Shown here: in pieces, positions 1 to 43,248 of the stretch
How the letters are laid out: every line of letters begins with the position of its first letter
Numbering within the stretch: the first letter of the stretch is position 1
Assembly (NCBI GenBank): GCA_028819545.1
Contig: JAPPLG010000003.1
Span: forward strand, 1 to 43,248
Length of the DNA: 43,248 bases
From: Bdellovibrionales bacterium
GTDB taxonomy: Bacteria > Bdellovibrionota > Bdellovibrionia > Bdellovibrionales > UBA1609
Direction of reading: 5' to 3'
Position numbers and translations under genes: made by a program
The notes under the pieces: model-generated
What the model saw: only the letters and a program-made list of their open reading frames with translations
Database searches by the model: none
Told to the model about the DNA's origin: nothing

Positions 1-20
1 ACTTACACGCTCTCTTACTT

Positions 21-147
21 TGCCAATTCTGTCAGCGAATTAGTGAACATTTACAGGGATGACGACGAAGCAGTGCAGGTGCCAACCGAAACTGCTGAGC
101 GAAGGTTTACAGGAATGACTGGATTCCGGATCAAGTCCGGAATGACT
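21..147. repeat. Mosaic palindromic repeat, copy 1
   Basis: Three modules of a dispersed repeat family lie in a row here. Module d is TTAGTGAACATTTACAG (40-56), module a contains GGTGCCAACCGAAAC (79-93), and module b is the near-palindrome TTCCGGATCAAGTCCGGAA (124-142). Modules a and b recur in the same order inside the GHMP kinase gene near 741-828, and d recurs inverted near 40461. The arrangement resembles the intergenic palindromic elements of other AT-rich proteobacteria. Apart from this repeat I see no gene in 1-189. Confidence 0.85.
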
Positions 148-189
148 ATCTTTGTTTGGAATAACTTTATGTTGCGGGAATGACATCAG

Positions 190-1188
190 TTACCTCTTAT
201 CATAATTAACCAGCACCCCTTGATCTAAACTTTGAAGACCAGAGATACAATTATAATTTTTTAAAAAGTTCAAATTTTTTGCATCTTTCCTAAAAAAGAC
301 AGAAATAACTTCAGCACCCATAGCACCGCAACCCTTAGCCGCCAATATCTCTGGATGAGAATCCAACTCCTGAAGAATTTTTGTTGTTGATGGGTGTATT
401 AGGCTCTCTTCTTCCAAAGCTTTTCGATAATCCTGAATGGATTGAACAAATAAAGACTCAGAAGAAGAGCGAAGAGCCTCTAAAGCCACAAAAGAAATTT
501 CTTTAAGTTGAGAAAAGTTTTTCTGTTTTAAATTTTCCAAATGCTTCCAGGTTTGTAAATTCTCTCCTGTTCGAATAAGAGCAAAACTTAAATCTCTAAA
601 AGGCCAATCCATAGACTCTGCAATAGATGGTTTTGAAAAAATACAGACTTTTCCGAGCCACTGAGACACTATGTCCGCTCCGCTTGGAATGATGGAATGA
701 CTGGATCCCCGCCTTCGCGGGGATGACGTGTGGTGCGGGGATGACGACGAAGCAGTGCAGGTGCCAACCGAAACTGCTGAGCGAAGGCTTACAGGTACGA
801 CTGGATTCCGGATCAAGTCCGGAATGACAAAAGATAAGTACTTTTCTAAAATATCCAAACAATCAATATCTTCTACAGAGACTCCTTTAAATAAAGCTGA
901 CAATAAATATACACAATTAAACTCCGCCCCCGACAAACCAAAACCTGACTTATAATTTTGAGAGTATTGAATGGAAACAGAAGAAAAAACTTTTTTGTTT
1001 TCTTCAATCAAAAGACCTGCCGGGCTATCTTTATGAAAAGGATGAAAACTTTTTTTTACCGGATACTGAATATCAAACTGAAAACGAGGGCGAGTGTTGA
1101 CCAAAAGAGCCGGAGCCCCTTCCATGACAGCGTATTCCCCTATTAAAAAAGTTTTACTTGGAAAAGAAATAAAAGAAGGCAGTCTCAC
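190..1188 (-). CDS. GHMP-family kinase, probable mevalonate or phosphomevalonate kinase, with in-frame repeat insertion
   Basis: Small-molecule kinase expected to act in the mevalonate route to isopentenyl diphosphate. The N-terminus KTFLIGEYAVMEG is the GHMP motif 1. GFGLSGAEF is a variant of the glycine-rich ATP loop (usually GLGSSAA). PSGADIVSQW carries the Asp that acts as catalytic base in mevalonate kinases. About 45 residues rich in Ser, Pro and Arg (with DLIRNP and SPRRRGSS) lie just before PSGAD; they are encoded by the palindromic repeat at about 694-828, and the frame stays open. I chose the GTG at 1188 because it overlaps the TGA of the HMG-CoA reductase gene (GTGA). An ATG at 1227 would add 13 residues but has no visible ribosome site. 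Which of the two kinases it is cannot be decided by eye. Confidence 0.8.
   Translation of the reverse strand: MRLPSFISFPSKTFLIGEYAVMEGAPALLVNTRPRFQFDIQYPVKKSFHPFHKDSPAGLLIEENKKVFSSVSIQYSQNYKSGFGLSGAEFNCVYLLSALFKGVSVEDIDCLDILEKYLSFVIPDLIRNPVVPVSLRSAVSVGTCTASSSSPHHTSSPRRRGSSHSIIPSGADIVSQWLGKVCIFSKPSIAESMDWPFRDLSFALIRTGENLQTWKHLENLKQKNFSQLKEISFVALEALRSSSESLFVQSIQDYRKALEEESLIHPSTTKILQELDSHPEILAAKGCGAMGAEVISVFFRKDAKNLNFLKNYNCISGLQSLDQGVLVNYDKR
694..828. repeat. Mosaic palindromic repeat inserted within a coding region, copy 2
   Basis: Modules c (CCCCGCCTTCGCGGGG, near 707-722), a and b (806-824) are strung together inside the GHMP kinase frame. Positions 741-828 match 60-147 almost base for base. 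Read on the minus strand the element is translated without a stop. This is the behaviour known from Rickettsia palindromic elements, though the sequence here is a different family as far as I can tell. Confidence 0.85.
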
Positions 1189-2627
1189 TGCTCTTTTAGT
1201 AACTCTTGCAGAAGATCCTTGGCCCATTTTTGCTTATTTAAAGTTTTAAAATCGTCAACCTGTTTAATGCGATCACGAATCAGTTTTAAAGCCTGTTTGG
1301 CGTGAGTGAGAGTAATTCTTTTTCTAAATTTCAGCAAATTTTCCAAATGCTTTTGTATGACGGAAAATTCCCAACCTTTTGCCCCTGCATCCCAAGTTAA
1401 ATTTCTAATATGAAGCTTCATATGCCCTTCAATAATTCCAACTGTTGTTAAAGCCCGAATCGCTCCAAGATTTTGAACCAAACCCACTGCCGAACAAATA
1501 CGAGCAAGCCCCTCTGCAGAATCCACACCCATCATCTTCATACATATTTTTGCTGTTGGATGAATACGGGTCATACCCCCTACAACACCCACCATCATTG
1601 GAACTTCAATCATACCGTGAAGCTCCTGGTCTTTCACTCTCCAGCGAGTGATTGAACGATATGAACCGTTACGGGCAGAGTAAGCATGAACAGCAGACTC
1701 TACAGCTCTAAAGTCATTGCCTGTTGCAATCAACACAGCACTAATGCCGTTCATTACACCTTTATTGGAAGTGGCCGCTCGATAAGGGTCTGCTTCAGCA
1801 AATTTAGATGCATTTTCAATCTTTTTCATCAAAGTTATATCCAAATTTTTTAAAACAATGCGGGTGGAAGCCAAGCACTGATCTGCCAGATTAGACAAAA
1901 TACAAATAGAAACGTCTTCACCGCTAGTTGACTCAATAGGATGTTTTAAATACTCGCAAACCTGGTTAACAATGTTTGCTCCCATAGCATTGCAAGTGTC
2001 CACCAACACATGAATCACCGCCATTTCTTGACCTTCATACTCAATTTTTCTTAACTGCAAACTTTGCATGCCCCCTCCACGGGCCAACATAGAGGGAATC
2101 ACCTGAGTGTTTACATCCTGAATCCATTTTTGCTTATTTTTCTGAATCACCTGTTCTAGTTTTGAAAAATCTTTTACAGAGTGAATTTGAATCTGCCCGA
2201 TAGATTGTCTTTCTTGAGAAAAAGTTTGAATGGACCCGTGCTCTGAAACAAAACGCGCCGTCTTGCTTGCCGCCGCAATAATAGATGTTTCCTCTACAGC
2301 CATAGGAATAATAACCGGCTTTCCATCAATAATAAAATTTGTCGCTACACCCAAAGGCATTTGAAAATAGCCCACAACATTTTCAATCAGTTTATCTGCC
2401 AGATCGAGACTTTTAATTGCACCACTTCTCAGGTACCGAACATCTTCCTTGCTCAAGCCTCCCATCTGCACCAATCTGTTGTATCTTTGATTTCGAGTTA
2501 ACTTGGAAAAACCGGAAAAGAGTTTTATTTTTTCTGAATCCAACTCCGTTTGTGTTGATTCTTCAGCAACATCAGAGTCCAGTGCATCAACACCCTTTAA
2601 AGCTTCCTGTAATGTGTCCATAGTCAT
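1185..2627 (-). CDS. mvaA: Hydroxymethylglutaryl-CoA reductase, class II type
   Basis: Reduces HMG-CoA to mevalonate. Family blocks are clear: NVVGYFQMPLGVATNFIIDG followed by PMAVEETSIIAAASK, with the catalytic Glu region; DTCNAMGANIVN; NKGVMNGISAVLIATGNDFR; GGMTRIHPTAK; and GHMKLHIRN with the C-terminal catalytic His. At about 480 residues it is longer than the usual 430 or so, through an acidic N-terminal extension of roughly 40-50 residues and a C-terminal tail. The start is the ATG at 2627, which overlaps the TGA of the isomerase gene (ATGA). The open frame extends five codons further upstream. Its own TGA overlaps the GTG of the kinase, so the three genes are probably translated in a coupled fashion. 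Confidence 0.93.
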   Translation of the reverse strand: MTMDTLQEALKGVDALDSDVAEESTQTELDSEKIKLFSGFSKLTRNQRYNRLVQMGGLSKEDVRYLRSGAIKSLDLADKLIENVVGYFQMPLGVATNFIIDGKPVIIPMAVEETSIIAAASKTARFVSEHGSIQTFSQERQSIGQIQIHSVKDFSKLEQVIQKNKQKWIQDVNTQVIPSMLARGGGMQSLQLRKIEYEGQEMAVIHVLVDTCNAMGANIVNQVCEYLKHPIESTSGEDVSICILSNLADQCLASTRIVLKNLDITLMKKIENASKFAEADPYRAATSNKGVMNGISAVLIATGNDFRAVESAVHAYSARNGSYRSITRWRVKDQELHGMIEVPMMVGVVGGMTRIHPTAKICMKMMGVDSAEGLARICSAVGLVQNLGAIRALTTVGIIEGHMKLHIRNLTWDAGAKGWEFSVIQKHLENLLKFRKRITLTHAKQALKLIRDRIKQVDDFKTLNKQKWAKDLLQELLKEQ

Positions 2628-3640
2628 TTGACATACTCCCACTGACTTAACTTAGAGACATCCCGGCTTCCTGTACAAAATAAAGCAATTTTTAGTTCAT
2701 GCTCCAGTAAAAACATCTGCTCTTCCAAAGCTTGTTCTCCCAACTGAGCCTGCTTTAAAATCACATGAGCAAAACCTACAGCTAAAGCCCCCAAAGCCAA
2801 GCATTTTGCGGCATCCAATCCTGTTTTTAATCCCCCTGAGGCCCAAACCTCAAAATCCTTATTTTTTAGCTTATTTGCCGCTAACAAAGAGTCTAACGTA
2901 GAATTACCCCAATTTGAATAAGTGATAGAGGATTGTTTTCGAATATCCCCCTCAGAAATGCGATCTCCTTCAATACGGCCCCAATGCGTTCCGCCATAAC
3001 CACTGATATCTACAGCTTTCAGGCCTAATCCACAAAGATTTTCAAAATTTTGAGATGAAAAACCACAGCCTGTTTCTTTCAATATCACAGGCACGGATAA
3101 ATTCTTGGACAAATTCTTTAAAGCTTTGATTCCCCCTTTAAACTGAGGGGTGCCTTCCGGCTGGAGACATTCCTGTAAAGCATTGGTATGAATGATCATA
3201 GCCGCTGCCCCTAAAGCCTGCACCAAAGTCTCCACTTTTTCCAAAGGAGTATGGATTAATTGAGAAATACCTAAATTGCCCAAAAGCAAAACTTCCGGAA
3301 ATTTATTTTTAATCTCAATCCACTCCTCTAAAGCTTTTGGATCATCCAGTCCTTTTCTTTGAGAACCCACCCCCATAATCCAGCCGCGACGAGCACAAGC
3401 CTTTGCTATCATAGAGTTTAACTTCACAGCCTCAGAAAAACCCCCTGTCATAGAGCTTACAAAAAAAGGTGTGGGAACTTTTTTTCCTAAAACTGAAGTG
3501 GATAAATCAATCTCATCCCAGTTCAGTTCGGGCAAAGCTGAATGAATCAAACGAATTTTCGAAAGCCCGTTGTTGCCCTGAACATTTTTTTCTTTGAGGG
3601 CTAAAGTGATATGATCTTTTTTTCTTTGCGAATAATTCAA
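2624..3640 (-). CDS. fni: Isopentenyl-diphosphate delta-isomerase, type 2 (FMN-dependent)
   Basis: Interconverts isopentenyl and dimethylallyl diphosphate with FMN and NAD(P)H. Type 2 features: RKKDHI near the N-terminus, SSMTGGFSEA with the following Asn (LNSMIAKA), GVGSQRKGL, a VILKETGCG strand, and the SGGLKTGLDAAKCLALGA phosphate-binding segment. The length of 338 residues is typical. The start is a TTG at 3640 whose last two bases belong to the TGA stop of rplT (TTGA). Expression is therefore likely to depend on ribosomes finishing rplT. Linkage to HMG-CoA reductase and a GHMP kinase confirms a mevalonate-pathway role. Confidence 0.93.
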   Translation of the reverse strand: MNYSQRKKDHITLALKEKNVQGNNGLSKIRLIHSALPELNWDEIDLSTSVLGKKVPTPFFVSSMTGGFSEAVKLNSMIAKACARRGWIMGVGSQRKGLDDPKALEEWIEIKNKFPEVLLLGNLGISQLIHTPLEKVETLVQALGAAAMIIHTNALQECLQPEGTPQFKGGIKALKNLSKNLSVPVILKETGCGFSSQNFENLCGLGLKAVDISGYGGTHWGRIEGDRISEGDIRKQSSITYSNWGNSTLDSLLAANKLKNKDFEVWASGGLKTGLDAAKCLALGALAVGFAHVILKQAQLGEQALEEQMFLLEHELKIALFCTGSRDVSKLSQWEYVK

Positions 3641-3993
3641 TGTTTATTATTTAATGGAAGTTTTTCAACAAGCGCTTTAAAAGCAGAAGGGTTATTTTGA
3701 ATCAAATCAGCCAATTGAGGACGGTTAAGCTGTACATCTGACTTTCTTAAAGCACCCATAAATGTTGAATAGTTCAGTCCCAAACTTTTTGAAGCCACTG
3801 AAATTCTATGGTTCCATAGTTTTTTAATATCATTTTTAAATGTTCTGCGGTCCCGATATTGATAAACCAAAGCTCTATCACTTGTTTGAATAGCTTCTGT
3901 ATAGAGACGATTATTTGATCCTCGAAACCCTTTAGCTCTTTTTAAGATTTTTTTGCGATATCTACGGGCTTTAAACCCTCTTTTCACTCTCAC
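3637..3993 (-). CDS. rplT: 50S ribosomal protein L20
   Basis: Binds 23S rRNA early in assembly of the large subunit. The full-length 118-residue sequence begins MRVKRGFKARRYRKK and carries the conserved RDRRTFKNDIKKLWNHRIS segment. It lies 18 bases after rpmI, the normal partner. In many bacteria L20 represses its own operon by binding the leader mRNA; I could not recognise that site here. Unusually, its stop overlaps the start of a mevalonate-pathway gene. Confidence 0.98.
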   Translation of the reverse strand: MRVKRGFKARRYRKKILKRAKGFRGSNNRLYTEAIQTSDRALVYQYRDRRTFKNDIKKLWNHRISVASKSLGLNYSTFMGALRKSDVQLNRPQLADLIQNNPSAFKALVEKLPLNNKH

Positions 3994-4011
3994 TTTATTT
4001 CTCCTTTAAAT

Positions 4012-4206
4012 TTAACGAAGGGCCAGCAACTCTTCAACCGCTCTTTTATTCGCTTTAGAGACATAAGTCAAAATACCCAGCTGACGTTTCTTCTTAGAAG
4101 ACTTTTTAATCAGCAAGTGTCTTAAATTTTTCTTTTTTCTTTTAATGGCGCCTCCGGGTTTTGCCCGAAATCTTTTTTTAGCCCCGGAATGTGTTTTTAA
4201 TTTCAA
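4012..4206 (-). CDS. rpmI: 50S ribosomal protein L35
   Basis: Small basic ribosomal protein of 64 residues, with the family signature MKLKTHSGAKKRFR at the start and a Lys/Arg-rich centre (RKKKNLRHLLIKKSSKKKRQ). It is normally transcribed directly after infC. Here infC lies about 1.2 kb upstream with an opposite-strand gene between, so this gene needs its own promoter in 4207-4384 or read-through across that gene. Confidence 0.98.
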   Translation of the reverse strand: MKLKTHSGAKKRFRAKPGGAIKRKKKNLRHLLIKKSSKKKRQLGILTYVSKANKRAVEELLALR

Positions 4207-4384
4207 TGGAGTACCCCTTTAAAAAATCCTCTTCAAAAGAGGAACCTGCAATATGTCTTAAAAAGAGGGCTAAATCAAGAAATTTGTTAAAGTTTTACCT
4301 TTAACATTCAAAAACAACTATTCTCTGTGTTAACTTCATTTTAAGCTCAAACCAGCATTTCTTACTAGAAAGGAGCCTCCAAAA

Positions 4385-5191
4385 TTGCAGTTGTTACCCA
4401 GTTTATGTAAGGGAGATAAAGTTGGTGTCTGGACAGCTTCTGATCCTATTGTAAATACACCCGCATCTCAATGGGTTGAACGAGGGGCAAAGACTTTAAA
4501 ACAAATGGGGTTTACTGTTGTGAACGGGGCTACTCTAAATACTCAAACAAAGTATACTGCAGGTACAGCTGAATTACGTTGGAAAGATTTTTCAAGTTTT
4601 ATTAAAGACCCTGATATTAAATTAATTTTGACAGCTTTAGGAGGAGAAAATGCTCATCAAATTCTTCCTCTAATAGATTTTGAACTCATTGCCCGCAATC
4701 CAAAAATAATAATGGGCTACAGCGATCCCACCGTATTTCTTAATCCTATTACACAGTTTTCAAAAATACCAACTTTCTATGGACACCATTTGGCATCTTT
4801 TGATCCTGAGTGGCCTTGGTTTGGTGATTACGATAGAGACTGTTTTGAAAGAATCTTTATAAAAGCAGAACACCCGTTTGAAGTTCCTCCTTCAAATAAT
4901 AGAGAATGTTGGCGTGAAGGTGTTAGTGAAGGGCGTTTAGTTGGGGTATTTAATCGAATTACAGGAATGATACTTGGGAAATTTTATCATTCAGAATCTC
5001 CTCAAAATTATGACCAAACACTGAAAGCAATTATTTTAGATATTACATCTGATTTTAAATTTCCAATTTTAAAAACTGTTGATTTTGGACACTTTTCACA
5101 CTTTTGCCCCTTACCTTTAGGGGTTATGTGTCGGATAGATGCTACACAAAAGTTATTTAAAATTTTAGATCCTGTGATACAAAAAACATAA
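4385..5191 (+). CDS. S66-family (LD-carboxypeptidase / MccF-like) protein lacking the catalytic-Glu segment
   Basis: Homologue of muramoyl-tetrapeptide LD-carboxypeptidases and the microcin-immunity protein MccF. The N-terminal half is intact in pattern: GDKVGVWTASDP, then GGENAHQILPLIDF, then the nucleophile elbow IMGYSDPTVFLN. The C-terminal GHFSH...LPLGVMCRID supplies the His. Family members normally have about 50 residues between (L)VGGN-L and the 'RITGMILG' strand, holding the catalytic Glu in an ED motif. Here GRLVG runs straight into VFNRITGMILGKF, giving 268 residues instead of 300 or more. It is probably inactive or altered in function. The start is a TTG with AAGGAG nine bases upstream (4370-4375). 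It sits against the local strand, between infC and rpmI, next to repeat copy 3. Confidence 0.8.
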   Translation: MQLLPSLCKGDKVGVWTASDPIVNTPASQWVERGAKTLKQMGFTVVNGATLNTQTKYTAGTAELRWKDFSSFIKDPDIKLILTALGGENAHQILPLIDFELIARNPKIIMGYSDPTVFLNPITQFSKIPTFYGHHLASFDPEWPWFGDYDRDCFERIFIKAEHPFEVPPSNNRECWREGVSEGRLVGVFNRITGMILGKFYHSESPQNYDQTLKAIILDITSDFKFPILKTVDFGHFSHFCPLPLGVMCRIDATQKLFKILDPVIQKT

Positions 5192-5240
5192 ATCAATACA
5201 TCAAAGCTATTAAAGTTGAGTAGAAAATATTTTTAATATA

Positions 5241-5322
5241 CTGGATCCCCGTCTTCGCGGGGACTGTAAATGTTCACAAAAAATCCCAAATTTTCTGGAT
5301 TCCGGATCAAGTCCGGAATGAC
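5241..5322. repeat. Mosaic palindromic repeat, copy 3
   Basis: Module c with one change (CCCCGTCTTCGCGGGG, 5247-5262) is followed by inverted module d (CTGTAAATGTTCAC) and then module b (5300-5318). The surrounding stretch to about 5400 has further scraps ending in GGATGAC or AATGAC. It fills the space between the convergent ends of the S66-like gene and infC. The short open frame across it (5210-5407) is only translated repeat. Confidence 0.85.
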
Positions 5323-5409
5323 TTTTACATACCGAAATGACATAAACACACAGGAATGACGTGTTTTTGCAGAAGGTGTGTTTGTACAAGGGATGACGGA
5401 CATACATTG

Positions 5410-6054
5410 TTATGTTTTGTCAGATTCTTTTGGAGAAGATTGCTCTTCAGGCTCCTTTGCTTTTGGCTTGGGAGGGTTCTTCTTCAAATACTCCTTTAAT
5501 TTTATAGGATCCGGAGAAAATAAAGCATAGACGGAACGCCTCTCCATCTTAGACCTTTCTACATCCTCCATCGATAAATCCTTCAATTTCTCCGCTACAC
5601 GATCAATCACATCCAAACCCAAATTGGTATGAGCTAACTCACGCCCCGAAAATCTTAAATGAAGCTTCACCTTATAACCACTAATTAAAAATTCCCTAGC
5701 CTTTCTAATCTTCACCTCTAAATCAAAAGTATCCGTACGCGGACGCACCTGAATCTCTTTAATAACAATTTTAGTTTGCTTTTTTCGAGCGGATTTTTCT
5801 TTTTTCTTGGCATCAAATTTCCATTTCCCATAATCCATAATTTTACACGTAGGAGGTTGAGCCTTCGGTGCAATCTCCACCAAATCCAAACCCTCCTGGT
5901 GAGCCAGTTCAGTGCCGCGAGATACACTCATCACGCCCAGCATTTTGCCGTCACTGCCAATCACACGCACTTCCAAAGCCTCAATATTGTCATTGACCTT
6001 AAACTTTTCCTCTTTTTTAACTATGCCCTTAAACCTTTTCTTAGAACGACGAAT
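5410..6054 (-). CDS. infC: Translation initiation factor IF-3, with ATT start
   Basis: IF-3 keeps the 30S subunit free and checks the start codon. The N-domain begins KFKVNDNIEALEVRVIG, with LDLVEIAPKAQPPTCKIMDYGKW. The C-domain has KEIQVRPRTDTFDLEVKIRKA and FSGRELAH. A Lys/Pro/Glu-rich tail of about 25 residues follows the usual end. I place the start at ATT (6054): it reads ATT-CGT-CGT-TCT and is preceded by GGAAGGTGG at good spacing, whereas the upstream in-frame TTG at 6072 lies inside that ribosome site. An ATT start is the known device by which IF-3 represses its own translation in enterobacteria. The start overlaps the end of thrS by 14 bases. Confidence 0.95.
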   Translation of the reverse strand: MRRSKKRFKGIVKKEEKFKVNDNIEALEVRVIGSDGKMLGVMSVSRGTELAHQEGLDLVEIAPKAQPPTCKIMDYGKWKFDAKKKEKSARKKQTKIVIKEIQVRPRTDTFDLEVKIRKAREFLISGYKVKLHLRFSGRELAHTNLGLDVIDRVAEKLKDLSMEDVERSKMERRSVYALFSPDPIKLKEYLKKNPPKPKAKEPEEQSSPKESDKT

Positions 6055-7969
6055 AACCCACCTTCCTTTCAATGATTTCTTTTTCTAAATTGGATAAAAA
6101 TGTATCTACTTCTATTTGAGCTGTCGGACCTGCTCCAGAACGCACACTAATTTTATTTGATTCCATTTCTTTTTTTCCGACGATCACCATATATGGAATA
6201 CGCAAGTTTCGAGCCTGTCTGATTTTATAAGATAAACTTTCTGAATTGATATCTTTTTGTACTCTTAAATTTTTTACAGAAGAAAACTTTTCATAAAGAG
6301 AATTTATATACTCCTCCTGATCCTGAGAAACATTCATCAAAACCACCTGAACAGGAGCCAGCCATGTTGGAAACCAACCTGAAAGATGCTCCGTGTAAAT
6401 ACCTATAAACCTCTCCATAGAACCCAAAATAGCCCGATGAAGCAAAACAGGCTGTTCAATTGTATTTTCCTTCGTGGAAAAGGAAAGATTAAAAACTTTA
6501 GGAAGATTAAAGTCGCACTGTAATGTGCCTAACTGCCATTTTCTTTTTAAAGAGTCTTCAAACATAATATCTATTTTCGGTCCATAAAAAGCTCCATCCC
6601 CTTGACTCACATGAAAGGAAGTTTTCATATTTTTTAAAGCCAGAGATAATGACTCCTCCGCCTTATCCCATATTTGATCCTCTCCCATACGCTGAGCAGG
6701 TCTGGTGCATAAATCCAATTGATAGTTTGTTAAACCTAATGAAGAATAGATATCCTGAAACATTTGAATAAAACTTTCAATCTCATCTCTTAGTTGAGAC
6801 ATAGAGCAAAAAATATGGGCATCATCCTGACAAAAACCCAAAACTCTTATGAGCCCATGAAGAACACCGCTTCTCTCTCTTCGATGAAGTCTTCCAAAAT
6901 CCGCCACTCTCCAGGGTAAATTTTTATAAGACCACTTACTGCTCTTATAAAGCAGACAATGCCCGGGGCAATTCATAGGTTTTAAGAAGGAAGGGTTCTC
7001 CCCTTCAATGGAATACATATTACCTTTATAAAAATCAAAATGCCCGGAACGAACAAACACATCTTTAGAATAAATTTGAGGTGAAATCACTTCTTCATAA
7101 CCATACTTTTCATATTTCTCTCTTAAAAAGTTTTGAAGTTGTCTGTAAATAACAGCTCCAGATTTTTTAAAGAAGGGCTGGCCTGCTGTTCCTTCATTAA
7201 AATAAAAAAGGTTCATTTCTTTTCCAATTTTTCGATGATCTCTCTTTTTTACCTGTTCCATCAGTTTTAGATAATCATCCAACTCTTTTTGGGTGTGAAA
7301 AGCTGTTCCATATATACGCTGAAGAGCCTGATTATTTTCATCCGCTCTCCAGTAACAAGCAGAGTGACTTAATATTTTGACAGCCCCAATTTGCCCCAAG
7401 TGCTGACAATGCGGCCCCCGGCATAAATCAAACCAATCCCCTTGTTTATAAACACTAACAGAAGACTCTCCAAGCTCCTTAATAATTTCCACCTTATAAG
7501 ACTCACCCATTTCTTGAAACGCCTTAATAGCTTTTTCAGCCGGCCAAATTTCTTTTACAAGGGACAGTTTGCGAGATAAAATTTCTTTCATCTTATTTTC
7601 AATCACCAACATGTCTTCATCTGTAAAAGGACGTGAAACATCGAAATCATAATAAAATCCATTTTCAATCACAGGGCCTATAGTTACTTTAGTTTCAGGT
7701 CTCAATTCCTGAACAGCTTGAGCCAATACATGGGCGGCAGAATGGCGAATCACTTCCAAAGAAGCCGGAGAAGAAGAGGTAATAAGATCCACTTGATCCT
7801 GATCTTTTAAAATAGTTCTTACATCAACAATTTCTTCCTGAGAGTTGATGAAAGCCCCTAAAGTTTTTTCTGCCAAATCAGAGCTAATGCTTTGAGCCAA
7901 TTCCAAAACACTGGGTTCTTTATCAAATTCTTTTACTGAGGAATCAGCAAGACGAATAGAGACAGACAT
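6041..7969 (-). CDS. thrS: Threonyl-tRNA synthetase
   Basis: Charges tRNA-Thr. The full-length protein has 642 residues. It has a TGS domain (about 1-62), then the editing domain with HSAAH and SHSACYWRAD. The class II core has MNCPGHCLLYK (zinc Cys), the motif 2 region RLHRRERSGVLHGLIRVLGF, DDAHIFC (zinc His) and LLHRAILGSMERFIGI (third zinc ligand and motif 3). The C-terminal anticodon-binding domain contains NLRIPYMVIVGKKEME. It is followed directly by infC, the common thrS-infC order. The region upstream (7970-8199) should hold its promoter, but I could not pick a convincing one. Confidence 0.98.
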   Translation of the reverse strand: MSVSIRLADSSVKEFDKEPSVLELAQSISSDLAEKTLGAFINSQEEIVDVRTILKDQDQVDLITSSSPASLEVIRHSAAHVLAQAVQELRPETKVTIGPVIENGFYYDFDVSRPFTDEDMLVIENKMKEILSRKLSLVKEIWPAEKAIKAFQEMGESYKVEIIKELGESSVSVYKQGDWFDLCRGPHCQHLGQIGAVKILSHSACYWRADENNQALQRIYGTAFHTQKELDDYLKLMEQVKKRDHRKIGKEMNLFYFNEGTAGQPFFKKSGAVIYRQLQNFLREKYEKYGYEEVISPQIYSKDVFVRSGHFDFYKGNMYSIEGENPSFLKPMNCPGHCLLYKSSKWSYKNLPWRVADFGRLHRRERSGVLHGLIRVLGFCQDDAHIFCSMSQLRDEIESFIQMFQDIYSSLGLTNYQLDLCTRPAQRMGEDQIWDKAEESLSLALKNMKTSFHVSQGDGAFYGPKIDIMFEDSLKRKWQLGTLQCDFNLPKVFNLSFSTKENTIEQPVLLHRAILGSMERFIGIYTEHLSGWFPTWLAPVQVVLMNVSQDQEEYINSLYEKFSSVKNLRVQKDINSESLSYKIRQARNLRIPYMVIVGKKEMESNKISVRSGAGPTAQIEVDTFLSNLEKEIIERKVGYSSF

Positions 7970-8199
7970 TAAGCTTTTACAGAAATTGAAATCATATTGT
8001 TAGATGGGTAAAGTCTGAACAGACAGACGGCATGAATAAACCTTCTCATTAAACAGATCAAAAAGAAAAAACCTCTATATCTTTATTTATTGTTTTAAGG
8101 GTAAATGAGAATAATTTAAACAGCAAGTATTTTTTCCTTTTTTTAACAAAAAATACATTCTTATCCAACCTATAATAAAACCTTCAAAAATGGATATTT

Positions 8200-11100
8200 T
8201 TAATCTGCCTCATCAAGAAAATTTGGATAATAAGGGTAGATTTCTTGTTCTTGTGATGAGGAAGTCGACGTCCTATTCCTTACATTAGATAAATTAATCC
8301 CTCCAGATAAAGCAAAGTTGGAAGAACTAAAAAACCTCAAGTTGCCCAAAGGCAACACTGTAAATAACAAATCTTTTTGATCTTCCAGCTCTTCTGCATT
8401 GGCGGATGTTGTGTCCCAACCCCTTTCATAAAACAAATAATCTGAAATGACTTCAGTATCAAAAGCTAACGCATTTATATTGCGATCGATATACCTTTGA
8501 GGATATTTTGTTGCCAAAACTTCCCAGGGTATTCCCATATCGCTAGATATAAGATGCCCTTCAAACAACCCTGTAAAGATAGCCTCCAATTCAGGAGCTG
8601 ATCTATAATCAGATCCTCTAAAATAATGCCCGATAAATCTTTCAAGTATAAGGCGACATTTTTGAAGAGAGGTCTGATTATTAAAGCAGTGGTTATAAAC
8701 CACGGCAGATAAAAACATAAATTCCCCAACAAAACGCCGGTCTTCAGAATACATCAACATCAGTTTTGGAATAACATCTATAAGCACCTGCCGATTGGAT
8801 TGAATCCATTCCTTGAACAAGAGCTTATCATTTGCAAAAGACGTAAAAGCAGATTGAAACAGCATATTCATTGCCGTATGAATGCCCTCAACCCCTTTCC
8901 TGGTGGATAAATAATTTTCTATATTATGCACTTCGCGAATGAGCATTCTATTATGAAGACGCTCTTCTGAAAAATTTAATCGATCTGCCCAAAGAGAATT
9001 TAGCGGAGCGGGAAGTTCAACATAAGGAGACCCTAAAACAAAATTACCCAAGCCAAAAGACTTCATACGGTTTAGCATCTCCCCTTCTGCTATGAATAGT
9101 CTGTGTAATTTCCCTTTCTTCAAAGGATCTTTTGAACAAGCTTCAAATAACCACTGTTCAAAGTCCTGACGGTACTGAAACTCTTCCTCAGTAGATTGAA
9201 AAGTTCCATCCTGCACCCATTTCCTGTAGGCTCCATTAGCCTCAGACTCTTCCTCCAATTTCATACGTGTATTGCTATTAAGGTTATTGTAAAAATTTGT
9301 TAAAACTTGCGGCCCGTCACAACCTACAAACCCAAAAAGCTGTAATACACTGGACTGCAAAACTGTATTGGCAGATATAGCCTGTGTATGAAATTCTTCG
9401 GGAGATAACCCTGCTATGGATATAGCCCTTTCATACCCATCTAAAAGCCCCAAAGCCAGCCAATAAGCATACATAAAATAAAAACGGCCTAAGCGCGTAT
9501 TTTGGAATTGACTCAACAAAGCTCCAAGATAGTTGTAAAGATGGGTGCCAAAACCTGCCTCAAAATTTTCAGAAGTATATATATCCTCCCCTTCAAAGAA
9601 TTTTCTATAAGGCTTTGTCCACAACAAGCGAGTTGAATTTTTAGCCAACTCACTAAGCACCTGGTTTCCAAAGCTGTCTACAGCACTGTCAGAGCCAGGA
9701 AAAACTAAAAAATCATTTAACTCAAAATAATAACGAGTGGATAAGGCAGGAAACTCCTGATACATATTGTATTGTATAACCTTATCCATTAATAAATGAG
9801 AGGTTCTTGCAGTTAACACATGCACTGACTCAGAAATCTCTGTTCTTCTTTCACTGATAGAATCATTGGAAATCCCTCCGGATATTGCATAAGCCACCGA
9901 ATATAAATTATTAAACAAATTTAACAGATGTTTTTCTTCTGAGAAATTTTGATAGAAATCCCGAACACCATAACGATCCGTTCTGGATTGAGGCCATCCT
10001 CTATATTGGTCTGTAAGCTGTTGAGGCTGTATTAACTCATCTCTAAAAAGAGGATCAGATGTTCCAGCACGAATATAAGGAAACCTAAAAAGTTTTCGTG
10101 CTGAATCTTCAGGGTCCAACTCACCTAATCGACGTTCCTTAAATGAATCAAAGAAATCTGTTACAGGGTAAAATACTCCACGAGTTATACGAGCAAGTAA
10201 TAATCGCTCCAAACCTTTTTGGAGATCTATTTCATTCATCATAGATAGAGATGGAGTGCTGTTCTCCATAGGGACAGGAAAGAAATTCCCCGTCAAAGTT
10301 AAAGCCATAAAGGCCGCAGTCCTAATGACGTAAGTTCCCTTATAAGGAAGACCGCTGGCTTCTTTATATGGAGCTGACTGAGGAAGCAACTGTGGATAAA
10401 GGAAATGACCAATTTCTTTTTTCAAGGAATAATTTGGATAATGCTCCAACATGTACCTTGCCACTGCAGGGTGAGCTTGATCTTGATCTGCATCCTGCCA
10501 ACAAGATAAAATAGGATAAACCTGCTGTTCCGCCAAGGAAGATTCTGCAGAAATAATTTTTGACAATTCCAGTAATACACGAACATTTTCCGGCTTCCAC
10601 CTTTTTTGTGTATAAGCAGACCAATCTTTTTCCAGAACACAATAACGATTAGGAAGAAAAGCTAAATAAGTCAATGTATGGTAAATCAAATTCCTCGCCT
10701 TATAAAAACTAAACAATTCTTTTTCCTGCTTATTTTTCACCTTAATGGATGAGGTAAATTTAGAAAATAATTCACTCCTTTGGTCTTCATTTAAGTATTC
10801 AATAGTTGTATTAAAGTAACTTCTGGAAAATTGGTCTAAATGCCTTCTCCAATCCTGATAAATCACCATTAAATTCCAAAATCTTCTAAAAATAGAAGAG
10901 TAAAATGCATCATCTGACATAAAGCGATCTTGATTGTAAAAATACTGATCCATAACACGAAACAAACTTCTGATCTCATTCATAGCAATTTCATGGGGTT
11001 TAGAACCAGAATCATGTCTTAAACAATAAGCTGAACTGCCCACATCCCAATCCGAACATCTCCTGAATTGATTTCTGCCTTTTTCATTATGAAAATTAAT

Positions 11101-13797
11101 GATATTAAAAACCATTTGGTTTGAACTCCGAGAGAAAACATCTAAATTGGAGTCAGAAGCCTCCGGCTCATCCAAAGCTCCATCATACAAAACTTGCACA
11201 CCCCCAACATCATAAGCTCCAGGAGCCCACTGCCTTCCACTTGAGGCACTTAAATAATCCATACACGAAGAAGCCTGATCATTTGAAAATCTGTCATCTA
11301 CACGAGCGATCTCACCCTTTTCATTTTCATAGGTTAAATAAGGTACGAGATAACTAAGGCGATAATTAGTATCATCCTTATAGGAATAATCAGCACTGGC
11401 TTTATGATTATGCCTTAAACTAAAAATCGCGTGACCTATTTCATGCACCGTCACCCCTAAGCCAAAAATAGGATAAACCTTTTGAACACAGCGGCGCACA
11501 GAGGACTCAAAAGCCCCCCTATTTGACAGAGGGTTTTCAATATCATGGCATATAATTCTGAAATTTCGATCTAATTCAGAATTATGGCTGTCAAACAAGA
11601 ACTTATCCTCTAAACCCCAAGCTCTTACATTATTTTGAATCTGCTCAAGGCTGTCATGCTCCATGAAACGCCCCTGTCTTAGAGCGTATGTAATTTTAAA
11701 TTCTTTTAACCAATCCCTAAGCTCCGGCGAAGGTGTTTGAATATTAGAAAAAAATTCTGAAAAAGGTTTTTTGAATGCATCCTGCACCTGAGACAGACTG
11801 GTAAAATAAGAAGAGACTTCGTTTAAAGAGCGAGGAGATTCTACAACAGGTATATTTGAAAACTGCTGGATATGATTTTTAAATAATAAATACTGCAAGT
11901 TTTCCACTGAATAAGATAAAGAGCTTGTTTGTTGAATTGGATAAACAAAGGACTTCCCTATTGCAGAAGGATACTTTACATTAGTGCTCCTCAACGGATT
12001 GAGTAATTGATGTGCTTCATAGGCATAATCAATCACCAATTTTTCTACAAATTCCTGAGTATCCGGAATAATGACATTAGAAACAGTTGAAATAAGCTCA
12101 CCTGTTTCATCATCTGCATAAAATTGAGCTATACCGGAATATGATTTATTTCGTTCATTAGTAATATTCAGAATATGATAACGAATATCTCCAATATTGA
12201 CGTTCTTTGTCTCATCCAGATAAAGCCTCCATGAGACCTTCGCCTTAGCTAAAGCCTGATTCCATAAGGAAACTGCCTCCCTTCCGATATTTCTGATTAA
12301 ATCATCCTGAGGAGTACTATTAGAAAAGTGTATAGGCACAAGTCCTTTTTCATTAGGATGCACTCTCATCAAGCGGATTCGATCTTCATAATCCGCCCGA
12401 AAGGAATGTAGTGGATCTGAAAAAATTGTATTGTACTGAAGTCTAAAAAATTCAAATCTGGGATCTGTTTTTGCAATAGTTTTAGGCTGATATGTAGATT
12501 TTTTTGAAGAGTCTTTTTTAAAGAAAGAAAACCGATACTCTATTGCATCAGAAGTAACAATAACAAAATCAAAATAATCAGGAGCAAAACGAACTTCTTT
12601 AACAGTCACAGAAGTATTTGCAGAAAGCATTTCTCCTGCAGACAGTGAGTCTTCCAGATATCTACGGGCCACTGCACGAACCCGTTTCCTATGAAAATCA
12701 TCCACCTGAGAAAAGTCCAAAGAAACATATCTTCTCTCCTCCCAGGATAAGTGACTGCTTACAGGTTCTGATAAATCCTCATCAACAGATACATCTGTTA
12801 AAGTATTTCTATAATCCAGATGTTTCACGGGAATGGACAACACTTCCGCTTCTACTGGATAATCCAATTGATCACCTTGTTTTTTATAATACTCATTAAT
12901 AGCTTTCAAGCGGCCTGATTCAAATTGAAAAGAAACTTTTTGCCCTGGTGTGTAGCTGGAATAACTATCTCCGGAGCGCACCACACCAGAGCCTGCCTGC
13001 CTATACCGACTTAATCGTTTTGCGGAAACTACACTCACCCCCGAATACCACACACCTTCAAAATAAGTTTTAGGCAAGATGTCCGGTTTTTCCTGGTACT
13101 GGAAAGAAGAAAAACCGGAACTTAATTCAGGTATGTAAATCTCCTTTGCACCTGTGCGAATCTTCTGAGGGATTCCCACATGACTTTGAAAACTTTCCAG
13201 GGAATCTTCATTAGGAAAAAAATCCAAAATATGAGTTTCTTTATTATCCACATTCATCATATTTCGAACCTGACCCTGCTGAATCGAATACCCTCCTATA
13301 GGGAGTGCATAACGGTCATTCTGAATACGAATAGCTTGAGCAAGTCTCTGATAGGGAAGCTCATGCAAGGTTCCTGACATTAATACCCGCAAGTAAGAAC
13401 CTGTTATCTGAAAATACACCTCATAGGAGGTATGCGGCCGAGCCACCAACCGTATTTCTCTTTGAGTCAGCACGGTTTGACACAGTGAACTGCCTCTAAC
13501 TTCATACTCCACAACAGGTAAATTATTAATCACCGGAAAAGTCGAAGTAGAATGAGACGGAAAAACAACAGAATCCGACTTATTACTTTCTAAAACAATT
13601 TTCTGCGCCTGACTGACAGCACTGCCTGATTCTATAGGCCCCTGTGTTTTAATATAGCATTTTGTTTTTATAATCTGATCAATAGGAAAAATTTGATCTT
13701 GTTTGACATCATTAGGCTGAAACTGGTCAGGCAACACCTCTACACAAGATGTGCATAAAAGAATAAAGCCAAGACTTAAAAAAAACCTTAATATCAA
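8200..13797 (-). CDS. Very large metzincin-type zinc metalloprotease lipoprotein
   Basis: Predicted surface or periplasmic lipoprotein of about 1865 residues. A short signal peptide (ILRFFLSLGFILLCTSC) ends in a lipobox-like Cys. In the middle, near 11400-11450, HEIGHAIFSLRHNHKAS gives a HExxH zinc site with a further His. About 60 residues later SSCMDYLS is a good Met-turn. The combination matches the DUF4953/DUF5117 zinc protease group (HEVGHTLGLRHNFKAS-like), with one extra residue between the second and third His. The rest, with a long alpha-helical C-terminal half, is not recognisable. I chose TTG at 13797 (AGGCGG upstream, proper signal peptide); the frame is open to a TTG at 13845. It follows the outer-membrane protein gene closely, suggesting one transcript. 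Confidence 0.8.
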   Translation of the reverse strand: MILRFFLSLGFILLCTSCVEVLPDQFQPNDVKQDQIFPIDQIIKTKCYIKTQGPIESGSAVSQAQKIVLESNKSDSVVFPSHSTSTFPVINNLPVVEYEVRGSSLCQTVLTQREIRLVARPHTSYEVYFQITGSYLRVLMSGTLHELPYQRLAQAIRIQNDRYALPIGGYSIQQGQVRNMMNVDNKETHILDFFPNEDSLESFQSHVGIPQKIRTGAKEIYIPELSSGFSSFQYQEKPDILPKTYFEGVWYSGVSVVSAKRLSRYRQAGSGVVRSGDSYSSYTPGQKVSFQFESGRLKAINEYYKKQGDQLDYPVEAEVLSIPVKHLDYRNTLTDVSVDEDLSEPVSSHLSWEERRYVSLDFSQVDDFHRKRVRAVARRYLEDSLSAGEMLSANTSVTVKEVRFAPDYFDFVIVTSDAIEYRFSFFKKDSSKKSTYQPKTIAKTDPRFEFFRLQYNTIFSDPLHSFRADYEDRIRLMRVHPNEKGLVPIHFSNSTPQDDLIRNIGREAVSLWNQALAKAKVSWRLYLDETKNVNIGDIRYHILNITNERNKSYSGIAQFYADDETGELISTVSNVIIPDTQEFVEKLVIDYAYEAHQLLNPLRSTNVKYPSAIGKSFVYPIQQTSSLSYSVENLQYLLFKNHIQQFSNIPVVESPRSLNEVSSYFTSLSQVQDAFKKPFSEFFSNIQTPSPELRDWLKEFKITYALRQGRFMEHDSLEQIQNNVRAWGLEDKFLFDSHNSELDRNFRIICHDIENPLSNRGAFESSVRRCVQKVYPIFGLGVTVHEIGHAIFSLRHNHKASADYSYKDDTNYRLSYLVPYLTYENEKGEIARVDDRFSNDQASSCMDYLSASSGRQWAPGAYDVGGVQVLYDGALDEPEASDSNLDVFSRSSNQMVFNIINFHNEKGRNQFRRCSDWDVGSSAYCLRHDSGSKPHEIAMNEIRSLFRVMDQYFYNQDRFMSDDAFYSSIFRRFWNLMVIYQDWRRHLDQFSRSYFNTTIEYLNEDQRSELFSKFTSSIKVKNKQEKELFSFYKARNLIYHTLTYLAFLPNRYCVLEKDWSAYTQKRWKPENVRVLLELSKIISAESSLAEQQVYPILSCWQDADQDQAHPAVARYMLEHYPNYSLKKEIGHFLYPQLLPQSAPYKEASGLPYKGTYVIRTAAFMALTLTGNFFPVPMENSTPSLSMMNEIDLQKGLERLLLARITRGVFYPVTDFFDSFKERRLGELDPEDSARKLFRFPYIRAGTSDPLFRDELIQPQQLTDQYRGWPQSRTDRYGVRDFYQNFSEEKHLLNLFNNLYSVAYAISGGISNDSISERRTEISESVHVLTARTSHLLMDKVIQYNMYQEFPALSTRYYFELNDFLVFPGSDSAVDSFGNQVLSELAKNSTRLLWTKPYRKFFEGEDIYTSENFEAGFGTHLYNYLGALLSQFQNTRLGRFYFMYAYWLALGLLDGYERAISIAGLSPEEFHTQAISANTVLQSSVLQLFGFVGCDGPQVLTNFYNNLNSNTRMKLEEESEANGAYRKWVQDGTFQSTEEEFQYRQDFEQWLFEACSKDPLKKGKLHRLFIAEGEMLNRMKSFGLGNFVLGSPYVELPAPLNSLWADRLNFSEERLHNRMLIREVHNIENYLSTRKGVEGIHTAMNMLFQSAFTSFANDKLLFKEWIQSNRQVLIDVIPKLMLMYSEDRRFVGEFMFLSAVVYNHCFNNQTSLQKCRLILERFIGHYFRGSDYRSAPELEAIFTGLFEGHLISSDMGIPWEVLATKYPQRYIDRNINALAFDTEVISDYLFYERGWDTTSANAEELEDQKDLLFTVLPLGNLRFFSSSNFALSGGINLSNVRNRTSTSSSQEQEIYPYYPNFLDEAD

Positions 13798-13860
13798 CTT
13801 ACCGCCTGCCAAAAACTCTCTCTCATAACAGTTTTCTACAATCAACCTAATTTTATTGCG

Positions 13861-14670
13861 TCATTTCCATTTTAAAGCTGCTCCGGTTACAAACAAATAA
13901 GGGTAAATGTATTGTGTCCGCAGTACAACTTTATCGTAATGGCTCCACTTTCTCATAAAAGAAGCAAATACCTGTAGTTTTTCCCAGGAATAAAGCAAAC
14001 GAACCTCAGCACTCCATGCATTATAAACCTTATTAGAATAAGTATAAAAATTCTGAAAACCTATAGATGATTCCAAAGAAAAACCCGCATAAACCGGACC
14101 TTTCACTGAAATTTCATGATTTAAAGAAATGATATCATTATGGATGTAGCTCTCTAAAAAACTTCTCAGTACACTTTGATGCGCATTCAGCGATACAAAA
14201 TGCCTAAATAAAATCTCCAGATTCAAAAGCTTACTTTCTTGTTTGGAAAATGAAAGCAAGTAGGACACCCCCAAAGAACCTGCTGTGACCAAAGGTTTTT
14301 TCAAAGAAGATTTTGATAGAGGAAACAACCCGCTTACAAAAAACTGAACAGATGGGTTAAAAGCATAAACTAAAACAGCCTCAAAATCCTGAAAGCCAAA
14401 AAAATCAGGATCCGGAACTGGTTTAAGAGGGTGGCTGTAAGCCAGTCGAGCTTGCACTTGCTGAAACCCTGTTTGAAATTTCGAAAGATCATAAGAAGCC
14501 TCTACCTGATGCTGAAGTACAAAATCTCTCCAATTCTGATGTTCGTAATATACAGGCAATGAACGAAGAGCCAAAGAAGTCCAACTGGCCGACCAAGGAA
14601 AACCTGTTTGGGCAAAAGCTATAGGAGTGAACAATAAAGAAAATAAAAAAGAAATTTTAATGAAAGACAT
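13861..14670 (-). CDS. Predicted outer-membrane beta-barrel protein, unknown function
   Basis: A cleavable signal peptide (MSFIKISFLFSLLFTPIAFAQ) is followed by about 250 residues of alternating hydrophobic/polar segments rich in Tyr, Phe and Ser (for example DFEAVLVYAFNPSVQFFVSG and LFVTGAALKWK at the end), as expected of a transmembrane barrel. I do not recognise a named family. The ATG at 14670 gives a normal signal peptide; an in-frame ATG at 14691 would add seven residues. It sits upstream of the giant protease lipoprotein in the same direction, so the two may work together at the outer membrane. It is divergent from the secreted-protein gene at 14768. Confidence 0.7.
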   Translation of the reverse strand: MSFIKISFLFSLLFTPIAFAQTGFPWSASWTSLALRSLPVYYEHQNWRDFVLQHQVEASYDLSKFQTGFQQVQARLAYSHPLKPVPDPDFFGFQDFEAVLVYAFNPSVQFFVSGLFPLSKSSLKKPLVTAGSLGVSYLLSFSKQESKLLNLEILFRHFVSLNAHQSVLRSFLESYIHNDIISLNHEISVKGPVYAGFSLESSIGFQNFYTYSNKVYNAWSAEVRLLYSWEKLQVFASFMRKWSHYDKVVLRTQYIYPYLFVTGAALKWK

Positions 14671-14708
14671 AGCTTTACTTATCACATACATTTTATAGTT
14701 TAATATAA

Positions 14709-14757
14709 TTAACTCGCTGAGTTAAAATGGACTTTTTCCTTATAAAATCTTATAAGG
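14709..14757. promoter_or_regulatory. Dyad and hairpin in the divergent intergenic region
   Basis: The 97 bases between two divergent exported-protein genes hold two perfect inverted repeats. TTAACTCGCTGAGTTAA (14709-14725) looks like an operator dyad. CCTTATAA-aatc-TTATAAGG (14738-14757) is a hairpin whose right arm contains the AAGG that is the only ribosome-site candidate for the gene starting at 14768. Nothing is known about either; operator and translational roles are inference. Confidence 0.45.
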
Positions 14758-14767
14758 TTATCCCATA

Positions 14768-16294
14768 ATGAAGCATCTTTTTATTTTATGGATTTTAATT
14801 TCTCAATGGCAGGTTTTTAGCTCTGAGTGCGATTTAACTTTCGACAATAAAAACCCTGACCACATTATAAACCAAATAGAAGAAATCTATCTTATGGATA
14901 TAGAAACAGGATTATTGTGTTTCAACGAGTTAAAAACTTTTCTGATTGAACCCTGGGATGATGAAAACTCTGCAACTAAAGATATACAAAACATTATTGA
15001 CAGCATCTATGGAAATGATCGCCGGGACAACTTAGAACGTATCGAGTACTTAATGTCGCTGTTACTGAATACCTCAAACGCTCAAGACGTTAAGCCTAAT
15101 GTACACTCAGAAATCTCATCACAACAAATGTCCCCTATAAGAATCACTCTGACCCAGATCACTCAAACACCCACCATTACAAGTAATCTTATAGAGTCTG
15201 AAAATATCCCTTCTGATCTGGATACGCAAGTCAAACAACTTCAATCACAGAGACAGCAAACTCCAATATTCTGGAACCCCTACTTCTTCTTTCCATCTGC
15301 AGGATTTGATAGAAACCTTTTGTTACAAAATTCCCCCCGCACACCACCGCGAAATCAAATTGAAACAATAGATACCTTAAATGTAGACTCGACAACTGAT
15401 CAACAGCCCAGACAGTCTTTTGAAGAAGAGTATATCTGGACAGAAACTTTTCAAATTGAGTTTCCAGCTATTGTGTTATGCAGAACATCTGCAGACGATA
15501 TGTCCAGACTATTTTTCAGAACATTAAAAAAATATGAAGACGAAATCATTGAATTTACAAACCAGAATCTAGGCATGGAACAGATTTATATAGATATTAT
15601 GGAATGGCTGGATTCTATCCGAAACCAAAATGGATATCATTTACAAAACTCCCACCCTATTTTTGACGTCACTTCCTACAGCGTTCAACTTAATCAAGTT
15701 CCAGATTTCATACTGGATGGGATGACAACAGAACAAGAAGAAAAATTCAAAGATATGATGAATTTTGTGAGAAAATACGTATGGATGTATAACTTGCATT
15801 TTGAATATAGAAAATGCCTGCCGACTGCGTTTCGCGAACACCTACTACTATCTTATTCTGTTCCAGCACCTTTGGAAATGGGAGAAGACCCAGAAAAACC
15901 TGTAGAAGATTATTTAGACATAAATCTCTTTTACGAGTTCTCCACTTATACATCCCCTTTTGCATCTGCATTTAAACAAAACTACCCTCTATATGTACTT
16001 CAACAAAATAATGTCAGTTGGAATGACTTTGAATCGAACGAACTGAGAAATAGGTATGAAGCCAATTGGGTCAAAAATAAAAAGTGCGAGGAAGAAAAGA
16101 AAAACAAAGAAGATGAGGAAAGCACAGCAGAAAATAACAACGAAGAAGACAAGGAGAGTATAGAGGAAAACGAAAATGAAGAGAATATAGAAGAAGAGTG
16201 CAAAAAAATACCTGAATCCAAGTGGAAAATAATCCCTGAGTTTTTAGAAACCTTTATTTCAAAGAATAGGACTTATCTTAATGTTTCATTTTAA
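14768..16294 (+). CDS. Secreted protein of unknown function with highly charged tail
   Basis: I do not recognise this 508-residue protein. It has a signal peptide (MKHLFILWILISQWQVFSS, then ECDLTF). A Gln/Thr/Pro-rich low-complexity stretch lies at about 115-220. A central region has a few Cys and aromatic residues (FQIEFPAIVLCRTSADD). Near the C-terminus, about 55 residues are almost entirely Glu, Lys, Asn and Asp. It is the first gene of a plus-strand run, and its last codons overlap the kamA start by 14 bases. A second secreted protein follows kamA, so an export-linked or envelope role for the group is possible. Confidence 0.75.
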   Translation: MKHLFILWILISQWQVFSSECDLTFDNKNPDHIINQIEEIYLMDIETGLLCFNELKTFLIEPWDDENSATKDIQNIIDSIYGNDRRDNLERIEYLMSLLLNTSNAQDVKPNVHSEISSQQMSPIRITLTQITQTPTITSNLIESENIPSDLDTQVKQLQSQRQQTPIFWNPYFFFPSAGFDRNLLLQNSPRTPPRNQIETIDTLNVDSTTDQQPRQSFEEEYIWTETFQIEFPAIVLCRTSADDMSRLFFRTLKKYEDEIIEFTNQNLGMEQIYIDIMEWLDSIRNQNGYHLQNSHPIFDVTSYSVQLNQVPDFILDGMTTEQEEKFKDMMNFVRKYVWMYNLHFEYRKCLPTAFREHLLLSYSVPAPLEMGEDPEKPVEDYLDINLFYEFSTYTSPFASAFKQNYPLYVLQQNNVSWNDFESNELRNRYEANWVKNKKCEEEKKNKEDEESTAENNNEEDKESIEENENEENIEEECKKIPESKWKIIPEFLETFISKNRTYLNVSF

Positions 16295-17498
16295 ATCTAT
16301 TTCCGCCCCATCCAACATTCCTAAAGAACAATGGACTCATTGGAAGTGGCAGATGCAAAATGCATTAAAAACTCCTGAAGAGTTTGAAAAATCTCTACAT
16401 CTATCAGAAGAAGAAAAAAAAGCACTGCATAGTCTGAAAAATATTTTTGCAGTGAAAACAACACCCTACTATCTTCAGCTTTGCCAACAATATCCGGCTG
16501 TCAGGCAAATGGCGCTTCCCCACCTAAAAGAATTGGACCCCTCCGGTTTTTATCAGGAGGACCCTCTTGGAGAAAAAAACCATAACCCTGTTCCAAGAAT
16601 CATTCATCGTTATCCCGATCGAGTGCTATTTCTAGTGACAGATTTCTGCGGCATCTATTGCCGCTACTGCACCAGAAAACATTTCACAGCCCAAGGAAAT
16701 CACACTGTCTCTTCTAAGGATTATCAAAAGGCCCTTCAATACATTCAAAACAACCAGGGAATTCGAGAAGTGATTTTATCCGGCGGAGACCCTCTTACAC
16801 TTTCCAATAATAGAATAAAAAATATTCTAACAGATTTGCGCTCCATTCCTCATATTGAAATTATCCGAATAGGAAGCCGTCTGCCTGTCGTATGCCCTTT
16901 CCGGATAGATGAAGAGCTTATTGACATACTTAAAGCACATCAACCTGTTTTTATCATGACACACTTCAACCATCCCAAAGAATTGACTGCAGAATGTGTG
17001 AAACATCTTCTTCATCTTTGCGACAATGGCATTTGTGTCTACAACCAAATGGTGCTTTTAAACGGCATCAACAATCACCCGGCCGTTGTGCAGGCTCTCA
17101 ACCGAAGACTGCTTTTTATAAGAGTCAGACCTTATTATATGTTTCAGTGCGACCCTTCCAAAGGTACCGGACATTTTCGAACCACTATAGAAAATTCCAA
17201 ATGGATTCAAAAAGAACTTTGGGGTGTTTTATCCGGTTTAGCTACATCCAGACTGAGCATGGATTTACCGAGTGGAGGAGGTAAAGTGGAGTTAGTGCCA
17301 GATCATTTTGTAAAAAAAGAAAAAAACACTTTCTTTCACAAAGGATTTGACGGAATAACATCCGGGTATCCCAATCCCACAGAGTCAAACTTGCCGGATA
17401 CAACAGATATTCAGGAATATTTAGAAGAGTGGAAAGTTTTAAAAACACAACCTTACGGATCTTTAGAAAAGGAGAACTATGCGTCCCAGTACATTTAA
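16281..17498 (+). CDS. kamA: Lysine 2,3-aminomutase (radical SAM, PLP)
   Basis: Interconverts L-lysine and L-beta-lysine using S-adenosylmethionine, a 4Fe-4S cluster and PLP. The cluster motif is CGIYCRYCTRKHF (CxxxCxxC, about residues 119-126). VILSGGDPLTL and RIGSRLPVVCPFRI follow. QCDPSKGTGHFRT and MDLPSGGGK hold the two Asp residues known to grip the lysine side chain, and the PLP Lys. At 405 residues with a C-terminal extension it fits KamA better than the shorter EF-P modifying enzyme EpmB; no epmA or efp is in the window. It sits between two secreted-protein genes with overlapping ends. Confidence 0.88.
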   Translation: MFHFKSISAPSNIPKEQWTHWKWQMQNALKTPEEFEKSLHLSEEEKKALHSLKNIFAVKTTPYYLQLCQQYPAVRQMALPHLKELDPSGFYQEDPLGEKNHNPVPRIIHRYPDRVLFLVTDFCGIYCRYCTRKHFTAQGNHTVSSKDYQKALQYIQNNQGIREVILSGGDPLTLSNNRIKNILTDLRSIPHIEIIRIGSRLPVVCPFRIDEELIDILKAHQPVFIMTHFNHPKELTAECVKHLLHLCDNGICVYNQMVLLNGINNHPAVVQALNRRLLFIRVRPYYMFQCDPSKGTGHFRTTIENSKWIQKELWGVLSGLATSRLSMDLPSGGGKVELVPDHFVKKEKNTFFHKGFDGITSGYPNPTESNLPDTTDIQEYLEEWKVLKTQPYGSLEKENYASQYI

Positions 17499-18567
17499 AA
17501 TCTTACTGGCAATAAGTTTTTATCCTCTTGCAGGCTATGCACAGCCTCTTTCAAAGGCAGAGCATTGCGTAGCTGTAGAAGAAAAACTGGATATAGACCC
17601 ATCAGCACTTCATGACACTTATGTCACTGTCTACTTAAACCACCTACAGCAATGCCAACCTGCCATTGACCGTCAATTTTTTCTTTATAAAAAACTACTG
17701 GATCAACTTTTAAAAGCCATTCCATCAACTTCCTCTATGGAGGCCATTGACCGAGTTGTGCATACCATGCTCGATGAAATTCCAAATCCAAATTTAGATT
17801 CTTTAAGCGAAATCGCTCACGAACCTTGGAAGGAATTATCCAAACGAATACAAACAGACCGAAACATCGTTCCAAATATTGCCCCCTCTGTGAACTACTA
17901 TCTTGAAAAACCCTTATCTGTCTCACAAAATATTCAAACATTACGTGGTGTCCCTTTACGGGCTGTTGAAATGACTCAAAATTTTTCCAGCCAGTTTTCC
18001 ATCTGTACAAACACAGAAGAGTTTCAACATCTTTTGAAACCCCTTCATTATTTCTTACAGGATCTGATTTTTTTATTTGCACGGTTCATTGATTACAACC
18101 AAATGTATTCCTTTCAAAGGTTATATAGAATCTACCACACCCTTCATATGCAACAAAACGAAGCTCCCAGCCATCTCCAGTTTATCTCCTGGTTGCAGCT
18201 GCCCCTTCATTTCATTGAATTTCTATCCGAATCTGTTGATTGGACTGCTCCACCCTTTCAAAATAACTACAAATGGTTAGAACCCTTGCTAACCTTATTA
18301 ACACTGCATAAACAGATTGGAGAAAAAATGCAAAACTACTGTGTTCCTTACCAACCTTTTTTAACAACACAGTTTGTAGAACACCATTACATTGCACAAT
18401 TTTTAGAAGACCACGAAATTTCAGAAGAAAGAAGAGGTGAACTACTTGAAATTATTCAGGAAAATCTTAAAGAAAGAGATCATGGCTTCTTTTTCCGCTC
18501 CACAATTCCTGCAGACAAAGAACGTATTTATCTCTATTTCCTTAGACTCCATTCTACTCCAGAATAA
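17479..18567 (+). CDS. Secreted protein of unknown function
   Basis: A signal peptide (MRPSTFKILLAISFYPLAGYAQ) precedes about 340 residues, mostly helical, with scattered Cys (EHCVAVEE, QQCQPAID, SICTNTEEF, QNYCVPYQ) that could pair in the periplasm. No family is recognised. The start at 17479 has AAAGGAG at ideal spacing inside the end of kamA. The last 14 bases overlap the convergent tpiA gene. It is probably co-transcribed with the secreted protein at 14768 and kamA. Confidence 0.75.
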   Translation: MRPSTFKILLAISFYPLAGYAQPLSKAEHCVAVEEKLDIDPSALHDTYVTVYLNHLQQCQPAIDRQFFLYKKLLDQLLKAIPSTSSMEAIDRVVHTMLDEIPNPNLDSLSEIAHEPWKELSKRIQTDRNIVPNIAPSVNYYLEKPLSVSQNIQTLRGVPLRAVEMTQNFSSQFSICTNTEEFQHLLKPLHYFLQDLIFLFARFIDYNQMYSFQRLYRIYHTLHMQQNEAPSHLQFISWLQLPLHFIEFLSESVDWTAPPFQNNYKWLEPLLTLLTLHKQIGEKMQNYCVPYQPFLTTQFVEHHYIAQFLEDHEISEERRGELLEIIQENLKERDHGFFFRSTIPADKERIYLYFLRLHSTPE

Positions 18568-19231
18568 ATGAATCCACATTTAAAGAAGCCTTCCCAATAA
18601 GAAAACCTTCCAATTCTTTACAAAGTAAAGTGCGAAACACCTGACTGTTAACACTACCACCATACAAAACAGTAGATTGCGGAACAGCCTCCTTAATGAC
18701 AGAAAGGGCTGATTGAATTTGTAAATTATTTGGAATCTTTCCAGAGCCAATAGCCCAAACAGGTTCGTAAGCCACCATCAAAGGGGAAATATTTGAAAAA
18801 CCTGTTAACTGAGACTTCAGTACATTTTGAAACTGACTTCTCTGCTCCAGGCTTTCTCCCACACATAAAATAGGAGTCATTTTATTTTGAACAATGATAT
18901 GCGCTTTTTCCAAAATCATTTCGTGAGTTTCACCAAACAATAGACGCCTCTCACTATGCCCCACAAGTACATAACGAGCGCCCATTTCATACATCAGTTG
19001 AGGAGAATTTTCTCCTGTATACGGGCCTTCATTCTTATAAAAACAATTTTGCCCTCCCCAATTAAAATTTGTGCCGGAAAACTCATCTTTCATTAAACCA
19101 AACAACACAGCCGGCGATAAAATAATATAGGATTTTTGCTTTTCTTCAGACACTCTTTTTTTTAAAGATTGAAGAAATTTTTGAGCCCCTTCAAAACTTT
19201 GGTTCATCTTCCAGTTGCCGACATAAATCAT
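18554..19231 (-). CDS. tpiA: Triosephosphate isomerase
   Basis: Glycolytic enzyme interconverting dihydroxyacetone phosphate and glyceraldehyde 3-phosphate. Active-site Lys is in GNWKMN, His in VGHSERR, Glu in [12 protein letters not shown] (with flexible loop 6), and YGGSV binds phosphate. At 225 residues it is shorter than the usual 250 or so, with trimmed loops and C-terminus, but all catalytic parts are present. The ATG overlaps the pgk stop (ATGA), so the two are coupled. Confidence 0.96.
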
Positions 19232-20436
19232 ACAACAGCCTCTGACCTTTTATGAGACTCCAGACTTTGAAGGCCAGGAAGTTCACTGCCCTGAATATAA
19301 GCTAAGGAAGCTCCTCCACCTGTTGAAACATGATCAAACCCCTTTTCCAAAGAAAAATGAAAAATTGCCCGAGCTGAATCCCCCCCTCCAACAACACGGA
19401 AAGCGGATAAGCATTGACCTATGTTTTCTGCAATTGTTCGAGTGCCTGTTGCATAATCAGGTATTTCAAAAAGACCCATAGGGCCATTCCAAAAAATTGT
19501 TTTAGCTGTTTCAAAAGCTTTTGAAAAATACTCACAAGTTTGAGGTCCTATATCTACAGCACACCAGGAGTCCGGCACATGAGCAGATGGAGTGTTTGTC
19601 AACAAATCCACACGATGGATATCCGGCACCACCATATGATCCAAAGGCAAATACAGTTTTTTCTTTCTCATCTGCATTCTCTCTATCAATTCTTGAGCTA
19701 AAGATAAATCCTCCAAATCAACCTTTGTATTTCCTAAATTATGCCCTTGAGCTTTCAGAAACACATAAGCCATTGCCCCCCCAACCACTAAATGATCGAT
19801 ATGATCAATAAGATTGAGAACCACGTTAAACTTATCTTTGACTTTTGCCCCTCCTAAAACAACAGTTAAAGGACGAATGGGATTACTTCTCACCCGATCC
19901 AGCATTTCCATTTCTTTTTGAATTAAAAATCCAATACATTTTTTAGAAACACATTCAGGAAGAGCAGACAAACTGGCATGCTTCCGATGGCAAACCCCAA
20001 AAGCATCGTTCACATAAACATCCACATTTTTTGCAAGCTCTTTTGCAAAATCCACATCATTTAATTTTTCACCCGGGTGAAACCTTAAGTTTTCAAGTAA
20101 AATCAATTGATTCTTTTTTAAAGAAGGGGAAATAACCAAAGGCACATCACTTAACAACTCATCAGCAAAAAAGACATCAACGTCTAAAATTTCACTTAAA
20201 GTGTCCGCCACAGGAGCTAAAGACCACCTGGCATCCGGTTTTTCAGGCCGCCCTAAGTGGCTGGCCAATATAATTTTTGCACCTTGATCTAAAGCATAGC
20301 GAATCGTTGGAAGAGCATTCAGAATACGATAATCATCAGCCACCTTGCCGTCTTTTATCGGTACATTTAAGTCTGCCCGAATAAATACACGTTGATCTTT
20401 TAAATCCAAATCTTCTATATGAGAAACTAAAGACAT
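19228..20436 (-). CDS. pgk: Phosphoglycerate kinase
   Basis: Transfers phosphate between 1,3-bisphosphoglycerate and ADP. Conserved blocks: [50 protein letters not shown] and the C-terminal [11 protein letters not shown] with STGGGASL. Length 402 is normal. It lies in a gap-pgk-tpiA operon, 63 bases after gap. Confidence 0.98.
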
Positions 20437-20499
20437 AACTTTTACCTATTGTATCACAGAGAAAATTTCTTTCCGGCTTATTTTTAACAAAAACATATT

Positions 20500-21489
20500 C
20501 TATTTCCCAATATATTTCATGATATCCAACAAACGATGGCAGTACCCGGCTTCATTATCATACCAGGCAAACACTTGTACTGTCTTACCGTGCACCTGAG
20601 TCAAAGCTTGATCCAAAACAGCACTGGCAGAAGCTCCTAAAAAATCAGCACTGACTAAAGGTTTTTTCTCTATAGATAGAATTCCTTTTAAAGAACCTTG
20701 AGCGGATTCTTCCAAAATTTTATTTAAAGAATCCAAAGACACTTCTTTCTGGCACGTGAGCACCAGCTCCAATAAACTCACATTAGAAACAGGGACCCGA
20801 ACAGCCAAACCCTTTAGCTTTCCTTTTAAGTCCGGAATAATTTGACCTATAGCTTTTACAGCTCCTGTTGAGGTGGGAATCATTGAAAGACCAGCCGCTC
20901 GGGCTCTTCTTAAATCCTTATGAGAGGAGTCCAATAGTTTTTGGTCACTTGTGTAAGCATGAACTGTGGTCATGTAACCGCTTTCAACGCCAAAAGCCTT
21001 ATGAATCACATCAGCCAAAGGAGCCAGACAGTTTGTTGTACAGGAAGCATTGCTGATAATTTTATAAGCAGGCTTATAACTCTCATGATTGACTCCATAA
21101 ACCATTGTGAAATCAGCCCCTTCTGCCGGCGCCGCCACAATAACCTTTTTTACTTGATTTTTAAAGTGCGAATTAAGATCTTCTTTCTTTTTAAACCGGC
21201 CTGTACATTCCAAAATAAAATCCACATCATTCCACTCAATTGTCTCCGGATGATCTTTTCTGGAATAAGCAATTAAGTCTGTCCCTATTTTTAAGGATTC
21301 CTCCGAGACAGCCTCCACTTCCTCATTCAAAGGGCCGTGAACACTATCGTATTGAATCAAATGAGCCGCAGACTCTGCACTTCCATGAGAGTTGACCGCA
21401 CGTACATCCAAAGCACGGGAAGTTCTAGCCAATCTTAAAAAATACCGGCCAATACGCCCTAAACCATTAATACCTACACGAATAGACAT
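20500..21489 (-). CDS. gap: Glyceraldehyde-3-phosphate dehydrogenase, possibly NADP-accepting
   Basis: Oxidises glyceraldehyde 3-phosphate. The nucleotide fold begins GINGLGRIGRYFLR; the active site is SNASCTTNCLAP with the His in TTVHAYTSDQ. Two cofactor positions are atypical for an NAD enzyme: the second beta-strand ends AVNSHGS, with Ser where the ribose-binding Asp normally is (ND), and the loop reads DSSHKDLRRARAA where NAD enzymes have Leu-Pro. Chloroplast/cyanobacterial NADP-accepting enzymes have Ala-Ser there. NADP use is inference from these residues. First gene of the gap-pgk-tpiA operon. Confidence 0.96.
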   Translation of the reverse strand: MSIRVGINGLGRIGRYFLRLARTSRALDVRAVNSHGSAESAAHLIQYDSVHGPLNEEVEAVSEESLKIGTDLIAYSRKDHPETIEWNDVDFILECTGRFKKKEDLNSHFKNQVKKVIVAAPAEGADFTMVYGVNHESYKPAYKIISNASCTTNCLAPLADVIHKAFGVESGYMTTVHAYTSDQKLLDSSHKDLRRARAAGLSMIPTSTGAVKAIGQIIPDLKGKLKGLAVRVPVSNVSLLELVLTCQKEVSLDSLNKILEESAQGSLKGILSIEKKPLVSADFLGASASAVLDQALTQVHGKTVQVFAWYDNEAGYCHRLLDIMKYIGK

Positions 21490-21776
21490 AGGGCTCTGTC
21501 ATACTATAAAAATTGAGTTGAAACAAGGTGCGGAAACTTAAAGGAAAAACCGCCCCTACTGAAGAATGCACCGAAATTAACCAAAGCACAGCCTATAAAC
21601 TGGCATGCCTTGATCCTTTTGCTCCATTCTTCCCTAGCTTGTTTAAAATCTCTCTTGACCGGCTCTATTGCTGATACAATTGATGTTAAATCAGTTTCCA
21701 CATCATTTACAAAATGAGTAAATGCTCACCCCTGCCAAAAGCAAAATTATGTACTTCATGATTCTCCATCTTTTGT

Positions 21777-22373
21777 TTATTTGCCTTCTGGTGTTTCTAA
21801 AAATCTTTTAGGGTTGATATAAAATCTGTAAAACCAAAGTGATAAGTACACACCTACAAGAGATATGAAAATATTCATGCATGTTCTGTAAGAAGGTATT
21901 CCAAATGTAGCTTCTGACCAAACCAAAAGAGCAAAAACCCCAAGAGAACCAAGAATGAAAACAAATTGATTTGCAGCTGAGCTGCCCTTCTTAAAAGTTT
22001 GAATACTTTTTGGCATTTTATATTCTTTATCTGCTTTTAAAGTCTGTATGAGCTCTTTTAAAGAAAGATTCATCCGATAAAATACACCACATAAAAAAGC
22101 TATAAAAAAAGTCAGTGCATAAGACACAGAGCTTAAAAAATCTTGAAAAGAATCTGTATTTTTAAATAAAATTCTAAAAAATAACCCTATTCCAACTATA
22201 GAAATAACCATACGCAAGACAGGATGTACAAAAATCCTATAACTTTTATTTGTTTTTAGAAAATCCTTTTCTTGCTCTAAGGTGTGCATCTCTCCTGATA
22301 ATTTCATCAATGTAAAATACGATACAAAAAAGACCACTACTTTTATAAAATCTAACAACACTGCCTCATCCAT
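21777..22373 (-). CDS. Integral membrane protein, unknown function
   Basis: 198 residues with about five hydrophobic segments (near 7-24, 52-72, 80-100, 132-152 and 160-182) and a short Lys-rich cytoplasmic-type loop (KADKEYKMPKSIQTFKKG) in between. No family is recognised. It follows the small exported protein at 22399 by 25 bases and is probably in the same transcript. The stretch 21490-21776 between it and gap shows no convincing gene; a 65-codon GTG frame at 21504-21701 has nothing to support it. Confidence 0.7.
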   Translation of the reverse strand: MDEAVLLDFIKVVVFFVSYFTLMKLSGEMHTLEQEKDFLKTNKSYRIFVHPVLRMVISIVGIGLFFRILFKNTDSFQDFLSSVSYALTFFIAFLCGVFYRMNLSLKELIQTLKADKEYKMPKSIQTFKKGSSAANQFVFILGSLGVFALLVWSEATFGIPSYRTCMNIFISLVGVYLSLWFYRFYINPKRFLETPEGK

Positions 22374-22398
22374 ATTATATATCCTATATTTTCAATAT

Positions 22399-22674
22399 CT
22401 AGAAAGTAAATGCAAAACTAAGTCCACAGACAGCTCCCGCCCCTGATGCAGCATCACTCAACGGATCATCTGCGATGTCTGAGTAGATTCTTCTCATCAT
22501 TTTATCGTAGTCACTTTTTGATCGAATATTATAAGTTTCTAACTTTCCACCTTCCGTTCGACGTTCTACTAGACCTCTATAATTTTCAGGGAATTTATCT
22601 TGTACTCTATCCATTTGCTCTTGTATATCCTCATCAGAAGGAGATAGTAACCAGAAAAAAAAGCGCCGCACCAC
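22399..22674 (-). CDS. C-terminal part of a frameshifted small exported protein
   Basis: As an independent frame it would start MVRRFFFWLLSPSDED, but its first residues are simply the shifted reading of the gene at 22634. Removing one base from the eight-A run at 22655-22662 (T on the coding strand) joins the two into a single product of about 138 residues. The joined sequence would read ...AALFF-WLLSPSDEDIQEQMD... and end in a small Ala/Gly-rich hydrophobic tail (DAASGAGAVCGLSFAFTF). Function is unknown. The split could be a genuine frameshift, a slippery switch or an assembly error. Confidence 0.55.
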   Translation of the reverse strand: MVRRFFFWLLSPSDEDIQEQMDRVQDKFPENYRGLVERRTEGGKLETYNIRSKSDYDKMMRRIYSDIADDPLSDAASGAGAVCGLSFAFTF

Positions 22675-22822
22675 AAGCAGCGGGGGTGGTTACAACTCCA
22701 GTAGGAATAAGCTCCCAACCATCCTGCTCATACAACTCTTCCCAACCATCTTGCTCGTAATCATAAAAATCTGCTTTTGAATTAAAGCTCCAAACCATAA
22801 AAACTATGATTAAGTATTTCAT
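22634..22822 (-). CDS. N-terminal part of a frameshifted small exported protein
   Basis: Begins with a signal peptide (MKYLIIVFMVWSFNSKA) followed by an imperfect tandem repeat, YEQDGWEEL-YEQDGWEL (a 21-24 base duplication at about 22718-22765), then TPAACGAALFF. The frame ends soon after the eight-A run at 22655-22662, where the other frame (22399-22674) takes over. AAGGAGG lies just upstream of the ATG at 22822. Function is unknown. Confidence 0.55.
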   Translation of the reverse strand: MKYLIIVFMVWSFNSKADFYDYEQDGWEELYEQDGWELIPTGVVTTPAACGAALFFLVTISF

Positions 22823-23075
22823 AAATCCTCCTTTAATGAAATATTTCTATTTCTTGATAAGACAAATAAAACTATTTTGATTTGGGGTATAAAAAAATAA
22901 GAATTGATGAGTAGGAAAATTTTAAAAAACAATCTCATTGTCGAGCGCAATAAATTGTGCAAAACAGAAATGTCAAAGCTTTCTTTTTTTTAAGTATGTA
23001 AATTTTTTTATGTATCGTGAAATAAATACAGGTTTTATTTTGATCTTTATTTTTTACTCCCAGACCCAGAGCCTA

Positions 23076-23298
23076 GAGTCAAATTTCAAGTGCAACACTT
23101 AGATATAGAAAAGGGCCAGTGAAATAAGCTCTATTTTTCGTGTTCTCCGGTTTCGAATACAAAAAGGAGAACCATACAATGAGACTTATAAGCAGCTGAC
23201 CCATGAGGAAAGATGCCAAATAACAGCTCTAAAAGAAAGTGGTTTAAATTTTAGATCGATAGCGGATCAGATAAAACTTCTGAGCGAAGGGTTTTAAA
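23076..23298 (+). pseudogene. Remnant of an IS30-family transposase
   Basis: Reading 23187-23280 gives YKQLTHEERCQITALKESG followed by LNFRSIADQI, the N-terminal helix-turn-helix of IS30 transposases. The frame is broken immediately upstream (the nearby ATG at 23179 is out of frame), and after DQIK the sequence runs into a scrap of repeat module a (CTGAGCGAAGG) and a stop. The rest of the transposase is gone. GAGTCAAATTTCAAGTGCAA (from 23076) may be the left inverted repeat. In 22823-23567 this remnant, the hairpin at 23377 and repeat scraps are all I see. Confidence 0.7.
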
Positions 23299-23376
23299 AC
23301 ATCCGAAAGCACAGTCATTTAACATGAAAACAGGTATTCAATCATACATCCGGAATCCAGTCGTTATGAGCAAAGC

Positions 23377-23428
23377 ACTATGTATAAGCGGCTCAGGCAA
23401 GTTCGGCTTTGAGCCACTTATACATAGT
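23377..23428. repeat. Long hairpin (19-bp arms)
   Basis: ACTATGTATAAG-C-GGCTCA (23377-23395) is complementary to TGAGCCACTTATACATAGT (23410-23428) with one mismatch, around a 14-base loop. The loop region contains AAGTTCGGCTTTGA, which also occurs (inverted) inside the hairpin element at 25912-26029. It may be a relic mobile element or a folded RNA. It lies 140 bases upstream of tmk. Confidence 0.75.
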
Positions 23429-23567
23429 ATTTCTTTCTGACCTTACATTCTCTCGTCTTTTCAAGACTGCCTGCATAGCCTTCCTATCGATCCCCGAAGT
23501 ATTTTAAAACAGTGCAATAAAAAGATTTATCCTTTACGGCAAGAACATTTCAGTCTAAAAATGTACT

Positions 23568-24197
23568 ATGCCGTTTATCGTTTTTGAAGGTTTAGACGGC
23601 TCAGGGAAAAGCACTTTAATGCAAAGTCTTTCTCAAGAGCTGAAGTCTCAAAATCTTCCTGTCACCACTACAAGGGAACCGGGAGGCACTCCTTTGGGAG
23701 AGCAAATCCGAAACCTCCTTTTAAAAAATGGCAAAGACGCGCCAACAGCCTGGACCGAACTCTTCCTCTATGAAGCATGCAGAAGACAAAATGTAGATCA
23801 TGTGATTAGACCCTCTTTGGAAAAAGGACACTGGGTGCTTTGTGACCGCTTTTGGGCCAGCACTTCCGCTTTTCAATCCGGAGGCAGAAATCTCGATGAA
23901 GATAAAGTTTTACAAATCAATCAATGGGCGACAGACGGCCTGAATCCTGATCTTTGGGTGTATATGGATTTACCCCTTGAAGAAGCCCAAAAGCGCTGGG
24001 AAAACCGCACTTCCTTTCACCCTTTAGACCGCTTTGAAATGGAAAAATTATCTTTCCATGAAAAAGTCAGGGATTACTATAATAAAATGACCAAAAGCCA
24101 AAAGTATGGACCCTGGCTGGTATTAAACGCGACTCAATCTACAGAAACTTTAGTGCGTGAATTGATTCAAGAACTAAAGAAAAGAGCGTGGTTATAA
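23568..24197 (+). CDS. tmk: Thymidylate kinase
   Basis: Phosphorylates dTMP to dTDP. The P-loop is EGLDGSGKST near the N-terminus. The TREPGGTPLGEQIR motif binds the nucleotide, CDRFWASTSAFQSGGR holds the DR pair, and LPLEEAQKRWENR is the lid region. Length 209 is normal. It begins the common tmk-holB-tatD set; its TAA is followed directly by the GTG of holB. Confidence 0.97.
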   Translation: MPFIVFEGLDGSGKSTLMQSLSQELKSQNLPVTTTREPGGTPLGEQIRNLLLKNGKDAPTAWTELFLYEACRRQNVDHVIRPSLEKGHWVLCDRFWASTSAFQSGGRNLDEDKVLQINQWATDGLNPDLWVYMDLPLEEAQKRWENRTSFHPLDRFEMEKLSFHEKVRDYYNKMTKSQKYGPWLVLNATQSTETLVRELIQELKKRAWL

Positions 24198-25136
24198 GTG
24201 AATTCTATTCAAGGCCATAAAGAAGTTATTCAAACTCTTTTTCAGTCCATCCAAAACAAATCTTTAAGTCCTTCCCTCTTATTTTACGGCCCGCCCAGCA
24301 TTGGAAAAAAACTTGTAGCTCTTCAAGCCGTTCAAAAACTACTTTGTCCTTTATTCCCATCCTGCAAAAACTGCAACACCTGCCGTCAAGTGGAAAATAA
24401 ACAACACCCTTCTTTGTTGTTCATTGAACCTGAAGGCATCAGTATTAAAATTGGAGTGATCTCAAAAATCAGATCTTTTATATCACTTCAAAGCTTTTCA
24501 TCCTGTCGAATTGTATTGATCGATCAAGCGCACACCATGAACACCCAAACCCAAAATGCTCTCTTAAAATCTCTGGAAGAACCTCCTGTTGGAGTTTACT
24601 TTATTTTAGTCTGCGATCAAATTGCAAAACTGCTTCCCACAATTCACTCCCGTACACAGCTCATACGTTTTAGCAGACTAAAACTTCAGGAAATGAAAAA
24701 GATCCTGCCTGAAGAACAGGAATGGAAGCTTAAAGCCAGCCGAGGCCAGTTGAATCGAGTCAACCAATGGAAAGAAGAAGAGGAGTTATATAAAGAGCTT
24801 TTCAATTTATTAAAAGGCCAAAAAATTTCCAGCACTTTAAGCACTCGCCTAAAAGACAGAAAAACAGCCTTACTCGCGGCCAGAACTCTTCAGGAAATTT
24901 TAAGAGATATTCGAATTATGCAGGCAGGAGGAAAAGACTTGATCCACATTCACCAAAGCCCTTCTTACAAAAAATGGGAAGAAGTTTCTCCACAAGCTAT
25001 TCATCAATTGTATCGAAAAGCCTGCCAATTGGAGCAGGATATTTTATCTTATCTGGATTCTCTTTTATGTTTTGAAAATTACTGGAACCATGCCCATCAA
25101 TATCTTTCAGAGAATAGGGATCATCATGTGGGTTGA
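24198..25136 (+). CDS. holB: DNA polymerase III delta' subunit
   Basis: Clamp-loader subunit. It has a Walker-A-like FYGPPSIGKK, a four-Cys zinc cluster (CPLFPSCKNCNTC), DQAHTMNTQTQNALLKSLEEPP typical of clamp-loader AAA+ proteins, and HSRTQLIRF where the SRC motif lies (Thr for Cys). A GTG start follows the tmk stop with no gap; its end overlaps the tatD start by 11 bases. Position between tmk and tatD fits HolB. Confidence 0.92.
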   Translation: MNSIQGHKEVIQTLFQSIQNKSLSPSLLFYGPPSIGKKLVALQAVQKLLCPLFPSCKNCNTCRQVENKQHPSLLFIEPEGISIKIGVISKIRSFISLQSFSSCRIVLIDQAHTMNTQTQNALLKSLEEPPVGVYFILVCDQIAKLLPTIHSRTQLIRFSRLKLQEMKKILPEEQEWKLKASRGQLNRVNQWKEEEELYKELFNLLKGQKISSTLSTRLKDRKTALLAARTLQEILRDIRIMQAGGKDLIHIHQSPSYKKWEEVSPQAIHQLYRKACQLEQDILSYLDSLLCFENYWNHAHQYLSENRDHHVG

Positions 25137-25875
25137 TGTTCACACTCATTTACATATGCTAAAAGACCCTGACACAGCTGTTGAGACAGCCTTCCAATCC
25201 GGTATTCAAAAAATGATGACTATTGGAACCTCATCGAAGGATTGGGGTCATGTTTTGCAAGACATAAAAAAATTTTCTGTTTTTGGAGCTTTAGGACAAC
25301 ACCCTCATGAAGCTAAAGACTATAATGATTCCAGCGAAGAAAAATTAAAACAAGGCCTGCAAAATGACAATATTAAAGCTCTAGGTGAAATAGGCTTGGA
25401 TTATTACTATGAACATTCAGATCGACTGATCCAACAGGAAGTTTTTAGAAGACAGATGGCTATAGCCGAAGAGTTGGGGCTTTCTGTTGAAATTCACACC
25501 CGAGACGCTGAAGAAGACACACTAAAAATTTTAAAAGAATATCCAAAAGTACAGGGGCTTTTGCACTGTTTTACAGGTTCCTACGATATGGCTAAAAAAG
25601 CCTTGGACATTGGATATAATATTTCTTTTAGCGGCATTATTACTTTTAAAAAAGCAGATGATCTGCGCTCTGTTTGTGAAAAAGTGCCGCTCGACCGCCT
25701 TCATATTGAAACAGACGCCCCTTATCTGGCTCCAACTCCTTACAGAGGAAAAGAAAATCAGCCTGCATGGCTCCTGCATACTGCAGAGACGGTTGCCCGT
25801 CTGCACAAAGTGTCTATGGAAGAATTAAAAGAACAGACTTGGCAGAATGCCTGTAATCTGTTTTCCTTCTTTTAG
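25126..25875 (+). CDS. tatD: TatD-family metal-dependent hydrolase (DNase-like)
   Basis: Metal-dependent phosphoesterase of the amidohydrolase fold. Metal ligands are seen in VDVHTHLH, GEIGLDYYY, EIHTRDAEED, LLHCFTGS and ETDAPYLAP. The start is the ATG at 25126 (AGGGA five bases upstream), giving the usual MWVDVHTH beginning; the frame is open to 25072 within holB. Family members trim DNA 3' ends or act on D-aminoacyl-tRNA; the exact substrate is not evident. Confidence 0.92.
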   Translation: MWVDVHTHLHMLKDPDTAVETAFQSGIQKMMTIGTSSKDWGHVLQDIKKFSVFGALGQHPHEAKDYNDSSEEKLKQGLQNDNIKALGEIGLDYYYEHSDRLIQQEVFRRQMAIAEELGLSVEIHTRDAEEDTLKILKEYPKVQGLLHCFTGSYDMAKKALDIGYNISFSGIITFKKADDLRSVCEKVPLDRLHIETDAPYLAPTPYRGKENQPAWLLHTAETVARLHKVSMEELKEQTWQNACNLFSFF

Positions 25876-25911
25876 AAAAAGAAGCAAAAGTATTTCTCTC
25901 ATAAATGTGAT

Positions 25912-26029
25912 AAAACACTTTGCAGACAAGCCTTCAAATTTCAAACATGCGTTTTGAAGCAGAGCAGACTTCCAGTCGCTCCGCTTCAAAGCCGAACTTA
26001 TTTGTCGTCCTGTCTGCAAAGTGTTTTTC
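25912..26029. repeat. Palindromic element with 17-bp perfect terminal inverted repeats
   Basis: AAAACACTTTGCAGACA (25912-25928) returns exactly inverted at 26013-26029. An inner pair, GAAGCAGAGC / GCTCCGCTTC, forms a second stem with one mismatch. The element is 118 bases, non-coding, and sits between the convergent tatD and corA genes. It could be a small non-autonomous mobile element (MITE) or a bidirectional terminator. In the rest of 25876-26228 I see no supported gene. Confidence 0.75.
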
Positions 26030-26228
26030 TTCGATCTACAAACGCATAAATAATGAAAACCCTATTGAACTCATCAAAGTTTTTTAGGGGGTGTTTTCAT
26101 ACCTGGATGACGGGTATTGCGAAGATGACGGGTGTTGCTTTAAAGAGGACAGCCGTAAGTTTATTCCTTTGGACAAACCATTGGATAAAGTGTCAGCGAT
26201 GTTCAAGTGGCACAGCGTGAATGATTTT

Positions 26229-27305
26229 CTAGAGCCACTTTTTTCTTTTGAAAAACAAAAACATGGTGGCGCTAATCACTAATATAATGACCCAAATCAA
26301 CGGATAACTGTACTTCCATTCCAACTCCGGCATAAATTTAAAATTCATTCCGTAAATTCCAACAATAAACGTTAAGGGAATAAATAAAGAAGCAAAAAGA
26401 GTCAGCACTTTCATCACTTCATTCATCTTGCTGTTTACCGTATTTTGATAAAAATCCATAAGAGACGTAGTCAGTTCATTATAGTAATCCGCCACCTCAA
26501 CAATTTGTACGATATGATCCTGCACATCCTGAAAATAACGAATATTTTGCTCCTCAATCCAAGGATGTTCGTGAGAAATCACCTTATTTAAAGCCTCTTT
26601 AATAGGAAAAACAGTTTTTCTTAAATAAAGAAACTCCCCCTTCAATGACATAATATCAAGAGGTGTTATTTTATTGATATTCATTGTCACCTGGTCCTCA
26701 ATTTGATCAAAATAATCCTCCATGGGCTCCAAAACGAGATAATATTGGTCAATTAAAAAATCAATCAAAGCATAAAATAAATAGTCCGCCTGAAGTGTTC
26801 TGATCTTCCAAACTGATTGGCGAATACGTTCTTTAACAGGAGCAAAAAAATCATCTTTTGTATCATTAAAAGAGAGAACAAAACCTTTTCCAAAAAACAA
26901 ACTGGTTTGACTCATTTTTAATCTGGGACGCCCTTTTTTCAGCTCCAGATTTGCAAGCTTAATGATAGCAAGAAGCATATTATCCATTTCTTCTATCTTA
27001 GGCCGATGATCCATATTTAAGACGTCTTCAAGCCACAGCCTATGAATCCCAAACTGATTGCCAATTTCCTCAATAATATTCTTATCTCTTAAACCCTGAA
27101 ACTCAATCCATGTGACAGTGGACGGATCTTTAGCTCTTTTTACGCATTCATCTAAAGTGGCAGATGTGGACTCCTTAATAGAATCCTTATTATAATCAAT
27201 TAAATTGATCTGAATTGTTTCTGTATCACCGGATTCATCTACAAAAACCAAAGCCCCGGGATGAAGGCCAATAACTTTTGTTCTGGTTTTAAGCAAACGA
27301 GCCAT
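26229..27305 (-). CDS. corA: CorA-type magnesium/cobalt transporter
   Basis: Inner-membrane channel for Mg2+ (or Co2+). 358 residues: a long cytoplasmic N-domain with the LEDVLNMDHRPKIEE block, a stalk, then two transmembrane helices at the C-terminus, the first ending in the signature YGMN (GIYGMNFKFMPE). The basic tail FFKRKKWL is typical. It stands alone, convergent with tatD. Confidence 0.95.
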   Translation of the reverse strand: MARLLKTRTKVIGLHPGALVFVDESGDTETIQINLIDYNKDSIKESTSATLDECVKRAKDPSTVTWIEFQGLRDKNIIEEIGNQFGIHRLWLEDVLNMDHRPKIEEMDNMLLAIIKLANLELKKGRPRLKMSQTSLFFGKGFVLSFNDTKDDFFAPVKERIRQSVWKIRTLQADYLFYALIDFLIDQYYLVLEPMEDYFDQIEDQVTMNINKITPLDIMSLKGEFLYLRKTVFPIKEALNKVISHEHPWIEEQNIRYFQDVQDHIVQIVEVADYYNELTTSLMDFYQNTVNSKMNEVMKVLTLFASLFIPLTFIVGIYGMNFKFMPELEWKYSYPLIWVIILVISATMFLFFKRKKWL

Positions 27306-27408
27306 ATAGAATACCTTTAAAAATACATTTTTAATTATAGGAAAATATAAGAAAATTCCAACTTCGATAAAATCAAAATTAGACTAAAGCACGAAGCTTC
27401 TCTTGTAA

Positions 27409-27545
27409 CTGGGTCCCCGCCTTCGCGGGGATGACTTTTTTTGCGGAAGTGAAGTGATTTTATCAGAAACGAAATAATTGAAGCGCCAGCCGAAAATCAC
27501 TGAACAAAAGAGTTATGGAATTCAGGAACAAATCCAGAATAACGT
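27409..27545. repeat. Mosaic palindromic repeat, copy 4 (partly decayed)
   Basis: Module c is perfect (CCCCGCCTTCGCGGGG, 27415-27430, then ATGAC). About 50 bases on, a worn copy of modules a and b can be traced (GCGCCAGCCGAAAA ... GGAACAAATCCAGAAT). It lies between the corA start and the end of the TadG-like gene. Confidence 0.75.
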
Positions 27546-27554
27546 ACTCACATA

Positions 27555-29936
27555 TTATTCCCTTAAAGCAGAGGGATGAATGAGCTTTACAGAAAAGCCA
27601 GTTCTCTCCCCTTTCAAACAATGAGAAGGTATCATCTTTCTCTCTAAATTTGGACCTAAATAAGGATCATCCGAACCATTAAAAGTTAACTTCACATCTT
27701 TATCGTCCAATTCACAATTTAAAGGAGGAGGAGGTCTAGGAGGTCTGTTGTCGTACATATCCTGGGAATGAACATAAAAGTCACTGAGATCTGGAGTCCA
27801 GGACGTTAAGAGCTGATTAATACTATTGAGTTTATAACTATTAAAGACAGAGGATATTCCATGTGAACTCGCGGGGCTTACACGAGGCTGTTCTTGAGCA
27901 TAAATGATTTGTCTTTCAATATAATTTAAACGAAAAGGCGGATCATGCCCTCTCAATGCGGGACTATTTGTATAAACAGCAGAGGGTGGAATATTAGTGG
28001 TATTCTCATTTCTAAAATGACCCAAATCTGCAGGCACATAATCCGGGCCAAAAGCTTTCTTTAATCTGGGGTAAAGAGTCACCATATAATTAGGTAAAAT
28101 TGTATAATAAGTGCGATCAAATTGATCCGGAGCAATAGCCATTTCTTCATAAACTCTCATTGTTTTATTAAAAATTTCATTGTGATTCAAATTTACAACT
28201 ACTGTACTAGCAGTAGGATCAGGAACATGATCATGTTGTAAAACCACAGCATCCCTATAATAATCCATATTATTAGGTAAATCACTATAATTATTAAAGG
28301 TTCGTCCTTGGGCTTTTGATGTTGTACGCATAATATTGGAAGAACTGCCATGAATAGATTTTCGACCTTCAGTAAATAAAAAGTTCCAGGCCCATTGCAC
28401 TCTCTCATCTGTTAAACCCAATGGGTCTCCAGGAGAGCGTGAATAATTAGGAAAAAGCATAAAGAATTCTGGACCAGCTCTTGGAATACGTGGGTCTTGA
28501 GTCTTAGGATCGGAAGGACCAAAGCTAGCCCCGAAGGGCTTGGCATAAGCTACAGCCTTCAGAGTCATTGGAACAATTCCAGGAGGAGTGAAGAAAGGAA
28601 AAAACAATTGCCCTTTATAGGGAATTTCCACCTCTACCCTAACACCCAAGTGAGCCTTTGGGCTTTGTTTTTTATAAAAACCCAACACTCTTTCTTGTGG
28701 ATTCCTCCAAATACTTTTTAAAATTTCACACCAGGTTATGGGCTCATAATCCGGCTGATAAGTTACAATCCTATTCATAGTTGCTGTCATAACTTCAGAA
28801 TTTGGTTTGAAATGAAGGTTAGAATCACTTGGATCACATTGAAAAATAGACTGAACAGTGGTTACACAAAAATTAGTATCGCCATCTGTTAAAGAACTAC
28901 TATCGAAAGCATTTCTATGATTGTCAGTATTTTGAACATAAGAAGGAATAGGAGCAATTTCATCCCACTGAAAAAAAGTATTAAATGATGTTGAGGACCC
29001 GATAGGTCTAGGATCTACTCCTCCTGCTTGCGACTGTACTATAGTAAACCTTAATTTTGGATCAGGAGGATCAGGAGAGTTAAAACCTCGATAGTTTACA
29101 TAAGTTAGGTTTTTCCAGATTGTATTTCTTACACCTTCCCCAATAGGTTTATTGTCAATATCTTGACCATTTTGCAGTAAAGGAAATAAACGGTTATCAA
29201 TAAATAATTTTCTTTCTCTTTGATCCTTCAAAAAAGATAAATACATAGACGTCGCTACAAGCCAATTCTGATACCCAACATCAGAACAGTTTTTGCTCAA
29301 CTGTTTTCTCAAACTACGAACTCTCTCGTTTCCTGCTAAAACAGAGAGAGTTGGCAAAATACCAGTTGTTGGTGTAACAGGGGGTAAAGAGCGCGCACTG
29401 GATGCTAGTTTATAGTTTTGGCAAATATGAGTATTATCATTATACCATTGTGTATGAAATAAAGGGTGTATAGTACAAACAGCGTAAGGACATTTCCACC
29501 GTCTTGCCGTATCTGCTAAATCGCACTCTGCATTAAGACAGCCGCTTCCTGCATGAGGACATAGAGACCTGTCTGTCACAGAAGATTTATTTAAAATATT
29601 CATCACAAACCTACCTCCTCCAGCACTACCGGACACCCCAGGAATAGTCGGCTCTACAAAGCCTCCGCTGTTTCCCAAGACTAAATATCTCCAGGCAAAC
29701 AGTTTGTAGGACTGCCTCATTTGATAATTGATATGAGCCATGGCATCCATGACTTCAGCCTGCTTTTGAGCCGCATAGATAGCCGCTAGATCCACTGAAT
29801 TTTGTAAATTGATTTTATCATGCACAACCATGCCGACATTAATCACCATAGCCAAAAAGAAAAAAATTACCGGAAAAACCAGAACACCAAAAACAATCAG
29901 CTGTCCTCTTTTTCCTTTCATCAGATCATTCTTCAT
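27555..29936 (-). CDS. TadG-like pilus-assembly protein, very large
   Basis: The N-terminal 60 residues show the TadE/TadG pattern: a basic start (MKNDLMKGKRG), one long hydrophobic helix (QLIVFGVLVFPVIFFFLAMV), then a helix with NLQNSVDLAAIYAAQKQAE, where TadG-type proteins have QxAaDaAALAGA. The remaining 730 or so residues would be outside the inner membrane and contain Cys pairs (LCPHAGSGCLNAECDLAD) and Pro-rich loops; no von Willebrand domain is obvious. TadG proteins are minor pilus or assembly components of the Tad system. It is the last gene of the Tad-hit region, after murU. Confidence 0.8.
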   Translation of the reverse strand: MKNDLMKGKRGQLIVFGVLVFPVIFFFLAMVINVGMVVHDKINLQNSVDLAAIYAAQKQAEVMDAMAHINYQMRQSYKLFAWRYLVLGNSGGFVEPTIPGVSGSAGGGRFVMNILNKSSVTDRSLCPHAGSGCLNAECDLADTARRWKCPYAVCTIHPLFHTQWYNDNTHICQNYKLASSARSLPPVTPTTGILPTLSVLAGNERVRSLRKQLSKNCSDVGYQNWLVATSMYLSFLKDQRERKLFIDNRLFPLLQNGQDIDNKPIGEGVRNTIWKNLTYVNYRGFNSPDPPDPKLRFTIVQSQAGGVDPRPIGSSTSFNTFFQWDEIAPIPSYVQNTDNHRNAFDSSSLTDGDTNFCVTTVQSIFQCDPSDSNLHFKPNSEVMTATMNRIVTYQPDYEPITWCEILKSIWRNPQERVLGFYKKQSPKAHLGVRVEVEIPYKGQLFFPFFTPPGIVPMTLKAVAYAKPFGASFGPSDPKTQDPRIPRAGPEFFMLFPNYSRSPGDPLGLTDERVQWAWNFLFTEGRKSIHGSSSNIMRTTSKAQGRTFNNYSDLPNNMDYYRDAVVLQHDHVPDPTASTVVVNLNHNEIFNKTMRVYEEMAIAPDQFDRTYYTILPNYMVTLYPRLKKAFGPDYVPADLGHFRNENTTNIPPSAVYTNSPALRGHDPPFRLNYIERQIIYAQEQPRVSPASSHGISSVFNSYKLNSINQLLTSWTPDLSDFYVHSQDMYDNRPPRPPPPLNCELDDKDVKLTFNGSDDPYLGPNLERKMIPSHCLKGERTGFSVKLIHPSALRE

Positions 29937-29958
29937 ACAAATCCCTGTTCTCTTTATT

Positions 29959-30789
29959 TTATTTGAAAAACTTCGCTTGTGAAAAGAATTGCCTGCGTAA
30001 ATAGTCCAAATGAAAATGATTACTGGACTGCATAAACTCAGAAGACAAGTAACGGCTAAGTATTTGATTTAAAAGCTTTGCCTCTTTAGATAAAGGATTT
30101 TCCAGATATTTTGCACAAGTCTGAAGAGCTTGCATATAACCAGACAAAGAGCCAATTTCAAAAAATTTCAAATCCTTCTGCATATAAATAAAACATCGGT
30201 GTGAATGCCGATTTACAAAATCTTTAAATAAATGATTATCCGATTTATTAAATAAAGAAAAACACTCCTGATTGATCAAAACAAATCCGGCAAAAAAATA
30301 GGCTTGATGACTGTTGTTTCCTTTTGGCACAACTCTGCCTTCAGAGTCCGCCCAAAGATAAGAGGCGCCTTTCTTAAATGGAGAACAGAGAAAGGTCATT
30401 AAAGCTTTTTTCTTTTTATGTTGAAGGCAAATCTGAGAAAAAAAATCATCACATAGAAAAACAGAGTCTCCATTTAAGTAAATAATATCTTCTTCCCCCT
30501 TAAAAAAGTTTAAATTTTCTTTTAAAGTTCCCAACCCCTCTAAAAGTGCAGGTTCATGAAAAAAAGAAATATGAGGTATATTCAACTTTAAACTTTCAAT
30601 AGTCTTTTTGACCTGCTTGGCCTGATGATGAGTATTGACTAATAAATGACTGACTTTTGCAGACTCTAAAATTTTTAAAGGATAGGCCATTATGGGGATA
30701 TTTAAAAAAGGAAGGGCAACTTTAGAACGATTTCTCGTATAAGGATGCAAACGAGAACCTAGACCAGCGCATAACAGCAAAGCTTTCAT
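29959..30789 (-). CDS. murU: Nucleotidyltransferase, probable MurNAc-1-phosphate uridylyltransferase (MurU-like)
   Basis: Sugar-phosphate nucleotidyltransferase fold: LLCAGLGSRLHPYTRNRSK at the start (GxGxR, with the Lys after), and IIYLNGDSVFL holding the metal-binding Asp. Length 276. The preceding gene, overlapping by ATGA, is an AmgK-like sugar kinase, and the kinase-uridylyltransferase pair is the peptidoglycan-salvage module that makes UDP-MurNAc while bypassing MurA. The MurU assignment rests on that pairing; the sequence alone would also allow another sugar nucleotide synthase. Confidence 0.72.
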   Translation of the reverse strand: MKALLLCAGLGSRLHPYTRNRSKVALPFLNIPIMAYPLKILESAKVSHLLVNTHHQAKQVKKTIESLKLNIPHISFFHEPALLEGLGTLKENLNFFKGEEDIIYLNGDSVFLCDDFFSQICLQHKKKKALMTFLCSPFKKGASYLWADSEGRVVPKGNNSHQAYFFAGFVLINQECFSLFNKSDNHLFKDFVNRHSHRCFIYMQKDLKFFEIGSLSGYMQALQTCAKYLENPLSKEAKLLNQILSRYLSSEFMQSSNHFHLDYLRRQFFSQAKFFK

Positions 30790-31700
30790 AAACGGCTCAA
30801 AAGCAATTGAACATATTTTAAAAAGTAAGGATATTCATTCCATTGTACAAGTATAGATTCCACTTTTTTTAAGGAGGAATGGATATATTTTAAATGATTA
30901 TTTTGCCCCCTTAAGTGAAAGAAACTCATAAAACTGCCTGTAGCTTTAAATAAACGCTGAATTGTTGTTAATTGAAATTTATACATATCTACAGATTTAT
31001 TCCATTTTTTCTCATAGTATTTTATCAGCAATTGTTTTTCCTCATCTGACAAAGCAGAGTAAGGATCCTCTATAAGACTGACCAAATCATAATAAACAGG
31101 ATAAAAACCAGCATCCTGAAAATCAATGATGTAAACTTGATCTTTATAAATAAATAAATTTCTGGAATGAAAATCCCTATGACTTGGCACTAAGGGAGGT
31201 TGAACTATTTTTTCATTAATATCACGAAATTCTTCAAAAAGCTTTTTTTTGTCATCTTCCAAAAAAGCATGATTAAATTGCTGATAAGTAAAAATCATTT
31301 CATGAAGCCCCTGATTCACACTAAAAGATGTTTTTAAGTCATCAGAGCTGACATCTTCCTGAAGGCTCCAAAGACAGTCCAAGGCCATTTTATGAAAATC
31401 CAATACATGACTTTCCAAATAAAACTGCTCCAAGCTTACAGAGCCCAAATCCTCAAGCAACACAAATCCATTGTGATTGTCCTGAGCCAATATGCTTGGA
31501 ACTGAAAAGTCTTTTCTTTTAAATAAATCTTGTACACTCACAAAAGATTTAAAACTTTTCTGAGTATTCGGAGGGTAAGAAGCCAAAATACAGGTTTTAT
31601 CCTTGATGGAGACTCGGTGGTATTGCCTTTCACCGCTGTCCCCCATGATCTTTTTTGCAGTCCAAGAAGGGCCAAAATGTTGATCTAAAAAACTTTTCAT
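30786..31700 (-). CDS. amgK: AmgK-like anomeric MurNAc/GlcNAc kinase (aminoglycoside phosphotransferase fold)
   Basis: Kinase expected to phosphorylate C1 of recovered N-acetylmuramate or N-acetylglucosamine. SGERQYHRV matches the glycine-rich ATP loop of this family. LLEDLGS is followed by the catalytic loop SHRDFHSRNLFI and the metal motif IIDFQDAGFYPVYYDL, the version typical of AmgK. 304 residues. It overlaps murU by four bases (ATGA) and follows the unknown 31704 gene by three bases, so the three form one unit. Confidence 0.82.
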   Translation of the reverse strand: MKSFLDQHFGPSWTAKKIMGDSGERQYHRVSIKDKTCILASYPPNTQKSFKSFVSVQDLFKRKDFSVPSILAQDNHNGFVLLEDLGSVSLEQFYLESHVLDFHKMALDCLWSLQEDVSSDDLKTSFSVNQGLHEMIFTYQQFNHAFLEDDKKKLFEEFRDINEKIVQPPLVPSHRDFHSRNLFIYKDQVYIIDFQDAGFYPVYYDLVSLIEDPYSALSDEEKQLLIKYYEKKWNKSVDMYKFQLTTIQRLFKATGSFMSFFHLRGQNNHLKYIHSSLKKVESILVQWNEYPYFLKYVQLLLSRL

Positions 31701-31703
31701 ACT

Positions 31704-32336
31704 CTATGTATTCACCCACTCTTCAGAGTGACGCCAATAAGAAGTAAAACATTCCATAAGTGATGGGACAATCATTTTTTTAGCAGACTCTAAAGGCAAA
31801 GAAGAAGAAAAAATTAAGGAAGGACCAGCTTTATTTGTTCTTAAGTAATGAGCTAAAAATAATTGATCCTCTCTTGAAAGCTGTTCAGCAGAAGAAATAA
31901 AAATGAGCACCTGTTTTAAGTCCGCTGAAAAAAAGCTGGAATCAAAGACAGATGCATCAAGATGAACAAAAGATTTCAGACTAGATCTTTCATACATATC
32001 CAAGGCTACTTTTAAAGCTCTTTTTGCCTCCAAAGAAGGAAGCCATATTGGAAAGTTTTTTTCATTGGACTGAAAAGACACTCCATGCTTTTGAAATAAC
32101 TCTTCCAAAGAGTTTAAAGTCCATTGAACATGATTGTAAATTTCATCCAAACGCTCTGTAGATACAGAAGGATGCACCTGAAGATGCCCCGCTGTCTGAC
32201 GACTTATCACCAAAGGAATAATAACTGATGGTGCAGAAGAACCGGCTTGATCCGAATACTGAATGGGAATTGAAAATTTATCACTTAAAGTCTGACTCAA
32301 TCTCTTCATAGTTTGTTGATATAACTCATAAGACAT
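31704..32336 (-). CDS. Unknown protein, possibly a degenerate AAA+/sigma-54-activator-like domain
   Basis: 210 residues with no signal peptide or membrane helix. The C-terminal half (FVHLDASVF ... VLIFISSAEQLSREDQLFLAHYL ... SLIFSSSLP) has the rhythm of a sigma-54 activator ATPase, with strands where Walker B and the sensor lie. I see no Walker A glycine loop and no acidic Walker B, so this likeness is weak. It is the first gene of the amgK-murU unit. Its ribosome site AAGGAAG lies inside a leader hairpin (32338-32400). Confidence 0.65.
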   Translation of the reverse strand: MSYELYQQTMKRLSQTLSDKFSIPIQYSDQAGSSAPSVIIPLVISRQTAGHLQVHPSVSTERLDEIYNHVQWTLNSLEELFQKHGVSFQSNEKNFPIWLPSLEAKRALKVALDMYERSSLKSFVHLDASVFDSSFFSADLKQVLIFISSAEQLSREDQLFLAHYLRTNKAGPSLIFSSSLPLESAKKMIVPSLMECFTSYWRHSEEWVNT

Positions 32337-32337
32337 A

Positions 32338-32400
32338 CAGCACTTCCTTGTTTAAAAAACCTCTATACCCACAAGCTTGCAAATAAGAGGACAAGTGCTG
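32338..32400 (-). promoter_or_regulatory. Leader hairpin covering the ribosome site of the 31704-32336 gene
   Basis: On the minus strand CAGCACTT(GT)CCT pairs with AGGAAGTGCTG, and an inner CCTCT can pair with AGAGG. The right arm contains AAGGAAG, six bases before the ATG at 32336. Function is unknown; translational control is inference. In 32401-32581 I see only a plus-strand stretch (32467-32552) reading as a start-less 30-codon frame. Confidence 0.45.
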
Positions 32401-32581
32401 TCCAGCCTTTTAAAAATAGAAAATAATATAGGAAAATCAGTAACTTATGTTTGAATACCAACCTTATATGAATGGGGTTTTAAAGGGGCTGATGAAGGAA
32501 AATTTGCCTATCTATTAGACAACAAAGGACAAAATTTGTCCTCAGTGAAGTAAGTTCATGTATGTAAGATCAGAGTTCAGT

Positions 32582-32890
32582 TTACCGAATACCAGTGTCA
32601 GATCTTTTCTCAGAAGGCTCTTCAATTCCAATAGCTGACTGTAAAACATATAATAAATTGAAAGCACTGGGATTAGTGTCCATATCCCTTTTGTCTACAC
32701 GAACTGTGTGTTCATCACAATAAGCACAGCGCCCGGGGCCCTCTGCCTCTGTTTCCTTATCCTGCATATTACGCAAACCTTCATTAAAAGCTGAAGCGGC
32801 CATAATGCCAAAAACAAAATCTTCATCCTCTTCAGCAAAAACCGGAACAGACAGTATTATTAAAGTTAAAGTGAGAATTATGATTTTCAT
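32582..32890 (-). CDS. Small secreted protein, hit-locus (Bd0108-like by position) paralogue 2
   Basis: 102 residues with a signal peptide (MKIIILTLTLIILSVPVFA), an acidic start (EEDEDFVFG), then the core TEAEGPGRCAYCDEHT, DTNPSAFNLL and QSA, shared with the neighbour at 32975. The two Cys (CAYC) could form a redox or metal site. It follows AAGGAAGG. The gene is the second copy of a tandem duplication that also carried along the 3' end of the YD-repeat gene. In Bdellovibrio bacteriovorus a secreted protein of about 100 residues (Bd0108) follows the YD-repeat gene bd0109 beside the type IVb pilus genes. Homology to Bd0108 is inferred from position, size and export, not from sequence comparison. 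Confidence 0.75.
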   Translation of the reverse strand: MKIIILTLTLIILSVPVFAEEDEDFVFGIMAASAFNEGLRNMQDKETEAEGPGRCAYCDEHTVRVDKRDMDTNPSAFNLLYVLQSAIGIEEPSEKRSDTGIR

Positions 32891-33305
32891 TATCCCTTCC
32901 TTAGATATTCATCTCTTGAACCACAGGGTAGCAATCTCCACCAGCCCATTAAACATAGACATCACTTAAAAAGTCTATCTTGTGCCTTCAGAAGATCTTC
33001 CCTTTACTTCTGGTTTTGCTTCTGCTTCTTCTTCAGCAGATTGAGCCAGATGCAGTAAAGTCAAAGCATTGGGATTTGTGTCATCTTCTCTATCTACATC
33101 AGCTGTATGTTCATCACAATAAGCACAGCGCCCGGGGCCCTCTGCCTCTGTAGCTTTATCATCCAAAATATTGGAAAAAACAGGAACCGTTGAAAAAATT
33201 AAAGTGAGAAGTATTATTTTCATCATTAACCTTCCTTAGATATTCATCTCTTGAGCCACAGGAGTAATGATCTCCATCAGTCCATTAAACATAGACATCA
33301 CTTGA
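32891..33305 (-). repeat. Tandem duplication joint: relic of the YD-repeat gene 3' end between the two small genes
   Basis: Positions 32897-32967 match 33235-33305, the last 20 or so codons of the YD-repeat gene plus its stop and the ribosome site AAGGAAGG. In the relic, a single base is missing (ACCCTG against ACTCCTG), so it no longer reads in frame. This shows that the two small secreted genes arose by duplication of a unit of about 335 bases. Confidence 0.85.
32975..33226 (-). CDS. Small secreted protein, hit-locus (Bd0108-like by position) paralogue 1
   Basis: 83 residues: a signal peptide (MMKIILLTLIFSTVPVFS), then NILDDKATEAEGPGRCAYCD, the DTNPNALTLLHLAQSA block and a Glu/Lys-rich tail ending SSEGTR. 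It starts ten bases after the stop of the YD-repeat gene, with AAGGAAGG between, so it is surely co-transcribed with it. The core matches the paralogue at 32582; the N-terminal and C-terminal parts differ. The same caution about Bd0108 homology applies. Confidence 0.75.
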   Translation of the reverse strand: MMKIILLTLIFSTVPVFSNILDDKATEAEGPGRCAYCDEHTADVDREDDTNPNALTLLHLAQSAEEEAEAKPEVKGRSSEGTR

Positions 33306-34903
33306 CTCATTATAACAGGATCGTTGCTGTTTTTCCAACCTTTAGACATCCCTTTACTGTCATACTCAATCTCAATAGAACCTACACCTTTTTGAGTAAT
33401 TTTTTGAGGCTTATTCACCCGATCATCATAAGAGACCAAAATAATTTTACCAGATTGATCTTTCATTTGATCAATGCGGCCCTTCTCATCATGAGACAAA
33501 CTCACCCAGCGTCCATCAGAACGAGACACTCTTCTCATTAAGCAGGTTGATGGGTTGTATTGAATTTGTACTGTTTCTTGATTGACCACTTTTTTATTCG
33601 CCAACCTTTGAGTGCCGACAGACATGGGTTTTAAACATTTAGTATCGTATTTTGCAAAAGAAGTTTTTTGGCTTCGATTCACCTTTTCTTTCAAAAGCCC
33701 TTTAAAAGATCCTGCAGAATAATATTTGTACTGTGTTCTCACTCCATTTTGAGTTAAATTGGACACCCTTCTAAATTTAGGATGATAAGTCACATCACGA
33801 ACATCTCCATTTACTTTTTGTCTTGCCCGATGAAGATACATCACTCCATCCTCACCTCTTTTATTCCAAAATTCGTAACGGCTGACATTGGTTACCACTT
33901 TGCCGCATTTCTTCTCCACATCAGTCCAATAATGATTAGGGTTTTTCGGGTTTGTCTTATATTTATAAGTCTCAATACATTTTCTTTGATTTTCAAAGCT
34001 GGTCACCCAATCTTTCTTTTTATTATAAGTTAAATTTTCCACAACAGGATCTTTTCTGGTGCCCCCAGGATATATAGTTTGAGTCAAATTATGAAGATCA
34101 TCATAAGAGTGTTTGTGTTCACCATCCTGATTCACCACTCGAATTAAATTTTCATCTTTAATCTTATAAGAGGCTAAAGTTTTCCCCATCCCTTTGATAG
34201 AAGCAATCTGCCCTTGCTCATAGCCAAAGACAAGTCTTCGACCTTTATTATCCACAATGTATTCAGGCTTTTCTTTTTTCCATACAATTTTAATATAATT
34301 ACCGGCTTTATCTGAAATCTGAATAAGACGGCCGCTGTTTTTAGCAAAGAACTGTTGTACTCCATTGGACAATGTTCTTTTAAACCAGCCTTTTTTATTA
34401 AAAACAATAGAGTCATTGCTTCTGCCTTCAGCAAAATGCACAACACCAGGACTGACCTGTCCGCTGACTTTATAAGCTTTCAAAAACTCATTTCTTAAAA
34501 TATGACTTTTAGTTAACTTTTGTGTTAATTGTGCATAATAAGAACTGGATAGTTTTTTATTTTGTTTTTTAACAGCTTGAATAATTTGCTCAATTTGCAC
34601 GGACACATCCTGCCTGGCATTTTGGCTTAAAAACAAAATTTCCTGCCCGCCTCCGCATTCTGTCAGTTGAATAGAGTTATCCGGCAATACACGCACTCTG
34701 GTTTCTATATTTGAGCACCACCCCATACCAAAAAGACCTCTATATAAAGATCTGGAGTTATAGGTTCTTTCCATGGTTAGAGGAAAAACAGCTCCTTTTA
34801 AATCAAAATCAACAAATGTCTTTTTATAATTTCCACTTTTTGTATCTACAAGCGACCAAGCAGAAAAAGTGAAACCAATCACCAAAAACAATAATACCTT
34901 CAT
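33236..34903 (-). CDS. Secreted YD/RHS-repeat protein, Bd0109-like (hit locus)
   Basis: 555 residues with a signal peptide (MKVLLFLVIGFTFSAWS). The N-terminal DUF6531-type RHS start is clear: VDTKSGNYKKTFVDFDLKGA, then ERTYNSRS and GLFGMGWCSN. YD-type repeats follow (YDDLHNLTQTIYPGG, YKYYSAGS, SLSHDEKGRIDQ, SYDDR). It lacks the large barrel and C-terminal toxin domain of true Rhs effectors. It starts 30 bases after the TadB-like gene with GGGAGGAG upstream. In B. bacteriovorus the protein of this place, Bd0109, is exported, has YD repeats and binds Bd0108, and the pair affects pilus extrusion and prey-independent growth. Equivalence here is inferred from architecture and position. Confidence 0.82.
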   Translation of the reverse strand: MKVLLFLVIGFTFSAWSLVDTKSGNYKKTFVDFDLKGAVFPLTMERTYNSRSLYRGLFGMGWCSNIETRVRVLPDNSIQLTECGGGQEILFLSQNARQDVSVQIEQIIQAVKKQNKKLSSSYYAQLTQKLTKSHILRNEFLKAYKVSGQVSPGVVHFAEGRSNDSIVFNKKGWFKRTLSNGVQQFFAKNSGRLIQISDKAGNYIKIVWKKEKPEYIVDNKGRRLVFGYEQGQIASIKGMGKTLASYKIKDENLIRVVNQDGEHKHSYDDLHNLTQTIYPGGTRKDPVVENLTYNKKKDWVTSFENQRKCIETYKYKTNPKNPNHYWTDVEKKCGKVVTNVSRYEFWNKRGEDGVMYLHRARQKVNGDVRDVTYHPKFRRVSNLTQNGVRTQYKYYSAGSFKGLLKEKVNRSQKTSFAKYDTKCLKPMSVGTQRLANKKVVNQETVQIQYNPSTCLMRRVSRSDGRWVSLSHDEKGRIDQMKDQSGKIILVSYDDRVNKPQKITQKGVGSIEIEYDSKGMSKGWKNSNDPVIMSQVMSMFNGLMEIITPVAQEMNI

Positions 34904-34933
34904 GTCTCCTCCCTATTTTTCAAATTTCAGTGA

Positions 34934-35812
34934 CTATACGTCTATTGTAGCCACTTTTCTCATCATTTTTCCACCAATAATCACCAAAACAGCTATAATT
35001 ACCAAACAAACCCACCCTAGGGCTGTGGTAAATAATACAACCGCATATGAACGATTGATAAAATAAAGCAAGCCGATAATAACTACAGGAACCGCAGAAA
35101 TAATCCTTGCCTGCATCATTCCCTGAGCTGTTAAAGCTCTAATTTTACTCTCCACTTTTTGTCTGGATCGGATAGTTTCTGCAATCACTGCAAATGTTTC
35201 TGCCAGATTTCCCCCAGTTTCTTTCAAAATATTTACCGAAGTCACCAGCATTATCACATCCGGCATAGGGACCCGCTCGGCCATTTCCCTCATAGCTTCT
35301 TCCACACTCATTCCCAATTTAATTTTATTTAATACTAAAGTGAATTCACTGCTTAAAGGCCCTTTCATACCCTCAATCACCCTTTCCATTGATTGTGTCA
35401 CACTGAGACCCACCTTCATTCCATTCGCCATTAAGACCATTCCCTCCAACATTTGCTCCACAACAGTATAACAGTAACGAGTCCATAGAGAGCGCATCAC
35501 AGAACGAACTCCAACCCAAGTCATAAAAAAGGAAACAATTCCAATACTCAAGCCCACTAAAAAATGAGGAAGAGTAATCACCACCGGAATCAAAGCCATA
35601 GCCAAACTTAAAAGCCATAGATACATCACTGTTTTTTTATGATCTTTTTGAATTCTCATTTTTTCTATAATTTCAATAATTTCTTTTTGAGAAGACGTGG
35701 TTTTGTCGTAGGCAAAACGTAAAAAAGAAGGAAGCCATTTATAACTCACAAAAAAGACACAAACGCCAAACGCCAAGTACAATAACAAATCATATTGAAC
35801 CAAAAAACTCAT
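34934..35812 (-). CDS. tadB: TadB/TadC-like inner-membrane platform protein (T2SSF domain)
   Basis: Inner-membrane platform of the Tad pilus. 292 residues with about four membrane segments (near 10-25, 65-105 and the last 50). The cytoplasmic T2SSF domain has the pattern LEGMVLMANGMKVGLSVTQS, then GPLSSEFTLVLNKIKLGMSVEEAM and ETGGNLAETF. ATG overlaps the stop of the CpaE-CpaF fusion (ATGA). Only one such gene is here; the usual TadB-TadC pair is not seen in the window. The next gene is the YD-repeat protein. Confidence 0.88.
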   Translation of the reverse strand: MSFLVQYDLLLYLAFGVCVFFVSYKWLPSFLRFAYDKTTSSQKEIIEIIEKMRIQKDHKKTVMYLWLLSLAMALIPVVITLPHFLVGLSIGIVSFFMTWVGVRSVMRSLWTRYCYTVVEQMLEGMVLMANGMKVGLSVTQSMERVIEGMKGPLSSEFTLVLNKIKLGMSVEEAMREMAERVPMPDVIMLVTSVNILKETGGNLAETFAVIAETIRSRQKVESKIRALTAQGMMQARIISAVPVVIIGLLYFINRSYAVVLFTTALGWVCLVIIAVLVIIGGKMMRKVATIDV

Positions 35813-38037
35813 GAGACCGCCTTTTTGGTTTTGGAAGGAAGAGGACGAATAACTCTGGAAGGCCCCCCAAGCTTCGGCTTCATAGAGCCGCTCACAGGAG
35901 TTTTCTTAACACCAGAGCTGATAGACTGTTGAGTGGTAAATAAATCCCGTGGAATATGAATACCTCTTTGTTCAAAACGTTCAATAAAACTTGGAATACG
36001 CCCCATAGCCTGAAACTGACCAATAATTTTTCTGTTTTTATCAAAGCCTGACTCTTTAAATCGGAAAATTTCCTGCAAAGTCACGACATCCCCCTGCATC
36101 CCCGCCACTTCTGTAATACTTTTTACTTTACGGCTTCCATCACTGAGCCGGCTGATTTGCACAATAAGATTCACAGCACCGGCAATCTGTTCCCGGATAG
36201 CTTTAGCCGGCAAGTCCATCCCCGCCATTAAACATAAAGTTTCCAAACGAGCGACAGCTTCTCTCGGGTTATTTGCATGCACTGTCGTCATAGAACCGTC
36301 ATGGCCTGTATTCATTGCAGAAAGCATATCCAAAGCCGCTCCATCACGGCATTCCCCCACCACGATACGATCCGGGCGCATACGAAGAGAGTTTCGAATT
36401 AAGTCGCGGATACTTATAGCTCCTGTACCTTCCATATTTGCAGGTCTTGTTTCCAAACGCACCACATGTGTTTGTTTCAACTGTAGCTCTGCCGCATCTT
36501 CAACGGTAATAATTCTCTCTCTCTCAGGAATAAAAGCAGAAAGCACATTAAGCAAAGTTGTCTTACCTGAACCTGTACCTCCTGAAATGATCACATTTAA
36601 ACCCTGCTCGACACAAATTTTCAAAAAGTCACCCATAGCCTCCGTCATAGAACCAAATCTTTTCACCAAATCCTGAATGACAATTCTTTCACTTGGAAAT
36701 TTCCTAATGGTGACCGCCGGCCCGTCAATAGATAAGGGTTCAATCACAGCATTGACACGACTGCCGTCAGCCAAGCGGGCATCCACATACGGAGTTTTTT
36801 CATCAATACGCCGTCCTAAAGGAGTGACGATTCTTTCAATGACATTTTTCAAATGCATATTGGAAGTAAATGTGACAGGAGAAAGCTGAATTTTTCCACT
36901 TTTTTCACAATAAATTTGAGAAGCCCCATTGACCATAATTTCTGTTACAGATCGATCTTCCAAAAGTTCTTCCAAAGCCCCTAGTCCGACGGCTTCATCC
37001 AACACATGTTTAATAATTTGACTTCTTTCCTGCCTCGCCAAATGCTTTGCTTTTTCATCCACCAAGCGAGTCACAATACGAGAAGCTTTCATTCTAATCT
37101 CTTCTGTGGCTTTTTTGGTTTTAGCTTTTGTTAAGTCTTTGTTCAAATCCATTTCCTGAATGAGTTCCGAATGCACTTGCAGTCTTAAAAGAGTGTTAGA
37201 ATCTAAATTTTCATTTGAAGAAAAATCTTCTTTCTGAGTACTCGAAGATTTCTTTACAGGGCTCATTTGAGAACGGGACAACTGTTTATTTTTCTGTAAA
37301 ATACCTCCTGTCAACTGCCGGATGATTTGATGGTAAGAGCGGGCCATTGCTGTGTTGGAGTGAGATAAAACAAAAGGTCTTGAAGAAGACAGGGCCTGAA
37401 GAGACACAGCCTCGTCATTTGGAACAAAATTTAAAATAGGGAGTTTTAAGGCCTGTTGAATGGTCGAAGCCTGCACAGCTGTTGATGTATGTTTGTTGAC
37501 AATAATCTGCATTAATTGGGTTGGTAGAGTCGCCACCATCAATTCATTTAAAATTCTTCTGGTTTGATTAATCACCAAAATCTCAGGTGTCACAAGCACC
37601 AATAAAGCGCTGACTCTGTTTAAAACTTCCACCTGAAGCTCTCCAACCTCACAGCCTAGATCCACAAAAATATATTTGTAATTTTGCTCCAGGCTCATCA
37701 GTTGTTGAGAAAACAAACGAGGATCTCCGGAAAGACTTTGCTCAGGGCTTTTCACCGCCGCCAAGTAAGCTAAACCGGAGTTGTGTTGAGATAAAATACT
37801 CTTAAGCGAAGTTTGGGAAATAACCCCTTTATAGCCAATAAATTCAGACACTGTCTTTAAAGGCTTAAGCCCTACAATAATATTTTGATCTCCACAGCTT
37901 TTATTATCCAAGTCCATGAGCAGACAAGGAGCTCGAAGTTCTTTTTGAGCGGCTAAAGCCAAGTTGGCAGTGAAAACACTCTTGCCTACTCCGCCTTTTC
38001 CTCCAATAACACCAATAACATAATTCATAGAACTCAT
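35809..38037 (-). CDS. cpaF: Fused CpaE (TadZ) - CpaF (TadA) Tad pilus ATPase
   Basis: A single frame of about 742 residues joins two proteins that are usually separate. The N-terminal 240 or so residues are a ParA/MinD-like CpaE/TadZ domain with the deviant Walker A GGKGGVGKS and LLMDLDNKSCGDQN. A Ser/Lys-rich linker (about 265-310) follows. The rest is the CpaF/TadA secretion ATPase: IMVNGASQIYCEKSG, GGTGSGKTTLLNVLSAF (Walker A), TVEDAAELQL, RPDRIVVGECRDGAALDML (Walker B) and the His box GHDGSMTTVHAN. The start at 38037 follows the cpaC stop by one base with GAAGG upstream; the frame is open to 38118 inside cpaC. Confidence 0.93.
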   Translation of the reverse strand: MSSMNYVIGVIGGKGGVGKSVFTANLALAAQKELRAPCLLMDLDNKSCGDQNIIVGLKPLKTVSEFIGYKGVISQTSLKSILSQHNSGLAYLAAVKSPEQSLSGDPRLFSQQLMSLEQNYKYIFVDLGCEVGELQVEVLNRVSALLVLVTPEILVINQTRRILNELMVATLPTQLMQIIVNKHTSTAVQASTIQQALKLPILNFVPNDEAVSLQALSSSRPFVLSHSNTAMARSYHQIIRQLTGGILQKNKQLSRSQMSPVKKSSSTQKEDFSSNENLDSNTLLRLQVHSELIQEMDLNKDLTKAKTKKATEEIRMKASRIVTRLVDEKAKHLARQERSQIIKHVLDEAVGLGALEELLEDRSVTEIMVNGASQIYCEKSGKIQLSPVTFTSNMHLKNVIERIVTPLGRRIDEKTPYVDARLADGSRVNAVIEPLSIDGPAVTIRKFPSERIVIQDLVKRFGSMTEAMGDFLKICVEQGLNVIISGGTGSGKTTLLNVLSAFIPERERIITVEDAAELQLKQTHVVRLETRPANMEGTGAISIRDLIRNSLRMRPDRIVVGECRDGAALDMLSAMNTGHDGSMTTVHANNPREAVARLETLCLMAGMDLPAKAIREQIAGAVNLIVQISRLSDGSRKVKSITEVAGMQGDVVTLQEIFRFKESGFDKNRKIIGQFQAMGRIPSFIERFEQRGIHIPRDLFTTQQSISSGVKKTPVSGSMKPKLGGPSRVIRPLPSKTKKAVS

Positions 38038-38038
38038 C

Positions 38039-39481
38039 TTACTGACCTTCAATTCTGAATTTTCTTTTAATTTCTTCAACATCTGTGCTGGCTGAACTCT
38101 TGATGAAAGGTGTAACAAAAACTACAAATTGATTTCTATCTCTTTTAAAATTCTTAGAAGACAACAGATTAAACACAGGATCTCCCCCTTCTATACTTCC
38201 CCCTGGTTCACGATTATAATCCCTTGTATTGGAGTGAGATATAATTCCTCCAATAGCCGCACTTAAACCGCTTCGCACATACACTAAAGTGTTTAGTGCT
38301 TTTTTAGAAATGATAGGCCCTGCAGAAGCTGTGCCCACAACATTGGAAACTGTAAAGCTTACTTCCAAACGCACGCCGTCTTTTCTGGCACCAACAATGG
38401 TGGGCCTGATGGAAAGATCTACTCCTGCAGTGGCTTTTTGCACCTGCATTCCTGCCGCACCAGCTAAAACTCCATAGGGAATTTCTCTATTGGAGCTGAC
38501 CTTACCCTGCTCTCCCTCCTCCACAATTAAATTAGAGCTGTGTAGAATACGGGCAAATCCAAACTCTTTAGCCCAATTCAATTTAGGAAGTAAATTGGAA
38601 ATAGTTCCTGTAATAACTTTTCCAATTTTTTCCCCAATCGTATAATCTGCTGAAGCCATTCCTGGGGCCCATTGAAATCGAAACTGATCCGAATAACTAT
38701 TCCCCAACTCCACATAATGAATGACCATATGAACTAGTTTATTTTGCGCTTTCTTTTTTGATGGAGGGGGTTGAACTTTAATCAAATTAATAATCACATT
38801 TTTAACATTTCGATCACGAACCACTCCACTTTGCACAGCCGGATCTGTAACCACACCAGGGGCATAAAGCTGGGCAATGATATTGGCATTTTCACGTTCT
38901 TCTTCTGTTGAAACTGTTCCTCTTAAAATAAATTTTTCGTTTGCGGCTTTAACCGTAATATTGGGGTTTCCAATTTCCCTTTCAATAAACTGAGCCACTT
39001 TATTTTGTGCAGAAGCACTGAGAGTGACCAGAGAAGTGGCTTTATCTCCATATTCTTTCACCACATTGTAAATACGCTTCATATCACGGGGAACAAAGAT
39101 TTCTCCATCCACCACCACCTTATTGTTGATAATAGAAACAGTGATTCCATTAATTTCCCCCAATAAAGATGTGATCTCATGAGCTACACGGGTGAGATCT
39201 GTTTCCCGAACAGAGATCGTATATTTTTTTAAAATATTTCTGCCCTCTTTGATAATCAAAGAGCCCACACCTTTTCTAATGGGGGTAAATCTTAAAGTAT
39301 GTTTTTTCTTATCGTGAAAGAGACGTGTTCTTCTGGTATAGGTTCCTTCAAACTTCAGTGTTTTTCCTCTCCACGCAGGGTCCAAAGAAAAATCAGAGTC
39401 TAAACCTACAGAAAGAGGAATAGACTCTTCAATCGACCAAACCGGCAGACAAATGACAAGTAAGAGAAAAATCCATTTCAA
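38039..39481 (-). CDS. cpaC: Tad pilus outer-membrane secretin
   Basis: CpaC/RcpA secretin, the outer-membrane pore of the Tad pilus. A signal peptide (MKWIFLLLVICLPVWS) leads into the N-terminal domain and two BON-like segments (NNKVVVDGEIFVP, EKFILRGTVSTEEE). The secretin core ends with IPYGVLAG, VDLSIRPTIVGARKDGVRLE and GGDPVFNLLSSKNFKRDRN, then FVVFVTPFI, the usual last strand. 480 residues. It lies 12 bases after cpaB and one base before the ATPase fusion. Confidence 0.93.
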   Translation of the reverse strand: MKWIFLLLVICLPVWSIEESIPLSVGLDSDFSLDPAWRGKTLKFEGTYTRRTRLFHDKKKHTLRFTPIRKGVGSLIIKEGRNILKKYTISVRETDLTRVAHEITSLLGEINGITVSIINNKVVVDGEIFVPRDMKRIYNVVKEYGDKATSLVTLSASAQNKVAQFIEREIGNPNITVKAANEKFILRGTVSTEEERENANIIAQLYAPGVVTDPAVQSGVVRDRNVKNVIINLIKVQPPPSKKKAQNKLVHMVIHYVELGNSYSDQFRFQWAPGMASADYTIGEKIGKVITGTISNLLPKLNWAKEFGFARILHSSNLIVEEGEQGKVSSNREIPYGVLAGAAGMQVQKATAGVDLSIRPTIVGARKDGVRLEVSFTVSNVVGTASAGPIISKKALNTLVYVRSGLSAAIGGIISHSNTRDYNREPGGSIEGGDPVFNLLSSKNFKRDRNQFVVFVTPFIKSSASTDVEEIKRKFRIEGQ

Positions 39482-39493
39482 AGAAACACCGCC

Positions 39494-40321
39494 TTACTTA
39501 ACTTTCACTCTGGTTTGAGTTGTTTTTTTAGTGGAAGAAGAAACTGTTCTTAATCCCAGAATACTTTCAATGGTTGTCGTTTGAGAAACCTGCCTGGAAA
39601 CCAAGCTGTCATTGGGATGTCTCAAAGATAAAAAGAGAGAACCCGGACTTGTGGATAAAATATACACTAACTTTTGAATATCATCAGGCTCCGCTTCAAT
39701 TGTAATGGAAGAAAAATCAGCATTGGATCGAATATTTTTAATAAAATCACTGGATCCAACCTGTTCGTGCAAACGAGGCAGTTCATTGACAACATTGAGG
39801 CCTGTAGCCAAAATAACCACATTTTGCAAAATTGTTTTTACATGGCGGGTGTTTCCTCCGCGGCTTCGAACATCAAGAGCGGCTAAAATATCCACGCGGT
39901 CTCCCGGTTTAATCAACTTGGCCACTCCTCTCATTTCATCAATAGGGATAGTTAAAGCACGACTTTTAGGGGTCACTTGCAGAGAAAGCCCTGTAACAGG
40001 CCCGGGTTTAATAATTTTATTATCTAAAATTTGTTCTCCTGATTGAATAGGAGCCAAAGCCACAAGACCTGTGGCATCTTCAATATTGCCAATATGTCCG
40101 GGCTGTGCAAAGTCCATAGGCACTTCTGTCAGCTCCAGCATGGATTCATCCAAAGTTTCCATCTCGTTAATATCTCGAGTTGAAACAACCAAGGTGGTTT
40201 TAGCCCCAAAACGCTTGGTTAAGGCCTCACTTTTCTCCTGCGTATAGCTGTAAACCAGCATTACTGCAAAAATGGCCAGACCTATACTTAGCCAAAGAAC
40301 TAGAGTTTCATTTTTATTCAT
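39494..40321 (-). CDS. cpaB: Tad pilus assembly protein CpaB/RcpC
   Basis: Periplasmic Tad subunit anchored by one N-terminal helix (LVLWLSIGLAIFAVMLVYSY). The SAF domain follows: VVSTRDINEMETLDESML, then APIQSGEQIL. The RcpC part has ALTIPIDEMRGVAKLIKPGD and VDILAAL. 275 residues. A hairpin (40331-40377) in the leader contains its ribosome site AGGGGG. It opens the cpaB-cpaC-cpaEF-tadB run. Confidence 0.92.
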   Translation of the reverse strand: MNKNETLVLWLSIGLAIFAVMLVYSYTQEKSEALTKRFGAKTTLVVSTRDINEMETLDESMLELTEVPMDFAQPGHIGNIEDATGLVALAPIQSGEQILDNKIIKPGPVTGLSLQVTPKSRALTIPIDEMRGVAKLIKPGDRVDILAALDVRSRGGNTRHVKTILQNVVILATGLNVVNELPRLHEQVGSSDFIKNIRSNADFSSITIEAEPDDIQKLVYILSTSPGSLFLSLRHPNDSLVSRQVSQTTTIESILGLRTVSSSTKKTTQTRVKVK

Positions 40322-40324
40322 GCT

Positions 40325-40377
40325 AAAAACCCCCTGAATATTCCGTTTTCCCCTTATAATTTTTCGGAATTTTGGGG
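40325..40377 (-). promoter_or_regulatory. Hairpin over the cpaB ribosome site
   Basis: On the minus strand CCCC-aaa-ATTCCG pairs with CGGAAT-attca-GGGG, followed by GTTTTT. The right arm carries AGGGGG, eight bases before the cpaB ATG. It can be read as a weak intrinsic terminator between the pseudopilin genes and cpaB, or as a translational switch for cpaB. Either role is inference. Confidence 0.4.
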
Positions 40378-40455
40378 CATTTTCATTAATGTCTTTTGCC
40401 TAAAAAACAGACAGTTTTAACTGCATTTTGTCCGTCCTGGACCCTATATGTATTC

Positions 40456-40490
40456 ATCACCTGTAAATGTTCACTAATTCGATGACAGAA
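40456..40490. repeat. Mosaic repeat module d, inverted copy
   Basis: CTGTAAATGTTCACTAA (40461-40477) followed by TTCGATGACAGAAT is the reverse complement of positions 27-56 with one substitution. It sits just after the 3' end of a pseudopilin gene. Confidence 0.8.
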
Positions 40491-40499
40491 TGGAAAAAA

Positions 40500-41042
40500 T
40501 TAAAGAACATCACAATTGCTGTTGAGGCAGATGCCATAAGCCATCTGTAAATGAACCACACCGGTTCTATAGTCATCACCGGCATCTTTCTCATTTCTCT
40601 TCCTATAATCAAGGCGGTCATCGGGGTCTAAAAAGGTGTCTAAAGAAGAAGAATACCCATCAATTCTATCATCAAACTTAACACCAACAAAACCCCCTGG
40701 TTTAGAGCTGTCATCCCAATCTGCTCCACCCATATCTATTTTTAATTTTTTAGCCATAAAATGTTTATTATGATTATCAATACTGGCAAAAACACGAGAG
40801 TTTATATGTTCCTTAGAATAATTATTTTCTAATATTTTTTCATCATCGCTGTAATCGTTAAGAAAAGCCAAATTGCTTCTACTGCGAATAGAATCCCAGG
40901 CATAAGCTCTGGCCCCAATAGAGCGTAAAATAGCAGAATGAGTAATCCCCCAGGAGCCATACATTATGGCAAAAAAGAAAATAAATACTAAAAAGAAAAA
41001 CATAAACTCTATAATGGCCATTCCACGCTTTTTTCTTAACAT
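40500..41042 (-). CDS. TadE-type pseudopilin (third of three)
   Basis: MLRKKRG is followed by MAIIEFMFFFLVFIFFFAIM: Gly at -1, Glu at +5 and a long hydrophobic helix, the site cut by the Tad prepilin peptidase. The remaining 140 or so residues are soluble, acidic, and end with a Cys pair (GICLNSNCDVL). The ATG at 41042 has GGAGG six bases upstream and overlaps the preceding stop; the frame is open to 41084. TadE-like proteins are minor pilins of Tad systems. Confidence 0.85.
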   Translation of the reverse strand: MLRKKRGMAIIEFMFFFLVFIFFFAIMYGSWGITHSAILRSIGARAYAWDSIRSRSNLAFLNDYSDDEKILENNYSKEHINSRVFASIDNHNKHFMAKKLKIDMGGADWDDSSKPGGFVGVKFDDRIDGYSSSLDTFLDPDDRLDYRKRNEKDAGDDYRTGVVHLQMAYGICLNSNCDVL

Positions 41043-41563
41043 CCATTTCCTCCCTGAACAAAACTTCCTACAACTGCAACGCATTCACTTGCACTGACTT
41101 CACGCCCTAAAAATGCGGCAATTGGAAATGCAAAACCATCATTTCCGCTTCCTACTTTTCCCAAAAAGGGAATATTCATTGTCAAAACCTTGGAGGTAAA
41201 TGTAAACCCCACTCCAAAACGTGTTCGGCGGTCTGGCGTCAGACCGTCTGGCGGCAGACCTGTACTCTGGCCATCATAAATAGTCATATTTGAAAGGAAA
41301 AACCATTGAGACATGTCCACACCACTTTTAAAAAATTTTCCTCTTAAAGCATCGAATTGACCTACAGCCGCACTCTCATGTGCTCCAGGATTTTCATGGC
41401 CAATAAAATAAGTTCTGGCTGTGGCATAAGCAACATACTGAGCCACCTCCACCAGACTAAAAGTCAAAGAGGTTAAGATGACAAACATTAAAAGCAAACA
41501 GGAAACCGTAATGCTAAAAAGAAAATCAACAGAAATACTGCCTTTACACTGGTGATTAATCAT
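41036..41563 (-). CDS. TadE-type pseudopilin (second of three)
   Basis: 175 residues. CKG is followed by SISVDFLFSITVSCLLLMFV: a prepilin-like site, but with Asp at +5 instead of Glu. The next helix (VEVAQYVAYATARTYFIGHE) matches TadE proteins. Near residues 95-110 the coding sequence contains a double palindrome (41230-41259), giving LPPDGLTPDRR, which looks inserted. Start and stop overlap both neighbours (TAATG at 41563). Confidence 0.83.
   Translation of the reverse strand: MINHQCKGSISVDFLFSITVSCLLLMFVILTSLTFSLVEVAQYVAYATARTYFIGHENPGAHESAAVGQFDALRGKFFKSGVDMSQWFFLSNMTIYDGQSTGLPPDGLTPDRRTRFGVGFTFTSKVLTMNIPFLGKVGSGNDGFAFPIAAFLGREVSASECVAVVGSFVQGGNGC
41230..41259. repeat. Double palindrome within a pseudopilin gene
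   Basis: GGTCTGGCGTCAGACC (41230-41245) is directly followed by GTCTGGCGGCAGAC (41246-41259). Each is an inverted repeat and they share GTCTGGCG. The base composition is far more G+C-rich than the surroundings, and the frame passes through. Confidence 0.8.
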
Positions 41564-41850
41564 TACTTTGAATCCTCCCCTTTACCCTGTAAAGTATTCA
41601 TTTCCTGGTTAGGATGTGCACCCATTGCAGAACATTCACCTGTAGAAGAAGGGGGTATAGGAGGGTTTTCACATTTTTGCCAAACTCCCGCAATAGACAT
41701 CCCACGTATATGATTGCCGGGAGCATCTATTATTTTTTTCATCCATTCTCCATCACGCATTGTTTCTTGTATGATAAATATTGATAAACTTACCAATATA
41801 ACCAACAACAAAATAGATTCTAAAGTGGCTTGACCTTTTTTTTTGTTCAT
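41563..41850 (-). CDS. Small prepilin-like protein, TadE/Flp type (first of three)
   Basis: 95 residues: MNKKKG, then QATLESILLLVILVSLSIFI. Gly at -1 and Glu at +5 give a classical type IV prepilin cleavage site, followed by a hydrophobic helix. The 60-residue remainder has Cys residues (KCENPP, GECSAMG). It could be a minor pilin or the pilus subunit itself; no better Flp pilin is visible in the window. Its TAA shares a base with the next gene's ATG (TAATG). Confidence 0.8.
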   Translation of the reverse strand: MNKKKGQATLESILLLVILVSLSIFIIQETMRDGEWMKKIIDAPGNHIRGMSIAGVWQKCENPPIPPSSTGECSAMGAHPNQEMNTLQGKGEDSK

Positions 41851-41887
41851 ATTAGCTCCTACATACTCATCATTTTTTGCGTGTACG

Positions 41888-41935
41888 TCATTCCGGACTC
41901 CCTTCAGTCATTCCGGACTTGATCCGGAATCCAGC
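41888..41935. repeat. Mosaic palindromic repeat, copy 5 (inverted module b)
   Basis: TTCCGGACTTGATCCGGAA (41911-41929) is module b in inverted orientation, preceded by a half copy (TCATTCCGGACT at 41888-41899). Confidence 0.85.
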
Positions 41936-41989
41936 CTCACCTGCAGCCCTTCTGCTCAGTAATTTTTAGGTTCTTTGAAAACCCTTTAT

Positions 41990-42089
41990 CTGCATTTTGA
42001 AAAAGGCCATTTGTGCAAACTATTCATGCAACGTTAAGAAACAAATAACATAGATCGACCGTTTCAAAATGTCCTTTTCCAAAATGCAG
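41990..42089. repeat. MITE-like palindromic element
   Basis: CTGCATTTTGAAAAAGGCCA (from 41990) is repeated inverted at 42066-42089 (ending CCAAAATGCAG); 21 of 24 positions match. The 50-base centre is not coding. It lies between the prepilin peptidase gene and the first pseudopilin, where it may affect expression of the Tad genes. Confidence 0.7.
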
Positions 42090-42126
42090 TATTGCGAACT
42101 CAGCTAATACCTCTAAAAACACAGGC

Positions 42127-42633
42127 TTAAAGCCAGCCGATTTGATTCAACACCCGATAGCTGAGCCACCCTAATAATAAAACGACAGAAAAGGGAAAAG
42201 TCTGAAGGGCTTCTTTTTCAACTTTCTTAAACTTGATCAAATTCAACATATTATTCCAAATAATAAAGGCTTTTCCCTGCAAGATTGCTCGAATGAGCCC
42301 TAAAATCCCTCCCCAGGGAAGAGCTAGTATAAGAGACCAAAAAACAGCAGGAAGACTCCAGGTTAAAGCGACAGTCACATAAAGCTTTAAATCACCACCG
42401 CCAATAATTCTTAGAAAATAAAAAGGCAGAGCAATTAACAAAGCCCCAAGACCGGAAAATAAACTGGTGCTTAATAAAGCGGACCATCCCTGTGTCACCA
42501 CAACTGCAAGCAACGCTACAGGGATACAACATAAAAGAAGTTTATTATGAACTTTTCTAAATTTTAAATCATCTATGAGTGCGGCTATTAGTATTAAACC
42601 TGAAACCAAAGTAAGAAAGGATACATCAATCAT
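42127..42633 (-). CDS. cpaA: Tad prepilin peptidase (CpaA/TadV, A24 family)
   Basis: Aspartic peptidase that cuts Flp-type prepilins, in the inner membrane. The two catalytic Asp lie in ALIDDLKFRKVHN and in GGGDLKLYVTVAL (GxGD motif). About six hydrophobic segments; no methylase Cys cluster, as usual for the short TadV type. The start is uncertain: ATG at 42633 or TTG at 42651, neither with a clear ribosome site. First gene of the Tad region in transcription order. Confidence 0.9.
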   Translation of the reverse strand: MIDVSFLTLVSGLILIAALIDDLKFRKVHNKLLLCCIPVALLAVVVTQGWSALLSTSLFSGLGALLIALPFYFLRIIGGGDLKLYVTVALTWSLPAVFWSLILALPWGGILGLIRAILQGKAFIIWNNMLNLIKFKKVEKEALQTFPFSVVLLLGWLSYRVLNQIGWL

Positions 42634-42656
42634 AGAATAAATGTAACGCAAAGTAA

Positions 42657-42930
42657 GTTCAGTGCCAACCGAACATTAGTCCCAACCTGAAATGGCAATG
42701 CACTGGACTCCGGACTTACGAAGTCCGCATGGCATATACAAATGGACTCTGAATGTATAACAAATTCCTGTTTTTGTAGTGGATGAATACGCTTTAGACT
42801 CTTTGAAAGCCTTCGCTCAGTAGCTCTGCTTCGCAGTTCAGAATGACTTTCTCGTAGATTCCGGATCAATTCTTGAATTATAAATGTTCATTGCTCAGAG
42901 TTTTTGGTTGGCACCTCACCTCTTTACTCA
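42657..42930. repeat. Decayed mosaic repeats
   Basis: Scraps of the repeat family: GTGCCAACCGAAC (module a) at 42662, ACTCCGGACTTACGAAGTCC at about 42709, CTTCGCTCAGTAGCTCTGCT near 42811, GATTCCGGATCAA at 42858, AAATGTTCA (module d) and GGTTGGCACC near 42905. No gene is seen between the prepilin peptidase and the gene at 42971. Confidence 0.65.
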
Positions 42931-42970
42931 ATAACAGAATTGGAAAAATAAATTAAACGAGATATATTTT

Positions 42971-43248
42971 TTATTTCAAGTTTTTCTTTAGTTTGAGAAT
43001 TTTTGTTTTAGATAAACCTGTTATTTTAACGATAAGTTCAATATCCATTTTGTTTTTAATCATATTCACAGCCACCAACTTCATACCTTCTTCTAAGCCT
43101 TCTCCTCTGCCCTCTGCTCTGCCCTCTGCTTTACCTTTTGCTTTACCTTCCGTTATACCTTTTGCTATGCCTTCCGCCATACCTTGTGCTATGCCTTCTT
43201 TTCTACCTTCCGAGAGACCTTTTTCTCTGGCATAATCCAGCTCAGCCA
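42971..43248 (-). CDS. Rpn-type (PD-(D/E)XK) nuclease/transposase-like protein, C-terminal part only
   Basis: The frame stays open to the window edge, so the N-terminal nuclease domain is missing. What remains reads AELDYAREKGLSEGRKEG, then nine or so (A/G)KGxxEG-type repeats and MIKNKMDIELIVKITGLSKT at the end. This tail of Gly-Glu-Lys hexapeptides and a 'GxSxxxIxxITGLs' helix is characteristic of Rpn family recombination-promoting nucleases. The repeats invite slippage. Its presence at the edge of a repeat-rich stretch fits a mobile or recombining region. Confidence 0.78.
   Translation of the reverse strand, partial: AELDYAREKGLSEGRKEGIAQGMAEGIAKGITEGKAKGKAEGRAEGRGEGLEEGMKLVAVNMIKNKMDIELIVKITGLSKTKILKLKKNLK

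What the first reader, a model, noticed from the sequence alone, without database searches (positions are those of the whole stretch)
32582..35812. Candidate host-interaction (hit) locus beside the Tad pilus genes, with the small switch gene duplicated
A secreted YD-repeat protein without toxin domain directly follows a TadB-like gene and is itself followed, ten bases on, by a tiny secreted protein. In Bdellovibrio bacteriovorus this arrangement (type IVb pilus genes, bd0109, bd0108) is the hit locus, where Bd0108 and Bd0109 interact, influence pilus extrusion, and mutations allow prey-independent growth. Bd0108 was described as unique to Bdellovibrio. Here there are two tandem small proteins with a shared TEAEGPGRCAYC core, which would make this a variant with two switch proteins, perhaps with different binding or timing.
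Basis: partly seen in the sequence, partly recalled or inferred. Interest (0 to 1): 0.9.

Follow-up and report, generated by a model that had tools for sequence, protein, structure and literature searches.

The report
Predator hit locus, switch gene duplicated
This is the Tad-pilus-linked "host interaction" locus of a small-genome relative of the predatory bacterium Bdellovibrio, here with two tandem copies of the small "lifestyle switch" gene. Comparing it across the phylum shows that arrays of such small secreted proteins are the rule, and that a reported Bdellovibrio "non-coding RNA" beside the locus is probably another such gene.

Summary
A 555-aa secreted YD protein follows tadB and is followed by two secreted proteins of 83 and 102 aa that share a TEAEGPGRCAYC core. 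The genome lies in order Bdellovibrionales, family UBA1609. The YD protein is a full-length Bd0109 orthologue: 37% identical to HD100 Bd0109, and present in 342 of 369 genomes of the phylum. The small proteins are Bd0108-type. They rank 1 and 2 of 199 window ORFs with a Bd0108 HMM built without them, though sequence similarity is weak. The pair arose by tandem duplication: the 85-bp spacer still holds the frameshifted last ~21 codons of the YD gene. Both copies look constrained (dN/dS about 0.25).

(2) The HD100 "non-coding sRNA" next to bd0108 contains a 66-aa secreted ORF under purifying selection. (3) The last 3-6 residues of the two small proteins match within a locus far more than between loci (p<1e-4), with independent codons, although HD100's tail does not touch Bd0109 by NMR: perhaps an unknown partner. 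AlphaFold shows no confident contact. Mechanism is inferred.

The parts
39494..40321 (-). CpaB/RcpC-like Tad pilus protein (HD100 bd0113 counterpart)
   Evidence: Pfam RcpC E=1.2e-18, SAF
38039..39481 (-). CpaC/RcpA secretin (bd0112 counterpart)
   Evidence: Pfam Secretin E=6e-19, BON
35809..38118 (-). Fused TadZ-like (ParA/MinD) + TadA ATPase, 769 aa (HD100 has a 739-aa counterpart in the same place)
   Evidence: Pfam T2SSE E=3e-61, CbiA E=9e-13
34934..35812 (-). TadB-like inner-membrane protein, 292 aa
   Evidence: Pfam T2SSF E=2.5e-17; same order as HD100
33236..34903 (-). Bd0109 orthologue: secreted toxin-less YD/Rhs half-shell protein, 555 aa
   Evidence: match in 59/59 relatives and 342/369 genomes of the phylum; AlphaFold pLDDT ~90 beta-spiral; Foldseek to Rhs cores and TcC/teneurin YD shells E down to 5e-21
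32975..33226 (-). small switch-type protein copy 1, 83 aa (Bd0108 orthologue), signal peptide, CAYC motif, tail SSEGTR
   Evidence: rank 1 of 199 window ORFs, E=8e-4, HMM built without window sequences
32893..32967 (-). frameshifted remnant of the YD 3' end plus RBS: the junction of the tandem duplication
   Evidence: direct repeats D2, D3 94-97% identical to 33230-33303; alignment
32582..32890 (-). small switch-type protein copy 2, 102 aa, with a ~20-residue acidic insertion before the core, CAYC motif, tail SDTGIR
   Evidence: rank 2 of 199, E=0.15
32525..32543 (-). terminator-like hairpin after copy 2 (none between copies), suggesting co-transcription of both copies with YD/Tad
   Evidence: consensus scan only

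Best explanation
This is the hit locus of a UBA1609-family Bdellovibrionales bacterium. A Tad operon ends with a Bd0109 orthologue, a secreted Rhs/YD half-shell without toxin or protease, followed by two paralogous Bd0108-type disordered, disulfide-capable secreted proteins made by a local tandem duplication. Most likely working, by analogy with HD100: the YD shell sits in the periplasm or envelope at the pilus machinery, and several copies of the flexible small protein bind it weakly through their N-terminal half and set pilus extrusion and the growth signal. The two copies share the CAYC core and the tail but differ in the N-terminal arm, so they would compete for the same YD shell with different affinity. 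The short C-terminal tail probably contacts a second, unidentified partner. Shown here: identity, synteny, duplication, selective constraint, within-locus tail matching. Known from HD100 only: binding, disorder in solution, pilus effect. Inferred: competition between copies, tail partner.
For: Tad gene order CpaB-CpaC-TadZA-TadB-YD-small, all on one strand, as in HD100. YD orthologue full length in nearly all relatives and in 342/369 genomes of the phylum. Small genes are Bd0108-type: position, signal peptide, TEA + CxxC core, HMM ranks 1 and 2 of 199. HD100 sequence verified through published primers and C56/C59 (PMC3818213, PMC4267844). Duplication scar. dN/dS about 0.25 between copies. Small proteins stay disordered in both models; the HD100 model puts a short helix at Bd0108 residues 57-67, where NMR saw helical propensity (PMC4267844). 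Tail matching between small-1 and small-2 of one locus: tail-3 score 2.18 vs -0.14, p=5e-5, n=57 loci with YD <80% identical; still p=5e-5 at <55% identity, n=21; weak or absent further upstream. Codons at matched residues are not shared beyond chance, 36 vs 31 expected. A host-independent mutant frameshifted at codon 73 of bd0108 shows that the C-terminal part matters (PMC11323537).
Against: Sequence similarity of the small proteins to Bd0108 is marginal (E=8e-4 and 0.15) and carried mainly by the core; homology rests largely on synteny. No confident contact is predicted between YD and small protein. In HD100 the tail residues 89-101 do not respond to Bd0109 in NMR (PMC4267844), so a tail role needs a partner that nobody has identified. 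Whether this organism is predatory is unknown; no flagellin gene was found. The core of the two copies is almost identical at DNA level while flanks are saturated, so gene conversion may distort dN/dS.
Confidence: 0.72

Rival explanations
1. The second copy is a neutral by-product of tandem duplication, drifting towards loss, and only one small protein works.
For: Only one genome of this genus is held, so persistence cannot be checked; the close genera g13 and g14 have one copy. N- and C-terminal parts are strongly diverged.
Against: Both frames, signal peptides, RBS, CAYC core and G-x-R tails are intact, and dN/dS is about 0.25. Two-gene arrays are common in the phylum (87 of 138 loci), so two small proteins are a usual state.
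Confidence: 0.2
2. The small proteins are Sec-exported precursors whose C-terminal few residues are released as a species-specific peptide signal, as with Phr peptides of Bacillus; the disordered body is only the pro-region.
For: Conserved but lineage-variable tails shared by paralogues with independent codons; hypervariable disordered bodies; the tail does not contact Bd0109 (PMC4267844).
Against: HD100 Bd0108 binds Bd0109 through residues 24-66 and acts as a protein; cysteine pattern and TEA core are conserved, which a mere pro-region would not need; no processing or receptor known; the HD100 tails (GTGRQ, SKGWN) do not match each other well.
Confidence: 0.1
3. The small proteins are redox or disulfide partners of the YD shell: the CxxC pair exchanges disulfides with the conserved cysteines of the YD protein.
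For: CxxC is oxidised in HD100 Bd0108 (PMC4267844); YD cysteines C63, C83, C309 and C333 are invariant or nearly so in the family; small-1 usually has 2 or 4 mature Cys and small-2 mostly exactly one.
Against: CxxC is replaced by CC, Cx4C or no Cys in several lineages, e.g. L025, L039 and the Tad-linked B. exovorus locus L068.
Confidence: 0.15
4. A domesticated Rhs toxin/immunity-type module in which the small proteins derive from immunity proteins.
For: An Rhs gene followed by fast-evolving small genes; the shell fold is the Rhs cage fold.
Against: No toxin or protease domain; the small proteins are exported and disordered; the locus is tied to Tad genes and nearly universal in the phylum.
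Confidence: 0.04

Closest known systems
hit (host interaction) locus of Bdellovibrio bacteriovorus HD100: bd0108/bd0109 downstream of the Tad operon
   Same: Same gene order, full-length Bd0109 orthologue, secreted CxxC small protein directly behind it, disordered in prediction.
   Different: Two tandem Bd0108-type copies born by local duplication, in one apparent transcript; the ancestral second small gene seen in Bdellovibrio (inside the reported sRNA, behind a terminator) is absent here; small genome without a flagellin gene, in another family.
Short secreted gene arrays beside bd0109 homologues in Bdellovibrionales bins from activated sludge (PMC10469934), and BMS_0182-0184 of Bacteriovorax marinus SJ (PMC4267844)
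   Same: Two or three small signal-peptide genes next to the Bd0109 homologue.
   Different: Those reports found little or no homology and gave no tail matching, duplication mechanism or link to the HD100 sRNA.
Rhs/YD shells: T6SS Rhs cores, TcC of ABC toxins, teneurins
   Same: YD-repeat beta-sheet spiral.
   Different: About half the length, no autoprotease, no toxin tip, Sec signal peptide, partner proteins encoded separately.

Membership tests
Bdellovibrio-type hit locus | Located at the 3' end of a Tad/type IVb pilus operon, order CpaB-secretin-TadA-TadB-YD-small | tested here: met
Bdellovibrio-type hit locus | Bd0109: secreted YD-repeat protein of ~550 aa without toxin or protease, full-length homology | tested here: met
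   37% identity over 1-553 to HD100; match in 59/59 relatives
Bdellovibrio-type hit locus | Bd0108: ~100-aa Sec-secreted protein immediately downstream with CxxC | tested here: met
   both copies have CAYC
Bdellovibrio-type hit locus | Detectable sequence homology of the small protein to Bd0108 | tested here: inconclusive
   mature-part HMM without window sequences: ranks 1 and 2 of 199 ORFs but E=8e-4 and 0.15
Bdellovibrio-type hit locus | Small protein intrinsically disordered | tested here: met
   predicted only: pLDDT 30-45 for the copy-1 part of the fusion model; NMR evidence exists for HD100 only
Bdellovibrio-type hit locus | Small protein binds the YD protein | tested here: inconclusive
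   fusion models give no confident contact
Bdellovibrio-type hit locus | Mutation changes pilus extrusion and allows prey-independent growth | not testable with these tools
   needs a cultured host; known for HD100 (PMC3818213)
Bdellovibrio-type hit locus | Genome in Bdellovibrionota | tested here: met
   G000 is in the same family (f1) as the UBA1609 genome and the same order as HD100
Rhs toxin/immunity pair | C-terminal toxin domain and autoprotease | tested here: not met
   no such domain

The most novel reading that the evidence does not exclude
The hit locus is a phylum-wide system in which one Rhs shell serves an array of paralogous disordered switch proteins. Their C-terminal tails form a lineage-specific code read by an unknown partner, and the HD100 'non-coding sRNA', induced when bd0108 is lost, is in fact the mRNA of a second switch protein.
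Probability: 0.35. Interest if true: 0.82.

Novelty: new variant of a known kind. Interest (0 to 1): 0.58.

Why it matters
How Bdellovibrio decides between predation and axenic growth is a long-standing question, and most host-independent mutants map to bd0108. If bd0108 has paralogues beside it in nearly all relatives, and one is hidden in a transcript called non-coding that rises when bd0108 is broken, then redundancy or feedback between switch proteins becomes directly testable in HD100. The tail matching gives a concrete three-to-six-residue target in a protein that otherwise looks featureless, and it points away from Bd0109 to a partner not yet found.

Tried and rejected
(1) Rfam scan of the window: nothing. 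(2) Pfam/NCBIfam for the small proteins: no family; weak hits such as PCEMA1 look like chance. (3) Stop-codon read-through between YD and small gene: start frames 55:33:35, only a mild excess with non-independent loci, not pursued. (4) Gene conversion as the cause of tail matching: rejected, because codons at matched residues agree as expected from codon usage (36 vs 30.9 +/- 4.0) and the 15 nt after the stop do not match. (5) Composition as the cause: rejected by within-protein permutation and by control segments. (6) Predicting contacts by in-frame read-through fusions of YD and small protein for window and HD100: small part disordered, no contact. (8) 'Two switch proteins with different timing': no terminator between the copies and promoter-like hits at chance level.
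Full report
OBSERVATION. On the minus strand the window carries CpaB (39494-40321), secretin (38039-39481), a fused TadZ/TadA (35809-38118), TadB (34934-35812), a 555-aa secreted YD protein (33236-34903) and two small secreted proteins of 83 aa (32975-33226) and 102 aa (32582-32890). The small proteins are 64% identical and share the core TEAEGPGRCAYCDEHT, whose DNA is almost identical.

ORIGIN OF THE PAIR. The spacer between the two small genes is a degraded copy of the last ~21 codons of the YD gene plus its RBS: repeats D2 and D3 are 94% and 97% identical, with one base lost so that the copy no longer reads in frame. The pair therefore arose by tandem duplication of [YD 3' end + small gene]. 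Copy 2 has about 20 extra residues before the core. Between the copies dS is about 1.15 and dN about 0.29 over 77 codons, so both look constrained. Divergence is uneven (core about 2%, flanks saturated), which leaves room for local gene conversion.

GENOME. The window is contig C11 of a 1.45-Mb genome, 95% complete. I infer GTDB family UBA1609. HD100 (contig of 3,782,950 bp, checked with the published bd0108/bd0109 primers) is in the same order. PilT-type ATPases are present and no flagellin was found.

YD PROTEIN. It matches in 59 of 59 relatives, mostly over the full length and, as a profile, in 342 of 369 genomes of the phylum, 228 of 235 of the good ones. It is 37-38% identical to HD100 Bd0109. 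AlphaFold gives a confident beta-spiral (pLDDT about 90); Foldseek finds Rhs cores, TcC and teneurin YD shells, as does sequence for Rhs cores and teneurins. It has no toxin or protease part.

SMALL PROTEINS. Of 155 distinct YD loci with at least 1 kb downstream, 138 have a small signal-peptide ORF within 350 bp, median gap 15.5 bp, median length 91 aa. The same filter finds 3 of 149 in the upstream region, 9 of 155 on the other strand and about 7 of 155 after shuffling. At least five of the loci without a call do have a small ORF that failed the filter: L023, L113 frameshifted, L160, L164, L177. Hence 'unique to Bdellovibrio' (PMC3818213) no longer holds. PMC10469934 had already reported short secreted gene arrays in 20 bins, and PMC4267844 two small neighbours in Bacteriovorax marinus. 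Sequence conservation is very low: an HMM of Bdellovibrio-genus Bd0108 mature parts, without window sequences, ranks the two window proteins 1 and 2 of 199 ORFs, with E of only 8e-4 and 0.15. No Pfam or NCBIfam family was found to cover them.

SECOND SMALL GENE AND THE HD100 sRNA. 87 of 138 loci have a second small secreted ORF, usually with exactly one mature cysteine (53 of 57 non-redundant loci); some Bdellovibrio have a third. Profile comparison of first and second proteins gives P=5e-7 over a core C-x(8-14)-[LF]-x-[DN]-x-T, and the Bd0108 HMM picks up second proteins about as often as first ones, 17 vs 20 at E<1 against 10 of a three-fold larger shuffled set. Common ancestry is likely, not proven. 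In HD100 this second ORF (66 aa, 96683-96483) lies wholly inside the transcript described as a 261-nt non-coding sRNA at 96455-96716 (PMC3818213), behind a terminator after bd0108. Close pairs show dN 0.00-0.02 at dS 0.35-0.47 (HD100/SSB218315, HD100/Tiberius and L040/L117), which is purifying selection on a protein. The published rise of this transcript in bd0108 mutants would then be induction of a paralogue. PMC5941755 mentions a gene BD_RS00505 downstream of the locus, probably this ORF. A further unlinked paralogue sits at HD100 407 kb.

TAILS. The last residues of the first and second protein look alike within a locus and differ between loci, e.g. TDSVE/EQSVE, GTQQ/ATQQ, VKGTR/VRGTR, SGTD/SGRD. 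For 57 loci with YD <80% identical the mean BLOSUM score of the last three residues is 2.18 against -0.14 in permutations (p=5e-5); for 21 loci <55% identical it is 3.52 against -0.11 (p=5e-5). Segments further upstream show little or nothing. It holds in both class groups, p=0.0001 and 0.006, and against within-protein permutation. Matched residues use independent codons, so it is protein-level matching, not conversion. In HD100 NMR the tail (89-101) is unaffected by Bd0109 (PMC4267844), so if the tail binds something it is likely another partner. The window copies follow the pattern: SSEGTR and SDTGIR. The effect is an average; many loci, HD100 among them, match poorly.

MECHANISM. From HD100: Bd0108 binds Bd0109 weakly (N about 3) through residues 24-66; removing bd0108 nearly abolishes pili, and an internal deletion lengthens them (PMC3818213, PMC4267844). 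Transferred to this locus by inference: two disordered partners of one YD shell, differing in the N-terminal binding arm and sharing core and tail, co-transcribed. Fusion models made by in-frame read-through of the YD stop codon left the small proteins disordered, so no contact is shown.

VERDICT. It is a real hit locus of a new lineage with a duplicated switch gene: a new variant of a known kind. The wider points, the sRNA that is probably a gene and the matched tails, carry most of the interest.

Noticed in passing
L109 2487-2684 (HD100 96683-96483, minus): The HD100 hit-locus 'non-coding sRNA' contains a 66-aa signal-peptide ORF with a strong Shine-Dalgarno and dN much below dS between close strains.
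   Followed up: yes
L113 (contig of 3,006,992 bp, probably B. bacteriovorus strain W), small gene behind the YD gene: bd0108 is frameshifted: the signal-peptide half and the CPECIARMKHTRLGDDTTYRP...KTGTR half lie in different frames. The paper describes W's homologue as lacking its C-terminal region; it may be a natural host-independence-type mutation or a sequencing error.
   Followed up: partly
L291 2940-3119 (HD100 407445-407618 and similar places in other Bdellovibrio): An unlinked paralogue of the second small protein (SP, one Cys, LFANTNP-like core, GxR tail) beside a DMT transporter gene; in some genomes a response regulator gene lies on its other side.
   Followed up: partly
L069, L077: YD orthologues of one family (f5) without any small secreted gene behind them.
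   Followed up: no
window 32690-32750 and 33090-33150: The GC-rich core GGGCCCCGGGCGC stands out in AT-rich genes and is nearly identical between the two copies although the flanks are saturated; local gene conversion or a nucleotide-level constraint.
   Followed up: partly
window 8200-13845: A 1881-aa ORF with no Pfam match at 1e-5.
   Followed up: no
window 27555-29936: 793-aa protein with an N-terminal TadE/G-like domain, a second Tad-related gene some kb from the operon.
   Followed up: no
L236, L286: Two public MAG records labelled Streptomyces griseus and Alphaproteobacteria carry the Bdellovibrionota-type YD gene; probably mislabelled or mixed bins.
   Followed up: no
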